A stretch of DNA of 64,000 bases from Clostridia bacterium (GTDB lineage: Bacteria > Bacillota > Clostridia > Oscillospirales > Acutalibacteraceae), in contig JAFQJH010000002.1 in NCBI GenBank assembly GCA_017415025.1, forward strand, positions 62,001 to 126,000, given 5' to 3'. A program made the position numbers and the translations under genes. Position 1 is the stretch's first letter. Each line of letters opens with the position of its first letter. The notes beneath the pieces were generated by a model. The model was not told the DNA's origin and ran no database searches. It saw nothing but the letters and a program-made list of their open reading frames with translations. Shown here one piece after another: positions 1-64,000 of the stretch.

Positions 1-1349
1 TTCTTCATCGTAAGAATACCGATAGGTCCGAGTGTGATGCCCTCACCGATAAGACCGCTGAGGAGTTCCTCCACATCAAGCCCGAAAACAACCTTGAGTG
101 CTTCGAGAATACCGTACTCCTGAACAACGGGAGCAAGCTCATTTACATAACCGCTGAGGAATTCTCTCGCAAAGCCTGCACAGCCGCCCTCGTCAAAATA
201 TGTAATCTTGATTGATTCCTCTCTGAACGGCTGTTCAAAGGTGTAGCCGTTTACGGTAACGGGAAGCACACAGTCAACGTCGAAGGTTTCAACGTCAAGC
301 TCCGTCTTGCCCGTGTTATCCGTTGTCATTTCGAACTCACGGAAGAAGTTCGGGAAAGAGGTTGCGGAGGATACGCTGACCTCTGTAAGAGTTTCGCCGT
401 TATCTGAAACAAGCTGTGCAATATCATTCATATGAATATGGCCTGTGAAAGCAAAATTCATACCTGCATCAGCAAGAATTTCGGAGATTTCCTGCCAACC
501 GTCAAGGTTAAAGCCCTTCATAATCTTATACTCGTTGTGGAAATGAGGAACAAGATTGTGGTGGTTGACGCCGAATACTGTTTCACCGTCTGCCTTTGCA
601 TCCTCGATTTCAGCAAGAACCCAGGCAAGAAATTCCTCTGACATTGCGCCGGATGTATCACCGATATTGGAACCGTCATCTGTCATATCGGAGCTGTACT
701 TGCCCGTATCCATCATAATGATACGGAAGCCGTCTGCCTTAACTGAATAGGAAAGCATATTACCCTTGCCCGTTGAAGGAACGTAGGTGTGGTATGCAAG
801 GTCGTAGCCGAGATTTTCATAAACCTCGAGGAATTCCTCGGGAGTTATCGGTCTTGCACTTTCCTTATATCCGTTCTCATAGGTTTTTGCAACGTCAGGT
901 CTGTTGATATCGTGGTTACCGCTGATAGCGAGAACCTTGAGACCTGTTTCTTCCTCAAACTGCTCAAGTCTTTCAGCAAGCTTAACGTGGCCGACATATT
1001 CGCCGTCAGCAGTGAGGTCACCCGAGATGATAACATACTCGAGACCGTTTGACTTTGCGTGCGCTTCAAGCGCTGCAAGTGCTGAATTGAGAATACCCTC
1101 GGATTCGTAGGATTCTCTGCCGATTGATCTGCCCATTGCATCCATAAAAGCATCGCAATAGTTGCCTGTGAGCTCCTTCGGATAGTAATGAATGTCTGAA
1201 AGAGCTGCAAAGCTGAGTGTTTTTGTCGGAGCAAAGGCTGCCTTAATTACGTCTGCGGCATTAGCACCGAAGGGTACTGCCGCAAGAAGCATTGCAAGCG
1301 CAAGCACTACCGACAAAAGCTTCTTGGTAAAAAGTGTTGTCTTTTTCAT
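1..1349 (-). CDS. Secreted metallophosphoesterase (C-terminus beyond window)
   Basis: The gene runs off the left edge, so about 449 N-terminal residues are visible. The protein starts MKKTTLFTKK with a hydrophobic core and an AxA-like end, a typical signal peptide (about residues 1-31). Calcineurin-type metal-binding blocks appear in order: SDIH (51-54), SGDLTADGE (109-117), GNHD (144-147), HH (263-264) and GHIH (303-306). That supports a dinuclear metal phosphoesterase acting outside the membrane; the substrate is not predictable. GGAGATAAAAG precedes the ATG. The rmuC stop lies 13 bases upstream, so the two are probably cotranscribed. The part after residue 320 is not recognised. Confidence 0.85.
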   Translation of the reverse strand, partial: MKKTTLFTKKLLSVVLALAMLLAAVPFGANAADVIKAAFAPTKTLSFAALSDIHYYPKELTGNYCDAFMDAMGRSIGRESYESEGILNSALAALEAHAKSNGLEYVIISGDLTADGEYVGHVKLAERLEQFEEETGLKVLAISGNHDINRPDVAKTYENGYKESARPITPEEFLEVYENLGYDLAYHTYVPSTGKGNMLSYSVKADGFRIIMMDTGKYSSDMTDDGSNIGDTSGAMSEEFLAWVLAEIEDAKADGETVFGVNHHNLVPHFHNEYKIMKGFNLDGWQEISEILADAGMNFAFTGHIHMNDIAQLVSDNGETLTEVSVSSATSFPNFFREFEMTTDNTGKTELDVETFDVDCVLPVTVNGYTFEQPFREESIKITYFDEGGCAGFAREFLSGYVNELAPVVQEYGILEALKVVFGLDVEELLSGLIGEGITLGPIGILTMK

Positions 1350-1361
1350 CTTTTATCTCCT

Positions 1362-2684
1362 TTAAATTAAATCCGTTATACTTTCTCCGCTCTCAATGCC
1401 GAGGTAATCATCGGCGGCGGCAGAATCAATTTCCTCAACATTTCTGAGCTTTTTCTGAATGATGCGGTTTCTGTCCTGCGCCTCGGAGAGCGTTTTGCCC
1501 GCTTCGTCAATCTTCTTTCGTGCCTTATCGAGCACAGTACCGAATTTTTCGTACTGAACCTTGGTAACGGCGAGAAGCTGACGGACTTCGTTGGCTTTTT
1601 CGTTGATTGCAACCGCCTTGAAGCCCATTGAAAGGGTGTTGAGCAGGGCTATAATCGTTGTCGGGCCTGCAATCATAATATTTTCGCGTTGGATTTTATC
1701 AATTATTCCCGAGGACGAGGAGGTTATCTCCGCGTAAAGCCCCTCTGTTGCAAGATACATAATGGCAAAGGGTGTTGTTGCGGGAACGTTGATATATTTT
1801 TTGATTGTCTTCGCTTCCTGAAGAACTCTGTCCTCAAGCGCTTTTCTTGCCGCCGCAAGAGCGACTGCATCGGCATTATCCGCCGCCTCACATACACGCT
1901 TGTAATCCTCCATCGGGAACTTTGAGTCTATCGGAAGGTATGTAAACTTTGAGGAATCGTCACTCGACGGAATTTTAACCGCAAATTCGACAAGATCCCT
2001 TGAGCCGGGAACAGCCGAATAATTCTTGACGTACATATTAGGTATCGTCTGGTCAAGAATACCCTCGAGCTGAATTTCAGCCCAGGTGCCGCGCGCCTTG
2101 ACGTTCGTAAGCACACGGTTGAGTGCCGTAACATTTGTTGTAACTCCGCTTGAAAGCTCCTTCATCTCGCCGAGAGATTTATAGACATTTTCAAGCTGTT
2201 CGGAAACTGTTTTGAACGAGGAATCAAGTCTTGTTGCGAGAGTTGCGGTCAGCTTTTCGTCAACTGTTTCTCTCATCTGATCAAGCTTTTTTTCATTGCT
2301 TTCCTGCATTTTGCCGATTGCCGCGTCAAGGGTGCGTGTCTGCTTTTCGTTAAGCTCGGCACTGCTTGTCCTGATAAGTGTCAGCGAATCGGTCATATCC
2401 TTATTGAGCTTTAAAAGTGTTTCGTAGTTGAGCTTCGTCATCTCGTCGAGCTTGCCCGTCATAAGGTGAAGTGAATTATTCATTTCACGGCGGTTACGCT
2501 CAAACTCCTCGGCATTACTGCCCGTAGTTTTCTGAAGATAAAGCGAGAGCGCGGAAACCTGCTTTTCGAGCTCTGCGATTTTCGCATTGCCATCGCCTGA
2601 TTTTACTGCTTTAAGGACATAAAAAATCAGTGCAATTATAACAACTGCAAGGACAGCGATAACGCAAAGTAATATATCCGTCAA
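1362..2684 (-). CDS. rmuC: RmuC-family DNA recombination protein
   Basis: This 440-residue protein has one N-terminal transmembrane helix (about 3-26), a long alpha-helical and probably coiled-coil stretch (about 30-180), and a C-terminal RmuC domain (about 180-420). Recognisable RmuC blocks include RGTWAEIQLEGILDQ, LPIDSKFPMEDY and NTLSMGFKAVAINEKA. RmuC proteins are PD-(D/E)XK-like and are implicated in limiting inversions at short inverted repeats; the biochemical role is poorly known. It is the first gene of a two-gene minus-strand unit with the phosphoesterase. A good sigma-A-type promoter lies just upstream (2722-2750). Confidence 0.9.
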   Translation of the reverse strand: MTDILLCVIAVLAVVIIALIFYVLKAVKSGDGNAKIAELEKQVSALSLYLQKTTGSNAEEFERNRREMNNSLHLMTGKLDEMTKLNYETLLKLNKDMTDSLTLIRTSSAELNEKQTRTLDAAIGKMQESNEKKLDQMRETVDEKLTATLATRLDSSFKTVSEQLENVYKSLGEMKELSSGVTTNVTALNRVLTNVKARGTWAEIQLEGILDQTIPNMYVKNYSAVPGSRDLVEFAVKIPSSDDSSKFTYLPIDSKFPMEDYKRVCEAADNADAVALAAARKALEDRVLQEAKTIKKYINVPATTPFAIMYLATEGLYAEITSSSSGIIDKIQRENIMIAGPTTIIALLNTLSMGFKAVAINEKANEVRQLLAVTKVQYEKFGTVLDKARKKIDEAGKTLSEAQDRNRIIQKKLRNVEEIDSAAADDYLGIESGESITDLI

Positions 2685-2721
2685 AATATCACATCCGTTT
2701 GCTTTTGAAAAAATTTAATAT

Positions 2722-2750
2722 ATTATAACAAAATTTTTACAAATTAACAA
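2722..2750 (-). promoter_or_regulatory. Sigma-A-type promoter for rmuC
   Basis: Read on the minus strand: -35 TTGTTA (2745-2750), a 17-base spacer, and -10 TATAAT (2722-2727). It sits about 40 bases upstream of the rmuC ATG in an AT-rich spacer. Confidence 0.6.
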
Positions 2751-2789
2751 TATAATTCTTAAAAATATATGGCTTTTTTTCTCCCGGTT

Positions 2790-2798
2790 TGATATAAT
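2790..2798 (+). promoter_or_regulatory. Extended -10 promoter for the peptide-binding lipoprotein gene
   Basis: TG-A-TATAAT forms an extended -10 element about 60 bases upstream of the ATG at 2859. No good -35 is visible, which fits extended -10 promoters. Confidence 0.45.
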
Positions 2799-2858
2799 AT
2801 CTTCGTATATTTCGCGATAATTTTACAAAACAAACAGATTGTCAAAGAGGTTTTTTAA

Positions 2859-4496
2859 ATGTTGAAAAGGCTTATCTCTTTTTTACTTATAGCGGTAACT
2901 CTCATCTGCACGCTCTGCTCGTGCGGCGGCGATGATGATATATCTCTCGTTATGCCCATTGCAGATGACCCGATGTGTCTCGACCCGCAGATTGCTTCAA
3001 CACGCGAAGCAAAGCTGATTATCAATAACTGTTACGAGGGTCTTGTACGGCTCAATGCCGAAAATAAGATTGTCAGCGGTGTTGCGGAAAGCTGGACGGT
3101 TTCTTCAGACGGATTAGTTTACACCTTTAAGCTCCGGGAGGACACGAATTGGCAGCTTCTCAAATCCTTCAAGGGTGTGCTTGAGGACGAAAATTACCTT
3201 GAAAATTTCAAAACGAAGGTTACTGCCTACGATTTCCTGTTCGGTTTAAGACGTGCTGTTGATAAGATTACCGATTCGCCCGATGCCGAGCTTCTCTACT
3301 GCATAAAAAATGCACAGAAAATCCATTCGGGTGAAGCAGATAAAAGCACTCTCGGTGTTGTTGCGAAGGATGAGAGCACGCTCGTTATCACTCTTGAACG
3401 CGCAAACCCCGATTTTCTGCGTATTCTTACCCTCCCCTTGTGTATGCCGTGCAACGAGGATTTTTTCAACGCAACGCACGCAAAATACGGTCTCGGACTG
3501 AAATACACCTTCTGCAACGGCCCGTTTTACCTCGCACGCTGGGCAGAGGATAATTCACTTGTTATTTACAGAAACGAGGGCTATGTCGGCGCAGAAAAAG
3601 TTAAACCCACAGCGGTTTATTTTAACGTCAACGGTGACGAGGAGTCCGTTATAACAAAGCTCAAGCAGTTGACCTACCACTCCGCTTTCATTTCCGACGA
3701 GGGCGCATACAGCCTTGCTGACAACAAAAAGGTTAATTGCTCCGCAATCGAAAACGAGGTCAAGGGACTTGCTTTTAACTGCTCGGACAAAATTCTGCAC
3801 AACGAAAAGCTCCGTCAGGCACTTATGATACTGACAGAGCCCGAAAAAATCGAGAAGCCCGAAAACGCACTCGCGGGAGCAAAGGGAATTATCCCTGACT
3901 GTTGCTTATTTACAGACAAAACCTACCGTGAATCCGCAGGCGCGCTATATACGATTAAATACGATGAAAAAGCCGCACTTGAGCTCTGGAATCAGGGTCT
4001 TAAGGAGCTTGAAGCGGAATCGGTAACAATTAAAATAATCTGCAAGGAAGAATATGCGGCACAGATGCAGAAGCTCATTCAGGTATGGCAACAGGTGTTC
4101 AGCACAACAATCGTAGCCAGGGTTGAAATCCTCGAAGAGGATGCAATAGATACGGCAATCAAGAACGATGCATATCAGATTGCATTGACCGAGATTACGG
4201 CAAGCACCGCAAACCCGACCGACGTACTTGAAATTTTCACAAGTGAAAATGCTAAAAACATTTTCAACTATATTTCCGAAGGCTATGACAAGCTTTATGA
4301 AAGTATCCTCACCTCTTACGCGGGCGACGATATCCTTTCGGGCCTTAGAACCGCGGAGCAGATGCTTATAAACAGTGCTGTTTTCTGTCCGCTGTTCACC
4401 TACGGCGACTACATCGCAATCGGTAAGGATGCAACAGATTTTGCACCGTCCTCTGCGTTGGAGAGCGTATGCTTCATAAACGGAGGTCTCGATTAA
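2859..4496 (+). CDS. Peptide ABC transporter substrate-binding lipoprotein (SBP family 5)
   Basis: The 545-residue protein begins with a lipoprotein signal peptide whose lipobox is LCSC (19-22), so Cys22 is the likely acylation site. The mature part has the family 5 solute-binding layout (OppA/DppA-like): the early block DPMCLDPQIASTREAK, then GVAESWTVSSDGLVYTFKLRED (typical of the family), and a late NPTD segment. No permease or ATPase genes flank it, so it is either an orphan receptor serving a transporter elsewhere or a scavenging protein. The VanZ-like gene follows after one base, suggesting cotranscription. A ligand cannot be predicted. Confidence 0.88.
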   Translation: MLKRLISFLLIAVTLICTLCSCGGDDDISLVMPIADDPMCLDPQIASTREAKLIINNCYEGLVRLNAENKIVSGVAESWTVSSDGLVYTFKLREDTNWQLLKSFKGVLEDENYLENFKTKVTAYDFLFGLRRAVDKITDSPDAELLYCIKNAQKIHSGEADKSTLGVVAKDESTLVITLERANPDFLRILTLPLCMPCNEDFFNATHAKYGLGLKYTFCNGPFYLARWAEDNSLVIYRNEGYVGAEKVKPTAVYFNVNGDEESVITKLKQLTYHSAFISDEGAYSLADNKKVNCSAIENEVKGLAFNCSDKILHNEKLRQALMILTEPEKIEKPENALAGAKGIIPDCCLFTDKTYRESAGALYTIKYDEKAALELWNQGLKELEAESVTIKIICKEEYAAQMQKLIQVWQQVFSTTIVARVEILEEDAIDTAIKNDAYQIALTEITASTANPTDVLEIFTSENAKNIFNYISEGYDKLYESILTSYAGDDILSGLRTAEQMLINSAVFCPLFTYGDYIAIGKDATDFAPSSALESVCFINGGLD

Positions 4497-4497
4497 G

Positions 4498-4956
4498 GTG
4501 TTTCTCTTGCAAAAAAACAAGCCGCTCGCAGTAATTTTCTGGTTACTGACGGCGGCGGTTATGGTTATAATTTTTATGTTCTCGGCGGATACGGGCGAGG
4601 AATCCGAGGAGATAAGCCAATCTCTGTTCGGGATGCTTATTGATTATATCGGTCGCTTCATTTCTCACGATGTTCTGCGAAAAATCGCCCATTTTACTGA
4701 ATTTGCGGCACTCGGTTTTTGCGTGGCAGGCGCAATTCACTACACTTTTGGAAAAAGAAAATTTTTCCTGCCGTTCATCCCCTGCGTGCTTTATGCCGTG
4801 AGTGACGAAATCCACCAATACTTTGTGCCCGAAAGAGCTTGCAGAATTTTCGACGTATTTATTGACTCGTGCGGAGTTGCAACGGGAATCGGGATTTTTC
4901 TTTTATTTCTTTTCATCGTTTCAAAATTAATAAAAAACAAGGCTTGCAAAGGTTAA
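4498..4956 (+). CDS. VanZ-like membrane protein
   Basis: A 152-residue polytopic protein with about four hydrophobic segments. It carries VanZ-family marks: FSADTGEESEEIS after the first helix, RKIAHFTEFAALGF in the middle, and SDEIHQYFVPERACRIFDV before the last helix. VanZ proteins are named for low-level teicoplanin resistance in enterococci, but most chromosomal members have no known role. The start is GTG, one base after the lipoprotein stop, so translational coupling is likely. The stop codon sits inside the loop of a shared terminator hairpin. Confidence 0.85.
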   Translation: MFLLQKNKPLAVIFWLLTAAVMVIIFMFSADTGEESEEISQSLFGMLIDYIGRFISHDVLRKIAHFTEFAALGFCVAGAIHYTFGKRKFFLPFIPCVLYAVSDEIHQYFVPERACRIFDVFIDSCGVATGIGIFLLFLFIVSKLIKNKACKG

Positions 4957-4972
4957 ATCCGATGCAAGCCTT
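4939..4972. terminator. Bidirectional terminator between vanZ-like gene and metA
   Basis: AAGGCTTGCA (4939-4948) pairs with TGCAAGCCTT (4963-4972) around a 14-base loop that contains the VanZ stop codon. AATTTTATT follows on the plus strand. It serves two convergent genes. Confidence 0.75.
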
Positions 4973-4976
4973 AATT

Positions 4977-5894
4977 TTATTCTATACTTTCAATATCGTA
5001 GGGTGTCGTCTGGTAAACAAAATAGTTCAGCCAGTTGGAGAAAAGCAGATTTGCGTGTGCCCGCCAGGTTGCAAGGGGCATTTTTGTCGGATCATCGTCG
5101 GGGAAATAGTTCTTCGGAATCTGAATATCAAGTCCCTTTTCGCAATCGCGGAAATATTCGTCGCGAAGGGTTGTTGCATCGTATTCCGAATGTCCCGTAA
5201 TAAAAATCTGCTTGCCGTTATTAGTCGAAATCGCGTAAACCCCCGTCTCCTCGGATGAAGCAAGGATTTTGAGCGCATCAACAGCCTCAATGTCCTCGCG
5301 GCGGACACTCGTATAGCGTGACTGCGGTACCATAAAGGTATCGTCAAAGCCGCGGAAAAGAATTGAACGCTTGTAATCGACAGTGTGGGGATAAACACCC
5401 GAGATTTTTTTATCAAGGCGGTACTTGTCGATACCGAAATGATAATAAAGTCCTGCCTGCGCGCCCCAGCAGATATGGAAGGTGCTCGTCACGTGCTTTT
5501 TGCTCCACTCCATAATCTCGCAAAGCTCGTCCCAATACTCGACCTCTTCAAACGGCATAAGCTCAACGGGCGCACCCGTGATGATCATACCGTCATATTT
5601 TTTATGCTTGATTTCATCGAAGGTCTTATAGAAGGTCAGCAGATGCTCTGCGGAGGTATGCTTCGACTTATGCGAGCTTGTATGGATAAGCTCAAGCTCC
5701 ACCTGCAAGGGTGAGTTACCCAACAGACGTGCGAACTGTGTTTCAGTTTCAATTTTCTTCGGCATAAGATTTAAAAGTAAAATCTTAAGCGGTCGGATAT
5801 CCTGCGTAATGGCGCGAGTTTCCGTCATAACGAAGATGTTTTCGTCATTGAGCACCTTTACGGCAGGTAATTCGTTTGGAATTTTGATAGGCAT
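4977..5894 (-). CDS. metA: Homoserine O-acetyltransferase (MetA family)
   Basis: This 305-residue protein matches the MetA/MetAA family over its full usual length. Catalytic residues are in canonical numbering: Cys142 (FHICWGAQ), His235 and Glu237 (ITGHSEYD). Residue 111 is Glu (TGAPVE). In this family Glu111 is associated with acetyl-CoA, whereas Gly111 in Escherichia coli goes with succinyl-CoA, so an O-acetyltransferase is predicted. The product, O-acetylhomoserine, is the substrate of MetY encoded just upstream (32-base gap). Both genes are probably expressed from the T-box-controlled transcript starting near 7483. Confidence 0.95.
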
Positions 5895-5926
5895 ATTTTA
5901 TCAACTCTGAAATTTAGTATTAAAGC

Positions 5927-7216
5927 TTAATCCTCAACCTGTGCGAGTGCCTGTGCGATATCCTCGATGAGGTCCTCGGCATTCTCGAGACCACAGGAGA
6001 AGCGAACAAGATTTGCAGGTACGCCTGCGGCAGCAAGCTCCTCGTCGTTCATCTGACGGTGAGTTGCGCTTGCGGGATGAAGACAGCAGGTTCTTGCATC
6101 CGCAACGTGTGTTTCGATTGCGGCAATCTTAAGGTTTTTCATAAAGGTTTCTGCAGCCTTTCTTCCGCCCTTGAGACCGAAGCTGACAACACCGCAGGAG
6201 CCGTTGGGAAGGTATTTCTGTGCGAGTGAATAGCACTTATCACCCTCGAGTGACGGGTAAGTTACCCAATCAACCTTGTCATTTTCTTTAAGGTACTTTG
6301 CAACGGCAAGTCCGTTTTCGCAGTGTCTTGCAATTCTTACGTGAAGGCTCTCGAGACCGAGATTGAGGAGAAATGCATTCTGCGGAGACTGGATTGAACC
6401 GAAATCACGCATAAGCTGTGCTGTTGCCTTTGTGATGAATGCACCTGCGTTGCCGAACTTTTCAGCATAAGTAACGCCGTGATAGCTGTCATCGGGAGTG
6501 CAGAGACCGGGGAACTTATCAGCGTGAGCCATCCAGTCGAAGTTGCCCGAATCAACGATACAGCCGCCGACACCTGCGCCGTGACCGTCCATATACTTTG
6601 TTGTTGAATGAGTTACGATGTCTGCGCCCCACTCAAACGGACGGCAGTTGACGGGCGTTGCAAAGGTATTGTCGATGATGAGAGGTACGCCGTGAGCGTG
6701 TGCAGCCTTTGCAAAGCGTTCGATATCAAGCACGTTGAGTGCAGGATTTGCGATAGTTTCGCCGAAAACAGCCTTTGTATTCGGGCGGAATGCCGCTTCA
6801 AGCTCCTCGTCAGAGCAATCGGGCTCAACGAATGTAAATTCAATACCCATTCTCTTCATTGTAACGGCAAAGAGGTTATATGTTCCGCCGTAGATTGTGG
6901 AGGAGGACACAACGTGGTCGCCGCAGGAAGCAAGATTGAATACTGAATAGAAGGAAGCTGCCTGACCTGATGAGGTAAGCATTGCCGCTGTACCGCCTTC
7001 AAGCTCACAGATTTTTGCCGCAACGGCATCGTTAGTGGGGTTCTGAAGTCTTGTGTAGAAATAGCCCGAAGCTTCAAGGTCAAAAAGCTTGCCCATATCT
7101 TCGCTTGTTGCATATTTAAAGGTTGTGCTCTGAATAATAGGAATCTGTCGGGGCTCACCGTTGCCCGGTGTGTAGCCGCCCTGAACGCATTTGGTTTCGA
7201 TTCTTAAATCGCTCAT
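5927..7216 (-). CDS. metY: O-acetylhomoserine sulfhydrylase (MetY)
   Basis: A 429-residue Cys/Met-metabolism PLP enzyme. The PLP lysine is Lys207 in VTHSTTKYMDGHGAG, and other family blocks are YFYTRLQNPTNDAVAAKICELEGG and PLIIDNTFATPVNCRPFEWGAD. The length (about 430) and the insertions before the C-terminus fit MetY rather than the shorter MetB/MetC. It converts O-acetylhomoserine plus sulfide to homocysteine in the cytoplasm. It is the first gene after a T-box leader, with metA following, so direct sulfhydrylation appears to be the Met route here. Confidence 0.94.
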   Translation of the reverse strand: MSDLRIETKCVQGGYTPGNGEPRQIPIIQSTTFKYATSEDMGKLFDLEASGYFYTRLQNPTNDAVAAKICELEGGTAAMLTSSGQAASFYSVFNLASCGDHVVSSSTIYGGTYNLFAVTMKRMGIEFTFVEPDCSDEELEAAFRPNTKAVFGETIANPALNVLDIERFAKAAHAHGVPLIIDNTFATPVNCRPFEWGADIVTHSTTKYMDGHGAGVGGCIVDSGNFDWMAHADKFPGLCTPDDSYHGVTYAEKFGNAGAFITKATAQLMRDFGSIQSPQNAFLLNLGLESLHVRIARHCENGLAVAKYLKENDKVDWVTYPSLEGDKCYSLAQKYLPNGSCGVVSFGLKGGRKAAETFMKNLKIAAIETHVADARTCCLHPASATHRQMNDEELAAAGVPANLVRFSCGLENAEDLIEDIAQALAQVED

Positions 7217-7231
7217 AATAATACCTCTTTT

Positions 7232-7483
7232 CTAAAAATAAAACCGTCCCAAAGCAAGAACTTTGAGACGGGAAATATACCCGCGGTACCACTCAAATTG
7301 CAGTAGATACTGCCACCTTTAGACTCTGACAAGTCCTATACCTTAACGCGGTAATACGGAGTGCCCTACTTTTTTCAAACACCCGACTCGGAAGCCATAG
7401 GCAACTGAAGCTCTCGTTATCGGCTTGCACCCACCGCCGATTCTCTTAAAACTACGGCTTCTGCCCTCTTCGTCACAGTCATT
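7232..7483 (-). promoter_or_regulatory. T-box riboswitch leader of metY-metA, probable Met specifier
   Basis: On the minus strand the conserved T-box sequence GAGTGGTACCGCGG lies at 7294-7281. It is followed by an 11-bp terminator stem (7244-7254 with 7261-7271) and the tail TTTTATTTTT (7243-7234). Upstream, GAAGC and GCTTC form the base of stem I. ATG at 7398-7396 sits next to that stem on its 3' side, where the specifier codon lies, followed by a purine. A Met specifier fits the downstream genes. In T-box leaders, uncharged tRNA favours the antiterminator and opens transcription. The specifier assignment is by eye. Confidence 0.88.
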
Positions 7484-7489
7484 AATGAA

Positions 7490-7518
7490 ATGATATCACT
7501 TTACTTTTGAAATGTCAA
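7490..7518 (-). promoter_or_regulatory. Sigma-A promoter of the metY T-box transcript
   Basis: Minus strand: -35 TTGACA (7513-7518), a 17-base spacer, -10 TATCAT (7490-7495). It places the transcript start near 7483, just upstream of stem I. The -35 begins only four bases past the stop of the upstream protease gene. Confidence 0.75.
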
Positions 7519-7521
7519 TAA

Positions 7522-8928
7522 TTATTTGTTTTTAACAAGCACTACCGCCTGCTTACCCAACAATTCCCAGCGGTCCTCGAACTTACTCTTATCAAAGGTA
7601 AGCACGCCGTTGTCATAAGGGTCAACGGTCGTTACGGTTGTTGAGGAATAACCCGACAGAATCATAACGTGAGTTCCGCGCGGATATTCGAAATACTTAC
7701 CTGTGCTTTCGATATACCACGCATTCACCTTGGTAGGATTCTGCATTTTATAGGTTGCCCACACGATTGCGGGTGAGCCGTTGCTGATATAGCCGAGAAG
7801 CTCATCAAAGGAGCAACCGCTGATTCTGACCGCCGTGTATCCTCCGCCACGCTCATCAATCGCCTTTTGCAGAGCCTTTGTTACTGCGGGAGAGAATACG
7901 CCGTAGCCCGGAGTTGAGCTTGTGTAGGTGTATCTCGGGTCGCCGACGAACATTTCGTTGATATCGGGGCCATAGGTTTTGCCGTTTTTCTTGTAAAGAT
8001 TCTTGCGCGGAATGATATTCACCATCTGGTCGATGTTTATTGAATAGCCGTAGTATCTGAGAAGCATACAGCACGATGCCGCCTCGCAGCCTGTAGGATA
8101 CTTCGGCAACTGGCTGACATAAGGAATGTTCATTGCCGTAACCGTAACCTTACAGGATACGGTCTTTTTTGTACCGTCCGTCGTAGTTCCTGTTATTGTT
8201 GCCGTGCCGATTTTCCTTCCCTGAATAACTCCGTTTGAATCAACAGTTGCAACGCTTTTATCAGAGGAAGTCCACGTCATAGTTTTATTAAGGACATCAG
8301 CAGGAGCGAAGGTCAGCTTCTGCGCATATTTCGCGCCCTGAGTAAGAGTAATTGACGTCTTGTCAGCCTTAACCGAGCTTATAAGCGGTGCAACGGTAAG
8401 GCTTATTGATTTTGCCAGCTCTTCATTGGCGGCCGATTTTGCCGTCAATGTAACCTTACCTGTTTTCAGGGTATGCACCGTACCGTTTTCATCGACGGTT
8501 GCAATATTTATATCTGATGAAGCCCAAACTATCTCGGCATTATCTGCTATTCTCGGGTTAAAATTAACCGCCTCAAGCTTCAATTTACCGCCGACCGTGA
8601 CGGCTGTGTCGCTTATATTAAGAGAAAAATCGCGAAGATTAATCACCAAACCTACCGATTTCTGAAGCACGAGAAGAGCATCGGTAGAATTGACACTTCC
8701 GTTAAGGTCGAGGTCGCCGCAATATACGTTTTCCTGCGTTTCTTCAATAATACCGACAGACATCTGCAGCATATAAAGCGCATCTGTGGAATTGATACTT
8801 CCGTTACCGTCAACATCACCGAAGAAGGGAGCCGCTGAAGTTGCAATAATATTACCCGTAAATACGGACAGTGCCAACACCGCCGAAAGAATCGCGGCAA
8901 GGATTTTTTTAGAGCTTTGCATTTTCAT
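7522..8928 (-). CDS. Secreted dockerin - Big2 - C39-like cysteine protease
   Basis: A 468-residue secreted modular protein. Order: signal peptide (1-32); an N-terminal dockerin with two calcium-loop repeats, DVDGNGSINSTD (about 38-49) and DLDLNGSVNSTD (about 72-83); two bacterial Ig-like Big2 domains (about 100-180 and 185-265); and a C39-like papain-fold peptidase domain (about 267-468). The likely catalytic triad is Cys281 (PTGCEAAS), His420 (GTHVMILSGY) and Asp436 (VDPYDN). The dockerin predicts docking to a cohesin; two cohesin-like proteins are encoded elsewhere in this window. The peptide substrate is unknown. It has its own promoter at 8961-8989. Confidence 0.88.
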   Translation of the reverse strand: MKMQSSKKILAAILSAVLALSVFTGNIIATSAAPFFGDVDGNGSINSTDALYMLQMSVGIIEETQENVYCGDLDLNGSVNSTDALLVLQKSVGLVINLRDFSLNISDTAVTVGGKLKLEAVNFNPRIADNAEIVWASSDINIATVDENGTVHTLKTGKVTLTAKSAANEELAKSISLTVAPLISSVKADKTSITLTQGAKYAQKLTFAPADVLNKTMTWTSSDKSVATVDSNGVIQGRKIGTATITGTTTDGTKKTVSCKVTVTAMNIPYVSQLPKYPTGCEAASCCMLLRYYGYSINIDQMVNIIPRKNLYKKNGKTYGPDINEMFVGDPRYTYTSSTPGYGVFSPAVTKALQKAIDERGGGYTAVRISGCSFDELLGYISNGSPAIVWATYKMQNPTKVNAWYIESTGKYFEYPRGTHVMILSGYSSTTVTTVDPYDNGVLTFDKSKFEDRWELLGKQAVVLVKNK

Positions 8929-8960
8929 TTTAATCTCTTTTCCGAATTTGTTTTCTAAAA

Positions 8961-8989
8961 AGTATATACCTATATATAACGCATGTCAA
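8961..8989 (-). promoter_or_regulatory. Sigma-A promoter for the dockerin-protease gene
   Basis: Minus strand: consensus -35 TTGACA (8984-8989), a 17-base spacer, -10 TATACT (8961-8966), about 32 bases upstream of the ATG at 8928. Confidence 0.75.
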
Positions 8990-9030
8990 CCGCATCGGCA
9001 AAAAACAACACAAAACAGTAAAAAGTAACG

Positions 9031-9055
9031 ATATAAGCCCACCGCGCATACAATA
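9031..9055 (+). promoter_or_regulatory. Sporulation sigma-E/K-like promoter of the DUF11 gene
   Basis: CATACAATA (9047-9055) fits both the sigma-E -10 (CATACAnT) and the sigma-K -10 (CATAnnnTA). ATA at 9031-9033 lies 13 bases upstream as a possible sigma-E -35. The same CATACAAT occurs before yabP, whose Bacillus counterpart is a mother-cell gene. A short inverted repeat GAGAT-ATTAC-ATCTC follows at 9061-9075. Confidence 0.4.
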
Positions 9056-9098
9056 CCAATGAGATATTACATCTCAAAAATCAAAAAGGAGGAAGACT

Positions 9099-9953
9099 AT
9101 GGCTACCTTTTTTAATCAGGCAACGCTCAGCTATAACGGTAACACCGTCAATTCGAATATAGTAACGGGTGAGCTTGTTGAGGTTATCTCCGCAACAAAA
9201 ACCGCCCTTACGGACGATTATACAACGGGTGACATCGTAAGCTACGCAGTAAGCATTATAAATTCGGGTACAACCGATTTCCGCGATCTTGAAATCACAG
9301 ACAACCTCGGTGCTTACACCTTCAACGAAACCACCCTCGTTCCCCTCACCTATGTTGACGGCTCCGTCAGATATTTTATAAACGGCGACCTCACCGCCGC
9401 TCCGACAGTTACTGCAGGTCCTCCGCTGACAATCAGCGGTGTCACGGTTCCTGCAGGCGGAAATGCAATAATCGTTTATTCCGCAAGAGTGAACAGCTTT
9501 GCACCGCTCGGTGAAGGTTCGGCTATCACGAACACCGTCACTGTTACGGGCGGAGGCTTGAGCTCGGATATCACAGCCGAGGCAACCGTTCCCGCTGTTA
9601 CCGAAGCAAGCCTGACAATCACCAAAACACTCAATCCGACAACTGTCACGGATAACGGTGAGCTGACCTATACCTTTATTATACAGAACACAGGCGCTCA
9701 GGCCGTAACAGCTGCAGACGACGCAAGCATCACAGACACCTTCGACCCGATTATTGACATCACAGGCGTGACACTTGACGGTACCGCCTGGACAGAAGGC
9801 ACAAACTACACCTACGACGAGACAACGGGTGTTTTCACAACCTTACCCGGTCAGATAGTTGTACCTGCGGCAACCTACGCACAGGACCCGACCACGGGTA
9901 CGTATATCATCAATCCCGGTACGGTTACACTTACTGTTACGGGAACGGTTTAA
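9099..9953 (+). CDS. DUF11 repeat protein without signal peptide
   Basis: A 284-residue, Thr/Val-rich, all-beta protein. Two DUF11-type modules are visible: LVEVISATKTALTDDYTTGD to about residue 160 (VSYAVSIINSGTTDFRDLEITDN), and LTITKTLNPTTVTDNGELTY onward (YTFIIQNTGAQAVT). DUF11 domains are extracellular Ig-like structural modules in surface proteins, yet this one has no signal peptide, no membrane helix, no sorting motif and no cysteine. A strong AGGAGG precedes the ATG. The lack of export signals plus a sporulation-like promoter suggests a protein deposited on the forespore from the mother cell; that is inference. A terminator follows at 9982. Confidence 0.8.
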   Translation: MATFFNQATLSYNGNTVNSNIVTGELVEVISATKTALTDDYTTGDIVSYAVSIINSGTTDFRDLEITDNLGAYTFNETTLVPLTYVDGSVRYFINGDLTAAPTVTAGPPLTISGVTVPAGGNAIIVYSARVNSFAPLGEGSAITNTVTVTGGGLSSDITAEATVPAVTEASLTITKTLNPTTVTDNGELTYTFIIQNTGAQAVTAADDASITDTFDPIIDITGVTLDGTAWTEGTNYTYDETTGVFTTLPGQIVVPAATYAQDPTTGTYIINPGTVTLTVTGTV

Positions 9954-9981
9954 AGACGACGTTTGCTTCCAAACAAAACTC

Positions 9982-10010
9982 AAAGGCTGTTGCGAAATGC
10001 AACAGCCTTT
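9982..10010. terminator. Bidirectional terminator between DUF11 gene and carB-dapF
   Basis: AAAGGCTGTTGC (9982-9993), loop GAAAT, then GCAACAGCCTTT (9999-10010), with T-rich flanks on both strands. It lies between two convergent genes. Confidence 0.85.
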
Positions 10011-10028
10011 TGATTTGTGATATAAGAA

Positions 10029-13000
10029 TTAATATTCTACAACGCCTTCGTAGACCTTGTGTGTATCACCGTTGACAAGGATTGTTTCATCCGTGTAAGT
10101 AATAACGAGGTCGCCGCCGGGCATCTTGACAGTGATGTCCTCGCCCTTGACGCACATTCCGAGCTCCGTTGCAACAACAACCGTTGCCGCCGCCGAAGCA
10201 CCGCAGCTAAGGCTTTCGCCGTTGACAGCACGCTCGTAGCATCTGAGCTTGATTGTGTTCTTGTCAATAACTCTTGCAACACCTGTGTTGATGTATTCGG
10301 GAAGAAGGTCAGAGTTACGGATCTTGTCACCGAACTCGTTGATATCCATTGAATCAATATCATCTCTGAATACGATACAGTGCGGGTTGCCGACAGATAC
10401 GCAGTTGAGTGTAAGCTTTTCGCCTGCAATCTCTGCTTCGTAGCCGATTGCGTTTTCAGCATCAATGCTCATCGGGATGCTTGCGGGGTCAAAATCGGGC
10501 TTGCCGATATCAACAGTAGCCGAACGAACCTCGCCGTTGAAGGTGTAAAGCTTAACCTTCATTACACCGCAGGATGTCTCGATTGTCATATTTGTCTTGG
10601 GCACGATGCCGTTATCGAAAAGATACTTTGCGGCACAGCGGATGCTGTTGGCAGCCATACGTGTCTGTGTACCGTCGTTGTTGTAAACAACCATCTTTGC
10701 ATCTGCAACGTCAGAGCCTTCAAGAAGAACTACGCCGTCCGCGCCGATACCGAAGTGACGGTCAGTAAAGTTAACCGTGAGTGATTCGGGTGACGGGATA
10801 ATCTTGCAGAAGTTGTTGAAGTAGATGTCATCGTTACCTGTTGCCTGCATCTTTGTGAACTTGAGCTGCATCTTCTTCTCACGAAGGTTGTTGATGTCAA
10901 CAAGCTCTGTGTTTCTCTGTGTGAAGCGGCTTGCGAGAATGTCGCAAAGTGCGTTTGCAGTATCAAGAGAAGTAAGAGTACAGATTGAAAGCTGAACTGC
11001 ACGGCGGTGAACCTTGATAAAGTTCTGGATAGTCGCCTGCTTTGTTGAGCCCGTGTAAACGATGTAGTCAATCTTGCCTGTTTCAAGAACATCAAGAACA
11101 GCACTGCAATCGTTGAAATCACCGATTGTTTCAACCTCGATGCCTGCTGCACGGAGGCCTACACCCGTCTTTGCAGTTGAGTAAATCTTAAGTCCGAGGT
11201 CTGCAAACTTTCTTGCAATACCTACGATTTCGGGCTTGTCCTTATCGTGAACGCTGATGAGAACACCTGCGTTATACTTCTTATCGTGATATGTGCTTTC
11301 AAGACCGACCTTGAAGCCTGCTGAAACAAGTCCCTTGAAGAGTGCCTCATTAAGAGTTCTGCCGATACCGAGAACCTCACCCGTTGACTTCATCTCGGGG
11401 CCAAGCTCGGAGTTGATGTCGCTGAGCTTCTCGAAGGAGAATACGGGAACCTTGATTGCGAAGTACGGCGGAATCTTGTAAAGTCCGACACCGTAGCCAA
11501 GCTCCTTAAGCGGAGTGCCGACCATAACCTTTGTAGCAAGCTCAACCATCGGAACGCCTGTAACCTTACTGATATAAGGAATTGTTCTTGATGCACGCGG
11601 ATTAACCTCGATAACGTGAAGCTCATTACGGTAGATAAGGTACTGAATATTAACGAGACCCTTTGTGCCGAGTGCAAGAGCAAGATTTGTTGAGCATTCA
11701 ACGATTCTGTCAAGCATCTTGTCGGGGATGTTGTACGGCGGATAAACTGCGATTGAGTCACCTGAGTGAACACCTGCACGCTCGATATGCTCCATAACAC
11801 CGGGGATAAGAACATCCTTACCGTCGGAGATAACGTCAACCTCAAGCTCCGTACCCATCATATATTTATCAACAAGCACGGGATTTTCAATCTTCTGTGC
11901 GAGGATGATGTCCATATAGATGCGGACGTCTGTTTCGTTATATGCGATTGTCATATTCTGACCGCCGATAACGTAGGACGGACGAAGAAGAACGGGATAT
12001 TCGAGCTCTTCCGCAGCCTTGAGAGCCTCATCAACGTTCATAACGGTCTGACCCTTGGGTCTTCTGATGTTGAAGGATTCAAGAAGTGCATCGAAACGCT
12101 CTCTGTCCTCTGCGACGTCGATACCCTCAGCAGATGTGCCGAGAATCTTTATTCCGCTTTCGTCAAGGAACTTTGTAAGCTTGATAGCCGTCTGACCGCC
12201 GAAGGCAACAACGACACCAACGGGATTTTCTACCTTGATAACGTTCATAACGTCCTCGTCATTGAGGGGCTCAAAGTAAAGTCTGTCAGCAGTATCAAAG
12301 TCTGTTGAAACTGTTTCGGGGTTGTTGTTGATGATTACAACCTCGTAGCCGAGCTCTTTAAGAGTCCATACGCAGTGAACCGATGAATAGTCAAATTCAA
12401 TACCCTGACCGATACGGATGGGACCCGAGCCGAGAACGATGATTGTCTCCTTCTCGCCGCGCTTGATTTCTCTTGATTCACATTCTGTATCGTAGGTTGA
12501 ATAGAAATACGGTGTTTCAGCCTTGAACTCTGCACCGCAGGTATCAACCATCTTGTAAACTGCATCAAGTGTCTTTTCGGGAAGCTTGCCTGCTAACTTG
12601 AGAATTGTTGCATCCTTGTAGCCGTACTTCTTACCCTTGATGTAGTAATCCTCGTCAAGGTCGCCGCTTGCAAGCATCTTTTCGTAGTCTGCAAGATTCT
12701 TGAGCTTTGCAAGGAACCACTCGTCAATCATTGTGATTTCGTGGATTTTCTCAATGCTTACGCCCTCTTTAAGAGCCTTGAAAACAGTGAAGAGTCTGAT
12801 GTCATCCTGGTCGTGAAGCTTTTCGACAACATCCATATTATCGGGGAATTTATTGTAATTGAGTGTATCAAGTCCGATTTCAGCACCGCGTACAGCCTTC
12901 ATAATAGCCATCTCGAAGGACGGTGCAATTGCCATAACCTCACCCGTTGCCTTCATCTGTGTGCCGAGCTTACGGCTGGTGGAAACGAACTTATCAAACG

Positions 13001-14081
13001 GCCACTTGGGGAACTTGACAACGCAGTAGTCAACCGTCGGCTCAAAGCAAGCGCAGGTCTTGCCTGTGATGTCGTTTCTGATTTCGTCAAGTGTATATCC
13101 GAGAGCAATCTTTGAAGTAACCTTTGCAATCGGGAAGCCTGTTGCCTTTGAAGCAAGAGCTGATGAACGGGAAACTCGGGGATTAACCTCGATAACAGCA
13201 TATTCAAAGCTTTCGGGGTCAAGTGCAAACTGACAGTTACAGCCACCCTCAATGCCGAGCTCTGTGATGATATCAAGTGATGCCGAACGAAGCATCTGAT
13301 ATTCCTTATCTGAAAGTGTCATTGCAGGAGCAACAACGATACTGTCACCGGTATGAACACCGACGGGGTCGATATTTTCCATTGAACAGATTGCGATTGC
13401 GTTGCCTGCGCCGTCACGCATTACCTCAAACTCGATTTCCTTCCAGCCTGCAATGTACTTTTCAACAAGCACCTGAGTGATGGGAGAAAGCATAAGACCG
13501 TTGTATGTGATAACGCGGAGCTCTTTTTCGTTATAAGCAACACCGCCGCCTGCGCCGCCGAGAGTGAAAGCAGGACGGAGAATTACGGGATAGCCGATTT
13601 CCTCTGCGATTTCTGCCGCACGGTCAACAGTTGTTGCGATGTCTGACGGGATACAGGGCTGACCGATTTTAAGCATCGTGTCACGGAACATCTGTCTGTC
13701 CTCTGCCTTGTCGATAGCTTCGGCATTTGTGCCGAGGAGCTTAACGCCCATCTTATCAAGATAACCGTCCTTTGCAAGCTGCATAGCGATTGTAAGACCT
13801 GTCTGTCCGCCGAGACCTGCAAGAATTGAGTCAGGACGCTCTTTTTCGATAATTCTCTTTACTGTTTCAACGGTGAGAGGCTCGAGATAAATCTCGTTTG
13901 CAAGTGCGCTGTCGGTCATAATTGTTGCGGGGTTTGAGTTGACAAGAACAACGTCAAGTCCTGCATCCTTAAGAACACGGCAAGCCTGTGCGCCTGCATA
14001 GTCAAACTCTGCAGCCTGTCCGATAACGATAGGACCGGAACCGATTACAAGTACCTTTTTAATGTCTTTATTAAGTGGCAT
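10029..14081 (-). CDS. carB: Carbamoyl-phosphate synthase large subunit fused to a DapF-like domain
   Basis: One uninterrupted 1350-codon frame. Residues 1-1070 are a full CarB: carboxyphosphate ATP-grasp half (about 1-400), oligomerisation domain (400-550), carbamoyl-phosphate ATP-grasp half (550-935), and allosteric MGS domain (to about 1060). From residue 1071 (MQLKFTKMQATGND) a complete 280-residue diaminopimelate-epimerase fold follows, with GIGADG, GNPHCIVF and ESLSCGASAA. The second catalytic Cys is present (module position 223), but the first is Ala (RMAANSIRC, module position 73, where epimerases have Cys). The CarB part should make carbamoyl phosphate with CarA; the appended domain may be catalytically altered or regulatory. 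CarB start overlaps the carA stop by one base (TGATG). The internal ATG at 10871 follows GAGAAGAAG, so a separate DapF-like product cannot be excluded. Confidence 0.93.
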   Translation of the reverse strand: MPLNKDIKKVLVIGSGPIVIGQAAEFDYAGAQACRVLKDAGLDVVLVNSNPATIMTDSALANEIYLEPLTVETVKRIIEKERPDSILAGLGGQTGLTIAMQLAKDGYLDKMGVKLLGTNAEAIDKAEDRQMFRDTMLKIGQPCIPSDIATTVDRAAEIAEEIGYPVILRPAFTLGGAGGGVAYNEKELRVITYNGLMLSPITQVLVEKYIAGWKEIEFEVMRDGAGNAIAICSMENIDPVGVHTGDSIVVAPAMTLSDKEYQMLRSASLDIITELGIEGGCNCQFALDPESFEYAVIEVNPRVSRSSALASKATGFPIAKVTSKIALGYTLDEIRNDITGKTCACFEPTVDYCVVKFPKWPFDKFVSTSRKLGTQMKATGEVMAIAPSFEMAIMKAVRGAEIGLDTLNYNKFPDNMDVVEKLHDQDDIRLFTVFKALKEGVSIEKIHEITMIDEWFLAKLKNLADYEKMLASGDLDEDYYIKGKKYGYKDATILKLAGKLPEKTLDAVYKMVDTCGAEFKAETPYFYSTYDTECESREIKRGEKETIIVLGSGPIRIGQGIEFDYSSVHCVWTLKELGYEVVIINNNPETVSTDFDTADRLYFEPLNDEDVMNVIKVENPVGVVVAFGGQTAIKLTKFLDESGIKILGTSAEGIDVAEDRERFDALLESFNIRRPKGQTVMNVDEALKAAEELEYPVLLRPSYVIGGQNMTIAYNETDVRIYMDIILAQKIENPVLVDKYMMGTELEVDVISDGKDVLIPGVMEHIERAGVHSGDSIAVYPPYNIPDKMLDRIVECSTNLALALGTKGLVNIQYLIYRNELHVIEVNPRASRTIPYISKVTGVPMVELATKVMVGTPLKELGYGVGLYKIPPYFAIKVPVFSFEKLSDINSELGPEMKSTGEVLGIGRTLNEALFKGLVSAGFKVGLESTYHDKKYNAGVLISVHDKDKPEIVGIARKFADLGLKIYSTAKTGVGLRAAGIEVETIGDFNDCSAVLDVLETGKIDYIVYTGSTKQATIQNFIKVHRRAVQLSICTLTSLDTANALCDILASRFTQRNTELVDINNLREKKMQLKFTKMQATGNDDIYFNNFCKIIPSPESLTVNFTDRHFGIGADGVVLLEGSDVADAKMVVYNNDGTQTRMAANSIRCAAKYLFDNGIVPKTNMTIETSCGVMKVKLYTFNGEVRSATVDIGKPDFDPASIPMSIDAENAIGYEAEIAGEKLTLNCVSVGNPHCIVFRDDIDSMDINEFGDKIRNSDLLPEYINTGVARVIDKNTIKLRCYERAVNGESLSCGASAAATVVVATELGMCVKGEDITVKMPGGDLVITYTDETILVNGDTHKVYEGVVEY

Positions 14082-15145
14082 CAGTCATTACCTCCCATCA
14101 TTGTGATAAATTCGTCGTAAACATAGTGTGTATTCAAGGGGCTGATACAAGCCTCGGGGTGGAACTGTGTTGTGATGAGCTTCTTATCAGCATAGCTCAT
14201 ACCCTCGCAGGTGCCGTCGTTTGCATTGACAAAGCTCTGAACACCGCCGGGAACGCTGTCAGCCTTGACCTCGTAGCCATGATTCTGGCTTGTGATGTAG
14301 GTCTTGCCGTTTTCAAGACTCTTAACGGGCTGATTTGCACCGCGGTGACCGTACTGAAGCTTCACTGTTTCGCCGCCCATTGCAAGAGCTGCAAGCTGAT
14401 GACCGAGGCAGATGCCGAGCATCGGAGCTTTTCCGATAAGCTTTTTGATTTCTTCAACAGCCGCCGTATTCTCCTTCGGGTCTGCAGGACCGTTTGAAAG
14501 AACGATACCGTCTGCGCCGAGTGCGAGAATTTCTTCAGCTGATGTGTTATGAGGAACAACCGTTACGTCACAGCCGCGCTTTGTAAGCTCTGCGATAATG
14601 CTCTTTGTCTTACCGAAGTCAACGAGAGCAACGCTTTTCTTTGCGTTTTCAGCCTTGACCGTATAAGCCTCTTTCGTGCTGAGAGCCTCAACTGCGCCCG
14701 TGATTTTATATGCCTTGATTTCGTCAAAATCAACGTTTGACGGATCATCCGTAATTTTTGCATTCATAACACCGTTATCGCGGATAATGCGTGTGATTTC
14801 GCGTGTATCAACACCGCAGACACCGACGATGCCCTGCTTTTTAAGGAACTCGTCGAGAGTGTACTGACAGCGGAAGTTTGACGGTGCGTCGCACCACTCA
14901 CGGACAACGTAAGCCTTGAGGTGAGACTTGTCGCACTCAAAATCCTCTTCCATAATGCCGTAGTTACCGATAAGCGGGAAGGTGTGCATTACAATCTGAC
15001 CGTAATAAGTCGGGTCAGTGAGAGTCTCAACGTAAGCGCCCATACCTGTTGTGAATACGAACTCGCCGATTACCTCACCCTCTGCACCGAATCTTTCACC
15101 CTCGAAAACGTGACCGTCCTCGAGAACAATGTAAACTTTCTTCAT
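14081..15145 (-). CDS. carA: Carbamoyl-phosphate synthase small subunit
   Basis: A 354-residue glutaminase subunit that supplies ammonia to CarB. N-terminal CarA domain about 1-140; class I glutamine amidotransferase domain about 170-354 with nucleophile Cys246 (GICLGHQ) and the His329/Glu331 pair (QFHPEA). Family blocks FTTGMGAYVETLTDPTYYGQ and GVDTREITRIIRDNG are clear. It follows argF after 13 bases and overlaps carB by one base, so stoichiometric, coupled synthesis is likely. Placement in the arginine operon suggests the carbamoyl phosphate is meant at least partly for arginine. Confidence 0.96.
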   Translation of the reverse strand: MKKVYIVLEDGHVFEGERFGAEGEVIGEFVFTTGMGAYVETLTDPTYYGQIVMHTFPLIGNYGIMEEDFECDKSHLKAYVVREWCDAPSNFRCQYTLDEFLKKQGIVGVCGVDTREITRIIRDNGVMNAKITDDPSNVDFDEIKAYKITGAVEALSTKEAYTVKAENAKKSVALVDFGKTKSIIAELTKRGCDVTVVPHNTSAEEILALGADGIVLSNGPADPKENTAAVEEIKKLIGKAPMLGICLGHQLAALAMGGETVKLQYGHRGANQPVKSLENGKTYITSQNHGYEVKADSVPGGVQSFVNANDGTCEGMSYADKKLITTQFHPEACISPLNTHYVYDEFITMMGGND

Positions 15146-15158
15146 CCGTAAACCTCCC

Positions 15159-16142
15159 TTAAAGTGTTGCTGCCATAACGGCCTTTATTGTGTGCATCCT
15201 GTTTTCTGCTTCTTCGAAAACGATGGATTTTTCACTTTCAAATACTTCGTCGGTAACTTCCATTGCTTCTCTGCCGAACTTTTCGCCCATTTCCTTACCT
15301 ACTGCCGTTTTATGGTCGTGGTAAGCGGGCAGGCAGTGCATAAAGACAACGTTCTCTGCCGCCGCATCCATAAGAGCCTTATTGACCTGATACGGTGCAA
15401 GGTCGTCGATTCTTTCCTGCCATACTTCAATCGGCTCACCCATTGAAACCCATACGTCCGTGTAGATTACGTTCGCATCCTTAACAGCTTCAATCGGGTC
15501 TTCGCAGAAGCGGATAACCGAGCCTGTTTCTTTTGCAATCTCAAGACATTCGTCAATGAGTGCCTGATCGGGGAAATACTTTTTCGGTGCGGCGGCGGTG
15601 AAGTTGAGTCCCATCTTCGCACACCCGACCATAAGTGAATTACCCATATTGTAACGGGCATCGCCCATATAAACGAAATTTATACCTTTAAGGTAACCGA
15701 AATGCTCCTTGATTGTAAGGAAATCGGCTAAAATCTGAGTCGGGTGGAATTCGTTTGTAAGACCGTTCCATACGGGAACCTTTGAATACTTTGCGAGCTC
15801 CTCAACGAGAGCCTGTCCGTAGCCTCTGTATTCAATGCCGTCAAACATTCCTGCAAGAACTCTTGCCGTATCGGCAATGCTTTCCTTCTTACCGATCTGT
15901 GAGCCTTCGGCAAGATAGGTTGAGCCCATACCGAGGTCACTTGCGGCAACCTCAAAGCTGCAACGCGTTCTTGTACTTGTTTTTTCAAAGATAAGAGCAA
16001 TATTCTTGCCCTCATGAATCCTGTGAGGGATACCTGCCTTTTTTTTCGCCTTAAGCTCGGCGGCAAGATCGATGAGATAACCGATTTCTTCGCTTGTAAA
16101 ATCAAGCAATTTGAGGAAATCTCTACCCTTTAAATCTACCAT
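15159..16142 (-). CDS. argF: Ornithine carbamoyltransferase
   Basis: A 327-residue cytoplasmic enzyme that joins ornithine and carbamoyl phosphate to citrulline. The carbamoyl-phosphate loop STRTR (56-60), HPTQ (133-136) and the ornithine-loop motif HCLPAYHD (269-276) are intact. The AGGAGG site lies seven bases before the ATG. Context within argG-argH-argF-carAB supports a biosynthetic rather than catabolic (arcB) role; the two are hard to tell apart by sequence. A terminator-like hairpin sits in the 55-base gap after argH. Confidence 0.94.
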
Positions 16143-16169
16143 TTATTTGCCTCCTATATTCCAAAAAGA

Positions 16170-16190
16170 GGGCGGATAGATAATCCGCCC
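16170..16190 (-). terminator. Intercistronic terminator-like hairpin between argH and argF
   Basis: Minus strand: GGGCGGAT, loop TATCT, ATCCGCCC, followed by TCTTTTTGG. An 8-bp GC-rich stem with a U-rich tail inside an operon suggests partial termination or RNA processing that lowers argF-carAB relative to argGH. Confidence 0.55.
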
Positions 16191-16196
16191 CTTATA

Positions 16197-17570
16197 TCAG
16201 TCGATAAAAGTGCTTACATACTCAATCTGCTTCTCAACAGAGTCAATACCTGTACCGCCTGCAGAGATTCTTTTTGCAACGCAGGTTTCAAGAGATATTT
16301 CCTTGTAGAGATCTTCGCAGAAAAGGTCACTGTATTTATTATAATCCTCAAGTGACATAGTTTCAAGCACTAAATCATTATTTATGCAAAATGCGACAAT
16401 CTGACCAACGATTTTGTATGCGCTTCTGAAAGGCATACCCTTCTTTGTGAGGTAGTCAGCGAGGTCAGTTGCGTTGATAAAGCCCTTCTGTGCGGCTGAA
16501 TACATATTATCAGTAAGCACAGTCATAGTTTCAATCATAGGTGCGAACACACGCAGGCACTGCTTGAGTGTGTCAATGCTGTCAAAGATACATTCCTTAT
16601 CTTCCTGCATATCCTTGTTATAAGCAAGAGGAATACCCTTGAGCACCGTGAGCATCGTGAAAAGATTACCGTAAACACGTCCCGTCTTACCGCGGACAAG
16701 CTCTGCCATATCGGGGTTCTTTTTCTGCGGCATAATGCTTGAGCCCGTAGTGTAGCTGTCGCTGAGCTCAATGAACTTGAACTCCCAGCTTGACCAGAGG
16801 ATAATTTCCTCCGAGAAACGGGAAAGGTGCATCATAATTGTTGAATAAGCGCTCATAAGCTCAACGCAGAAGTCACGGTCGGAAACGCCGTCGATACTAT
16901 TGAGAGTGATGCCGTCAAAGCCGAGCTCTTTTGCAACAAATTCACGGTCGGTGTTATATGTTGTGCCCGAAAGAGCACAGGAGCCGAGCGGAGAATAATT
17001 CATTCTCTTAAGAGCATCCTTAAGTCTGCCGATATCACGTGTAAACATCATAGCATAAGCAAGAAGATGATGAGCGAACGTTATCGGCTGTGCTCTCTGG
17101 AGATGAGTATAGCCCGGTAAAATGGAGGTTTTGTGGGCCTTTGCCTGCACGAGGATTGCCGCGAGAAGCTGTCTTATAAGAACGATAATCTCGTTTGTCT
17201 CATCGCGGAGGAAAAGACGGATATCAACCGCAACCTGATCGTTACGGCTTCTTGCCGTGTGGAGTCTCTTGCCGACATCGCCGATACGCTTTGTAAGCTC
17301 GGACTCAACAAACATATGAATATCCTCTGCATCCATATCAAAAGCAAGGGCACCGCTCTGAAGGTCATCAAGAATAGACTGAAGACCTGCGGTTATCTTA
17401 TCACAGTCATCATCGCTGATAATGCCCTGCAAAGCAAGCATTGCCGCGTGCTTCATTGAGCCTGTGATATCCTGCTTATACATTTTGCAGTCAAAATGAA
17501 TGGAAGAGTTAAAATCGTCGGCAATTTTGTCGAGTGCCTGTTCAAATCTTCCTGCCCACATTTTTTCCAT
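16197..17570 (-). CDS. argH: Argininosuccinate lyase
   Basis: A 457-residue member of the fumarase/aspartase superfamily that splits argininosuccinate to arginine and fumarate. Signature GSSIMPQKKNPD (276-287) is exact; HTARSRND (104-111) and the TH pair (155-156, in PGYTHLQRAQP) are also present. Length is normal for the family. It follows argG after 25 bases. The hairpin downstream may partially insulate it from argF. Confidence 0.96.
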   Translation of the reverse strand: MEKMWAGRFEQALDKIADDFNSSIHFDCKMYKQDITGSMKHAAMLALQGIISDDDCDKITAGLQSILDDLQSGALAFDMDAEDIHMFVESELTKRIGDVGKRLHTARSRNDQVAVDIRLFLRDETNEIIVLIRQLLAAILVQAKAHKTSILPGYTHLQRAQPITFAHHLLAYAMMFTRDIGRLKDALKRMNYSPLGSCALSGTTYNTDREFVAKELGFDGITLNSIDGVSDRDFCVELMSAYSTIMMHLSRFSEEIILWSSWEFKFIELSDSYTTGSSIMPQKKNPDMAELVRGKTGRVYGNLFTMLTVLKGIPLAYNKDMQEDKECIFDSIDTLKQCLRVFAPMIETMTVLTDNMYSAAQKGFINATDLADYLTKKGMPFRSAYKIVGQIVAFCINNDLVLETMSLEDYNKYSDLFCEDLYKEISLETCVAKRISAGGTGIDSVEKQIEYVSTFID

Positions 17571-17595
17571 AGTTAATTACTCCGAATTGATTAGA

Positions 17596-18825
17596 TTATT
17601 TGAGGTTATTCTTTGCCTTCATCTTAGCATAAACCTTGATGGGAAGACCGTAGAGGTTGATAAAGCCTGCTGAATCAGCCTGATTGTAAACGTTATCCTC
17701 GTCAAATGTTGCGATTTCGGGATCGTAAAGTGAGAACGGTGATGTAACGCCTGCGTTAATCATATTGCCCTTGTAGAGCTTGAGCTTAACGTCACCTGTA
17801 ACTGTCTTCTGTGTCTCCTTAACGAATGCAAGGATAGCATCTGTAAGCGGTGTGTACCACTGTGCGTTATATGTAAGCTCAGCAAGCTTCTGTGCAACAA
17901 GTGCCTTGTAGTGTGCTGTTTCCTTATCAAGTGTGATTGTTTCAAGAACCTCGTGAGCCTTGTAGAGGATTGCTCCGCCCGGTGTCTCATAAACGCCGCG
18001 GCATTTCATACCTACAAGTCTGTTCTCAACGATGTCAAGAAGACCGATACCGTTTGCACCGCCGAGCTGATTGAGCTTATCAACGAGTGCAACTGCATCC
18101 ATTTCTACACCGTCAATAGCTGTGGGAACACCCTTTTCGAAGTGGATTGTAACATAAGTCGGAACGTCGGGAGCCATTTCGGGAGAAACGCCCATCTCAA
18201 GGAAGCCTTCCTTGTTGTAAAGCGGCTCGTTTGCGGGATCCTCAAGGTCGAGACCCTCGTGTGAAAGGTGCCAGATGTTCTTATCCTTTGAGTAGTTTGT
18301 CTCACGGCTGATTTTAAGAGGAACATTGTGTGCCTCTGCGTATTCGATTTCTTCCTCACGTGACTTGATGTCCCACTCTCTCCAGGGAGCGATGATGGGC
18401 ATATCGGGTGCGAAAGCCTTGATAGCAAGCTCAAATCTTACCTGGTCGTTACCCTTACCTGTGCAGCCGTGGCAGATAGCGTCTGCGCCCTCTGCGATAG
18501 CGATTTCAGCAATTCTCTTTGCAATGGGAGGACGTGCATAAGCTGTACCGAGGAGATAGTCCTCATACTTTGCACCTGCCTGAATACCGGGGAATACATA
18601 GTCCTCGAGGAATTCCTTTGTAAGATCCTCAATATAAATCTTTGAAGCGCCTGTCTTGATTGCCTTCTCTTCAAGACCCTCAAGCTCGCTTGCCTGACCG
18701 ACGTTACCTGAAACTGCGATAACCTCACAGTTATTATAGTTCTCCTTAAGCCAAGGGATGATGATAGAAGTATCAAGACCGCCTGAGTAAGCAAGAACAA
18801 CCTTCTTGATGTTTTCCTTATTCAT
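17596..18825 (-). CDS. argG: Argininosuccinate synthase
   Basis: About 409 residues, joining citrulline and aspartate with ATP. The PP-motif [10 protein letters not shown] is near the N-terminus, followed by [16 protein letters not shown] and [14 protein letters not shown] place the start at 18825 (MNKENIKKV) because GGAGGT lies six bases before it; an in-frame ATG seven codons upstream (18846) lacks a ribosome site and would put the SD inside the coding region. It is the first gene of argG-H-F-carAB(dapF), driven by the promoter at 18869-18897 with overlapping ARG-box-like repeats. Confidence 0.95.
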
Positions 18826-18861
18826 AATTAAACCTCCAATATGCATTTCTGCTTCACTTTA

Positions 18862-18897
18862 TGCACATATATTAGCACAGTATGCATAAATATGCAA
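18862..18897 (-). promoter_or_regulatory. argG promoter with ARG-box-like palindromes
   Basis: Minus strand: -35 TTGCAT (18892-18897), a 17-base spacer, extended -10 TGC-TAATAT (18869-18874 for the hexamer). The perfect palindrome TGCATA-AA-TATGCA (18883-18896) overlaps the -35 and spacer. A weaker TGC-N10-GCA (18862-18877) covers the -10, centred 20 bases away. Both resemble the ArgR box pattern TGnATnnnnATnCA, so repression by arginine-bound ArgR is plausible. Confidence 0.6.
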
Positions 18898-19133
18898 CAG
18901 AAAATTCATAAAAAATCACTTTTTGTAAACCTGCACAACGCACCGTCAAAAGATGAAAATAATCTATGCAAAATTACAAGTTCACATAAATATAACACTT
19001 TTTTCGCCCAATTTCAACTGTTTCGGGCAAATTTAATGTAATTATTTTTGATATGTTTTTCGGGGTGAACGGCGGGATGAATAATATTCATAAATAGTGA
19101 ATATTTCGTGATTTTTTGAATATTTTTGCAAAA
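18898..19133. other. AT-rich spacer upstream of argG with TGAAT/ATTCA motifs
   Basis: No credible gene. It contains AATATTCA-N7-TGAATATT (19083-19105), TGAATAATATTCA (19078-19090) and TTGAAT...ATTCAA (19116-19138). These half-sites resemble ArgR boxes, but the region is very AT-rich, so chance is a real alternative. Confidence 0.35.
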
Positions 19134-19164
19134 TTCAAGCCGCAGCGATATGCCACGGCTTGAA
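19134..19164 (-). terminator. Terminator of the beta-helix gene
   Basis: TTCAAGCCG (19134-19142) and CGGCTTGAA (19156-19164) form a 9-bp stem just after the beta-helix stop codon at 19173; on the minus strand TTTTG follows. Confidence 0.65.
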
Positions 19165-19172
19165 ATAAGAAT

Positions 19173-21314
19173 TTAATTAAATTTTGTCAACGTTCCTGCG
19201 TTATAGCTGAAGGGCTTGAATCCGATTTCAAGTGCGGGAGAATTTTCCGCAAGTGTGAAATCGCGGTTAGCGGCATCCTTGAAAAGAGGATCCTTGAACA
19301 CAGCGTTGTTGTAATAGCCTCTCGCCTTTACAATCACGAGTGAATCTCTGTCAAAAAGCTTTGTAGTATGACCCGAGAGAACTCTTCCGCCGCGGTCATA
19401 GTCCCAATAGAGATTGCTGTCATCAACAAACCAATCGCTTTCCGTATCAAAAGCATACATTGTTGCATTGTCCGTAACAAAAATGTTGTTTGTAGCAGTA
19501 AGCGAATTATGCTCCTCGTTCTTTGTGATGATGAATGCACCCTCTCCGCCGAAAGCGAAGATATTGTTGCGGATAATATTGTCTCTGCCGTAATGCTGGT
19601 GGAAGGTCTCCGAAGAACAATCATAAACAAGGTTGTTTTCAACAAGCATTCCGCTTGAACCCTCATCGAGGTAAATACCCCATCCGCCGTAGCCGTAAGC
19701 ACCCTCGTCACAGCCGACGTTATAAATCACGTTGCCCGAAATAACGGTCTCGGGTTGAACGCCGAGCGTATAGATGCCGCCCATATCCGAAAGCCAGCCG
19801 TTGCCGATGTTGTAAATAAGGTTGTTGCTGATGTTGATTTTATTTGTCGGATGCTCTGCATAGCCCCAGCTCCAGCCGACAGAAATACCTGTATACCAGC
19901 CGTCGTGAACTTCGTTATTCACAAGGTCGCAATCATAAGCATGGGTCAGAAGAATACCGATAGCGTTGCTGAAAATTCTGCCGTAATAGCTGATATGACA
20001 GTCCCTTACATTGATGTTTCTTGTTGTTGCGGGAATAACTAAATCACCGTGGATAAATACCGCATTTGCACCGATTTCGTTGAACATACAGCTTGTGATA
20101 TCACAATTCTGCGCACCCTTATCAAACTTTACTGCGGTGTAAGAAATGTTTTCAAAACGGCAGTCCGTGAAATCAATATCCGAGGACGCAATAATGTTTA
20201 TTGCGGCGGGAATTTCATACGCAGCCTGCGGATGGTCAGCACCGTATTTAATATTGCCATACAACGGATGTGACGGGCTGAAGGGATTGCCCGTATGAGT
20301 GCCGTCAATGTATTCCCAATCTGTATTTGCAAAGTCGATGCCTTGGAAAGCGATATTTTCAGCACCGTTAAAATCAAAGAGCTTATCGTTGACACCTGCA
20401 TGAAGAACGGTGTTTTCGGGAGTATCACCCTCCTCGGGGATGTAATAAAGCTTATCCTCCGTGCGGTCAAGATACCATTCACCCGGAAGCGAGAGAGCCT
20501 CCTTGACGTTATGATAAACAAAATTATCGTCCACTCTTACGCGCATGGCAGTAGGCTTTGTTGTTTCAATTCTGCCTGTTGATGCATCAACGGAATGTAC
20601 AGGAAGATGCTCATCACACCAGAAGTGCATTATCTGAACCTCAACGTCGCTTGCATTCGCAAAGTCAAGAATCTGATCCTTATGTGCATAAAATGCAACC
20701 GAGAAAGTAAAGAAGTCAGGTGCGTGAGAGCCGGCAACCGCTTCACTTTCGCTCGGATCTGCTATTTTGAACGTACCCTCTTTGGGGTATGTTGAAAGCG
20801 GAAGACGCTTATCGCCCTTGAAAAGCGAGCGGAAATAATCCTCATCGGAGTTGACCTCAACGTCAGTCACAAACGCATTAACGCCGTTGATTGTTGTCTC
20901 GGTCCAACCTGTGATTGCTTTTGAACCCGAGAAAGATACCTTTTCATCGGGATAAGAGCGGTAAAGAACATTGCTTCTGTCGTCAGAAGTAAATTCGACT
21001 GTTTCATTGATTATATATGTACCCTCTCTGAACCATACGGTGATAAGCTCATCCGTCTCGGAGACTTTAAGGATTTCCTTTGCTTTTTCAAGAGTTTTCA
21101 GCGGTGCTTCGGGAGTACCCGGATTACCGTCATCGCCGTCAGTGGCAACCACGAGATCGTGCTCACCCATTACAAATTCGCCCTCGTCAAATTCGGTCTG
21201 CACCATAGGAGCGTCAGGCTCACCGAAGGTGCCCTCACCCGTCAGTCTGCCGGGAAAAAGAGCAATATTCAACCAGGTAAATATCGCCATAAAGAATGCA
21301 ATTATTTTTGTCAT
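19173..21314 (-). CDS. Secreted right-handed beta-helix protein, possibly GH141-like
   Basis: A 713-residue protein with an N-terminal hydrophobic signal (about 1-25). The opening block VVATDGDDGNPGTPEAPLKT is the usual start of parallel beta-helix carbohydrate-active proteins. An insert about 150-300 (FRSLFKGDKRLPLSTYPKEG, WYLDRTEDKLYYIPEEG) is followed by many beta-helix coils with repeated N/D-xxI/V patterns (about 310-640, such as NNEVHDGWYTGISVGW and NVIYNVGCDEGAYGYG). The arrangement resembles GH141-type glycosidases or polysaccharide lyase-like proteins; the enzymatic class is not certain. No dockerin or anchor is visible. Probably acts on plant or mucin glycans. Confidence 0.8.
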   Translation of the reverse strand: MTKIIAFFMAIFTWLNIALFPGRLTGEGTFGEPDAPMVQTEFDEGEFVMGEHDLVVATDGDDGNPGTPEAPLKTLEKAKEILKVSETDELITVWFREGTYIINETVEFTSDDRSNVLYRSYPDEKVSFSGSKAITGWTETTINGVNAFVTDVEVNSDEDYFRSLFKGDKRLPLSTYPKEGTFKIADPSESEAVAGSHAPDFFTFSVAFYAHKDQILDFANASDVEVQIMHFWCDEHLPVHSVDASTGRIETTKPTAMRVRVDDNFVYHNVKEALSLPGEWYLDRTEDKLYYIPEEGDTPENTVLHAGVNDKLFDFNGAENIAFQGIDFANTDWEYIDGTHTGNPFSPSHPLYGNIKYGADHPQAAYEIPAAINIIASSDIDFTDCRFENISYTAVKFDKGAQNCDITSCMFNEIGANAVFIHGDLVIPATTRNINVRDCHISYYGRIFSNAIGILLTHAYDCDLVNNEVHDGWYTGISVGWSWGYAEHPTNKINISNNLIYNIGNGWLSDMGGIYTLGVQPETVISGNVIYNVGCDEGAYGYGGWGIYLDEGSSGMLVENNLVYDCSSETFHQHYGRDNIIRNNIFAFGGEGAFIITKNEEHNSLTATNNIFVTDNATMYAFDTESDWFVDDSNLYWDYDRGGRVLSGHTTKLFDRDSLVIVKARGYYNNAVFKDPLFKDAANRDFTLAENSPALEIGFKPFSYNAGTLTKFN

Positions 21315-21506
21315 AAAACTACCTCGATTCTTTAGAGTTTTGTTTCAAAAGCATCTGCAATTAATTGCTGTTATTTTATTTTACAATACAACGGTAAAAT
21401 TTGCAAGAAGGTATATTTTAATTTGTCGGGGAGTAAAAATTGCACAAACAAACTTTGTACGTGTAGGGATAGGCCTCCCGGACCATCCGTGGATTCTGCT
21501 TTTTTC

Positions 21507-21740
21507 AGGACGGTCGAGGACGCCCGTCCCTACGCGCTCAACCGTAATTCTTGCCTTGCCCTCCTTGCCTAAAGGAGGGTGGCGCGGCGTAGCCGTGACG
21601 GGAGGATTTTATAAAAAGCGGCGCAGCCCTTAATGTTTGCAACGCAAACACATCATTTGCGAAGCGAACATCATTCATCATATCCGCATAGCGGATATAT
21701 CATTGCAAAGTCAAAGACTTTGCACGACAAACTCCAACTT
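21507..21740 (+). repeat. Dispersed palindrome-rich intergenic repeat, copy A
   Basis: About 234 bases that are nearly identical to the reverse complement of 29922-30158. It is a chain of small palindromes: GTTTGC-AAC-GCAAAC (21635-21649), ATATCCGC-ATA-GCGGATAT (21680-21698) and GCAAAGTC-AAA-GACTTTGC (21705-21723), plus a GC-rich part with CCTCCTTGCCTAAAGGAGG. No transposase or obvious terminal repeats; a MITE- or REP-like element is likely. Confidence 0.85.
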
Positions 21741-21747
21741 GCCGCAC

Positions 21748-21773
21748 AAAAGCCGCGGAAAACCGCGGCTTTT
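21748..21773 (-). terminator. Terminator of the polytopic membrane protein gene
   Basis: AAAAGCCGCGG, loop AAAA, CCGCGGCTTTT: an 11-bp stem with a T tail on the minus strand just past the stop at 21788. Confidence 0.85.
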
Positions 21774-21787
21774 CAAACTCTTTCCTT

Positions 21788-23218
21788 TTAATCTTTATAG
21801 CTTATTTCTATATTTTCGGGCAGATGATAGTATTCGCAGAACCTTCTTTTAAACTTTTCATTTTCGCCCTCACAATCCAAGGCGTGAACAAAAAAGCCTA
21901 ACTGTGTGTGCTCAAGCTCAATATTGCTGTTTCCTCTTACAACCTCCGAACGGATGAAGGAAATCTTGTTGCTGTTGGCTGTAAAAACCGTAGAATAACA
22001 CACCAAATCAAAAGCAAGCATAACCGTGAGAAGTGCTTTTACGGGCTTTACCCGATGAACACGTAACGGTACCTCATACTCATCCAGAAGCTCCTTCACA
22101 ATCATCAGCAAAAGAACGTAAACTCCGCTGTAGCACCGCGCCCCCGTAGGGTTGACGAATAAAAGCGGTACAGTCAGCACAGTTATCATAACGCAATAAA
22201 ACGAAATACGGATTTTTGACCGTTTGCTTTTGATATCCTTGACGGTAATTAAGAAAAGTAATGCGAGATAAACCGTAACTATACCTGCAAGCATTGCGAA
22301 AAGACTGTAGGTCTCAACCGCCAACACAGCGGAGCAGAATATCACAACCGACACAGCGGCTAAGCTGAGAATAAATCTCATCAGCTTTCTTCTTCTGCAA
22401 AGAAGAAGGGATAGAACAAAAATCACAAGCATTGCCGGAAAGCAAGCGTTCAGTAAATCCAATGCAACATCACCGAACAGTTTTTTTATAAAATCAAAAG
22501 CAGAATTTCCGTAACCGGTAAGCGACTGATAAGCTCTTTCACCCCTGAAAATTTTCGAATACGCACCATTGGTAAGCATTATGACCATACCGATAACACA
22601 AGCAATCATATAGACAATGCGTTCAGGCTTCAATCTCCTGTCTTTTATGTAATCATAAGCATTCAACGCTACGGAAAAAGCAAGCATTGCAACAGTGAAA
22701 TGCTCCATAAAAAGCTGTCCCGTTATACCGAGAGCAAACAGAAGAACGATACGCACAAAATTCTTTTTTCCCGTCATATCGCTTTTGAATAAAAGAAGAT
22801 AAATATTGAACATACCGATAAACACGGAAAAATAATAGTTGGCAAAGCCTGCCGTCCATACAAAAGCCTGCTTGAATAATGCCGTCGGCACCACAAGCAA
22901 GAATGCAGAAAGATACAAAAACGTTTTGCTGCGGTTGAACGTCAGTTTCTGAATAAGGACTAGAACTGACGTTAACGTCAGGCTTTTTATAAAGGGTAAC
23001 AAAGCGGGTATCCTTGAGAAGCATAGCGCAGATAAATTGCCCATATATCTGCCGTTATAATTCCTGAAGCCATTTTCAAGAAGCGCGGTTCCGTCGCTCG
23101 TTGCCCAGCCTAAATCATCACCCGATGCGGGGAAATAAAACGAAATAATAGTAACTGTCAGAAAAAAGAAGAAGAAAAATTTAAAATAATCGCGACTGAC
23201 TCCTTCGTGTTTTTTCAT
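21788..23218 (-). CDS. Polytopic membrane protein (DUF6056/glycosyltransferase-like)
   Basis: A 476-residue protein with about 11-12 predicted transmembrane helices and few soluble parts. After the first helix it has FPASGDDLGWATSDG and NYNGRYMGNLSAL; an acidic motif plus NGRY-GN in the first external loop is typical of DUF6056-type membrane proteins, which look like GT-C glycosyltransferases using lipid-linked sugars. A catalytic role at the outer membrane face is therefore possible but unproven. The soluble tail (about 425-476) is not recognised. It follows the histidine kinase gene after 12 bases on the same strand and may be cotranscribed with it. Confidence 0.65.
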   Translation of the reverse strand: MKKHEGVSRDYFKFFFFFFLTVTIISFYFPASGDDLGWATSDGTALLENGFRNYNGRYMGNLSALCFSRIPALLPFIKSLTLTSVLVLIQKLTFNRSKTFLYLSAFLLVVPTALFKQAFVWTAGFANYYFSVFIGMFNIYLLLFKSDMTGKKNFVRIVLLFALGITGQLFMEHFTVAMLAFSVALNAYDYIKDRRLKPERIVYMIACVIGMVIMLTNGAYSKIFRGERAYQSLTGYGNSAFDFIKKLFGDVALDLLNACFPAMLVIFVLSLLLCRRRKLMRFILSLAAVSVVIFCSAVLAVETYSLFAMLAGIVTVYLALLFLITVKDIKSKRSKIRISFYCVMITVLTVPLLFVNPTGARCYSGVYVLLLMIVKELLDEYEVPLRVHRVKPVKALLTVMLAFDLVCYSTVFTANSNKISFIRSEVVRGNSNIELEHTQLGFFVHALDCEGENEKFKRRFCEYYHLPENIEISYKD

Positions 23219-23230
23219 TTTCAGCCCCCA

Positions 23231-25606
23231 TTACCTCGGCAATTTTACTGTTGCCTTGAAGAGGTCGCCGTCGATTGAGATTATCAGCTCACCGTCGTTG
23301 AGAGCACAAAGGTCCTTGGCGATTGAAAGGCCGAGTCCGTTGCCGTCGCGGTTACGCGATGCATCGCCCCTGACGAAGCGTTCCGTCAGCTCCTCGGCGC
23401 TGATGTTAAGCGGCTCGCTTGAAATATTCTTGATTTCAAAATAACCGTAGCCGCCCTGCGAGTAAACGCTCGCGTAAACTCTTGAGTGAGGTGCGGAATA
23501 CTTACAGACGTTCGACAGCAGATTTTCGATAACCCTGTAAATCTTTGTGCCGTCAGCGGTGACGATAACCTTTTGCTCGGGCTCGTTGAAAATGAGCGAC
23601 AAGCCGTGCTTTTCGAGCTCTGAATTTTCTTCAACTATCGCCTGTGTTGCAAGCTCGTTGAGATTGAGCTTCGTCTTGTTTATCGCAACATTTCCGCTTG
23701 AAACCTTGGATGCTTCGATAAGGTCTTCTATAAGGCGCTTGAGCTTGATTGACTTTTCGTCGATAACGCCCATATATTCGAGCGCCTTTTCATCACTGAT
23801 ATCGCATTGCTTTAAAAGGTCAATATAATTGATAACCGACGTCAGCGGGGTTTTAAGGTCGTGCGAAACGTTGGTTATAAGCTCTGTTTTCGTCCGCTCG
23901 TCCTTGACCGCCTTTATAACAGCCTTCTGCAGCTCGCTGTTTGTTTCGTCATAGGCTCTGACAAGGGGCATAAGGCTTTCGGGAATTTCGTTCGGATTCA
24001 TATCGAACGGCTCATGCTTATCCGCCTTATCAATAATCGTATCAAGTGCACGCATATATTTAAACAGTCGGTAAAGCGAGTAGGCATCAAAGAGCAAACC
24101 GACTGCCAAAACAATAAGTGCTACCACGCTCCACGCCGCTTCATTGTACCAACCGCTCATAAACGCGCACCAGCAACAAATACCAAAGCCGATTATGTTG
24201 ACAGCCACGAATACCGTTACAAGCTTTGCAACGCCCTTGTTGAGCTTCTGCGGCTTGAAGATGATTGTTTTAAACCATTTTTTTACAGCTTTTTTTACCT
24301 TTCGCAAGAAGCTTACGACTCCCCTGACGACAAGCTTCAGCAGTTTAAAAGCTGCAGCTATGATGAAAAAAATCAGCGTGTATCTGAATATCGGACTCTT
24401 GGTTTTGATTCGTCTTGCAAAGGATGTCAGAAGCTCCGCAAGAATAAGCACAAACACGGCGACGACCGCTGAAATCACAATCATAAACAGCTCGGAATGT
24501 GCAACAATTTCTTCAACAAAGAAGTCCGCTTCATAATCCCATAAAATCTGCTCATGCCTTAAATAAGCAAGACCTACTGCGGCAAAGCCGACCCAGAAAT
24601 CCGCAAAAACGGAAAGTGCAAGATGCAGGTCGCACGGAATTTTATCAATAAATGCAAGGCTTAATTCACCGCTCTTATGCCCTGCAAGGCTGACACTCAG
24701 ACACAAGAACAGCACCACTCCGACAAAGGAAGCAATCAGCTTTGCAACCAACGCTGTGTAGTCGAGAGAGTTGGTTGTATTGATCATATTGTTAAGAGCA
24801 AAAAACTTATCGTTGCCCGTAAAGCTCGGGTTTATGGAATAGTAAACGTTCGTTGACGTTGTGAAATAATGTGAGGGAACCACCTCGGGGAATGCTGACT
24901 TTCCGATATTTTCGCTGTACGTCGTTTTTCCGTTTTCAACAAAAATATACTCGCTGAAAGCCTCGTTAACAACGCTTTCCTTGCTGTCAACATTTGAAAT
25001 AACCGTGCCGTCCGATGCCACGGCATAGTAGCGGACGTTACGAAGCTCCTCGAGTGACTGCTCGTCAACACGTCCTACAAAGCTGTTGTAAAAGTTTGCC
25101 GTAAAATCTCCCTCTACCTGTGAGGTAATCTGCTTTACGTCATGAGAAAAATCGAGCCATACGGACGTATCGGAATAATCACCCCTATACGAAAAATTCT
25201 TGCCCGAATAGTACTCAATCTGAGTAAAGCCCTCGTAGTCATCCTCGTAATAGTACTCGATTTTGCCGCCGTTCGCCTTCCAGATTTCCTGCTCCTTGAC
25301 AAACTGCGCAACTATACTGTCAACACACTTTTTCTTCTCCGCTTCAAAGCGTGCGATGTTCTGATTCCTCTGTGACAGCTCAATTATCCTACTGATATCC
25401 TGCCTGACGTAATTGACAAACGACGTTGTGTCATAAACCGTGACCTTTTCGTCCACCTTGAGATTACCGTTCGTGATAATAAAGCGGTAAAACAACGGCA
25501 TAAAGCTCAGCACGCACGAAACGGCGCACACGCACGCAAGCAAAATGCACACAAGCTTCGTAAACCAACTGTACTTAAAGTTTTTCCACCTTGTATCCAA
25601 GACCAT
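23231..25606 (-). CDS. Sensor histidine kinase with large external and multi-helix membrane region
   Basis: A 791-residue kinase. One N-terminal helix (about 16-37), an extracellular region (about 40-280), then about six helices (280-515), a linker, and the kinase core: phosphoacceptor His582 in NVSHDLKTPLTS, N-box NLLSNVCKYS (about 695-704), G-box DGNGLGLSIAK (about 754-764). A lone ATP-binding F-box-like ERFVRGD is also present. AAGGTGG lies three bases before the ATG, and the gene overlaps its response regulator by 32 bases. The ligand is unknown; the complex membrane part suggests sensing of envelope or membrane state. Confidence 0.9.
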   Translation of the reverse strand: MVLDTRWKNFKYSWFTKLVCILLACVCAVSCVLSFMPLFYRFIITNGNLKVDEKVTVYDTTSFVNYVRQDISRIIELSQRNQNIARFEAEKKKCVDSIVAQFVKEQEIWKANGGKIEYYYEDDYEGFTQIEYYSGKNFSYRGDYSDTSVWLDFSHDVKQITSQVEGDFTANFYNSFVGRVDEQSLEELRNVRYYAVASDGTVISNVDSKESVVNEAFSEYIFVENGKTTYSENIGKSAFPEVVPSHYFTTSTNVYYSINPSFTGNDKFFALNNMINTTNSLDYTALVAKLIASFVGVVLFLCLSVSLAGHKSGELSLAFIDKIPCDLHLALSVFADFWVGFAAVGLAYLRHEQILWDYEADFFVEEIVAHSELFMIVISAVVAVFVLILAELLTSFARRIKTKSPIFRYTLIFFIIAAAFKLLKLVVRGVVSFLRKVKKAVKKWFKTIIFKPQKLNKGVAKLVTVFVAVNIIGFGICCWCAFMSGWYNEAAWSVVALIVLAVGLLFDAYSLYRLFKYMRALDTIIDKADKHEPFDMNPNEIPESLMPLVRAYDETNSELQKAVIKAVKDERTKTELITNVSHDLKTPLTSVINYIDLLKQCDISDEKALEYMGVIDEKSIKLKRLIEDLIEASKVSSGNVAINKTKLNLNELATQAIVEENSELEKHGLSLIFNEPEQKVIVTADGTKIYRVIENLLSNVCKYSAPHSRVYASVYSQGGYGYFEIKNISSEPLNISAEELTERFVRGDASRNRDGNGLGLSIAKDLCALNDGELIISIDGDLFKATVKLPR

Positions 25607-26264
25607 ACACCACCTTAATATATTTCGGGTCTTTCGGATTTATTTCAATCTTTTCTCTTATGTTTTTGATGTGTACGGTTACGGTTTTTTCCGTTCCGAA
25701 GGAGGGCTCGTTCCAGACAGCCTCGTAAATCTGCGACGAAGAAAGCACCTTGCCCATATTTTTGCAAAGGTATTCGAGAATAAGATATTCCCTTGCCGTG
25801 AGCTTGATTTCCTGTCCGTCAACACTGACGGACTTTGCATCCGTGTCAACAACAAGGCCACCGCAGACAAGCTGTGAGCTTTTCCTTTCGAAGGATGAAA
25901 AGGTGACATAGCGTCTTATCTGCGACTTGACTCTTGCCACCAGCTCGAGCGGATTGAACGGCTTTGTAACATAGTCGTCCGCGCCGAAGCCGAGACCTGC
26001 AATTTTATCCGTATCCTCACTTTTGGCAGAGAGCATTATGACGGGAAAATCAAAGCTTTTACGCAGTCTTAACACCGTCTGAAGTCCGTCAAGACGCGGC
26101 ATCATAATATCAAGCACCATACAGTGAATTTCGTTTTTCATCACAAGGTCAAGTGCCTCCTCGCCGTCGTGTGCCTTGATTACGTTAAAGCCCTCCTGTG
26201 AAAGATATATCTCTATCGAATTGACGATAGCCTCATCGTCATCACAAACAAGAACTGTTTTCAT
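25575..26264 (-). CDS. OmpR/PhoB-family response regulator
   Basis: 229 residues from the ATG at 26264 (GGGGTGAT precedes it; an upstream in-frame TTG is less likely). Receiver domain 1-115: acidic pocket DDDE (8-11), phosphoacceptor Asp52 (VLDIMMPRLDG), Lys101 (TKPF). Winged-helix DNA-binding domain about 130-229 with LTAREYLILEYLCKN and the typical VTVHIKNIREKI helix. It is the likely partner of the overlapping histidine kinase gene. Target genes are unknown. Confidence 0.93.
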   Translation of the reverse strand: MKTVLVCDDDEAIVNSIEIYLSQEGFNVIKAHDGEEALDLVMKNEIHCMVLDIMMPRLDGLQTVLRLRKSFDFPVIMLSAKSEDTDKIAGLGFGADDYVTKPFNPLELVARVKSQIRRYVTFSSFERKSSQLVCGGLVVDTDAKSVSVDGQEIKLTAREYLILEYLCKNMGKVLSSSQIYEAVWNEPSFGTEKTVTVHIKNIREKIEINPKDPKYIKVVYGLGYKVEKL

Positions 26265-26290
26265 TTCATCACCCCGCAAATAATAAAACC

Positions 26291-26299
26291 ATTATAACA
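26291..26299 (-). promoter_or_regulatory. Extended -10 promoter of the two-component operon
   Basis: Minus strand TGT-TATAAT (hexamer 26291-26296), about 27 bases before the response regulator ATG; the -35 region is weak. Confidence 0.45.
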
Positions 26300-26411
26300 C
26301 ATCAAACAAGATAAGAGAAGAGTCTAATTTCCTTACCCGTTGAACAAATTTAACCAAATCAAAGTAAAAGCAAGGTAACGGAAAAGTAAAGAAAAAGTAA
26401 AAAAGAATAAG

Positions 26412-26440
26412 TGGAAAAACTTTGTTTTTTGTGGTATAAT
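26412..26440 (+). promoter_or_regulatory. Possible promoter of the phosphatase/acetyltransferase-tsaD operon
   Basis: TGGAAA (26412-26417), a 17-base spacer, TATAAT (26435-26440). The -10 is exact, the -35 moderate. Confidence 0.45.
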
Positions 26441-26448
26441 CAAAATAT

Positions 26449-26494
26449 ATCCCTCCGCCGCTTACGCGGTCCCCCTCCCTTTAGGCAATGGAGG
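26449..26494 (+). repeat. Fragment of the dispersed GC-rich repeat module
   Basis: ATCCCTCCGCCGC followed by CCTCCCTTTAGGCAATGGAGG resembles the CCTCC...TTTAGGCAAGGAGGG part of the repeat at 29922-30158. It forms the 5' leader of the phosphatase gene, which argues against upstream start codons there. Confidence 0.55.
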
Positions 26495-26523
26495 CAGATT
26501 TTTCCTTTTGGAGTGAATGCATT

Positions 26524-27396
26524 ATGCTTAATATAACATTTGTCTGCACGGGCAATACCTGCCGAAGTGCAATGGCAGAAGGACTTTTTAAAAAGATACT
26601 TTCCGAGCGCGGTATAACCGACATTTCCTGCCGAAGCTGCGGTCTTGCAGCCTACACGGGCGACAGCGCATCACCGCAGGCTGTTGAGGTCTGTGCCGAG
26701 CGCGGCATTGACCTTTCAACCCACCGTGCAACTATCTTTAACGAATATATTTTTGATGAAACCGATATTATGGTATGTATGACCGAGAGTCACAAGGGCG
26801 CGGTTATGCGCGTGAAGCCGACCTTCAGGGTAATCGTACCCGAGGGCGGTGTTCCCGACCCCTACGGCGGTACGGTAGAAATCTACCGCGACTGTGCGGA
26901 TAAGCTCGAGGCTTTTCTTGAAAAATTTATTGACAGCATTACAATGAATATTGAGCCAATGCAGGAAAAGCACATCAGGGAAATTGCGGAGCTTGAAAGG
27001 GTGTCTTTTTCCGTACCGTGGAGCGAGGACGGACTTCGAAGTGAGCTTACCAACGAAACGGCGCATTTTCTTGTGGCTTCGGCAGAAAGCAAGGTGCTCG
27101 GCTATATCGGAGTTCATGAAATCTGCGGTGAAGCATACATAACAAACGTTGCCGTTTTTCCCGAATACCGCCGTCTCGGTATCGGCGAAACGCTGATTGA
27201 TGCCGCGACTCACGGCGCAAAGCAGAGAAATTGCGATTTTATTTCGCTCGAAGTGAGAATCAGTAACGTTCCGGCTATTGAACTTTACAAAAAAGAGGGT
27301 TATAATATCGTCGGTCAGCGGAAGAATTTCTATTCCAATCCCACCGAGGATGCTTATATAATGACCAGATATTTAAAGGATGTTGAGACTCAATGA
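26524..27396 (+). CDS. YwlE-like protein phosphatase fused to RimI acetyltransferase
   Basis: 290 residues from MLNITFVCTG; GGAG precedes this ATG, and upstream codons lie in repeat DNA. Residues 1-140 are a low-molecular-weight phosphatase: P-loop CTGNTCRS (Cys8, Arg14) and general acid in DPYGG (Asp112). Thr at the fifth P-loop position (Thr12) is the mark of YwlE-type protein-arginine phosphatases; tyrosine phosphatases usually have a bulkier Ile/Leu. Residues 141-290 are a GNAT domain of RimI type: ITNVAVFPEYRRLGIG (acetyl-CoA loop) and ISLEVRISNVPAIELYKKEGY, which N-acetylates ribosomal protein bS18. No ribosome site precedes internal Met141, so the fusion looks real. Its stop overlaps the tsaD start by four bases. 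Confidence 0.9.
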   Translation: MLNITFVCTGNTCRSAMAEGLFKKILSERGITDISCRSCGLAAYTGDSASPQAVEVCAERGIDLSTHRATIFNEYIFDETDIMVCMTESHKGAVMRVKPTFRVIVPEGGVPDPYGGTVEIYRDCADKLEAFLEKFIDSITMNIEPMQEKHIREIAELERVSFSVPWSEDGLRSELTNETAHFLVASAESKVLGYIGVHEICGEAYITNVAVFPEYRRLGIGETLIDAATHGAKQRNCDFISLEVRISNVPAIELYKKEGYNIVGQRKNFYSNPTEDAYIMTRYLKDVETQ

Positions 27397-28406
27397 AAAT
27401 ATTATCAATCGAATCCTCCTGTGACGAAACTGCGGCAGCCGTTGTTGAGGACGGCAGAAGGGTGCTTTCGAGCATCGTCGCATCGCAGGTTGAGGAGCAT
27501 AAAATCTATGGCGGTGTCGTGCCCGAAATCGCATCACGCAGACACGTTGAGGCTATCTCGGGTGTTGTCAAAGCCGCACTCGATGAGGCGGACTGCACAC
27601 TTGAGGATATAACTGCAGTTGCCGTCACTCACGCGCCCGGACTTATCGGCGCGTTGCTCGTCGGCGTGAATTACGCAAAGGGCATTTCAATGGCATCGGG
27701 ACTTTCGCTTGTGCCCGTGCATCATCTGCGCTCGCACATTGCAGCAAACTACATCACCCACCCCGAATTGAAGCCGCCGTTCCTCTGTCTTGTTGTTTCG
27801 GGCGGTCACAGCCACCTTGTCGAGGTTAAGAGCTATACCGAATTCAGGGTTATCGGCTACACGCACGACGATGCGGCAGGCGAAGCTATGGACAAGGCGG
27901 CGCGCGCAATGGGACTTCCCTACCCCGGCGGTCTCAACCTTGACCGTGTTGCGAAGGACGGTAACGACAAGGCATACAAGATGCCTCACCCGAGAGTTGA
28001 CGGCGCTCCGTATGATTTCAGCTTTTCGGGACTTAAAACCGCGGCACTCAACACAATAAACATTGCAAAGCAGAAGGGCGAGGAAATAAACGTCCCCGAC
28101 CTCGGTGCTTCCTACATCAAGGCGGTTGTTGATTGTCTTACGGAAAACACGGAAAAGGCGGCAATCGACCTCGGATATGACAAAATCGTGCTTGCGGGCG
28201 GTGTTTCGGCAAACTCTGTTTTAAGAAGAGAAATGACCGCACTTTGTCAAAAGCACGGTTGGGAATTATACGCACCCGAGCTCAAGTACTGCGGTGACAA
28301 TGCCGCAATGGTCGGCGCGCAGGGATATTATGAATTCCTTAATAACAACGTCGCAGACTTGTCGCTGAATGCGTGCGCGAGTCTGAGCATTGAACAAACT
28401 AGATAA
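27393..28406 (+). CDS. tsaD: tRNA threonylcarbamoyladenosine transferase subunit TsaD
   Basis: A 337-residue ASKHA-fold protein that transfers the threonylcarbamoyl group to A37 of ANN-decoding tRNAs with TsaB/TsaE. Metal-binding His111 and His115 lie in HHLRSHIAANY; nucleotide-binding blocks SIESSCDETAAAVV, VVSGGHSHLVEV and LAGGVSANSVLR are present. The start overlaps the fused phosphatase/RimI gene (ATGA), the usual rimI-tsaD pairing. tsaB and tsaE are not adjacent. A terminator follows. Confidence 0.96.
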   Translation: MKILSIESSCDETAAAVVEDGRRVLSSIVASQVEEHKIYGGVVPEIASRRHVEAISGVVKAALDEADCTLEDITAVAVTHAPGLIGALLVGVNYAKGISMASGLSLVPVHHLRSHIAANYITHPELKPPFLCLVVSGGHSHLVEVKSYTEFRVIGYTHDDAAGEAMDKAARAMGLPYPGGLNLDRVAKDGNDKAYKMPHPRVDGAPYDFSFSGLKTAALNTINIAKQKGEEINVPDLGASYIKAVVDCLTENTEKAAIDLGYDKIVLAGGVSANSVLRREMTALCQKHGWELYAPELKYCGDNAAMVGAQGYYEFLNNNVADLSLNACASLSIEQTR

Positions 28407-28421
28407 ACAAAGACAAAAATC

Positions 28422-28452
28422 AAGGTCACAACGGTAAATCCGCTGTGACCTT
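28422..28452. terminator. Bidirectional terminator between tsaD and the MFS gene
   Basis: AAGGTCACA (28422-28430) pairs with TGTGACCTT (28444-28452), followed by TTTCTT on the plus strand; the genes converge here. Confidence 0.75.
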
Positions 28453-28456
28453 TTTC

Positions 28457-29848
28457 TTATTCGATTTCATCAAGACTAACGCCCTTTGTTTCCTTGACCT
28501 GCGTTGCGAACATAACCGCCGCAACACCGACGGCAACAACGGAGATTGCAAGACATACCCACCAGATCGGGAATTTAAGCATTCCGAGCACTGCCGCACC
28601 GTAGCCGACAACAAGACCGATGATAACAAGAAGTCCCTCCGCTCCGACAACCGAAGCACGGATATCCGTCGGAACCTTTTCCGTCATCATAACGTTCATA
28701 TAGTCTCTGCCGATCCAATATGAGCCCTGATAAAGACCCGCAAACGAGCCGATAAGATACGGATTCCAGCCGAGCAGGATTCCTGCAACGAACAGACAGT
28801 ATCCGACAATACAGGTAATCGAAAATCCCGTAACCGTTGCCTTTCTGCCGAATTTGTCTGCGATAAAGCCCGAAAGAAATGTGATTGAAGCGTAAATCAC
28901 GGGAACCATAAACAGTGCCTTCGTGATGTCCGATGTACTCATTCCGACACCGTGCATTGCAGATTCAAAATAAAGTGCAATCGCAGGCATCGCAGAATCG
29001 AAAATAATATGAGAAATTATAAGGCTTTTTGTGTCCTTGTTGGAGAAAATATACTTGACTCCGTTGAACACGCCCGACTGATTTCTCTGCGCCTGCTTCT
29101 GCTTTTTCTGAAGCTCCTTTTCAGCCTGTCTTTCCTCAAACGGACGTGAAAGATACGCTGTTCTCTCGCTTATGAATACCTTGGTATCCTTTGCAAACAG
29201 GATGACGAGAAGCACGGCGATAAATCCGAGCACGGCAGGAACGAGGAAGATATCGCGCCATTTCGTCGGGTCGTCGCCCATAAGCATATCGCGGAGTGTC
29301 GGGATAAGGATAACGCCGAGGATGCCGAACGCCTTGAGGAAGCTGTAAATCTTCGCGCGGTGGCGGTCGGGCGCTTCTTCAAGGATGTAGATAATCTGAA
29401 TATCGTGGCCCATAAAGAAGCTGATAACGGCAAAGCCTGCAAGGAACATTATGTAGTTTGTTGACAGGTGGATTATCAAAAGTCCTGCCGCCATACCGAG
29501 GGTCGAGAGAACAAAAAGCGGTTTTCTGCCCCATTTGTCCGCAAGGGCTTTGTAAAACGGTGTTATGATGCCGAAAACGTAGGTAACAACACCGACGGTT
29601 GAATGTAATGCCAGCCCCTCCTGGAAGGTATAGTACTTTCCGAGGAACGGATTGTTGACAAAAAACTCCGTAACGAACGACGACTGCACCGTGACGGTGA
29701 GGTTACTCGTAACCTCGTCGAGGATGTTTACAATCGCAATCAGCAGGACAAGCACGAGGAAATATCCGCCGTATGTGCCCTTCGCCCTTACCTTGTTGAG
29801 CCGTGAAAGCTGTTTCGCTTCCTTTTGTTTTATTTTTTCGGTTTTCAT
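28457..29848 (-). CDS. MFS transporter
   Basis: 463 residues from the ATG at 29848, which has GAGGTG six bases upstream. A longer frame from 30025 runs through repeat DNA and is rejected. About 12 transmembrane helices in two bundles with a charged central loop (about 225-250, rich in K/E/Q). MFS motif A-like loops are KALADKWGRKPLFV after helix 2 and GFIADKFGRKATVT after helix 8. The substrate is unknown; no linked catabolic genes. The first about 20 residues are charged and cytoplasmic. Confidence 0.85.
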   Translation of the reverse strand: MKTEKIKQKEAKQLSRLNKVRAKGTYGGYFLVLVLLIAIVNILDEVTSNLTVTVQSSFVTEFFVNNPFLGKYYTFQEGLALHSTVGVVTYVFGIITPFYKALADKWGRKPLFVLSTLGMAAGLLIIHLSTNYIMFLAGFAVISFFMGHDIQIIYILEEAPDRHRAKIYSFLKAFGILGVILIPTLRDMLMGDDPTKWRDIFLVPAVLGFIAVLLVILFAKDTKVFISERTAYLSRPFEERQAEKELQKKQKQAQRNQSGVFNGVKYIFSNKDTKSLIISHIIFDSAMPAIALYFESAMHGVGMSTSDITKALFMVPVIYASITFLSGFIADKFGRKATVTGFSITCIVGYCLFVAGILLGWNPYLIGSFAGLYQGSYWIGRDYMNVMMTEKVPTDIRASVVGAEGLLVIIGLVVGYGAAVLGMLKFPIWWVCLAISVVAVGVAAVMFATQVKETKGVSLDEIE

Positions 29849-29921
29849 ATTATGCACCTCTTCAAATTGATTATATATCAAACGAGAAAAATTTACAATA
29901 AATATTTCAGAAGAGTGAGGT

Positions 29922-30158
29922 AAATTGGGGTTTGTCGTGCAAAGTCTTTGCCTTTGCAATGATATATCCGCAATGCGGATATGATGAATGATGTTCGCTT
30001 CGCGAATGATGTGTTTGCGTTGCAAACATTAAGGGGCTGCGCCGCTTTTTTATAAAATCCTCCCGTCACGGCTTACGCCGCGCCACCCTCCTTTAGGCAA
30101 GGAGGGCAAGGCAAGAATTGCAGTTCAGCGCGTAGGGACGGGCGTCCTCGACCGTCCT
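29922..30158 (-). repeat. Dispersed palindrome-rich intergenic repeat, copy B (inverted)
   Basis: About 237 bases, matching copy A at 21507-21740 in reverse complement with scattered substitutions. Small palindromes are kept while loops vary: ATATCCGC-AAT-GCGGATAT here versus an ATA loop in copy A. Conservation in opposite orientation indicates a dispersed element rather than a local duplication. Confidence 0.85.
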
Positions 30159-30174
30159 TTTAAATGAGATATAT

Positions 30175-30390
30175 TTTGCGGCGGCAGCAAGCCACCGCCC
30201 TACCGCACGAGTTTCATTTGAGGCGGTAGGGGCAGATATCATCTGCCCGCGGATTTTGATGTAATTTTCGGGAGCATACTATGCTCCCCTACTGACACAA
30301 TCGTATTATGGTGTGTAGGGCGTGACGTTTACGACACGCCGTTATTTTTTTGCTGAATCTACGGCACGTCGCAAGCGCCCTGCCCTACGA
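30175..30390. repeat. Chain of CCCTAC-associated hairpins
   Basis: Consecutive inverted repeats: GGCGG/CCGCC ending in CCCTAC (about 30175-30203), GGGGCAGAT-ATC-ATCTGCCCG (30229-30249), GGGAGCAT-ACT-ATGCTCCC (30270-30288) followed by CTAC, GGCGTG/CACGCC (30319-30340) preceded by GTAG, and GCCCTGCCCTAC at the end. They look like separate units of mosaic repeat families. Confidence 0.65.
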
Positions 30391-30492
30391 AAGCGATTAA
30401 TATTTGCTCGACAAATTAAAATTTGTTTTACAAAATCTGTTTTTCGTTCTAATCTTTACTGCTTTTTCATACTCTTTCCTTGAGGTGATGTG

Positions 30493-31320
30493 ATGGAAAA
30501 AGATGTGAAAGAAACCCGAAAAGCAAAAGAACTGAAAGAGGCAGAGGATATCAAAGACATAAAGCAGGCGGAAGCTGCAAAGCCGCGCATTACGGCTGAA
30601 TTCAATAAGGTTATGTTTGTTCAGGCTGCTGTGTGCGCCTTTTTCATATTACTCGTTTTCCTTGCGTGGAAGCTGAGCCCTTCCACCTTCAATTTTATCA
30701 AAACGGAATTCAGTAGGATAATGTCGATTGATATGAGTGCAGACGAGCTTGCGGAGTCCGCAAAGGATGCGGTCGAGAGCGTTATGGGCACCTTACCCGC
30801 CGAAGAGGAATTTACCGCCGAGGCTACGGGAGAAGAAGAGGAAATTCCCGAGGGCGCGGGCGGAGAGGATAAAGAAAATACCGCTGTTGCGGTTATGGCT
30901 TCTCTCGGCAAAAACGACCGTATAACCGTCCCTCTTCACGGCAGAATAACGTCACGCTACGGCTACCGTACAAACCCTATTTCCGGCAAATACGGTCTGC
31001 ATACGGGTCTTGACATTGCCGCCGACGATGGAACGAACATTGTTGCGGCATACAACGGAGTTATCAAGGACACGGGCTACGGAACAAAAAAGGGTAACTA
31101 CGTGCTGATGGAGCATTATGACGGCACAGAAACGCTTTATTGCCATTGCTCGGAGGTGCTTGTGGACGAGGGTTCCGTCATCCGTGCAGGTGAAACGATT
31201 GCGCTTGTCGGCAGTACCGGCTGGAGCACAGGACCGCACCTTCATTTTGAAATACATAACAAAAACGGCTGGTCCTTTGACCCGTTGGATGTGCTTGAAG
31301 AAAAAGACGGCAGAGTATGA
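30493..31320 (+). CDS. Membrane-anchored M23 (LytM) peptidase, SpoIVFA-like
   Basis: 275 residues from the ATG at 30493 (GAGGTGAT upstream; a GTG one codon earlier is less likely). Cytoplasmic, charged N-terminus (1-40), one transmembrane helix (about 42-60), an acidic linker (105-130) and a C-terminal M23 domain (about 145-268). Zinc ligands look intact: His170 and Asp174 (HTGLD), His251 (HLHFE), with His218 and His249 as the other active-site histidines. The start of the M50 protease gene overlaps this stop, the same order as spoIVFA-spoIVFB of Bacillus, so a role in controlling that protease in the mother cell is inferred. A generic cell-wall hydrolase is the alternative. Confidence 0.8.
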   Translation: MEKDVKETRKAKELKEAEDIKDIKQAEAAKPRITAEFNKVMFVQAAVCAFFILLVFLAWKLSPSTFNFIKTEFSRIMSIDMSADELAESAKDAVESVMGTLPAEEEFTAEATGEEEEIPEGAGGEDKENTAVAVMASLGKNDRITVPLHGRITSRYGYRTNPISGKYGLHTGLDIAADDGTNIVAAYNGVIKDTGYGTKKGNYVLMEHYDGTETLYCHCSEVLVDEGSVIRAGETIALVGSTGWSTGPHLHFEIHNKNGWSFDPLDVLEEKDGRV

Positions 31321-31871
31321 CACTGCAAATTTCAAAAATAACTGTTAAAATTGATTTCTGGTTTGTTGCAATAATCACGCTGCTGCTCACCCTCTTCCCC
31401 GAAAGTCTCGCCGCCGTATGCTTCGGGATGTGCGTACTGCACGAAGCGGGACACCTGACAGCGATGCTCCTCTGCGGTAAAAAAGCCGAGGAAATAAGCC
31501 TCGGTTATTTCGGAATGAGAATTGTTACCGATAAGCGTTTTCTCTCCCCTTTCAGGGAGGCGGTCATTGCGTTCGCAGGGCCTTTTGTCAATCTTGTTTT
31601 AAGCATACTGTTCTATGCTTTCGGGAAAAATGACATTGCAACGGTAAATCTGTCACTCGGCATTTTCAATCTTATGCCCGTTACGATGCTTGACGGAGGA
31701 CACATAATTTCGGCATTCTTTCCAGACAGTAAGCTGCACAGGAAATTAAGCCTTACGTGTGCGTGCACCCTGCTCGCCGTCGGAATTTTTGTTGCCGTTT
31801 ATACCAAAGAAAATTTTACAATTATGATAGTTGCACTTTATCTGCTGATAGGTGTTATAAGTGAAAAATAA
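31317..31871 (+). CDS. M50 site-2-type metalloprotease, SpoIVFB-like
   Basis: A 184-residue, mostly hydrophobic protein. HEAGH (42-46) supplies the zinc ligands and NLMPVTMLDGG (118-128, with Asp126) is the second metal-binding motif, placed in membrane helices. It lacks a C-terminal CBS domain seen in some SpoIVFB proteins. The start overlaps the upstream M23 gene by four bases. By synteny it may release a membrane-tethered sporulation factor such as pro-sigma-K; I cannot show that substrate from this window. Confidence 0.82.
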   Translation: MTLQISKITVKIDFWFVAIITLLLTLFPESLAAVCFGMCVLHEAGHLTAMLLCGKKAEEISLGYFGMRIVTDKRFLSPFREAVIAFAGPFVNLVLSILFYAFGKNDIATVNLSLGIFNLMPVTMLDGGHIISAFFPDSKLHRKLSLTCACTLLAVGIFVAVYTKENFTIMIVALYLLIGVISEK

Positions 31872-31895
31872 GCGGGAGGCTGTCACCTTCCGCTT
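31870..31895. terminator. Bidirectional terminator overlapping both stop codons
   Basis: AAGCGGGAGG (31870-31879), loop CTGTCA, CCTTCCGCTT (31886-31895): a 10-bp stem with one G-U pair. It overlaps the M50 stop and the stop of the converging DUF1624-type gene. Confidence 0.75.
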
Positions 31896-32655
31896 AAATT
31901 ATTTTATAGATTATAAATAAAACTCCGTAAATTATCGGCTGATGTGCCATATAGATTTCGAGCGAATGTCTGCCGATAAATTCGAGCGGCTTACAGGAAA
32001 ATACAGACAGATATTTCAGCAAGCCTTTCTTTTCGAAAATCCCGTAAAGGAAATATCCGCACCAGAATAAAAACAGCCACGGAAGCAACGGAAAATAATC
32101 TGACGAATAAAATCCGCTGTGAGGGAATCCGAAAAACGCCGTTACATTGTTTGCATAAAGAAAAGAGGGAAGCTCTGCCGAAAAACCTTCGCCGAAACCG
32201 ATTGAGCCGTTGCTGACATTGTAGGTCAGGGCAAAAAGCACCGCATTGATTATTAAACCGATCAGAGACGGAAGCTTTTTAAAAAATTTTTCAAGCGGTA
32301 TTGTTACAAGCATTGCCGTGCCGAGCAGACTCAGCACTCCGTGCAGGATGATGTTTTCGGGCATAACGAGGGCTGTCACCGCAGTTATAACAAGTGAACA
32401 GACAAGCACCGTTACCGCTCTTTTCAGTTTTCTTTTTCCGAGCGAAAAACAAAACCCCGAAATCAGAATAAACGACCAGCAGATGCTTTGCTGAAAAACA
32501 AAGCCTGCATCAGTTTTATACCACGGTATATCCGCGCCGAACATATAGACCAAATCCCACAGCGTATGATAAACCACCATTGCGATTATGGCGAGGGCAC
32601 GCAGAACATCAAGAACGGTATATCTTGTTTTCGTTTTATCAATCCTTTGCATCAT
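31894..32655 (-). CDS. DUF1624/HGSNAT-type membrane acyltransferase-like protein
   Basis: About 253 residues with 7-8 transmembrane helices. The N-terminal YTVLDVLRALAIIAMVVYHTLWDL and the late HSLEIYMAHQP are typical of the DUF1624/heparan-alpha-glucosaminide N-acetyltransferase-like family, which may move acyl groups across the membrane; the substrate is unknown. The ATG at 32655 (or the next codon) lies within the last bases of polA, so the genes overlap by about 17 bases and are probably cotranscribed. A longer frame further into polA is unlikely. Confidence 0.75.
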   Translation of the reverse strand: MMQRIDKTKTRYTVLDVLRALAIIAMVVYHTLWDLVYMFGADIPWYKTDAGFVFQQSICWSFILISGFCFSLGKRKLKRAVTVLVCSLVITAVTALVMPENIILHGVLSLLGTAMLVTIPLEKFFKKLPSLIGLIINAVLFALTYNVSNGSIGFGEGFSAELPSFLYANNVTAFFGFPHSGFYSSDYFPLLPWLFLFWCGYFLYGIFEKKGLLKYLSVFSCKPLEFIGRHSLEIYMAHQPIIYGVLFIIYKII

Positions 32656-35212
32656 ACCAGCTCTTACCCGAATGAACATCAGCAGTGAGCTTTACGTTCA
32701 TTTTTGTTGCGTTTTCCATTTCTTCTCTGACTATTCTGCAAACCTCTTCGGCTTCATTTTCAGGTGCTTCGACAATCAGCTCGTCGTGCACCTGCATAAT
32801 AAGCTGTGCCTTGAGATTTTCCTTCTTCATACGCTCATAGACCTTAATCATAGCGATTTTGATGATGTCCGCCGCCGTACCCTGAATGGGCATATTTCTT
32901 GCAACACGCTCGCCGAAATTACGAAGCATTGCATTCGATGCCGTAAGCTCGGGAAGATAGCGTCTTCTGCCGAAAAGAGTGCTGACATAGCCGTTCTGCT
33001 TTGCATCGGCAATAACCTTCTGCATATAGCTGTCAACGCCCGAGAACTTGTGAAGATAGCCTTTGATGTATCTGTCCGCCTCTGCACGCGTAACGCCGAT
33101 ATCCTTCGCGAGTGAAAAAGCGCCGATTCCGTAAACGATGCCGAAGTTGACCGCCTTTGCTCGTGTACGCATAAGCGGTGTTACGGCTTCAATGGGCATA
33201 TTGAAAACCTGTGATGCGGTGATTGTATGAATATCGTCGCCCTCGTTGAAGGCAGAAAGCATACGCTCATCCTCGGCGATATGCGCAAGCACACGAAGCT
33301 CAATCTGTGAATAGTCGGCATCAACAAGCACGTGTCCGTCCTTTGCGACAAAGAATTTGCGAAGCTCTCTGCCGACCTCACTTCTGACGGGGATGTTCTG
33401 CAGATTAGGCTCTGTCGATGAAATTCTGCCCGTTCTTGTTTCCGTCTGATTAAGTGTCGAGTGAATTCTTCCGTCGGGCGCAACGCATTTTTTGAGTCCG
33501 TCGCAATAGGTTGACTTAAGCTTTGCAAGCGTTCTGTATTCGAGCACGAGTGCGACAATCGGATAATCTGCCGCAAGGTCTTCAAGGACGTCAGCATTTG
33601 TCGAATATCCCGATTTTGTCTTTTTCTTCGCAGGAAGTCCCAGCTTTTCAAAAAGCACCGTGCCGAGCTGTTTTGGAGAATTGATGTTAAATTCCTCGCC
33701 CGCAAGGTCATAGATTTTTTCTACAAGCGAATTTATCTGTGTTTCGAGTACTGCGCCGTATTCCTCAATGCTTTGTGAGTCAACAAGGAAGCCCGTTACC
33801 TCCATTGAAGAAAGCACCTTTGCAAGAGGCATTTCGATGTTATACATTAGCTCAAGCTGACTGTTTTTCTCAAGCTCGGCATAAGCCTTTTCCCACGCGC
33901 CCGAAAGCGATGCACATTCGAGTGCTGTCGCATCCTCCGAATCGGTTTCGGGCAGAGCTCCGCCGTACTCCTGTACCATTCTTGAGGGGTGGTAATCGCT
34001 TGCCGACGGATTGAGGATGTAGCCCGCAATCATAACGTCGCTGATTTTTCCCTTTATCTCCGTTCCGCGCGCAAACGCCCACGAATGGAGCGGTTTTATA
34101 TCGTAGGTGATTTTTTCAGTTTTCTCATCGGCAAGAATATCCGCAAGCTGTGAAGCGAAAATAAAGCTGTTATTTTCCGCAACGAAAACTCCGTCATCCG
34201 TCAGGAAATAAATCTTCACAACCTCGCCGTCATCATATACGGGAATAAAGTAAAGCTTTTCGCCGAGTTTGATTTCGGACAGCTCGTCAACCGAGGTAAC
34301 ACTTATTTTTACGCTTTCTTTTTCGTCCTCCGTTACGGTCGGCACCGCGCCGAGTCCGAAGGTTTCAATCATCTTGAACATCTCGAGCGAAGCAAGAAGT
34401 CTAGTCGCCGCGCCCGCATCCCCCTGTGCGGGGATATAAGCATCCATATCGGTATCAATCGGAGCATCAAGTGCAATTGTACCGAGCTTGTGACTTAAAA
34501 ACGCGTTATCCTTATCCGTTTCGAGCTTTTCTCGGAGCTTCGGCTTAATGTCAAGTGAATCGAGGTTTTCGTAGATATATTCAATACTGCCGTATTTCTG
34601 AATAAGCTCGCCTGCGGTTTTCGGTCCGACACCCGCAACACCGGGGATGTTATCCGAGCTGTCGCCCTGCAGAGCCTTGATTTCTATCATCTGTTTAGGA
34701 GTAACGCCGTATTCCTCTTTGATTTTTGCGATATCGTAGGAGACGGTCTGCGTTCTGCCCATCTTCGTTGAAGCAAGCATAACGGTTGTATTTTCGCTGA
34801 CAAGCTGAAGACTGTCGCGGTCACCCGTTGCGATAAAGCACTTGTCTCCCTCTCCCATCTGCACGCTTAAAGTACCGAGAATATCGTCAGCCTCCCAGCC
34901 TTCTTTTTCAACAATTTTATAACCCATAAGCGTGAGCAATTCCTTAAGCACGGGCATCTGCTCGCGAAGCTCGTCGGGCATACCCTTTCTGCCTGCCTTG
35001 TACTCTTCATACATTTTGTGGCGGAAGGTAGGCGCTTTAAGGTCAAAGGCTATTGCCACTCTGTCGGGGGTGCAATCCTCGAGCAGGCGGTGAAAGATAT
35101 TCATAAAGCCGTAAATGCCGTTCGTGAATCTTCCGTCCTTTGTTGTAAGGAGCTTGATTCCGTAAAAGGCACGGTTAATTATGCTGTTGCCGTCGATAAC
35201 AAGAAGTCTCAT
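32639..35212 (-). CDS. polA: DNA polymerase I
   Basis: An 857-residue family A polymerase. The 5'-3' exonuclease/flap domain spans about 1-270 (LLVIDGNSIINRAFYGI, GDRDSLQLVSE, GDSSDNIPGVAGVGPKTA). The middle 3'-5' exonuclease-like domain (about 300-460) lacks the DTE motif and keeps only remnants such as TYDIKPL, so proofreading is probably absent, as in Bacillus Pol I. Polymerase motifs are intact: A, DADYSQIELRVLAHI; B, RAKAVNFGIVYGIGAFSL; C, MQVHDELIVE. It acts in Okazaki fragment processing and repair. The dus gene is divergent. Confidence 0.96.
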   Translation of the reverse strand: MRLLVIDGNSIINRAFYGIKLLTTKDGRFTNGIYGFMNIFHRLLEDCTPDRVAIAFDLKAPTFRHKMYEEYKAGRKGMPDELREQMPVLKELLTLMGYKIVEKEGWEADDILGTLSVQMGEGDKCFIATGDRDSLQLVSENTTVMLASTKMGRTQTVSYDIAKIKEEYGVTPKQMIEIKALQGDSSDNIPGVAGVGPKTAGELIQKYGSIEYIYENLDSLDIKPKLREKLETDKDNAFLSHKLGTIALDAPIDTDMDAYIPAQGDAGAATRLLASLEMFKMIETFGLGAVPTVTEDEKESVKISVTSVDELSEIKLGEKLYFIPVYDDGEVVKIYFLTDDGVFVAENNSFIFASQLADILADEKTEKITYDIKPLHSWAFARGTEIKGKISDVMIAGYILNPSASDYHPSRMVQEYGGALPETDSEDATALECASLSGAWEKAYAELEKNSQLELMYNIEMPLAKVLSSMEVTGFLVDSQSIEEYGAVLETQINSLVEKIYDLAGEEFNINSPKQLGTVLFEKLGLPAKKKTKSGYSTNADVLEDLAADYPIVALVLEYRTLAKLKSTYCDGLKKCVAPDGRIHSTLNQTETRTGRISSTEPNLQNIPVRSEVGRELRKFFVAKDGHVLVDADYSQIELRVLAHIAEDERMLSAFNEGDDIHTITASQVFNMPIEAVTPLMRTRAKAVNFGIVYGIGAFSLAKDIGVTRAEADRYIKGYLHKFSGVDSYMQKVIADAKQNGYVSTLFGRRRYLPELTASNAMLRNFGERVARNMPIQGTAADIIKIAMIKVYERMKKENLKAQLIMQVHDELIVEAPENEAEEVCRIVREEMENATKMNVKLTADVHSGKSWYDAKD

Positions 35213-35302
35213 AAAAAAGCCTCCAAAATCATATATGAAATTATTGTATCATACTTTTGACAATTATGGTAGATTCGTGGTAAAATATTTTTTGGTGATT
35301 TT

Positions 35303-36268
35303 GTGAAGATTGGAAATTTAGAAATTAAAGGACACGCAGCCCTTGCTCCTATGGCAGGAGTTGCAGACAGAGCCTTCCGTGAGCTGTGCACGTCCTACGG
35401 CGCGGCTTACGTTATAAGCGAAATGGTCAGCTCAAAGGGTCTGACAATGCAGGACAAGAAATCAAAGGAGCTTCTCTTTCTTTCGGAAAAGGAGCGTCCC
35501 GCAGGTGCGCAGATCTTCGGCGACAATCCCGAGATTATGGCTCAGGCGGCAATTAAGACAATGGACTTCAAGCCCGAGTTTATCGACATCAATATGGGCT
35601 GTCCCGCACCGAAAATCGCAGGCAACGGCGGCGGCTCGGCATTGCTTAAAAACCCTCCGCTTATCAGCGAAATTGTTGAAAGCGTCGTCAAGGCTTCGCC
35701 CGTGCCCGTGACGGTTAAAATCCGTATCGGCTGGGATACGGATACTGTCAACGCGGTCGAGGTCGCAAAGCGCATTGAGGCGGCTGGCGCATCGGCATTG
35801 ACGGTACACGGCAGGACAAGAACGCAGATGTACGCTCCGCCCGTTTACCTTGATGAAATTGCGAAGGTAAAGCAGGCTGTAAGCATACCTGTCATCGGCA
35901 ACGGAGACATTATTGACGGTAAAAGCGCAAAAAGGATGCTTGATGAAACCGGCGTTGACTTCCTGATGATAGGCAGAGGTGCGCTCGGCAGACCGTGGAT
36001 ATTCGAAAACGTCAACGCATATCTTGAAAACTCAGAAACATTACCCGAACCGCCTATTGAGGAGCGTATGAGGGTTATGCAAGAGCATATTAAGCTTATT
36101 TGTGAATACAAGGGTGAGCGCGTAGGAATGAGAGAGGCACGCAAGCACGCCGCCTGGTACATCAAGGGTATACGCGGCGCGGCGGCATTCCGTCAGGAGG
36201 TCGGCACACTTTCGACAATGGAAGAGCTTCACTCACTCGCGCAGAGAATTATTGCCTGCGGTGACTAA
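35303..36268 (+). CDS. dus: tRNA-dihydrouridine synthase (DusB-like)
   Basis: A 321-residue flavoenzyme with a TIM barrel (about 1-235) and a C-terminal helical tRNA-binding domain. Catalytic Cys100 is in INMGCPAPKI; FMN-binding features AALAPMAGVAD and VIGNGDI, TVHGRTR and MIGRGALGRPW are clear. The start is GTG with a weak GGTGAT upstream. It reduces uridines in tRNA D-loops; the exact position modified is not predictable. Divergent from polA. Confidence 0.93.
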   Translation: MKIGNLEIKGHAALAPMAGVADRAFRELCTSYGAAYVISEMVSSKGLTMQDKKSKELLFLSEKERPAGAQIFGDNPEIMAQAAIKTMDFKPEFIDINMGCPAPKIAGNGGGSALLKNPPLISEIVESVVKASPVPVTVKIRIGWDTDTVNAVEVAKRIEAAGASALTVHGRTRTQMYAPPVYLDEIAKVKQAVSIPVIGNGDIIDGKSAKRMLDETGVDFLMIGRGALGRPWIFENVNAYLENSETLPEPPIEERMRVMQEHIKLICEYKGERVGMREARKHAAWYIKGIRGAAAFRQEVGTLSTMEELHSLAQRIIACGD

Positions 36269-36641
36269 AATATGCACTCTTTGTGAAATAATACCGCTGT
36301 GAAACATTGGTAAAAATTGGTTGAAAACTAAATGTAAAGTCATTTACTTTACAAGATTTACACCGTTTTTGCTCAAAAAGCACGAAAATACGTTGAGTTT
36401 TCCACATTTTCCACCGAGTTTTCCACAGTGTCAAGTGTGAAACCTTTACGTAAAGTAAAATTGCTTTACAGACTTCATTTATTCAGCAAACCGATGTATA
36501 TATGCAGTTTGTTAAAAAGATGAACAGCAAAGTTAATACAAGAATTATTCGCGAAACTATTGACAAATTTGCTTTTTCTTACTAATATTTTGTATTGAGC
36601 AGTATATTGTATTTATAAATATATATAAAGGAGACAGTTTT
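36269..36641. other. Upstream region of acpP with TTTTCCACA and CTTTAC repeats
   Basis: 373 bases without a gene. TTTTCCACA occurs at about 36398 and 36420 with TTTTCCACC between them; these are one base from DnaA boxes. CTTTACGTAAAG (perfect 12-bp palindrome, about 36445) and TGTAAAG-N7-CTTTACA (about 36331-36351) form a second motif family. The acpP promoter is at 36560-36588. Confidence 0.5.
36560..36588 (+). promoter_or_regulatory. Strong sigma-A promoter of acpP
   Basis: Consensus -35 TTGACA (36560-36565), a 17-base spacer, -10 TAATAT (36583-36588), about 53 bases before the ATG at 36642. It fits the high expression expected for acyl carrier protein. Confidence 0.75.
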
Positions 36642-36872
36642 ATGGAAATTTTCGAAAAATTGCAGGCAATTATCGCTGACCAGCTTGAGCTTGATGAAGA
36701 CACAATCACCTATGACAGCCACATTCTCGACGACCTCGGCGCAGACAGCCTTGACGTTGTTGACCTTATTATGAGCGTTGAGGACGAGTTCGGTGTTGAG
36801 GTGCCCGATGAAGCACTCGAAAACATCCGCACCGTTGAGGATATGGTTAAATATATCGAAGATAATATGTAA
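36642..36872 (+). CDS. acpP: Acyl carrier protein
   Basis: A 76-residue acidic protein. Ser36 in LGADSLDVVDLIMSVEDEF is the phosphopantetheine site; the length and predicted four-helix pattern are standard. It carries fatty acyl chains during type II fatty acid synthesis. Unusually it is not next to fab genes here but is followed by proS after 24 bases. The GGAGA site lies eight to ten bases before the ATG. Confidence 0.96.
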   Translation: MEIFEKLQAIIADQLELDEDTITYDSHILDDLGADSLDVVDLIMSVEDEFGVEVPDEALENIRTVEDMVKYIEDNM

Positions 36873-36896
36873 GCTGAAAGGCAGGAAAAATACACA

Positions 36897-38333
36897 ATGG
36901 CACAGCAGAAAAAAATGGTTGAAGAAATCACTTCTATGGAAGAGGATTTCGCGAAATGGTATACAGACGTTGTTAAGAAAGCGGAGCTTATCGAATACAC
37001 AAGCGTCAAGGGCTGTATGGTTATCAGACCTTACGGCTACGCTATCTGGGAAAACATCCAGCACACTCTTGACACAATGTTCAAGAAGACAGGTCACGAG
37101 AATGTATGTATGCCGATGTTCATCCCCGAGAGCCTTCTTAACAAGGAAAAGGACCACGTTGAGGGCTTTGCACCCGAGGTTGCTTGGGTTACTCACGGCG
37201 GTAACGAAAAGCTCGAGGAGCGTCTTTGCGTAAGACCTACGTCAGAGACACTTTTCTGTGAGCATTACGCTAACATCATCCACTCCTACCGCGACCTTCC
37301 CAAGCTTTACAATCAGTGGGTAAGCGTTGTACGTTGGGAGAAGACTACACGTCCCTTCCTGCGTTCAAGAGAGTTCCTCTGGCAGGAGGGCCATACAATC
37401 CACGCTACAAGCGAGGAGGCACAGGAAGAGACAATCCGTATGCTCAACGTTTACGCTGAGTTCTGTGAGAAGTATCTTGCTATGCCCGTAGTCAAGGGTG
37501 TCAAGACAGAAAAAGAGCGTTTTGCAGGTGCTGAGGATACATACACAATCGAGGCACTTATGCACGACGGTAAGGCTCTCCAGAGCGCTACATCACACTT
37601 CTTCGGTGACGGCTTTGCAAAGGCTTTCAACATTCTTTACAGCGGCAAGGACAACAAGCAGCACCATCCGTTCCAGACATCATGGGGCTGCACAACACGT
37701 CTCATCGGTGCAATCATTATGACTCACGGTGACGACAACGGCCTTGTTCTTCCCCCGCACGTTGCTCCCGTTCAGATGGTTATCATTCCCATCGCGGCAC
37801 ATAAGGAGGGCGTTCTTGACAAGGCTAACGAGCTTTACAATAAGCTTTCGGATGTTTGCCGAGTTAAGCTTGACGACAGCGACAACAGCCCCGGCTGGAA
37901 GTTTGCTGAATACGAGATGAAGGGTGTTCCCCTCCGTCTTGAAATCGGTCCGAAGGACATCGAGAACAACCAGTGCGTTATCGTAAGACGTGACAGCGGT
38001 GAGAAGATTTTTGTTTCTCTCGACGAGCTTGAAGCAAAGATTCCCGAGCTACTTCAGTCCGTACACGACGGTCTTTATCAGAAGGCTTATGACCGCCGTG
38101 CAAGTATGACCTTTACCGCAAAGGATTTTGCAGAGCTTAAGGACATTGCAGACAACAAGCCCGGCTTCATCAAGGCTATGTGGTGCGGCGACCGCGCTTG
38201 TGAGGACAGACTCAAGGAGGAGGCAGGCGTTACATCACGCTGTATCCCCTTTGAGCAGGAAACACTCTCCGACACCTGCGTTTGCTGCGGCAAGCCTGCA
38301 ACAAAGATGCTTTACTGGGGCAAGGCTTATTAA
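36897..38333 (+). CDS. proS: Prolyl-tRNA synthetase, short (archaeal/eukaryotic-like) type
   Basis: A 478-residue class II synthetase. It has motif 2-like blocks [17 protein letters not shown] and [21 protein letters not shown], an anticodon-binding domain ([14 protein letters not shown]) and a C-terminal zinc-like domain with [18 protein letters not shown] ending in Tyr. It lacks the large INS editing insertion of the E. coli-type ProS, and the terminal Tyr is typical of the short class. It charges tRNA-Pro. It appears cotranscribed with acpP. Codon choice is strongly biased, consistent with high expression. A terminator follows. Confidence 0.96.
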
Positions 38334-38343
38334 TAATAATTCG

Positions 38344-38371
38344 AAGGCTGTATCCTCATCGGTACAGCCTT
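38344..38371 (+). terminator. Terminator of acpP-proS
   Basis: AAGGCTGTA (38344-38352) and TACAGCCTT (38363-38371) followed by TTGTTTTT. The next gene starts only 20 bases later, so it may also lower readthrough into the rhamnosidase gene. Confidence 0.8.
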
Positions 38372-38390
38372 TTGTTTTTGAGGTAAAATT

Positions 38391-40625
38391 ATGAAGCATA
38401 ATTTCAAGGGTATTTGGATAGGCGCGGATATGTCCGTTGAGGAAAGACTTGCACCTATATTCAAAAAAGAGTTTTTTCTTGAAAAAGAGATTAAGCAAGC
38501 AAAGATTTATATAAGCGGATTGGGGCTTTTTGAGCTGAAAATCAACGGCAGACTGCCTGATGATACCGTGCTCAATCCTCCGCACTCACAATATACACAA
38601 ACTGTTTTTTACAGGGTGTTTGACATTACGGATTTACTGACAGACGGAATAAACGTTCTCACCGTTGAGCTCGGCAACAGCTTTTACAACGAGACAACTC
38701 ACGTCTGGAAATGGGAGAAGGCTGTATGGCGCGATATCCCGAAATTGCTTGCGGATATCGAAATCACTTACGCTGACGGCACGGTAGAGATATCAGAGAC
38801 AAACACGGATTGGCTCGTTACCAAAGACGGCACAACGACAGCAAACAGCATCTATTACGGTGAGACCTTCGATGCACGTAAAAAGGATTATGTATGGAAC
38901 AATGCGGCTGCCGTCAATGCGCCTGCAGGTGAGCTCAAGGAGCATACCGAGCCGTTCATCCGCCGTATTGATGAATTCAAGCCGAAAAGTATTACAAGAC
39001 TTGATAACGGCAATCTGCTTATTGAAGCGCCCGAAATGATTACAGGTTGGGCGAAAATCCGCATAAATGCGCCGAAGGATGAGAAGGTTTCAATCACCTA
39101 CGGCGAGAGGCTGAAGGACGACGGTTATGTTTTAAGAGTCGGCGGAAATCAGGGCCGTGACGGTAATTGGTGGCCGCTTGACTTCATACAGAAGGATACC
39201 TTCATTTCTGACGGCTCACCTGCCCTTTTCGAGCCGAAATTCAGCTATAAGGGTTTCCTTTACATCGAAATAGAAAACCACGCAGAAAGCCTCACAGAGG
39301 ATGATATCACACTTTACCGAATCGCAAATAACGTTGATACCGTTGGCAGCTTTGAGTGCTCGGATGAGCTTGTAAACGAGCTTCACGCACTTATGCGCAG
39401 AACACTTCTCAACAACTTCCAATGGAAGCCGACCGACACGCCCGTTTTCGAAAAGAACGGCTGGCTGGGTGATGCAAACTGCGCACTTGAAACGATGATG
39501 TATAATTTTGATATGAGCTCATATATGGCGCAGTTTGTTGAGCTTATGGACGACTGCTTCAAGGATTTCGATCAGGTTCCCGTTATTGTACCGACCTCGG
39601 ATTGGGGTGTCGAAAATTCTCCCGTATGGAACACAATTTTTGTTTTTGCAACAAAGGCACTCATTGACTTCTGCGGCAATAAGGATTTTGCAGAAAAGCT
39701 TTATCCGCATCTGCGCAAATTCGCTCTTACTGATATAAAGGATATTGACTCCTTCGGCGGTACGTGGCGGGTCCGCGAGCTTTCCGATTGGGTTGCTCCG
39801 TCAAACGACGAATTCAGCGAGATGATCTGCGACCCGTCCGAGGGCGCTGAAATCTGCTGTACGGCTTACGTTTACGCTATGCTTAAATCAATGGCACAGA
39901 TTTCGGAAATTCTCGGCAAGGGTGACGAGGGCGAGTATCTTGCACACGCAGAAAGAATCCGCAGGAACTTCAACGGAAAATTCTACAATGCTGAAAAGCA
40001 GATTTATGAGACAACTCATTGGGAGCAGAAGGGCAACCGCAGAAGGTACAGACAGACCTCAAACCTTCTTCCCCTTTCGTTCGGTATGGTTGACGAAGAG
40101 AACAAAGAGGCTGTTATTAAAAACCTCGTTGATGATATCGTCAGCCACGGCTATCACCTTGACACAGGCTGTACGGGCACAAAGCATTTTCTTCCCGTGC
40201 TGTTCAGAGCAGGTCACGCAGACGTTGCTTACAAGGTACTGACACAGACAACCTACCCGAGCTGGGGATATTGGATTGAAAAGGGTTCAACAAGCGCTTG
40301 GGAGTGTTGGGAGCCGTCCACACGCTCGTTTGACCACTACTTCCTCGGCACGTTTGACGAAAGCCTTTATGCATACATCGCAGGTATACGTGATGTTAAA
40401 AACGGATACGAGACCTTTACCGTTGCACCCGAAACAGAATGCGGTATGCAGTGGGCAAAAACTTCGGTCAAATCACCAAAGGGAATTATCCGCTGTGAGT
40501 GGAAAAAGGCTGACGGCAAAACGGAAATTGAAATTGAAATCCCCCACGGTGCAACCGCTTTGATTAAACTCAAAAACGGAGTTGAGGAAACGAAGTCCGG
40601 TGGGGTTTATAGTTATAGGTTTTAA
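38391..40625 (+). CDS. Alpha-L-rhamnosidase (GH78)
   Basis: A 744-residue intracellular-looking protein with no signal peptide. N-terminal beta-sandwich domains (about 1-310; LFELKINGRLPDDTVLNPP) precede an (alpha/alpha)6-barrel with the GH78 block DTPVFEKNGWLGDA (about 345-360), where Glu and Asp residues contribute to catalysis, and GYWIEKGSTSAWECWEP further on. A C-terminal beta domain closes the protein. It removes terminal alpha-L-rhamnose from plant glycans or flavonoids; the cytoplasmic location implies uptake of small glycosides. No transporter is adjacent. Confidence 0.9.
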   Translation: MKHNFKGIWIGADMSVEERLAPIFKKEFFLEKEIKQAKIYISGLGLFELKINGRLPDDTVLNPPHSQYTQTVFYRVFDITDLLTDGINVLTVELGNSFYNETTHVWKWEKAVWRDIPKLLADIEITYADGTVEISETNTDWLVTKDGTTTANSIYYGETFDARKKDYVWNNAAAVNAPAGELKEHTEPFIRRIDEFKPKSITRLDNGNLLIEAPEMITGWAKIRINAPKDEKVSITYGERLKDDGYVLRVGGNQGRDGNWWPLDFIQKDTFISDGSPALFEPKFSYKGFLYIEIENHAESLTEDDITLYRIANNVDTVGSFECSDELVNELHALMRRTLLNNFQWKPTDTPVFEKNGWLGDANCALETMMYNFDMSSYMAQFVELMDDCFKDFDQVPVIVPTSDWGVENSPVWNTIFVFATKALIDFCGNKDFAEKLYPHLRKFALTDIKDIDSFGGTWRVRELSDWVAPSNDEFSEMICDPSEGAEICCTAYVYAMLKSMAQISEILGKGDEGEYLAHAERIRRNFNGKFYNAEKQIYETTHWEQKGNRRRYRQTSNLLPLSFGMVDEENKEAVIKNLVDDIVSHGYHLDTGCTGTKHFLPVLFRAGHADVAYKVLTQTTYPSWGYWIEKGSTSAWECWEPSTRSFDHYFLGTFDESLYAYIAGIRDVKNGYETFTVAPETECGMQWAKTSVKSPKGIIRCEWKKADGKTEIEIEIPHGATALIKLKNGVEETKSGGVYSYRF

Positions 40626-40646
40626 TTTAATTTACTTGTATAAAGG

Positions 40647-40675
40647 TAATGACCACTCAAAACGAGTGGTCATTA
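40647..40675. terminator. Bidirectional terminator between rhamnosidase and methyltransferase genes
   Basis: TAATGACCACTC, loop AAAAC, GAGTGGTCATTA, followed by TTTTT on the plus strand: a 12-bp stem between convergent genes. Confidence 0.85.
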
Positions 40676-40685
40676 TTTTTCTGTA

Positions 40686-41489
40686 TTATAATTTTCTTGC
40701 CTTAAATACAACAGAAAGCGGAAAGTGTTTTGCCTTAAAGTCGGCATAATAACCCGACGAGAAATCGGAGGATTTTGCTAAAACCTTTTCACTCGTTTCT
40801 TCAATCACTCTTTCAACCGCAAAGCCTGCATCTGCAAGTGCATTGATATATGTTGAAATTTTGCGGTTTTGTAAGGTGAGAGGATTTCCGAATTTCTCAA
40901 AAGTATAGTAATCTTCTTCAAGGTAATTTCCGCTGAAAATAATTCTCTCTTCTTTCGCAACAGTTCTGTTGCCACCTGAAATTGCAACACTTTCCAAATC
41001 AACACAATGAAGAAGAGGATGGTCCCAAGAGAAAATATATGTACCACCTTGTTTCAAATATGATGCCGCGTTTTTTATCGTTTTTTCCAGATTAGTTGTC
41101 CAACCAATCGCATAAATAGAATAAACGACATCAAAATAATTCTGCGGAATATTGGCATTATCTTCCATAGGCTGATGAAAAAATGTACCAGAATATCCGT
41201 TTTCGTCAAGCAACTTCTTGGCTGTATAAAGTTGTTGTTCTGAAATATCAAGTCCGAACAGTTCTTTCGCTCCGTGTTCTGCACACCACTTTAAAGAATG
41301 ACCGCTTCCGCACCCCATTTCAAAAACAGATTTTCCGTTTAAATCAGGAAACAGATGCAAATCATCTTCGGTCGGTATCGAACAACCAAGTATCGGCAAA
41401 GCTGTAACACCAAAGAAGTCTTCAGCTAATTCGTTCCAGCTTTTTTCATTTTGCGTCAATATATCTTTTCTATTATACAACGTTTGCAA
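40686..41489 (-). CDS. Class I SAM-dependent methyltransferase
   Basis: 267 residues with a Rossmann methyltransferase core. Motif I is VFEMGCGSGHSLKW (about 55-68), the acidic end of strand 2 is LFGLDISEQQ, and the post-I block is FDVVYSIYAIGW. The family is the UbiE/small-molecule type; the substrate is unknown. Its coding sequence is richer in A+T and in AAA/AAT codons than its neighbours, and a palindrome-rich spacer lies immediately upstream. This suggests an accessory or transferred gene. Confidence 0.8.
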   Translation of the reverse strand: MQTLYNRKDILTQNEKSWNELAEDFFGVTALPILGCSIPTEDDLHLFPDLNGKSVFEMGCGSGHSLKWCAEHGAKELFGLDISEQQLYTAKKLLDENGYSGTFFHQPMEDNANIPQNYFDVVYSIYAIGWTTNLEKTIKNAASYLKQGGTYIFSWDHPLLHCVDLESVAISGGNRTVAKEERIIFSGNYLEEDYYTFEKFGNPLTLQNRKISTYINALADAGFAVERVIEETSEKVLAKSSDFSSGYYADFKAKHFPLSVVFKARKL

Positions 41490-41514
41490 TACTATCAGCT
41501 CTCTATGTATTTTT

Positions 41515-41630
41515 CTTCCTTAGCGATATACCTCGCTTGCGCTCGGTGCGATATATTTTAATAAAATGCGATATAACCTCACTTTCGTTCGGTTTCTATA
41601 TAAAATAAATTTCTTCGTAATTTATTTTGT
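41515..41630. repeat. GCGATAT palindromic repeat and AT-rich hairpin
   Basis: GCGATATACCTCGC, then CGGTGCGATATATT, then GCGATATAACCTCAC recur within about 60 bases. The spacer ends with the inverted repeat AAAATAAATT (41602-41611) and AATTTATTTT (41619-41628). This looks like a repeat family distinct from the one at 21507 and 29922. Confidence 0.6.
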
Positions 41631-41631
41631 T

Positions 41632-42954
41632 CTACATTGAAAACTTACTGTCGGGTTCTGCGGGAAGGTTTGACTTGTTCAAATCTCCGCCATTTTTAAT
41701 AAATAAATCATAAAGCTCTTTTTTGCGCTCGTCGGTGTAGTCATATCCCCAGAGGCGGTTGATTTTGCCGAAGTCCTCAAAGGTTTCGTCGGGCAGCACC
41801 TCGATTTTTTCAAAGCTGTACGGAAGCGGAATTCTGACCGTTCCGTCAGACGTTATGTAGTGAGCCTTCGCAAGCTCAATCGCGCGGCGGTTAGCCTCAA
41901 TACGCGGATATTCCTCGTCAAACTTGATGCGTGTTATCGGAAAAACCGCAACCTCGGCATTGAGATACTCATAAGCCTTTATTGAAAGTCCGGTATGTCC
42001 GTGGTGCGAAATCTGCACAACGTCGCATTTTAACGTTTCACCGTACCGCTTTTCAAGCTCGACAGATGAAAGTCGGCTTGCATCGCCCGGGATGAAGATT
42101 CTCGAATTCTCTGCCGTGAGCATAACCATACAAGATGAATCGTTGTAATCCGTGATAAGATTGGGATAAATATCCTCGTGTGTGCCGAGTACGTCAAACA
42201 TAAGATTTCTTATGTAAAAACGCTGACCTGTATGAATTTTATAGGTCGGTATTTTCGTTTCCGCAAGCATTCTGAAAAGCTTTTTGGAAAGCATAACCTC
42301 TTCGCGTGACCATTCCTTATATCCACGATAATCGTCGGGAATAAGGTTTGAATAGATGCCCTCAATTATACAATCTCGGCAGTTATAACGCAGGAAATCC
42401 ATAAACTTTGAAATATGGTCGGAGTGCGCGTGAGTAAGAAGCCAGCCGTTGACAACCACCTTCTGTCCCTCGGGTGTGCGCTCGCGCATAAAATTATAGA
42501 TTCTGTCGTTATCGTTAAACTGCATATAGTGGCCGCTGTCAACAACAAAGAAGCTATGGTCGGGACACTGAACCATAAGGCACATACCGCAGTCGATAAG
42601 CGACTGGTCACTCTCAAAGCCGTAGAATGCAGTTTCACCGTCACCGTCGCAGGCTGTCGGAGTGAAGCACGGCACAAGGTTTGTTTCACTCGCTGCAACA
42701 CGGAGAATACCGTCGCACGGAGTGAAAAATGCATTTACAAGCACCTCGCCCTTAAGGCAGGTGTAGAGATTGCCGTTATTTTCCGTTGTCTGCAGGACGG
42801 TCATACCGCTGTTTTCAAGCTCGGCAATCCATTCTTTATATTCAGCCTCGGTTACATTTCTGTATAGGCGCATAAAGCAGTTTTCACGGCAATCATACGT
42901 CGGCTCATCGGCCGTCGGACGGAACTGCAGAAATCTTTCAAAAACCTTTTCCAT
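41632..42954 (-). CDS. MBL-fold metallohydrolase (ComEC C-terminal-like)
   Basis: A 440-residue cytoplasmic protein without membrane helices. The metal-binding motif HAHSDH is in GWLLTHAHSDHISKF, and further ligands are likely in FIPGDASRL and ISHHGHTG. This arrangement resembles the ComEC/Rec2 MBL domain, a putative nuclease, but the membrane channel part is absent. The N-terminal 130 residues are not recognised. Two bases separate its ATG from the stop of the cohesin-like gene upstream, so the two are probably cotranscribed. The substrate is unknown. Confidence 0.75.
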   Translation of the reverse strand: MEKVFERFLQFRPTADEPTYDCRENCFMRLYRNVTEAEYKEWIAELENSGMTVLQTTENNGNLYTCLKGEVLVNAFFTPCDGILRVAASETNLVPCFTPTACDGDGETAFYGFESDQSLIDCGMCLMVQCPDHSFFVVDSGHYMQFNDNDRIYNFMRERTPEGQKVVVNGWLLTHAHSDHISKFMDFLRYNCRDCIIEGIYSNLIPDDYRGYKEWSREEVMLSKKLFRMLAETKIPTYKIHTGQRFYIRNLMFDVLGTHEDIYPNLITDYNDSSCMVMLTAENSRIFIPGDASRLSSVELEKRYGETLKCDVVQISHHGHTGLSIKAYEYLNAEVAVFPITRIKFDEEYPRIEANRRAIELAKAHYITSDGTVRIPLPYSFEKIEVLPDETFEDFGKINRLWGYDYTDERKKELYDLFIKNGGDLNKSNLPAEPDSKFSM

Positions 42955-42956
42955 AA

Positions 42957-43754
42957 TTATTCCTCATTGGTTGACTTCTTCTTTTTCATAATTACAACCG
43001 TCGCAACACCGACAACGGCAACGAAAACAACGGCACAAACCGCTATTATGATACCCTTGGGATTCTTCTCGTTTTCACCGTTATTTTCATCGGCTGTTTC
43101 GTCAGATACGTCTTCACCGTCAATCGGGTTTTCAACGTCAATGACCTCATCGCTCGTACCGCTGATTGCATTTGTAAATGCAGGGTCATCCATATCGGTC
43201 GGTGCGGTTGATGAAACATCGGGCGCATCCGTCGGTGCAACAGCAGAGGATGACATCGGATTTTCGTTCTTTTCACCCTGAAGGTCTGTGGTGAGAGAAA
43301 CCTTAATCGGCTGCTGTGCGGAATCGACGCAGTTTGTGATATCAATCACAACGTCGTCGGAATCGAGCTTGTCTTTAGTCAGCTTTTTGAGTGTAATTTT
43401 AAAAATATCCTTACCGTCAACAACTCTGAACGAATTGAGAGTAAGTGCAGTTGCTTTTATCGGGTCGGCATTGATGTTGATAAGAGCAAAAGCCGTACCC
43501 GCCTGCTTTTCGAAATTTGCAAAGCCTGCACCCTTTTCTGCACCTGTAACCTTGACCTTTTTACTGTCAACCTTCATATCAAAATCAAGTCCTGAAAAGC
43601 CCGTACCGCCGTCAAAATCAATAGTAATAACCGCCTGAGTATCCGTTTCGGAAACAAGCGTGATATTGAAATTCGCTACACTTTCTGCCGAAGCAGTCAC
43701 GCAGGTGAGCATTACAAAAACAACGCTTATAATCAGCGCAAAAAACTTTTTCAT
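42957..43754 (-). CDS. Membrane-anchored cohesin-like surface protein
   Basis: 265 residues: signal peptide (1-24, ending VTASAES), a cohesin-like beta-sandwich (about 26-160; GGTGFSGLDFDMKVDSKKVKVTGAEKGAG), a Ser/Thr/Pro- and acid-rich linker (165-230), one transmembrane helix (about 233-255) and the cytoplasmic tail KKKKSTNEE. This topology fits a surface anchor that could hold dockerin-bearing proteins. Cohesin identity is by pattern only, with divergence from classical type I/II cohesins. It is upstream of the MBL gene. Confidence 0.65.
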   Translation of the reverse strand: MKKFFALIISVVFVMLTCVTASAESVANFNITLVSETDTQAVITIDFDGGTGFSGLDFDMKVDSKKVKVTGAEKGAGFANFEKQAGTAFALININADPIKATALTLNSFRVVDGKDIFKITLKKLTKDKLDSDDVVIDITNCVDSAQQPIKVSLTTDLQGEKNENPMSSSAVAPTDAPDVSSTAPTDMDDPAFTNAISGTSDEVIDVENPIDGEDVSDETADENNGENEKNPKGIIIAVCAVVFVAVVGVATVVIMKKKKSTNEE

Positions 43755-43767
43755 TTTATAGCCTCCG

Positions 43768-44721
43768 TCAGACCTTAAGTCCTATTTCGTTGGTGATGTA
43801 ACCGTTCTCACGGTCTTCAACATAAGTTGAGGTTTCGGGAACAACAAAGGTAAAAGCATTCGGAATAATCTCAAACGTGATATCTGTTACCTTGTCAACC
43901 TCGCCGTCGATATTGAGAGCCGCCGGCTCTTCGCTGTGAATTGTCATCTTTTTGCCGCGGACGTAGAGGGTCTGCTTCCAATAATAGTGCTTGCCCTTCT
44001 TGTATCCGCCTACCTTCGTGAGCATCTCGGGAAGGCTCAGCGTATCAATTATGCTGAAATCGAGAAGTCCGTCATCGGGAAGTGCATAGGGGGTCGCCTG
44101 ATATCCGCCGCCGTAATAACGGCTGTTACCGCATACCGTGAAAAGGAATTCGCCCGAAATCGGTCTGTTGTCGTCAATAGTGATTGTAAATTTATTCTCA
44201 CGTTTAACCATCGCACAATAAGCAAGTGCCGCGGTATAGGCTCTGTCACCTCTTAAAAGCGGAAGCTTTTTGAAATCGGACTGCTTTGCACAGATTTCTG
44301 CATCCATACCCATTGAGCACTGATTGACGGCAATTCTGTCACCGCAACGGATGGCATCAATTTTTATCGGCGTTCCGCGATACTGCGCATCAAGGTTGAG
44401 GAAATCCTCTCTTGTACCGAAAAGTCGGATAAAATCATTACCCGAGCCGAGGGGTACAACCGCAAATTCAACGTTATCATATCCGTAAATTGCATTGACA
44501 ACGTCGTAAATCGTGCCGTCGCCGCCACAGGCATAAATTCTGATTTTCTCGCCCGTCTGCGCCCATTTCTGACAGTATTCCTTCATATCCTCGGTGGATT
44601 TGCAGATATAAACCTCGTAGTCAATGTCAAGATTTTCAAAGCTTTCCTTGATAAGAGGTCTCAAAATGTCATACGCTCTGCCCTTTCCCGCCTTGGGATT
44701 GACCACAAACAGATGTTTCAT
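43768..44721 (-). CDS. Diacylglycerol kinase family lipid kinase (YegS/DagK-like)
   Basis: 317 residues from the ATG at 44721 (GAGGTG six bases upstream; three extra codons upstream are unlikely). The catalytic block ACGGDGTIYDVVNAI is about 77-91, VVPLGSGNDFIRLF follows, and the C-terminal domain has GLLDFSIIDTLS. The glycine-rich start FVVNPKAGKGRA is typical. The family phosphorylates diacylglycerol, undecaprenol or sphingolipids; the exact lipid is open. It follows the rRNA methylase gene after 10 bases. Confidence 0.9.
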   Translation of the reverse strand: MKHLFVVNPKAGKGRAYDILRPLIKESFENLDIDYEVYICKSTEDMKEYCQKWAQTGEKIRIYACGGDGTIYDVVNAIYGYDNVEFAVVPLGSGNDFIRLFGTREDFLNLDAQYRGTPIKIDAIRCGDRIAVNQCSMGMDAEICAKQSDFKKLPLLRGDRAYTAALAYCAMVKRENKFTITIDDNRPISGEFLFTVCGNSRYYGGGYQATPYALPDDGLLDFSIIDTLSLPEMLTKVGGYKKGKHYYWKQTLYVRGKKMTIHSEEPAALNIDGEVDKVTDITFEIIPNAFTFVVPETSTYVEDRENGYITNEIGLKV

Positions 44722-44731
44722 ATTATGCACC

Positions 44732-45847
44732 TCACTTAAAATACATAAACAACTGACATTTAATCATTCCGTTATAAAGCTTACGGCGTTTGTCCGCCTT
44801 TCTTCCGAATTCTTTTTCGAACTCCTCGGACGGGCTTATGACATAGTATGCCCAGCCGCGCTTTTGCTCGAATTTATCGCCCATAATTTTATAAAGCTTC
44901 TGCGCCTCACTGATATCAAGCAGTCTTTCACCGTACGGAGGATTACAGATGAGTGTACCCTTTTCGCTCTGCGGTTTAAAGTCGCGCAGGTCGCATTTTT
45001 CAAATTTTATCTTTCTTTCAACGCCTGCACGCTTTGCATTAACGCGAGCAATTTCGAGCGCGGATTCATCAATATCCGAGCCGTAGGCAATGAAATCTGT
45101 ATCGTAATTGACAAGGTCACGCGCACGTGCACGCTCCTCAGCCCAGACATATTCGGGAATAACGTCCCAACGCTCGGCGGAGAAGTTGCGGTTGACGCCC
45201 GGTGCGATATTATGCACCATCATTGCGCCCTCGATGAGGATTGTACCGCTTCCGCACATCGGGTCATAGAGAGTGTGATACGGGCGAAGCCTTGCAAGGT
45301 TGCAAAGGGAAGCCGCAAGAGTTTCCTTGAGCGGTGCGGCATTTGCCTCAAGGCGGTAGCCGCGCTTATGAAGTCCTGCGCCCGAGGTATCAAGCAGGAG
45401 GCTGACCTTATCCTTCATTATTGAAAACTGAATCTGATGCACGGGACCCGTTTCATCAAACCAACTGATTTTATACTTCGATTTAAGTCTTTCAACGACA
45501 GCCTTTTTGATAATCGACTGACAGTCGCTGACGCTGAAAAGAGTCGAATTGATTGAATAGCCCTTGACGGGGAATGCATCGTCAGCACCTATCCAATCCT
45601 CCCAGGGAAGCGCCTTCGTGCCCTGAAAAAGCTCCTCAAAGCTTCTTGCATAAAAGTCGCCCACAAGAATCTGTATTCTTTCCGAATAACGTGAGCAGAT
45701 GTTTGCTCTGGCGAGCAGGTTTTCGTCGCCCGCAAAAAGGACTCTGCCGTTTTCGGCAACAACGTCTTGAGCTCCGAGGTCCTTCATCTCATTTGCGATA
45801 AGAGATTCGAGACCGAGCAGACAGGGAATTACAAAATTTATCTTCAT
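44732..45847 (-). CDS. THUMP-domain rRNA methyltransferase (RlmL N-terminal/YpsC-like)
   Basis: 371 residues: an N-terminal ferredoxin-like plus THUMP region (about 1-155; FPVKGYSINSTLFSVSDCQS) and a Rossmann N2-guanine methyltransferase domain (about 160-371) with DPMCGSGTILIEGA and the catalytic CNPPYGERL. It matches the short Firmicute relatives of RlmL that modify 23S rRNA guanine. Cotranscribed with the lipid kinase downstream. Confidence 0.92.
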   Translation of the reverse strand: MKINFVIPCLLGLESLIANEMKDLGAQDVVAENGRVLFAGDENLLARANICSRYSERIQILVGDFYARSFEELFQGTKALPWEDWIGADDAFPVKGYSINSTLFSVSDCQSIIKKAVVERLKSKYKISWFDETGPVHQIQFSIMKDKVSLLLDTSGAGLHKRGYRLEANAAPLKETLAASLCNLARLRPYHTLYDPMCGSGTILIEGAMMVHNIAPGVNRNFSAERWDVIPEYVWAEERARARDLVNYDTDFIAYGSDIDESALEIARVNAKRAGVERKIKFEKCDLRDFKPQSEKGTLICNPPYGERLLDISEAQKLYKIMGDKFEQKRGWAYYVISPSEEFEKEFGRKADKRRKLYNGMIKCQLFMYFK

Positions 45848-45906
45848 AAAAAACCTCTGTTTTCTTTTTTCTAAATTATACTTCCGTTTATCTTCAAAAT
45901 CAAGTC

Positions 45907-46749
45907 TTACAGCTCTATTGACGCGTGGCGTGTTACGTGACAGCCGAAATTGACCGCAACGGGAAGTCCCGCGATATGAGTCGGTGCTGTTTCGATTGCA
46001 ACCGAGAGTGCGGTTGTGTCACCGCCGAATCCCTGCGGGCCGACGTCAAGCTTATTGACTCTTTCAAGGATTTCCTCTTCCATTTCAGCATAGAAGCTGT
46101 CCGTATTCTTAACGCTTACGCTCCTGCAGAGTGCTTTTTTGGCAAGGTAAGCGCACTGCTCAAAGTCACCGCCGATGCCGATACCCAGCACTATCGGCGG
46201 ACAGGGATTTCCGCCTGCGGTCTTAACGCTTTCAAGAACGAAGCTGATGATATCCTCTCTGCCGCTTGCAGGGGTCAGCATTTTAAGAACACTCATATTC
46301 TCACTGCCGAAACCCTTGGGAGCGACGGTGATTTTCACCTTATCGCCGTCAACTATATTCGTATGAATAACAGCGGGAGTGTTGTCCTTTGTATTGACAC
46401 GGTTGAGCGGGTCGCCGACAACCGAGCAACGCAGAAGTCCGTTCACATATCCGTTGTGCACGCCCTCGTTGACCGCATCGTAAAGATTGCCGTCAACAAG
46501 ATGAACATCCTGACCGATTTCAAGAAATACGACCGCCATTCCCGTATCCTGACAGATAGGAATATCGAGCGCCTTTGCCGCATCGAGATTCCTTTCGAGG
46601 TCAGAAAGAATATCCTTTGCAAGAGCGTTTCTTTCACAGCTCTTGCAGGTATTGATAACACCCGTCAAATCGTCGGGAAGAATTTTATTTGCTTTAATAC
46701 AAAGCTTTTCTACCGCTTCGGTAATCAGCTTTACACTCAACTCTCTCAT
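45907..46749 (-). CDS. Class I fumarate hydratase alpha subunit (orphan)
   Basis: 280 residues from the ATG at 46749 (GGGTGAT upstream; a TTG four codons earlier is unlikely). Fe-S hydro-lyase alpha-type: CQDTGMAV (Cys66), NPCPPIVLGIGIGG (Cys183) and the C-terminal NFGCHVTRHA. These enzymes interconvert fumarate and malate (or tartrate) with an oxygen-sensitive 4Fe-4S cluster and normally need a beta subunit whose gene is adjacent. None is found on either side here. It could pair with a remote beta subunit. Confidence 0.88.
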   Translation of the reverse strand: MRELSVKLITEAVEKLCIKANKILPDDLTGVINTCKSCERNALAKDILSDLERNLDAAKALDIPICQDTGMAVVFLEIGQDVHLVDGNLYDAVNEGVHNGYVNGLLRCSVVGDPLNRVNTKDNTPAVIHTNIVDGDKVKITVAPKGFGSENMSVLKMLTPASGREDIISFVLESVKTAGGNPCPPIVLGIGIGGDFEQCAYLAKKALCRSVSVKNTDSFYAEMEEEILERVNKLDVGPQGFGGDTTALSVAIETAPTHIAGLPVAVNFGCHVTRHASIEL

Positions 46750-46764
46750 AATATCACCCAAAAA

Positions 46765-46793
46765 ATGGGAGCAGTAGTATAAACTGCTCCCAT
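46765..46793 (-). terminator. Terminator of the yab cluster (after S1 gene)
   Basis: ATGGGAGCAGT (46765-46775) and ACTGCTCCCAT (46783-46793) with a TTTTTTGG tail on the minus strand. The U-tract ends just before the ribosome site of the fumarase gene. Confidence 0.8.
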
Positions 46794-46803
46794 AATAAAC
46801 AAA

Positions 46804-47256
46804 TTAAAGCTTGTTCGTTCCGCGTCTGTTGTATCCGCCGCCGTGCTTATAATCGCGCTTGAGGTCAGACATCTTTTCGTCGCTTTCCTGCTTGAACTTC
46901 GCCATCATACTTTCAAAGGACTGCGGCTGACTGTCAGCAGACTTTGACGTACCCTGCCACACATTAGCATTACTGCGTTTCGGAGCGTTGTTATTCTTCG
47001 GCTTGAACGCAGGCTTCGGCTGTTCCATTGCTTTTTTGATTGAAAGGCTGATTTTGCCGTCCTCAGCAACAGAGATGACCTTAACCTTGACAGTTTGTCC
47101 TACCGTGAGGTGATCCTTGATATCCTTAACGAACTCAAGTGCTACCTCTGAAATATGTACCATACCTTTTTTGCCGCCTTCAAGGTCAACGAAAGCTCCA
47201 AATGCCGTAAAACCTGTAACCTTGCCCTCAACAATTGCGCCGACTTCTAACTGCAT
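46804..47256 (-). CDS. S1-domain RNA-binding protein (YabR-like)
   Basis: 150 residues. One S1 domain (about 1-75; VEGKVTGFTAFGAFVDLEGGKKGMVHISEVA) is followed by a low-complexity Lys/Asn/Ser-rich region with an RGTNKL end. It is the last gene in the spoVB-mazG-hup-yabO-yabP-yabQ-divIC order, the place of yabR in Bacillus. The role is unknown; ribosome or mRNA binding is likely. Confidence 0.88.
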   Translation of the reverse strand: MQLEVGAIVEGKVTGFTAFGAFVDLEGGKKGMVHISEVALEFVKDIKDHLTVGQTVKVKVISVAEDGKISLSIKKAMEQPKPAFKPKNNNAPKRSNANVWQGTSKSADSQPQSFESMMAKFKQESDEKMSDLKRDYKHGGGYNRRGTNKL

Positions 47257-47288
47257 ACTAATGCGTACCCCTCCAAAAATGATTATGA

Positions 47289-47582
47289 CTAATCGTTGAC
47301 AGAAACCTCGTAATAGACGCGTTCACCCGGCTTTACAAAGCCGAGACGGTCTCTCGCAATTTCTTCAACGTATTCATCAGTATTATCGCTGTTGAGCTTT
47401 TCGCGCAGGTTTTCGTTTTCACGGTTGACCTCTGCAAGAGCAATCTCAACATCGTTAATTTCCTTTTCAATATCATTTTTTTCTTTTATAACAGTAAACA
47501 ACGAAATGGCAAAGCTTGCACACAAAAGAACCGCAACAAGAACAACCACAAAGCTTCTTCTATTCTTTTTCTCTTTTGCCAC
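47289..47582 (-). CDS. divIC: Septum formation protein DivIC/FtsB family
   Basis: About 97 residues. I prefer the GTG at 47582 because GAGGTG lies six bases upstream; a GTG three codons earlier (47591) overlaps that site. Short cytoplasmic N-terminus, one transmembrane helix (about 11-30), a leucine-rich coiled coil (about 35-70) and a C-terminal ARDRLGFVKPGERVYYEV block typical of DivIC/FtsB. It works with FtsL and DivIB in cell division. Its 5' end overlaps the end of yabQ. Confidence 0.88.
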   Translation of the reverse strand: MAKEKKNRRSFVVVLVAVLLCASFAISLFTVIKEKNDIEKEINDVEIALAEVNRENENLREKLNSDNTDEYVEEIARDRLGFVKPGERVYYEVSVND

Positions 47583-48096
47583 TTTCGTCACCTCGATTCC
47601 TGAGAATTAGACCGTCAAAAACAGTCCCACGCAAAAAATTATACACTATACTATGTCGAATATGCAAGTGTTTTTTACAAAAAAATCGGCATTTATTCAG
47701 CTTTTCACTCATTTTTTTGCATAATAATGTTTTAATATGCAGGATTTTGCCGTGTACAAGTATAATCCGTCTCCTTAAACGACCGATTGTCGATTTTACA
47801 GCAGGAAATAAAAACGGGCTGACCGAATAAAAATAAACAGCAAAGCCGATAATTTCGCCTACAAAAACATACTGCAGGAACTGACCGTCACACATTACAA
47901 GAACAAAAATAAAAGTTGCCGCAGTACACAGCAGCAAACAGATTATATCCCGAAACGCCTGAAACTTTTTATCACTTCCTGTAAGAAGATAAAAAAACAT
48001 TCTGCTCAAATCGCAGACTATTCCGAGAGAGAAGCCGAGCCCTGCCGAATAAGCAAAGCAAACAAGCTGATAAACGAGCGTCGGCATATAATCCAT
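47560..48096 (-). CDS. yabQ: Spore cortex biosynthesis protein YabQ
   Basis: A 178-residue protein with about four transmembrane helices in the first 115 residues (LVCFAYSAGLGFSLGIVCDLSRMFFY is the YabQ mark) and a basic C-terminal tail. In Bacillus YabQ is a mother-cell membrane protein needed for cortex. The start overlaps the yabP stop by one base (TAATG). The place in the cluster supports the call. Confidence 0.85.
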   Translation of the reverse strand: MDYMPTLVYQLVCFAYSAGLGFSLGIVCDLSRMFFYLLTGSDKKFQAFRDIICLLLCTAATFIFVLVMCDGQFLQYVFVGEIIGFAVYFYSVSPFLFPAVKSTIGRLRRRIILVHGKILHIKTLLCKKMSEKLNKCRFFCKKHLHIRHSIVYNFLRGTVFDGLILRNRGDESGKREKE

Positions 48097-48359
48097 TATC
48101 TGAACACCCTTGAAAGGAAGCTGCCCGTAGGCTTTGCTTCAGAATAAATTACCGCATCAATCTGACCCTCAACAACCATATCGCCCGTTTCAACCGAAAG
48201 TGAGCTGATGCGAAGCGAGCTGCCTCTTATTGAAATTTCACCGCAGACACCGGTTGCTGTTATCGTCTCCTCGTCGAAGCTCTCAACATCGTTTATTCCC
48301 GTCAGCGTTATCTTTCTGCGGTTTTCGATTATCAGGTCGTGCATTGCATTTTCCGACAT
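48096..48359 (-). CDS. yabP: Sporulation protein YabP
   Basis: 87 residues; a small beta-rich protein with the family blocks HDLIIENRRKITLTGINDVESFDEE and ITATGVCGEISIRGSSL. YabP is required for sporulation in Bacillus and is made in the mother cell. GAGGTGAT lies six bases before the ATG. A CATACAAT element upstream (48378-48385) fits a sigma-E promoter, which would let yabP-yabQ be expressed separately from the upstream housekeeping genes. Confidence 0.88.
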   Translation of the reverse strand: MSENAMHDLIIENRRKITLTGINDVESFDEETITATGVCGEISIRGSSLRISSLSVETGDMVVEGQIDAVIYSEAKPTGSFLSRVFR

Positions 48360-48377
48360 AAAAAATCACCTCATAAC

Positions 48378-48385
48378 ATTGTATG
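48378..48385 (-). promoter_or_regulatory. Sigma-E-like -10 upstream of yabP
   Basis: Minus strand CATACAAT, about 19 bases before the yabP ATG and just after the rqcP stop. ATA elements lie 12-15 bases upstream as possible -35. It fits the mother-cell sigma factor consensus. Confidence 0.5.
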
Positions 48386-48402
48386 AAGTGAAAAAACTAT
48401 TA

Positions 48403-48642
48403 TTACAGAACTTTGTACATAAGACCTGCATCATCCTTGGTTGCGTGCTCAACAACCTTTGTAACCTCGATTTTCGTCGTGTTTGCACCCATCTGGATTT
48501 CAACGATATCGCCGACCTTGACGTCATAGGATGCGCGGGCAATTTTTCCGTTGACCGTAACGTGCTTTGCATCGCACACCTCATTGGCAACAGTACGTCT
48601 TTTTATCACTCTTGAAACCTTGAGATACTTATCAAGTCTCAT
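48403..48642 (-). CDS. rqcP: S4-domain ribosome quality control protein RqcP (YabO)
   Basis: 79 residues, almost entirely an S4 RNA-binding domain: MRLDKYLKVSRVIKRRTVAN and VNGKIARASYDVKVGDIVEI. RqcP/YabO binds the 50S subunit with RqcH during C-terminal alanine tailing in Bacillus. The location between hup and yabP matches the yab order. Confidence 0.92.
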   Translation of the reverse strand: MRLDKYLKVSRVIKRRTVANEVCDAKHVTVNGKIARASYDVKVGDIVEIQMGANTTKIEVTKVVEHATKDDAGLMYKVL

Positions 48643-48668
48643 AATTTTTCTCCTTGACTGAAAATTTA

Positions 48669-48692
48669 CGGCAGGGCTTTGACACCCTGCCG
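48669..48692 (-). terminator. Hairpin after hup
   Basis: CGGCAGGG (48669-48676) and CCCTGCCG (48685-48692), followed on the minus strand by TAAATTTTC. The stem is good but the U-tract is weak, so partial termination after hup is likely. Confidence 0.5.
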
Positions 48693-48716
48693 AACATAGA
48701 ACTTACCGGAATAGAC

Positions 48717-48989
48717 TTATTTAACAGCGTCCTTAAGAGCCTTGCCTGCCTTGAAAGCGGGAACCTTAGAAGCGGGAACTGTCATTGTTTCGCCTGTCTT
48801 CGGGTTACGGCCCTGCTTCTCAGCGCGCTCTCTGATTTCGAATGTACCGAAGCCAACGAGCTGAACCTTATCGCCTGCCTTAAGAGCATCTGCTACTGCA
48901 CCAAATACAGCGTTAACTGCCTTTTCAGCGGCCTTTTTGTCAAGCTCGCCCTTTGCTGCAACAGCATTGATAAATTCTGTCTTATTCAT
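48717..48989 (-). CDS. hup: HU DNA-binding protein
   Basis: 90 residues, full HU length, with VQLVGFGTFEIRERAEKQGRN and a PKTGETMTVPASKVPAFKAGK arm. HU bends DNA without strong sequence preference and packs the nucleoid. It is inserted between mazG and rqcP, a place not occupied by hbs in Bacillus. AGGAGG precedes the ATG. Confidence 0.96.
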   Translation of the reverse strand: MNKTEFINAVAAKGELDKKAAEKAVNAVFGAVADALKAGDKVQLVGFGTFEIRERAEKQGRNPKTGETMTVPASKVPAFKAGKALKDAVK

Positions 48990-49031
48990 TATAATTCCTC
49001 CAAATTTTATATTATGAAATACATAGCGTAT

Positions 49032-49832
49032 TCATATACCTTTTTTAGCCTCGTCCCAGAGGGAATCGAGAATTTCGAGCGGTGCGGATTTCATATCAAT
49101 TCCGCGCTCATTTGCCTTTGCTTCGACCTGCTTGAATCTGCCGACAAATTTGTCCGTTGATTTTGTAAGAGCTTCTTCGGGGTCAACCTTGACGAAACGC
49201 GAAACGTTGACCGCAGAGAAAAGCACGTCGCCGAGCTCATCGCTGATTTCGTCAGCCTTACCCGAAGCAATAGCTTCTTTAAGCTCGTCAATTTCTTCGG
49301 AAAGTCTTTCAAGTGCTCCGCCGACCTCCGTCCAATCAAAGCCTGCCTTTGCCGCCTTTGACTGAATTTTATTTGCACGCATAAGTGCGGGTAATTCGCG
49401 GGGTACGGAATCAATAGCCTCAGACGTTGATTTCTGTCCCTTCGTTCTGCGCTTGATAGCGTCCCAATTTGTAAGAACGTCATCAACACCCTCAACACTG
49501 ACTTCACCGAAAACGTGGGGATGACGTTCGATCATCTTCTTGCAGATTTCGTCCGCAACATCGTCAAAGGTGAAAACACCCTTTTCGGTTTCAATCTGAG
49601 CGTGAAAAACAACCTGCATCAGAACGTCGCCGAGCTCCTCGCGAAGCATATCGGGGTCAGCCTTGTTGATAGCCTCGATAGTCTCGTAGGTTTCTTCAAT
49701 AAGATCCTTGCGTATCGACTCGTGAGTCTGTACCATATCCCAGGGACAGCCGCCCTCGGAACGCAGATCCTTTATGATTTCAACGAGGTCGTGAATATCG
49801 TATTTTTCTTTAAAAACAAAATTATTAATCAT
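49032..49832 (-). CDS. mazG: MazG nucleoside triphosphate pyrophosphohydrolase
   Basis: 266 residues with two MazG domains. The first (about 20-110) has GGCPWDMVQTHESIRKDLIEE and EELGDVLMQVVFHA; the second (about 155-250) has KAGFDWTEVGGALERLSEEID and DELGDVLFSAVNVSRF. Acidic metal ligands EELGD and DELGD are intact. The N-terminal tetrapyrrole methylase domain of Bacillus YabN is absent, so this is the short form. It removes aberrant NTPs. It lies 12 bases downstream of spoVB. Confidence 0.93.
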   Translation of the reverse strand: MINNFVFKEKYDIHDLVEIIKDLRSEGGCPWDMVQTHESIRKDLIEETYETIEAINKADPDMLREELGDVLMQVVFHAQIETEKGVFTFDDVADEICKKMIERHPHVFGEVSVEGVDDVLTNWDAIKRRTKGQKSTSEAIDSVPRELPALMRANKIQSKAAKAGFDWTEVGGALERLSEEIDELKEAIASGKADEISDELGDVLFSAVNVSRFVKVDPEEALTKSTDKFVGRFKQVEAKANERGIDMKSAPLEILDSLWDEAKKGI

Positions 49833-49844
49833 AATAAAACTATT

Positions 49845-51623
49845 TTAACCTAAAAAGCCATATTTTTCAAGCCTTTTCGCAATTTTTTCTCCTTTTGGAA
49901 TCATTTCAAGGTCGTCCTTTGAAATTGCCTTGAGGAAAAGAAGCGAAAGCACATAAGCAAGTACTGCAGAAACCACCGCAATAACAAGTGCGATTGTACT
50001 GCCGTTAATCATACTTTCGGGGTCACCGAAGCCGCCGAGAATATTGGTGAACACCTTTACGGTAGCAAAAGCCGCAACTGCGCTGATAGACGCACAGACT
50101 AAGGGCTTTAAGAAAACGGAAGCAAAATTAATTCTGACACCCGTTATCTTGATGATGCTGAAAAGGTTGATTGCAACAACGATAACGTAGCAGGCAATCG
50201 AGCCTATCGGTGCACCGTTGATGTTAATTTCGGGATTGCCGATAAGGAAGTAGTTAAGAATAATCTTAACTAGCGCGCCGACACAAAGAGACTTGAGCGG
50301 AATATCGGTTCTGCCGAGAGCCTGAAGCATATTTGTAATCGGCGAAGATACCGCAAAAAGGAAAACGGAAAGTCCGTAAACCGCGAGTATCGGTGAGCCG
50401 ATAGTTGCCGAAGCCTCGGGATAGAACATATTGAGAAGATTATATGAAACCGCTGCAAGACCGAAGCCGACAGGCAAAGCGATAAGCATTGTAACGCGGA
50501 TAACGGATTCAACCGTCGTCTTGATTGTTTTGCTGTCGTGCTGTGCCCAGGCTGCGGAGATAATCGGAATTGCGCTGATGCCGAGTGTCATTGTGATTGT
50601 AGGCACAAGGTTCTTGAAGTCAAGCGTTTCGCCGTAAACACCGTAGAGGTATTTTACAATCTGCGAGTCGGCGACACCCTCTTCAAGAAGATACTTTGAA
50701 TAAATACCCTTGATAACCTCGGGTGCAACCTCAACAGCGTAAGCAAGTCTGTTCTGAATCGTTGCGGAGTCGATAAGGTTGGTCACATTGAGAATGAGTG
50801 AGCCGACCGCCATCGGCAAAGCCGTTGTTATAAGAAGCTTTGCAACAACCTTGCTGTCCTCCGGCTTCGGTGAGGAGGTAAGCATATCCTTCGTGATGCC
50901 GTCACCCTTGATGCGGTGTCTTATCATAAGGAAAACAAAGCCAAGCACTGTACCGATTGTAACGCCGAGAACCGCAGTTGCCGCCGCATAGGGATACAAA
51001 GCGGCAAGAGCGTCAGCTTCTTCGGTATATACCGTACCCATAACGGGCTTGCCTGCGGCGAAGTTGCCGAGCTGAATTTTAAGGAAAACGTAGGTTATGC
51101 CGAGACCGAGAAAAAGCTTACTCAGAGCTTCGATAACCTGTGAAATTGCCGTCGGCATCATATTCTGCAGGCCTTCATAGTAGCCGCGGTAGGTTGACAT
51201 ACAGCAACAGAAGAAAATCGACGGTGCAATCGCAAGCACGCAGTAGATGTTTTCCGTGTATCCGACAACGTATTTCGTATACGGATAAGCAATGATAAAC
51301 ATAAGCACCGTGCCGACAGCACCCGTAATAAGGAACAGCCTTGTCGCAACGCGCCGTATCATCCTTACGTCACGGAAATTGCCGAGCGAACGCTCCTTTG
51401 CGACCATTCGCGAAACAGCTATCGGCAGACCTGCCATTGAGATTGCATAAAGCGGTGTATAAATTTCGTAAGCGGTATTGAAGTAGCCTCTGCCGACCTC
51501 ACCGATGAGCATTGACAAAGGAATTTTAAACAATGCACCAATCACCTTTACCAGCACTGTTGCAACGACGAGAACAAAAGCACCGTTGAGCAACGACTGT
51601 GATCTGTTTTTCTTTTCGGACAT
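49845..51623 (-). CDS. spoVB: SpoVB-like MOP-superfamily lipid/polysaccharide flippase
   Basis: 592 residues with about 14 transmembrane helices of the MATE/MOP fold. N-terminal LVVATVLVKVIGALFKIPL and GYFNTAYEIYTPLYAISMAGLPIAVSRMV are typical of SpoVB/MurJ-like flippases. By position (yabM) it belongs to the sporulation cluster; SpoVB is needed for cortex peptidoglycan. A role in polysaccharide export is the alternative. GGAGGTG lies a few bases before the ATG. Confidence 0.88.
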   Translation of the reverse strand: MSEKKNRSQSLLNGAFVLVVATVLVKVIGALFKIPLSMLIGEVGRGYFNTAYEIYTPLYAISMAGLPIAVSRMVAKERSLGNFRDVRMIRRVATRLFLITGAVGTVLMFIIAYPYTKYVVGYTENIYCVLAIAPSIFFCCCMSTYRGYYEGLQNMMPTAISQVIEALSKLFLGLGITYVFLKIQLGNFAAGKPVMGTVYTEEADALAALYPYAAATAVLGVTIGTVLGFVFLMIRHRIKGDGITKDMLTSSPKPEDSKVVAKLLITTALPMAVGSLILNVTNLIDSATIQNRLAYAVEVAPEVIKGIYSKYLLEEGVADSQIVKYLYGVYGETLDFKNLVPTITMTLGISAIPIISAAWAQHDSKTIKTTVESVIRVTMLIALPVGFGLAAVSYNLLNMFYPEASATIGSPILAVYGLSVFLFAVSSPITNMLQALGRTDIPLKSLCVGALVKIILNYFLIGNPEININGAPIGSIACYVIVVAINLFSIIKITGVRINFASVFLKPLVCASISAVAAFATVKVFTNILGGFGDPESMINGSTIALVIAVVSAVLAYVLSLLFLKAISKDDLEMIPKGEKIAKRLEKYGFLG

Positions 51624-51688
51624 CGATGCACCTCCTAAGATTTCATAAATTATATTTTATCATACTATGCAGTATTTAGCAATTATTT

Positions 51689-52603
51689 TTAATTAAGAAA
51701 TTCGTTAAGTAATGATTTTTCGGGCAGAAGTGACGGTTCAATTTCTTCAAACAGGCTGAGAGCACCAATTAGCTCCTGCACTTTGGCAAAATATTCACTG
51801 TTTTCTTCCACCTTTTCCAACAGCTTGAGTGCTTCGCTTCGGAAAATGCAGGACTCGTAGGCGTGGAAGGAATTGATTTTAATATCGGCATTCGATTCAA
51901 ACGGGAAAAGAAATTTATCCTCACCCTTCATTACACCCTGCCACATAAACAGCGTCTGCTCAACTGATGCATTACGGTGATGATAGTCTCTTATCATTCT
52001 ACGGATAAGGCGGAGATTTCTCTTGTTAAGAAGAATCTTTCCGTCATCACCCGTAATTCGTGAAGAAACGCTTATATAAATTCTGTAAAGATGGTGCTCA
52101 TCAAGTCCCTGCGTTATAACGGGATTGAGCGCGTGAAGACCCTCGACGATAATAACGTCGTCCTTGCCGAGTTCAATGTGCTTTGTCATATCCGAGCGCA
52201 TACCTGTTTTGAAATCAAAAATCGGAAGCTCGGATTTTCTGTTGACAATAAGCTCGTTAAAGCAACGGTGGATAAGCTCAATGTCGAGTGCCGTCACGTT
52301 TTCATAATCCTTGAGTCCGTCCTCGTTGACGGGAATATCATCGCGGTTAAGATAAAAATCATCAAGCGAAACTGTATACGCATTTCTTCCGCTCATCTTG
52401 ATATTATTTGCAAGGATACCTGCCGTTGTGGTCTTGCCCGAGGAGCTCGGACCTGCAAGCATAACTATATCGTAATCGGAATCTGACAAGAAGGTTTTCA
52501 CAACATTGCTGACGGCAGAGTCAAATCTTTCCTCGCAAACCGCGATGAAGGAAATTCTGTCTTCTTTTGTACTTTTATTAATCTTTGAAAGAGTTGTGAA
52601 CAT
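51689..52603 (-). CDS. Uridine kinase-like nucleoside kinase
   Basis: 304 residues with a phosphoribulokinase/uridine-kinase P-loop domain. Walker A is AGPSSSGKTT (about 50-59), DDFYLNRDDIP and IVEGLHALNP follow. The N-terminal 45 residues and C-terminal 60 go beyond a plain Udk, as in the longer Clostridia proteins that have lost the TGS/threonyl-tRNA-synthetase-like domain. The true substrate may be a nucleoside, but this is not certain. It lies between spoVB and hemZ on the same strand. Confidence 0.82.
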   Translation of the reverse strand: MFTTLSKINKSTKEDRISFIAVCEERFDSAVSNVVKTFLSDSDYDIVMLAGPSSSGKTTTAGILANNIKMSGRNAYTVSLDDFYLNRDDIPVNEDGLKDYENVTALDIELIHRCFNELIVNRKSELPIFDFKTGMRSDMTKHIELGKDDVIIVEGLHALNPVITQGLDEHHLYRIYISVSSRITGDDGKILLNKRNLRLIRRMIRDYHHRNASVEQTLFMWQGVMKGEDKFLFPFESNADIKINSFHAYESCIFRSEALKLLEKVEENSEYFAKVQELIGALSLFEEIEPSLLPEKSLLNEFLN

Positions 52604-52612
52604 AGTATTCTC

Positions 52613-54055
52613 CTATTTCAAATCCGCGTAAAACTCACCTATTTTTGCCTTGCGTTCAAGGATTGTGTCAAAGCGGGATATGTATTCATAAGGATATTTA
52701 TAGTTAAAAATTCTTTCAATATTCCTGCCGAACGGCTCCTTGAGCTTAATTACCGCACCCGCGCCGACACCTAAAATCGTGTGGCACTCCTCCATCATAA
52801 ATATGTTGTAAAGACATTCATATCCGGGCTTGCACCAACCGACGTTTTCGAGGTTGCCGAGTGAACGCGACTGCCTGTACATATAATACGGTATGTAGCC
52901 GTTCGAATAGAACCTTTCCGAAGCATATTCGAGCATTCTGTTCGCAATTTCTCCGCTTTCAACGTCAATTCCGCCCGTTACGATAGCGGACGAGCGTTTG
53001 AGCGCGAGGGTGTGAAGAGTTATATTTTCGGGAGAAAGCTCAACCGCCTTATCAACAGAACAGCAGAAGCTCTCATAGCTGTCATCGGTAAGACCTGCAA
53101 TGAGGTCCATATTTATATTGTCAAAGCCCTTTTCTCTTGCAGTTGTATAAACATTGATAACGTCATCAACCGTGTGCTTTCTTCCGATAGAAACGAGAAC
53201 GTCGTCGTTGAAGGTCTGCGGATTGACGCTGATTCTCGTAACTGCGTGTTTTTTTATAACGTCGAGCTTTTCGGGCGTCACAGTATCCGCTCTGCCCGCC
53301 TCAATAGTATATTCTCTGCAAAAAGAAAGGTCAAAATTTTCTTCAATTTCGCGGCAGATTTTTTTAAGCTGTTCTGCCGAAAGAGTTGTCGGAGTGCCGC
53401 CGCCCCAATAGACGGATTCAAGTCGCAATCCGAGTGATTTTGCAATTTCTGCCGTTACACGGATTTCCTCACAGAGCTTTTCTACATATTCGGGCAGAAG
53501 CTTCTTCGCCTGTGCAATTGAATGGGACACAAACGAGCAATAATTGCAGCGTGTGGGGCAAAAAGGAATTGAGACATAGAGGCTGAAGGATTTTTCATCG
53601 GAAAGGCTCATTATCTTTTCCTCAGCCTTTGCTACGCTGAGAGCTAATTCGGTTTTCTGCGGTGACACAAGGAGCTTTTCGTTAAAGTAGCTGACCGCAT
53701 TTTCTTCGCTCATCTGCGAAATCAGAGTGTTCATAAGCTTCGACGGTCGGACACCCGTGAGGATACCCCATTGAGGTACATATCCCGTGACATCGCAGAG
53801 AATGCCGTAAAGCAGAACCGCCATTTCACGCTCGCAGTCGTCGTAGTCCGTTTCGGTACAGCTTTTTTTCTCGCCGTTGAAAGCTACGCTTATATTATAA
53901 ACCCCGTCCGTTTCCTTAAGTGAGGTTACAACGCACAGAGAGTCCTCACCCTCCTCGTCACCGTGCAGGACACGGATGCTCTCATAGGGGTAAAAGACTC
54001 TGCAAAGGTTTTCCATTTCATAATGAAATTTATGGTTCACAACCCGTAAAATCAT
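52613..54055 (-). CDS. hemZ: HemZ-like radical SAM coproporphyrinogen dehydrogenase
   Basis: 480 residues. The radical SAM motif is Cys166, Cys170, Cys173 in PFCPTRCNYCSF, followed by VYWGGGTPTTLSAEQL and RISVNPQTFND, typical of the HemN/HemZ/HemW family. The N-terminal 150 residues (YVPQWGILTGVRPSKLM) match the HemZ type. Function as an oxygen-independent oxidase is predicted, but many Clostridia have this gene without full heme synthesis, so the substrate is open. It overlaps the MBL gene by four bases. Confidence 0.85.
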   Translation of the reverse strand: MILRVVNHKFHYEMENLCRVFYPYESIRVLHGDEEGEDSLCVVTSLKETDGVYNISVAFNGEKKSCTETDYDDCEREMAVLLYGILCDVTGYVPQWGILTGVRPSKLMNTLISQMSEENAVSYFNEKLLVSPQKTELALSVAKAEEKIMSLSDEKSFSLYVSIPFCPTRCNYCSFVSHSIAQAKKLLPEYVEKLCEEIRVTAEIAKSLGLRLESVYWGGGTPTTLSAEQLKKICREIEENFDLSFCREYTIEAGRADTVTPEKLDVIKKHAVTRISVNPQTFNDDVLVSIGRKHTVDDVINVYTTAREKGFDNINMDLIAGLTDDSYESFCCSVDKAVELSPENITLHTLALKRSSAIVTGGIDVESGEIANRMLEYASERFYSNGYIPYYMYRQSRSLGNLENVGWCKPGYECLYNIFMMEECHTILGVGAGAVIKLKEPFGRNIERIFNYKYPYEYISRFDTILERKAKIGEFYADLK

Positions 54056-54684
54056 CTGAATCGCCTCATATATCTGTTTCTGCGTTTTTCGTACTCCATT
54101 GTTGTTGCGCGGTTGTGACCGGGATAAATATCAAAGTCGCCCTCCATTTTATAAAGGCGTGTGATTGAATCCTCCATTTCGCACTCGTCGCTGTCAAAGA
54201 AATCAGTTCTGCCGACAGTAAGGCAGAAAAGGGTGTCTCCCGTGAAGATTGTTCTTTCCGCCTCGGCAAAATAGCAGACACCGCCCTTTGAGTGACCGGG
54301 GGTGTGCATAACACTGAAGGTGATTTCGCCGACGGAAAGCTCGTCTCCTTCGCTGACCGTGATATCGGCGGGTACATATTTCTGCACTCCCGGCATCATC
54401 TCGTGGGCAAAGCTCGGAAGCTCGTCAACAAGCTTGTAAGCCTCGTCCTTATGAATTGCGATTTCCGCTTCGGGATGAGCCTCTTTAAGGTCGTGAACTC
54501 CGAGAATATGGTCGTAGTGACCGTGAGTGAGCATAATATATTTAAGATTTTTACCCTCGAGCTTTTCTTCAAGCTCTCTTGTATATTCACCGCAGTCGAT
54601 AACAGCGGCTTCGTTTGTTTTTTCATCGGTCACGATGTAGCAATTTGCGCTGACAGGACCGAGAACAAGTGTTTCAATTTTCAT
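54052..54684 (-). CDS. Glyoxalase II-like MBL hydrolase
   Basis: 210 residues, a compact metallo-beta-lactamase fold. THGHYDHILGV is the first metal motif; HTPGHSKGGVCYF and the late YPGHNRATTMEYEK follow. These resemble YqgX-type enzymes that act on thioesters; the substrate is unknown. It lies between dtd (5 bases) and hemZ (overlap), so it is in a recJ-relA-dtd-MBL-hemZ unit. Confidence 0.9.
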   Translation of the reverse strand: MKIETLVLGPVSANCYIVTDEKTNEAAVIDCGEYTRELEEKLEGKNLKYIMLTHGHYDHILGVHDLKEAHPEAEIAIHKDEAYKLVDELPSFAHEMMPGVQKYVPADITVSEGDELSVGEITFSVMHTPGHSKGGVCYFAEAERTIFTGDTLFCLTVGRTDFFDSDECEMEDSITRLYKMEGDFDIYPGHNRATTMEYEKRRNRYMRRFR

Positions 54685-54689
54685 ATTTT

Positions 54690-55148
54690 TTATCCTTTTA
54701 CCCAGATTTCAGTATCCATAAGAATGGTGACAGGGCCGTCGTTCTGAATATCAACCTTCATATCAGCGCCGAATGAACCGTGCTCAACGTTCTTTATTCC
54801 GTTCAGCTTAAGCTGTTCAATAAAGTATTCGTAAAGCTCGTTCGCCATATCGGGCGGTGCGGCTGTCGTGAATGACGGGCGGTTACCCTTCTTAATATCC
54901 GCGCAAAGAGTAAACTGTGAAATCACCAGCACCTCGCCGTCGATATCAAGCACGGACTTATTCATCTTTCCGTCCTCATCCTCAAAAACGCGGAGCTTTG
55001 CAATTTTTGCGGCAAGGACATCGGCGTGCTGTTTTGTGTCCTCGGGTCCTACGCCGAGAAGCACATTGTAGCCTTTGCCGATTTTTCCTATCACTTCCCC
55101 GTCAACCGTTACGCTTGACGAAGAAACGCGCTGAACAACAGCTTTCAT
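54690..55148 (-). CDS. dtd: D-aminoacyl-tRNA deacylase
   Basis: 152 residues. Signature [20 protein letters not shown] (about 77-96) and the cross-subunit Gly-cisPro block NDGPVT (about 137-142) are intact. The enzyme removes D-amino acids and glycine from mischarged tRNAs. It starts 10 bases after relA, the usual order in Firmicutes. Confidence 0.95.
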
Positions 55149-55158
55149 TTTTTATCAC

Positions 55159-57444
55159 CTATGCTCTTTCAACATCGAGAATTCCGTTGATTTTGTTTAT
55201 CTTTGACATTACACTCTGCAGGTGCTCTATACCGTTAACGGCAATGGTAAGTTCAATTGAAGCTCTGCCGTCCTTTTTACTCTTTGTATTGATGCCGTAA
55301 ATCATAACACGCATATCCGCGATAACCTTTGAAATATCAGCCATAAGTCCGACACGGTCAAGGCAGGTAATGCTCAGAGTTGCGGTAAATTCTTCCTTAA
55401 TATCGTTGTCCCAGCTTGCGCTTATCCAGCGTTCGGGTTCGGCGGCAAGCTCAATAACCTTCGGCACGTTTGTGCAATCTCGCTTATGGATGGACACACC
55501 GTGACCGCGGGTAATAAAGCCGATAATCTGGTCACCCGGGAGCGGACTGCAGCACTTTGAGAACTTTATCAGACAGTTTTCGATACCTTCAATCACAACG
55601 CCGTCCTTACTCTTCGAACGCTTCTGTGCAGGCTTCGTGATTCTGATAACGTCCTCCTGCTTTTCTTCAGGCTGCTTGAACATCTTGACGTATTCGTCCT
55701 TGATATGCGGCATCATCTTGTTGATTGAAACACCGCCGTAGCCGATTGCCGCAAAGAAATCTTCGGAAGTCGAAAAACGCTGACGCTGTGCGATAACCGT
55801 TATAAATTTTTCAAAGTCATCATCATTCAGGCGGATAAAGTTGCGTCTGAATTCACGCTCGATTTCAAGCTTACCTTCAAGTATATTTTCGTCACGTCGT
55901 TCCTTCTTGAACCACGAACGGATTTTATTTCTTGCACCGCTCGTTTTTACAAACTTCAGCCAATCGCGGCTCGGGCCCTTGCCCTGCTGTGACGAGGTTA
56001 TAATCTCTACAATTTCGCCCGTTTTGACAACGTAGTCAATGGGCACAATTCTGCCGTCCACCTTTGCGCCGACCATTCTGTTGCCGACCGCGGAATGGAT
56101 TGCATAAGCAAAGTCAACAACCGTTGCGCCCGCAGGCAGGCTGATAACAGAGCCCTTGGGAGTGAAGACAAAAACCTCCTCCTGAACAAGATCGGTTTTT
56201 ATTGTGTTGACAATATCCTCGGGATTTTCGGAAACGGTCTGCGATTCAAGAAGCTGTCTTATCCAGGAGAATTTCTCCTCAAACTTCTGTCTGCCGTTCA
56301 TTCCGAGCTTGTATTTCCAATGCGCCGCAACACCGTATTCCGCCGTGCGGTGCATTTCCCACGTTCTTATCTGCACTTCGAAGGGAATTCCGCCCTCACC
56401 GATAACGGTGGTGTGGAGCGACTGATACATATTCGCCTTCGGGGTTGAAATATAATCCTTGAATCTGCCGGGAATAGACTTGAACATATCGTGGATGATA
56501 CCGAGACAGTTGTAACAGTCGATAACGTCATCAACGATAATTCTGACAGCATAGATATCGTAAATCTCGTCAAAATCCTTACCCTGCATATACATTTTAC
56601 GGTAAATTCCGTGAACAGACTTTACTCTGCCCGTGATGTTACAGTTCGGGATAACCTGTCGCACACGGTCGCATATTTTTTTCTGAATATTATCAAGATA
56701 TTCCTTGCGCTTTGACTGCTGTTGCTCGAGCAAATCCTGAATTTCCTTATAAGCAACGGGATCAAGATAGCTGATTGCAAGGTCTTCAAGCTCCTCCTTG
56801 ACACCTCGGATACCGAGACGGTGCGCAATCGGAGCATAAATTTCGAGAGTTTCCTGTGCTTTTTCACGTCTTTTATGAGGCTTCATAAAAGCAAGTGTTC
56901 TCATATTATGGATACGGTCGGCAAGCTTGATGATTATGACACGGATATCCTGTGACATCGCCATAAGCATCTTGCGAACATTCTCCGCCTGCTGTTCCTC
57001 CTTCGTAAAAAGCGGTACCTTGCCGAGCTTTGTAACACCCTCGACAAGATTTGCAACGTCCTCTCCGAATTCCTTTTTAACGTCATCCTCGGTAAGCTCC
57101 GTATCCTCCACAACGTCGTGCAGAAGTGCCGCAACCATAGACTCACTGTCCATACCGAGCTTGTAAAGTATCTGCGCAACCTGAACGGGATGAATAATAT
57201 ACGGTTCACCCGAATGACGGAACTGTCCGTCGTGAGCCTTGAAGGCTATTTCGTAGGCGCGCCTGATATATCCGATTTCCTCCTCGCTCATCGTCTCGAC
57301 CGCAGAGGCAATCAGATCTTCAAACAGACCGTCCGCAGGCTTTTCACTTTTCTGGGCTTCAAGCATACTTTCGTCCACGTAGTCCTCTGTATGCTCTACC
57401 TTACTGAGAATATCCTGTAATCTTTTCTCTTTATCTTCAGACAT
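55159..57444 (-). CDS. relA: Bifunctional (p)ppGpp synthetase/hydrolase (Rel)
   Basis: 761 residues. The HD hydrolase domain (about 60-220) has FRHSGEPYIIHPVQVAQIL and LLHDVVEDTELTEDD; the synthetase domain (about 250-370) has YDIYAVRIIVDD and RFKDYISTPKANMYQSLHT, where RFKD is the basic motif of bifunctional enzymes; then TGS (about 405-470; VFTPKGSVISLPAGATVVDFAYAIHSAVG), a helical part and an ACT domain (about 690-761). It sets alarmone levels in the stringent response. The gene lies between recJ and dtd. Confidence 0.96.
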   Translation of the reverse strand: MSEDKEKRLQDILSKVEHTEDYVDESMLEAQKSEKPADGLFEDLIASAVETMSEEEIGYIRRAYEIAFKAHDGQFRHSGEPYIIHPVQVAQILYKLGMDSESMVAALLHDVVEDTELTEDDVKKEFGEDVANLVEGVTKLGKVPLFTKEEQQAENVRKMLMAMSQDIRVIIIKLADRIHNMRTLAFMKPHKRREKAQETLEIYAPIAHRLGIRGVKEELEDLAISYLDPVAYKEIQDLLEQQQSKRKEYLDNIQKKICDRVRQVIPNCNITGRVKSVHGIYRKMYMQGKDFDEIYDIYAVRIIVDDVIDCYNCLGIIHDMFKSIPGRFKDYISTPKANMYQSLHTTVIGEGGIPFEVQIRTWEMHRTAEYGVAAHWKYKLGMNGRQKFEEKFSWIRQLLESQTVSENPEDIVNTIKTDLVQEEVFVFTPKGSVISLPAGATVVDFAYAIHSAVGNRMVGAKVDGRIVPIDYVVKTGEIVEIITSSQQGKGPSRDWLKFVKTSGARNKIRSWFKKERRDENILEGKLEIEREFRRNFIRLNDDDFEKFITVIAQRQRFSTSEDFFAAIGYGGVSINKMMPHIKDEYVKMFKQPEEKQEDVIRITKPAQKRSKSKDGVVIEGIENCLIKFSKCCSPLPGDQIIGFITRGHGVSIHKRDCTNVPKVIELAAEPERWISASWDNDIKEEFTATLSITCLDRVGLMADISKVIADMRVMIYGINTKSKKDGRASIELTIAVNGIEHLQSVMSKINKINGILDVERA

Positions 57445-57456
57445 CGTTAATACCTT

Positions 57457-59484
57457 TTAACCCGCGATACCTCTTATTCTTTTAAGAACGGGAGCATCGT
57501 CGAGGTTTACCTTAATATTTTCATTCGGCAGACTGAGATTACCGTCACCGTCATAGATGAGTGTTCCAAGCTCAAGCAAGGCTTCAACCGCAACACATAC
57601 CTTTGCATAATCCGCCGCCGTGAGATTCAGCCTTTTACAGAGAATCTCATTGTCATATCTCCATTTTCCGTTACCGCGGATGAATTTATACACCTTTGCG
57701 ATAAAATCTCGGTCGGGAAGCGCCGATGTAAAATCGCCGTCAGTACCGTGCATCAGGCTGTTAAAGCTTCTGATACCGCTGAACAGTGCATCCTCATCCA
57801 TATCGTGGAGCTTTATGTTTTTAACAAGAACACTCAGTCTTATCTGACCGAGATATTCATTACTTTCAAAGGTTGCCGCAACATCCACCGTTTCGCCGAC
57901 AACATAGGGAAATTCGAGCTGAGTCATTCTGAACAGAACGGCACTCAACGAGGTTTCTCCCCTGTTGAGTGTCAGCCGCAGATGCTTTCCTGCGCCGATC
58001 GGGGTTATATCCGTAAGAGTCATATTGTAAAGTCCGAAAACGGGCTGGGGATTGCCTGCACCGAAGGGCTCGAGCAATTCAATCACATCGAGCAGTTCGA
58101 CATTTACAAATGACGGGTTGATTTTGAAATCTATGTTCTGTACGGGATCGGGAATCTCGGTTTTATCGGCGTAAGAATTGATTGCTTTACGGAAATCGTC
58201 AACTCTTTCCGTCGGAAGTCCGAGTCCTGCCGCGAGAGTGTGTCCGCCGTAATGCTCAAGCACGTCGGCGCACGCACAAAGCGCATCGTAGAGGCTGAAG
58301 CCGTCAATGCTTCTGCCCGAGCCCTTTGCCGTACCGTCCTTTGAGGTTATTACAATGGTCGGCTTGCCGTATTTTTCAACAAGTCGGGATGCAACAATTC
58401 CGATAACACCGTCGTGCCAATCCTCACCGCTGACAACAAGCACGCGGTCATATTTCCAAGAGGGATGGTCATCAATAATGCTGACAGCCTGTGCAAGAAT
58501 TTCCTGCTCGGTCTGCTGTCTGAGAACATTATCGTTATTGATATCGGCGGCAAGCTCAGCTGCCTCCTCATAGTCCTCGCATAAAAGGAGCTTTATCGCC
58601 CTGTCCGCAGAGCCGATTCTGCCCGCGGCATTGATTCGAGGTGAAATTCCGAAGGCAACCGTACCCGATTTTATCGCCTTGCCGTCAAGTCCTGCAATCT
58701 CGATGAGTGCCTGCAGACCGACGCGGTCGGAATCGCCGATAAGCTGTGTACCTCTTCTGACAATTCTTCGGTTTTCGCCGTGGAGGGGCATAACGTCGGC
58801 AATCGTGCCGATAGCCGCAAGGTCAAGGAAGCTGTCGGTAATTTCGTTCTCTCCGCCTTCGAGGGCACATATCAATTTATATGCAACACCTACGCCCGCG
58901 TAGTCCTTGAAGGATAAAATGCAATCATTTCTGTGCGGATCAACCACCGCAACCGCATCGGGAAGAATGTCCGACGGGAGATGGTGGTCGGTAACAACAA
59001 GATCCATTTCGAGCTGACGGATGTATTCAGCTTCTTCCACCGCACTGATTCCGTTATCGACGGTGATGATAAGCTTTGCGCCCATACGGCTGATGTTATC
59101 AATTGCGTTATAGCTGAGTCCGTAGCCCTCCGTATGTCTGTTCGGAACACAGTAGACAACATCCGCGCCCTGCATTTCGAGATAAGAATAAAGCAGTGCC
59201 GTTGAGGTTACTCCGTCCGCATCGTAGTCGCCGTAAACGGCAATTCTTTCAAAATTATCGAGGGCGGTTTTAATTCTTTTTACCGCCTTATACATATCGG
59301 GAAAATCAAACGGGTCGGCAGGAGCCTCCTCGGAAAAGCCGAAAAATTCGCGCGCACCGTCAACACTCTTTATTCCCCTTGCCGAAGCAAGCAAAGCGGC
59401 ATAGGGGCTGACGTTAAGCTCTTCGGCAATCATTGTTGCCGCTTCTTTATCAAAATTTTTGACTGTCCACTTTTTTCTGCTCAT
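57457..59484 (-). CDS. recJ: Single-stranded-DNA exonuclease RecJ
   Basis: 675 residues. The DHH domain has AVYGDYDADGVTSTALLYS, ITVDNGISAVEEAEY and VTDHHLPSD; the DHHA1 domain has DWHDGVIGIVASRLVEKYG and GSGRSIDGFSLYDAL. A C-terminal OB-like part and an extra about 90 residues follow. It degrades ssDNA 5'-3' in repair. It is the first gene of the recJ-relA-dtd-MBL-hemZ unit; the apt gene often found between recJ and relA is absent. Confidence 0.95.
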   Translation of the reverse strand: MSRKKWTVKNFDKEAATMIAEELNVSPYAALLASARGIKSVDGAREFFGFSEEAPADPFDFPDMYKAVKRIKTALDNFERIAVYGDYDADGVTSTALLYSYLEMQGADVVYCVPNRHTEGYGLSYNAIDNISRMGAKLIITVDNGISAVEEAEYIRQLEMDLVVTDHHLPSDILPDAVAVVDPHRNDCILSFKDYAGVGVAYKLICALEGGENEITDSFLDLAAIGTIADVMPLHGENRRIVRRGTQLIGDSDRVGLQALIEIAGLDGKAIKSGTVAFGISPRINAAGRIGSADRAIKLLLCEDYEEAAELAADINNDNVLRQQTEQEILAQAVSIIDDHPSWKYDRVLVVSGEDWHDGVIGIVASRLVEKYGKPTIVITSKDGTAKGSGRSIDGFSLYDALCACADVLEHYGGHTLAAGLGLPTERVDDFRKAINSYADKTEIPDPVQNIDFKINPSFVNVELLDVIELLEPFGAGNPQPVFGLYNMTLTDITPIGAGKHLRLTLNRGETSLSAVLFRMTQLEFPYVVGETVDVAATFESNEYLGQIRLSVLVKNIKLHDMDEDALFSGIRSFNSLMHGTDGDFTSALPDRDFIAKVYKFIRGNGKWRYDNEILCKRLNLTAADYAKVCVAVEALLELGTLIYDGDGNLSLPNENIKVNLDDAPVLKRIRGIAG

Positions 59485-59521
59485 TATGCCGCTCCTTTCT
59501 TCAGATTTTTTTATACTTTAA

Positions 59522-60928
59522 TTATTTGTGCATTTCGCTCACTTCTTCGAGCACCTTCTGCTTGAATTCGCCGTGAATCTTATATTTCTTTGAGAAAATA
59601 ACGAGCGAAATAAGCATCATTGCAGGCGGTACGATAAACATCATTGCTGAAATCGCGCCTTTTGCCTCGTTTGTGATTACGTTCTGCACAACCTCGGGAT
59701 TGACATCGTACTTTGTAATAACAAATGCAGTATACATAATAATACTCTGGATTGTGTAAGCCATTTTCTGCAAAAAGCCCTTCATTGAGAAGGTAAGGCT
59801 CTGATTACGCTTGCCGAGCTTGAATTCGCCGTAGTCAACGATATCCGCAAGCATAACTGTCTGATTGACAAACATACTTGCCGTGCCGAGTGACGTTACG
59901 ATATAGCAAAGACCGAGACCCGTGACATTGCCGCCGAAGCCGTATCCGACAATCGCCATACCCATGTAGCCCATCGCCGCCATAAGGAGCGAAAGCTTAT
60001 AGATTGAGCGGTTATTCATAAATTTTGAGCAGATCGGAACAACGAGAATTCCGAGAACCGAGCCGACAGTACCCATAAGATTGAACTTTGACTGCAAAGT
60101 AAGATCACCGAGTACCGCTTTGAAATAATAACCGCTGATACCTGAGGTCATATAGAAGCCTGCGTTCGAAATCATCGCAAAGAGCATAAATATGAGAAGC
60201 TGGTCATTCTGCTTTATAACGGAAAGAGCATTTTTAAAGGAAAATTTTTCTTCACTTCTTATTATGTTGCGCTCTTTTGTTGCCGAAACGCAGATGAGTG
60301 CAAAGAAAATAAGCAGAGTTGCGGCAAGAATTGACCATTTTCCGAAGCCTGAACGAAGTGCCTCTGCAGGAAGCTCGTCAAGATTAGCCGCCGCAAGACC
60401 GCCGAGGATAGGCACCATTATAGGCGTGAGAATTGAAATAACACCCTGACCGAGACCCGAGAAAGCGCGGGCGATTGTGGAGATAAGGTTTCTGTCCTTT
60501 TCGCCGCTTGCCATTGACGGAATCATTGACCAATACGGAATATCTGCAAGGGTGTTTGTCATACCCCACAGCACATAAAAAACTGCAACGTATATGTACA
60601 TCCAGATTGAATCGGATTTGATTCCCGGATTATTAAAAAGCAGGCAGAGAACAACCGAATTGAGCAATGCTCCGCGGAGAATCCACGGACGGTACTTGCC
60701 CATTTTGCTGTTGCAACGGTCAACGAGCGAGCCCATAATCGGGTCGTTGATGCCGTCCCAGAGTCTTGCAAGGGGTGCAAGAATAAGCAGAAACAGCGGA
60801 CTGATTCCGAGCGCATCGGTAAGATAAATTGAAAGATAGGAATAGAACATACCGTAGCTCAGGTCAAGTCCTATCGCGCCGACACCGTAGCCGACGCCCT
60901 CTTTGAACAACTTTTTGTTCATAAACAT
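59522..60928 (-). CDS. GPH-family sodium:sugar symporter (MelB-like)
   Basis: 468 residues with 12 transmembrane helices. Family marks: GVGYGVGAIGLDLSYGMFYSYLSIYLTDALG, RLWDGINDPIMGSLVDRCN (the cation-binding Asp in helix 2 lies in WDGINDP) and GKRNQSLTFSMKGFLQKM. It probably imports a glycoside or uronide with Na+ or H+. No glycosidase is adjacent; the GH78 gene at 38391 is far. It has its own promoter at 60967-60995. Confidence 0.9.
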   Translation of the reverse strand: MFMNKKLFKEGVGYGVGAIGLDLSYGMFYSYLSIYLTDALGISPLFLLILAPLARLWDGINDPIMGSLVDRCNSKMGKYRPWILRGALLNSVVLCLLFNNPGIKSDSIWMYIYVAVFYVLWGMTNTLADIPYWSMIPSMASGEKDRNLISTIARAFSGLGQGVISILTPIMVPILGGLAAANLDELPAEALRSGFGKWSILAATLLIFFALICVSATKERNIIRSEEKFSFKNALSVIKQNDQLLIFMLFAMISNAGFYMTSGISGYYFKAVLGDLTLQSKFNLMGTVGSVLGILVVPICSKFMNNRSIYKLSLLMAAMGYMGMAIVGYGFGGNVTGLGLCYIVTSLGTASMFVNQTVMLADIVDYGEFKLGKRNQSLTFSMKGFLQKMAYTIQSIIMYTAFVITKYDVNPEVVQNVITNEAKGAISAMMFIVPPAMMLISLVIFSKKYKIHGEFKQKVLEEVSEMHK

Positions 60929-60966
60929 CCTCCTTTTATTTCATACGAATATAAACGCTATTGTAT

Positions 60967-60995
60967 ATTGTAACACAAAAATTTCAACAGTACAA
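60967..60995 (-). promoter_or_regulatory. Promoter of the GPH symporter gene
   Basis: Minus strand: -35 TTGTAC (60990-60995), a 17-base spacer, extended -10 TGT-TACAAT (hexamer 60967-60972). Confidence 0.5.
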
Positions 60996-61000
60996 TAGAA

Positions 61001-61031
61001 AATGGCACTCTGAAATGCTCAGAGTGCCATT
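61001..61031 (-). terminator. Terminator of the cohesin/LRR/dockerin gene
   Basis: AATGGCACTCTGA (61001-61013) and TCAGAGTGCCATT (61019-61031): a 13-bp stem with a TTTTC tail on the minus strand. Confidence 0.8.
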
Positions 61032-61049
61032 ATTTTTAAGAAAACTGAA

Positions 61050-62825
61050 TTAAAGAGCGATTGCTCCGACTGAAATTTTAAGAACAATCAGTGCATCGAC
61101 GGAATTAATCCTGCCGTCACCGTTCGTATCAGCATTGAACAAGCCTTCGGGCTCAATATAAATATCCGCGCCGACAGAATACTGAAGAATTGCAAGAGCG
61201 TCCCTTGAATTGATTTTGCCGTCAATTACAACATCGGGATAGATTTTATCAGCCACAGTATCCATTTCGAAGGATTCGCCGCAGATTGCGCAGACCTTAT
61301 GCTTAAGACCTGTTTTATCATAAGTGGGACGAACATCATAAATCCATTCGCCTGACGGATGACCGAGTGCAGGAGTTGTTTCTTCGAAGGTATGACCGCA
61401 ATCAAGACACATATAACGGATTATACCTTCCTGTGAGCAGGTTGACTTCTGAACAACCGCTTTTCTGACATTGTCGTGAGCGCAGAAGATTTCAAAGCCG
61501 AGAACGTAGCCCTCGCCGTAGCCCTCAATACCGGGAACGTAAACCTTTGCATCTCCTGTCTTGATATTGTTGACAAAAATAACCTCGTAATCCGTTCCAT
61601 CAACAACAGTCTTGCCGTTTTTAAGAGTGATTTTTACAGCAGGCTCAATCGGAGTTCCCGTATAGTCGTACTTGTCTTCAACTCCCGTGATTTCGCCGAG
61701 AGAAATATCCTCAACAAGCTTGATTGTTGCCTTCGGATATTCTGTTGCGATAAGCTCGGGAAGATATGTGTTACCTTCAACAGTTGTGAATTCAACACCC
61801 GTTGATGCACACTTATTGAAAGCAGCCTCACCGACGGTTGTATTCTTTGAAATCTTAACCTTTGAAAGAGAAATGCAGTTTGAAAATGCATTTACACCGA
61901 CTTTCTTTACGGTAAAGGGAATTTCGACAGCCTTGAGTGAATAGCAGGAAATGAAAAGATTATCCGCAACCTCTTCAAGACCGTAGGAAAGCTTTGCACT
62001 CTCAAGCGCAGTGCACAGAGAAAAAGCATAGCTGCCGACGGAAGTTACCGTGTCGGGAATTTCAATAGCAGTAAGATTGACACAGCTCTGGAAGGCGTTG
62101 GCACCGATTGTTTCGAGATATTCGGGCAGAACCACCTTTGTAAGCTCACCGTGGTTACGGAAAACGCTGTCTGCAATGCCGACAACGGGAAGACCCTTAT
62201 ACTCTGAAGGAATTACAAGCTCATCAACGGTAGCGCACTGGTAAGCCTTTATGATATAACCCGACTTGTCATCATTAAGCTCAAAAACAAAGTCGTTGAC
62301 AGTATTTCTGACAATTTCTATTACAGCATCCTGAGCCGTTACCTGCTCAGTGATATCAACATAACCCGAGTTTGCGGCATCCTTGATTTCAAGGTCAAGC
62401 ACAGTTTCGCCGTTTCTCGCAGTTGTTCTAACGTTAAACGTAACAACGGCAAAAACTCCGCGGAAAACGTAGTTGTTACTGCCTGCAAGGCTCCACGAAA
62501 CAACACCCGGAGCACCGCTGAATTCGGAATAAACCTTACCGTTGATCTGGGCGTCAAGAGCACTCTGAAGACCTGCACCCTTTTCGAACTTTACAAGCTC
62601 AAGGACATCAGGGTCATAGTTGAGCTTGATATCCATCGCAGCAGCATCGTCATATTCCGCAGGGAAATAGATAGTTGCAACAACGCTTTCGCCCTGCAGA
62701 CAGCTTGCACTGTCAACAGAAACAACCATATCCGCCGAAGCGGCATACGGTGCGGTTACAAACAGACCGAGTGCCATCACAGCACAAAGAATTATTGAGA
62801 TGATACGCTTAAGGGATTTTTTCAT
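61050..62825 (-). CDS. Secreted cohesin-like / LRR / dockerin surface protein
   Basis: 591 residues from the ATG at 62825 (GGTGATG upstream; nine extra codons upstream rejected). Signal peptide (1-30); a cohesin-like domain (about 32-172; AAMDIKLNYDPDVLELVKFEKGAG); BspA-type leucine-rich repeats (about 190-370; LEEVADNLFISCYSLKAVEI pattern); a beta domain (about 380-450); two CxxC pairs (about 455-525; CLDCGHTF, CAICGESF), perhaps zinc-binding; and a C-terminal dockerin (about 530-591) with DVVIDGKINSRD and the canonical DTNGDGRINSVD. Having both cohesin-like and dockerin modules, it could bridge partners or self-associate. No membrane anchor. Confidence 0.82.
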   Translation of the reverse strand: MKKSLKRIISIILCAVMALGLFVTAPYAASADMVVSVDSASCLQGESVVATIYFPAEYDDAAAMDIKLNYDPDVLELVKFEKGAGLQSALDAQINGKVYSEFSGAPGVVSWSLAGSNNYVFRGVFAVVTFNVRTTARNGETVLDLEIKDAANSGYVDITEQVTAQDAVIEIVRNTVNDFVFELNDDKSGYIIKAYQCATVDELVIPSEYKGLPVVGIADSVFRNHGELTKVVLPEYLETIGANAFQSCVNLTAIEIPDTVTSVGSYAFSLCTALESAKLSYGLEEVADNLFISCYSLKAVEIPFTVKKVGVNAFSNCISLSKVKISKNTTVGEAAFNKCASTGVEFTTVEGNTYLPELIATEYPKATIKLVEDISLGEITGVEDKYDYTGTPIEPAVKITLKNGKTVVDGTDYEVIFVNNIKTGDAKVYVPGIEGYGEGYVLGFEIFCAHDNVRKAVVQKSTCSQEGIIRYMCLDCGHTFEETTPALGHPSGEWIYDVRPTYDKTGLKHKVCAICGESFEMDTVADKIYPDVVIDGKINSRDALAILQYSVGADIYIEPEGLFNADTNGDGRINSVDALIVLKISVGAIAL

Positions 62826-62865
62826 ATTTTCATCACCTTTCTTAAAAGTCACCTATACAAAATAT

Positions 62866-62894
62866 ATTGTATAACATTTAGTACAAAAAGTCAA
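62866..62894 (-). promoter_or_regulatory. Sigma-A promoter of the cohesin/LRR/dockerin gene
   Basis: Minus strand: -35 TTGACT (62889-62894), a 17-base spacer, -10 TACAAT (62866-62871), about 41 bases before the start codon. Confidence 0.7.
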
Positions 62895-62981
62895 ATAGGT
62901 ATTTGTACCCGTTTCCTATTGATTTTTCTGCCCGAATAAAATATACTTAATTCGAAAAAAACATTTTCGAGGGTGGTTGTT

Positions 62982-63695
62982 TTGGCAGAAAAAAATTACG
63001 GTAAGCTCATCAAGGCTCTGCAGATTATTTCGGGCATATTTATGCTTGCAATGGTCGTTCTTTGCATTTATCTGACGCAGAAATACAACATCAAGGTTTC
63101 CAACATTCCTGCACTCAGCGAGAAAATTCAGGGCGGAACGCTGACCCTTGCGTTCGGATTTATACTCTTCTCCGTTGTCAAATCCTTTGCTCTTGTTTTT
63201 CCACCCGCTGTTGTTTTTTCAATATGCGCTTATATGATGCCGAATTATTGGATTGCACTGATAATCAACATCATTTCCGTTTTTCTCAGCCTTTCTATCC
63301 CCTATTTCCTCGGCAGATTCACGGGCTCGGGAATGGTTGACACTCTCAAGCAGAAGTTCAAGGCGCTCAAAAAGCTCGATGACTTTGCAGGTGCAAACGA
63401 AACTGAAATGACCTTTGCCGTAAAGCTTTCGGGCGTACTCCCCGGCGACCTTTCGAGCCTCGTTTTCGGTGCAATGGGAATTTCCTATAAAAAATATATG
63501 ATTGGCGCAAATCTCGGCACTCTTCCGCTCGTCATTGTTTACACCCTTTTCGGAACAGTGCTCAAAAGCGTAGGCGAACAACCGTGGGTTGTTGCGATTC
63601 CCGTTGTTATCATAGTTGTTTTTGTCCTTATAGCGGGTCTTATAACAAAGAAGCTGATCGCCAAAACAAAGGCGGCAAATGCGAAGAAAAACTGA
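62982..63695 (+). CDS. VTT-domain membrane protein (TVP38/DedA-like)
   Basis: About 237 residues with five to six hydrophobic helices. The TTG at 62982 is preferred because GAGGGTGG ends five bases before it; an in-frame GTG at 62973 lies inside that site. VTT-type marks: VFPPAVVFSICAYMMPNYWIALIINIISVFLSLSIPYFLGRFTG and the later KLSGVLPGDLSSLVFGAMGISYKKYMIGANLG. DedA/VTT proteins include lipid scramblases that recycle undecaprenyl phosphate or phospholipids. The exact role is open. Confidence 0.85.
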   Translation: MAEKNYGKLIKALQIISGIFMLAMVVLCIYLTQKYNIKVSNIPALSEKIQGGTLTLAFGFILFSVVKSFALVFPPAVVFSICAYMMPNYWIALIINIISVFLSLSIPYFLGRFTGSGMVDTLKQKFKALKKLDDFAGANETEMTFAVKLSGVLPGDLSSLVFGAMGISYKKYMIGANLGTLPLVIVYTLFGTVLKSVGEQPWVVAIPVVIIVVFVLIAGLITKKLIAKTKAANAKKN

Positions 63696-63742
63696 AAATA
63701 ATAAGAAATCGGCTTGCGGTATGAACTGCAGGCCGATAACTG

Positions 63743-64000
63743 TTATATAAATCTTATTATTAAATTTACGATTATAATTATAGCAACAAGTGCCAAAGTA
63801 ATTTTAAAAGCAAATTTCAGACATCCCCGGGGTGTGTCAACCTCCGTTTGCTTTTCGTCATTATTCCTGACTGCCGTTTGTCTTTGCTCAGGCGACATCC
63901 GATACAGACGTTTCAATACCCTCGAAAAATAAGAATCGGAGGATACGATTTTTATCACGGCATAGTAAGGTAAAAACATCAGTAAATTTGTAAGAAGCGA
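63743..64000 (-). CDS. Hypothetical protein with C-terminal transmembrane helix (N-terminus beyond window)
   Basis: The open frame continues to the window edge (visible residues begin SLLTNLLMFLPYYAVIK), so the 5' end is missing and the Met at 63979 need not be the start. The visible 86 residues include RLYRMSPEQRQTAVRN and a C-terminal hydrophobic helix (ITLALVAIIIIVNLIIRFI) with a tail-anchor look. I do not recognise the family. It converges with the VTT gene. Confidence 0.55.
   Translation of the reverse strand, partial: SLLTNLLMFLPYYAVIKIVSSDSYFSRVLKRLYRMSPEQRQTAVRNNDEKQTEVDTPRGCLKFAFKITLALVAIIIIVNLIIRFI

Follow-up and report, generated by a model that had tools for sequence, protein, structure and literature searches.

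Textbooks present carbamoyl-phosphate synthase (CPS) as the point at which the arginine and pyrimidine routes are controlled against each other. In the window analysed here, a stretch of 64,000 nucleotides from a Clostridia bacterium, its large subunit CarB was found in one chain with a domain of the diaminopimelate (DAP) epimerase (DapF) family. The CarB of E. coli (PDB 1bxr) resembles the window's protein in its full-length match (1e-302 over residues 1-1046), in having carA upstream and in the equivalent of Thr1042, whereas the window adds a 280-residue C-terminal domain, has Asp at the Lys993 equivalent and carries YTG in place of the 1015-1020 motif. DapF itself (EC 5.1.1.7; TIGR00652; PDB 2otn and 5h2g) is like the added domain in family, length, most substrate contacts and the second catalytic cysteine, but the window's domain sits behind CarB, and both the first catalytic cysteine and the equivalent of Thr223 are alanine.

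Yeast URA2 reportedly joins CPS to a dihydroorotase-like domain that is defective, and would thus likewise be a CPS in a multidomain chain with a domain missing its original activity, although with a different partner enzyme and in different organisms. The proline racemase group is related to the DapF fold, and a weak Pro_racemase match was given by Pfam in the window's protein. The hydroxyproline dehydratase type of that group likewise misses one of two catalytic cysteines; there Cys was changed to Thr with a new reaction (available part of PMC8142540), whereas window-type fusions have Ala, Gly or Ser (Phe and Tyr once each) and no known reaction. None of the papers that came up in searches of an open-access library describes a CarB-DapF fusion by its title, subscription papers and preprints being outside the scope, which agrees with the earlier note on this DNA that no characterised example was known.

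Gene organization of the locus

The following features were identified.

10029..14081, minus strand: carB-dapF fusion gene, 1350 aa, one stop-free ORF with ATG start
10941..14072, minus strand: CarB part, residues 4-1047, with two ATP-grasp halves, oligomerisation domain and MGS domain (951-1037)
10860..10955, minus strand: 32-residue linker, residues 1043-1074, lying between LTSLDTA and FTKM
10038..10862, minus strand: DapF-type domain, residues 1074-1348 (TIGR00652; PDB DapF 2otn)
14081..15145, minus strand: carA, 354 aa, whose stop codon shares one base with the start of carB (TGATG)
15159..16142, minus strand: argF, ornithine carbamoyltransferase (TIGR00658, 418 bits)
16197..17570, minus strand: argH, argininosuccinate lyase (TIGR00838, 634 bits)
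17596..18846, minus strand: argG, argininosuccinate synthase (NF001770, 571 bits)
9982..10010, both strands: terminator-like hairpin separating the fusion gene from the convergent gene 9099-9953, consensus match only

The single stop-free frame of 1350 codons described in the earlier note was confirmed, with CarB at residues 4-1047 and the DapF-type domain at 1074-1348, directly behind the MGS allosteric domain as had been stated, and the same frame was present in the whole genome (G000; open frame of 1351). The CarB part reached 1399 bits with NCBIfam TIGR01369 CPSaseII_lrg (cut-off 1027) and the DapF-type domain 213.5 bits with TIGR00652 (cut-off 114.65) and 1.1e-50 against PDB 2otn, with Pfam in agreement for both. 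The fusion gene directly adjoined carA, the partner of CarB, and was the last gene of an argG-argH-argF-carA-carB run, behind which a terminator-like hairpin was scored on both strands, with 2 found in 9900-10100 against 0.1 expected from shuffles, as a match to the consensus only.

Distribution of the fusion

The spread, which the earlier note had left to be mapped, covered at least 67 of the 200 genomes of the same family with CarB and DapF in one frame (60 full length, 7 cut by contig ends), with three unsure loci left out; this is a lower bound because the weakest matches were unlisted. In the order sample, 134 of 345 genomes had a stop-free match spanning the junction, a count checked for repeats that includes contig-cut frames and one frame of only 378 aa (G341); in the phylum sample the figure was 16 of 348 genomes. 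All 80 of the best 80 named matches were fused. A total of 142 distinct fused proteins was collected, which ruled out an assembly or frameshift artefact, and the bacteria that carry the fusion form a large and widespread group, most of them from gut and rumen. Among named records the nearest was L197 (Clostridia bacterium RGIG150, dairy cattle cecum), with a DapF part 95% identical to that of the window. L197 and the two other sampled genomes of the window's genus, G063 and G177, were all fused, so the separate genes that the earlier note had envisaged in related strains were not seen there.

The linker was exactly 32 residues in 139 of the 141 scored fusions. Near the junction, a start codon accompanied by a Shine-Dalgarno-like 5-mer occurred in 16 of 141 fusions, which was like five control windows (2, 18, 5, 4 and 14 of 141) and unlike separate DapF frames (26 of 33, up to three of the 33 being contig-cut loci of unsure state); an internal start yielding a separate DapF was therefore unsupported, and no sign was found of the one suggested before at 10871. 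In G211, a match with two stops suggested a CarB remnant 5' of dapF, and none was seen in three frames.

Active site of the DapF-type domain

10653..10655, minus strand: Ala1143, at the position of the first catalytic cysteine (H. influenzae Cys73; C. glutamicum Cys83)
10203..10205, minus strand: Cys1293, the second catalytic cysteine (Cys217/Cys221), retained
10197..10199, minus strand: Ala1295, at Thr223/Ser219 of DapF

An active epimerase has two catalytic cysteines, of which only the Cys217 equivalent, Cys1293, was present, with Ala1143 at the position of Cys73. Seven of the eight substrate contacts (N15, N74, N85, N159, N194, E212, R213 and T223 in C. glutamicum numbers) were kept, the exception being T223, replaced by Ala1295. 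The equivalent of G84 was also Ala, so that three residues of the catalytic sub-site are gone, and because of the alanines for G84 and T223 the window's pocket may no longer bind DAP. For the DapF of C. glutamicum, the available part of PMC5296763 describes C83A and T223A enzymes that are each nearly inactive, and a large domain closure upon ligand binding. Judged by its sequence, the window's domain is not a working epimerase, since the equivalents of both Cys73 and Thr223 are absent; the "complete" DapF domain of the earlier note is complete as to fold family and not as to active site.

MGS domain of the CarB part

11037..11060, minus strand: MGS motif VYTGSTKQ, residues 1008-1015, replacing STSxKGR of the other fused group
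11118..11120, minus strand: Asp988, where E. coli CarB has its UMP-binding Lys993

In the CarB of E. coli, UMP is bound by Lys993 (available part of PMC6245113). The equivalent was Lys in 65 of 66 fusions with intact Cys73 versus 15 of 49 of the YTG type, and with Asp988 the window's CarB is not of the UMP-inhibited type at this position. The equivalent of the ornithine residue Thr1042 was kept, as it was Thr in all 142 aligned fusions. Because Lys993 is replaced and the STSxKGR motif is gone, UMP control of the window's CarB has probably been altered already. The earlier suggestion that the appended domain could affect the control of CarB fits the evidence, but for UMP it meets a site that had probably changed.

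Two kinds of fusion

Both catalytic cysteines were present in 66 of the 142 distinct fusions, and Cys73 was absent in the other 76, the window's included, of which 72 retained Cys217 together with most ligand-contacting residues. Cys73 was lost in all 49 YTG-type and in 27 of the 93 other fusions, and each of 32 stand-alone DapFs retained it. Among the 49 YTG-type domains, N74, N159, E212, R213 and C221 were each present in 48, and N85 and N194 in all. The gene neighbourhoods differed as well: dapL adjoined 45 of 66 Cys73-intact versus none of 76 Cys73-less fusions, and argF adjoined 1 of 66 versus 36 of 76, while 40 of the 76 had neither gene in the available stretch.

DapL makes the substrate of DapF. 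Since both cysteines were kept and dapL was often adjacent, the cysteine-complete fused domain is probably a working epimerase. In other genomes a separate dapF gene adjoined carAB. With the frequent placement of cysteine-complete fusions beside dapL, this shows the two pathways coupled elsewhere in the group, which corrects the earlier view that they are not normally coupled. In the window's genus, G177 was of the Cys73-less type and G063 of the cysteine-complete type although Ddh was present, so the types do not simply track species.

Origin and constraint

A single fused clade was not rejected in the CarB tree (AU p 0.73; 60 fused and 21 unfused rows). By parsimony, Cys73 needed 17 changes (22 losses if never regained), and no more than 4 of 136 rows had lost Cys217, each already without Cys73. 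Between the window and L197, dN/dS was 0.055 for the DapF part and 0.019 for CarB, about three times slower; the DapF part evolved faster than CarB in most pairs, and among 16 YTG-type pairs the 10 that gave a finite value had a dN/dS of 0.04-0.24 for this part. The DapF domain of the window is under constraint despite its lost catalytic residues, and a domain preserved by selection after such a loss may now be a sensor or a scaffold.

Supply of meso-DAP

Ddh and LysA were present in the window's genome, and neither another DapF nor a DapL match with an E-value of 1e-80 or lower was found; at 83.6% completeness, failure to find dapF or dapL does not prove that the genome lacks them. A Ddh match or another DapF was found in 32 of the 34 Cys73-less genomes of the 67-row set, a count that includes weak half-profile Ddh matches and one fragment (G138). 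The association of Cys73 loss with another source of meso-DAP was not significant after correction for kinship (7 independent pairs), and the reading given below therefore rests on operon context and residue patterns. In two genomes, G047 (99% complete) and G166 (97% complete), DapL was present and neither Ddh nor a two-cysteine DapF was found, so that in these two the Cys73-less domain may still have some enzymatic role.

Possible role of the fused domain

On balance it seems somewhat probable that a former epimerase survives as a module of the arginine-operon CarB, with a role in ligand binding or structure and none in catalysis. The joining of CarB to DapF would date from early in the history of this clostridial order, perhaps from a single event, and the two would act as a single polypeptide with a linker of fixed length; the early form was probably bifunctional, with CPS and DAP epimerase activities, a state seemingly retained in relatives with both cysteines and an adjacent dapL. 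The window's branch of CarB is marked by membership of the arginine operon, the changed nucleotide-site motif of MGS and the loss of Cys73, which should leave the domain unable to epimerise DAP by the two-cysteine route, while meso-DAP could come from Ddh. The domain would be retained because it is useful to CarB, most likely by binding an L-amino acid, DAP-like or other, in its old pocket, with the ligand-driven open/closed movement relayed to the MGS domain via the short linker; alternatively, it would serve as a scaffold. More tentatively, the domain in arginine-operon fusions may be a cell-wall and lysine enzyme turned sensor, which binds meso-DAP or an amino acid of the arginine pathway with no turnover and so sets the rate of carbamoyl phosphate synthesis. 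Cys73 was lost many times while the pocket stayed, and under this sensor reading that would be a repeatable route from enzyme to regulator.

A pure scaffold, in which folding, stability or oligomerisation of CarB came to need the old epimerase fold and no ligand is sensed, is rather unlikely, though several observations point to it. The near relative G133 lost N74, N159, E212, R213 and C221 and still keeps a full-length domain, which favours a scaffold; the three sub-site residues are missing from the window copy, a fixed linker fits a rigid interface, and DapFs dimerise, according to the available part of PMC5296763. However, a scaffold does not obviously need the seven pocket residues conserved in 48 or 49 of the 49 YTG-type domains, nor would it explain why loss was aimed at Cys73 and rarely at Cys217. 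That the domain is a neutral remnant, useless since Ddh or another DapF took over and now decaying, is already disfavoured and highly improbable: the 32 of 34 genomes with another possible source and the faster evolution of the DapF part would fit, but the low dN/dS values, the retained pocket and the linker of 32 residues in 49 of 49 YTG-type proteins would not.

Catalysis of some kind has also to be considered. Glutamate racemases have another fold than DapF. As far as the available part of PMC8142540 goes, Cys-to-Ser glutamate racemases eliminate chloroglutamate, and a Cys-to-Thr hydroxyproline epimerase, among the two-cysteine amino-acid racemases, is a dehydratase. A new one-base enzyme, in which Cys217 alone drives another reaction such as an elimination on a DAP-like amino acid, would accord with these cases, with the retention of Cys217 and with G047 and G166; it is improbable, as the varied residues at position 73 offer no single new catalytic group, and no companion gene was recognised at argF-type loci, where the comparison, limited to carA, argF/G/H, glnA, ANTAR, pyrG and dapL, could miss one. 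It is very doubtful that the window's domain still epimerises DAP with another residue or water standing in for Cys73: its TIGR00652 score is over the cut-off and an epimerase seems to be required in G047 and G166, but the window has both of the changes that nearly abolish the C. glutamicum activity, and its genome has Ddh and no DapL match. The moonlighting enzyme proposed earlier is thus the less likely branch for the window copy.

If the domain is a ligand-binding module of CarB, CPS may have a third input, from the DAP/lysine route, in these bacteria, and the cysteine-complete fusions, often beside dapL, and the Cys73-less ones, often beside argF, would form a natural series from enzyme to regulator. 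Because a Cys73-less domain can score over the DapF equivalog cut-off, such genomes could be assigned an epimerase in error, both in annotation and in metabolic models.

The CarB-DapF fusion gene and its locus

The CarB-DapF fusion, together with its two states, was solidly supported by sequence comparison. The single frame proposed in the earlier note (10029-14081, minus strand, 1350 codons) was found to be real, with two parts:

residues 4-1047, minus strand, CarB part, over the curated profile cut-off
residues 1074-1348, minus strand, DapF-type part, over the curated profile cut-off

The gene was the final member of a tight minus-strand run of argG, argH, argF, carA and carB-dapF, in which the stop codon of carA overlapped the start of carB by one base. 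A hairpin resembling a terminator, which scored on either strand, was located 3' of the fusion gene. In the window's genome (G000; 2.09 Mb, 28 contigs, 83.6% complete), where the window corresponds to G000:C1:62001-126000, this fusion was both the sole CarB above cut-off and the sole DapF-family match.

A DUF11-like protein gene (9099-9953, plus strand) was convergent with the fusion gene, and one also lay behind the fusion in L197, the window's nearest named relative. Dockerin, Big_2 and C39-like peptidase domains were combined in one protein (7522-8928, minus strand), suggesting a cellulosome-like system, and a similar gene was again present behind the fusion in L197. A second in-frame fusion (26488-27396, plus strand) joined low-molecular-weight phosphotyrosine phosphatase (16-147) to RimI acetyltransferase (163-292), with tsaD next, at 27393.

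Of the 141 scored fusions, 139 had exactly 32 residues separating CarB LTSxDTA from DapF FTKM and the remaining two had 52, and a TELVDI-like motif occurred in 127/141 linkers. Near the junction, a start codon accompanied by a Shine-Dalgarno-like 5-mer was observed in 16/141 fusions, no commoner than in five control windows (2-18/141), compared with 26/33 separate DapF frames.

Distribution and origin

CarB and DapF shared a frame in at least 67 of 200 same-family genomes (60 full and 7 cut by contig ends, leaving out three unsure loci); the true number may be higher, as the listing left out the weakest matches. Stop-free matches crossing the junction were found in 134/345 genomes of the order sample and 16/348 of the phylum sample. 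All of the best 80 named matches (more than 80 exist) were fused, mostly metagenome assemblies of Ruminococcus, Oscillospiraceae and Clostridia, with Ruminococcus sp. FC2018 the one not so marked. A few were assembled as Treponema, Spirochaetaceae or Chitinispirillia, which would reflect either gene transfer or mis-binned contigs; five fusions from assemblies so named (L178, L186, L187, L188 and L191) all lacked Cys73.

When 60 fused and 21 unfused CarB proteins were placed on one tree, unconstrained search required two state changes, but a single fused clade was not rejected (AU p 0.73). Among loci picked on account of coordinates, a separate dapF lay directly behind carB in three genomes (G032:C12, G001:C8, G123) and upstream of carA in five (G051, G103, G127, G170, G036), and a separate dapF adjoining carAB is a plausible source of the fusion. 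In three loci (L119 4282-5085, L123 4546-5349, L228 7494-8282), dapF stood as a separate gene immediately 3' of unfused carB, in two cases in genomes that had a fused copy as well (G032, G001).

No description of this architecture was found in the open-access literature searched; it is built from known families, with a probable, repeated enzyme-to-non-enzyme change.

Two types of fusion

The tree of 67 fused CarB parts split into 28 YTG and 39 STS rows, named from the motif at the nucleotide site of the MGS domain. The catalytic Cys73 (H. influenzae numbering) was absent from all 28 YTG rows, and was kept in 33 and lost in 6 of the STS rows. The 142 distinct fusions comprised 49 of YTG type (Cys73 in 0/49), 66 of STS type with Cys73 and 27 without it, while 32/32 stand-alone DapFs, nearly all from genomes also carrying a fusion, had Cys73. 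Parsimony gave 17 changes at Cys73 (FastTree, 136 rows), or 22 losses if it was never regained; Cys217 was lost in only 4/136 rows, all already without Cys73.

Within the MGS domain, the Lys993 equivalent was K in 65/66 Cys73-intact fusions versus 15/49 of YTG type, the R1020 equivalent was R in 66/66 versus 2/49, and the Thr1042 equivalent was kept in 142/142 (E. coli CarB numbering; roles of Lys993, Thr977, Ser948 and Thr1042 as given in excerpts of PMC6245113).

The dapL gene was linked to 45/66 Cys73-intact versus 0/76 Cys73-less fusions, and argF to 1/66 versus 36/76, counts which are not independent since the loci are related. Neither gene was observed at 20/66 and 40/76, respectively, and these absences are soft because flank lengths vary and many loci are cut. 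The sole Cys73-intact fusion with argF (G167) had it on the opposite strand. In L051, an STS-type gene was adjoined by LL-diaminopimelate aminotransferase (TIGR03542, 487 bits, cut-off 365), near CTP synthase, an ANTAR-domain protein and a glutamine-synthetase-like protein. argF was joined in two separate branches, both without Cys73: L182/L190, and a large branch in which L211 and L215 accompany the YTG type.

Role of the DapF domain

Epimerase activity has likely been lost in the window copy, judging from residues. The Cys73, Gly74 and Thr/Ser219 equivalents were Ala1143, Ala1144 and Ala1295, while N1083, N1134, N1145, N1232, N1265, E1283, R1284 and C1293 were retained. For C. glutamicum DapF, excerpts of PMC5296763 report that C83A and T223A each almost abolish activity and that the two lobes close upon ligand binding. 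Ddh and lysA were adjacent in G000 (G000:C4), so meso-DAP could be made without DapF; a search of this 83.6% complete genome for DapL gave no match at or below E 1e-80. Between the window and L197, the DapF part (dN 0.029, dS 0.53, dN/dS 0.055) was constrained, though less than CarB (dN 0.007, dS 0.37, dN/dS 0.019); against G177, another sample genome, its dN was 0.28 and dS 1.7.

The domain would most likely now serve as a ligand-binding regulator of CarB. In YTG-type domains, N85 and N194 (C. glutamicum numbering) were invariant (49/49), N74, N159, E212, R213 and C221 were each retained in 48/49, position 223 was T or S in 47/49, and position 15 was N in 38/49 and D in 11/49. The main rival explanation is a scaffold, for which the fusion of G133 (L098) is a natural test case: its full-length DapF domain was retained though most pocket residues were replaced. 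Also counting against a regulator, the association of Cys73 loss with other meso-DAP sources was not significant in an independent-pairs test.

Two further results count against the main reading. In two nearly complete genomes, G047 (L053) and G166 (L071), DapL was present, searches found neither Ddh nor a two-cysteine DapF, and LysA-like matches were below cut-off; the walls of these bacteria may contain LL-DAP, or an epimerase may have gone unrecognised. G063 (L090), from the window's own genus, had a cysteine-complete, dapL-linked fusion of STS rather than argF type, and carried Ddh as well, so fusion type does not simply follow the species. This mismatch within the genus would reflect either gene exchange or old paralogues.
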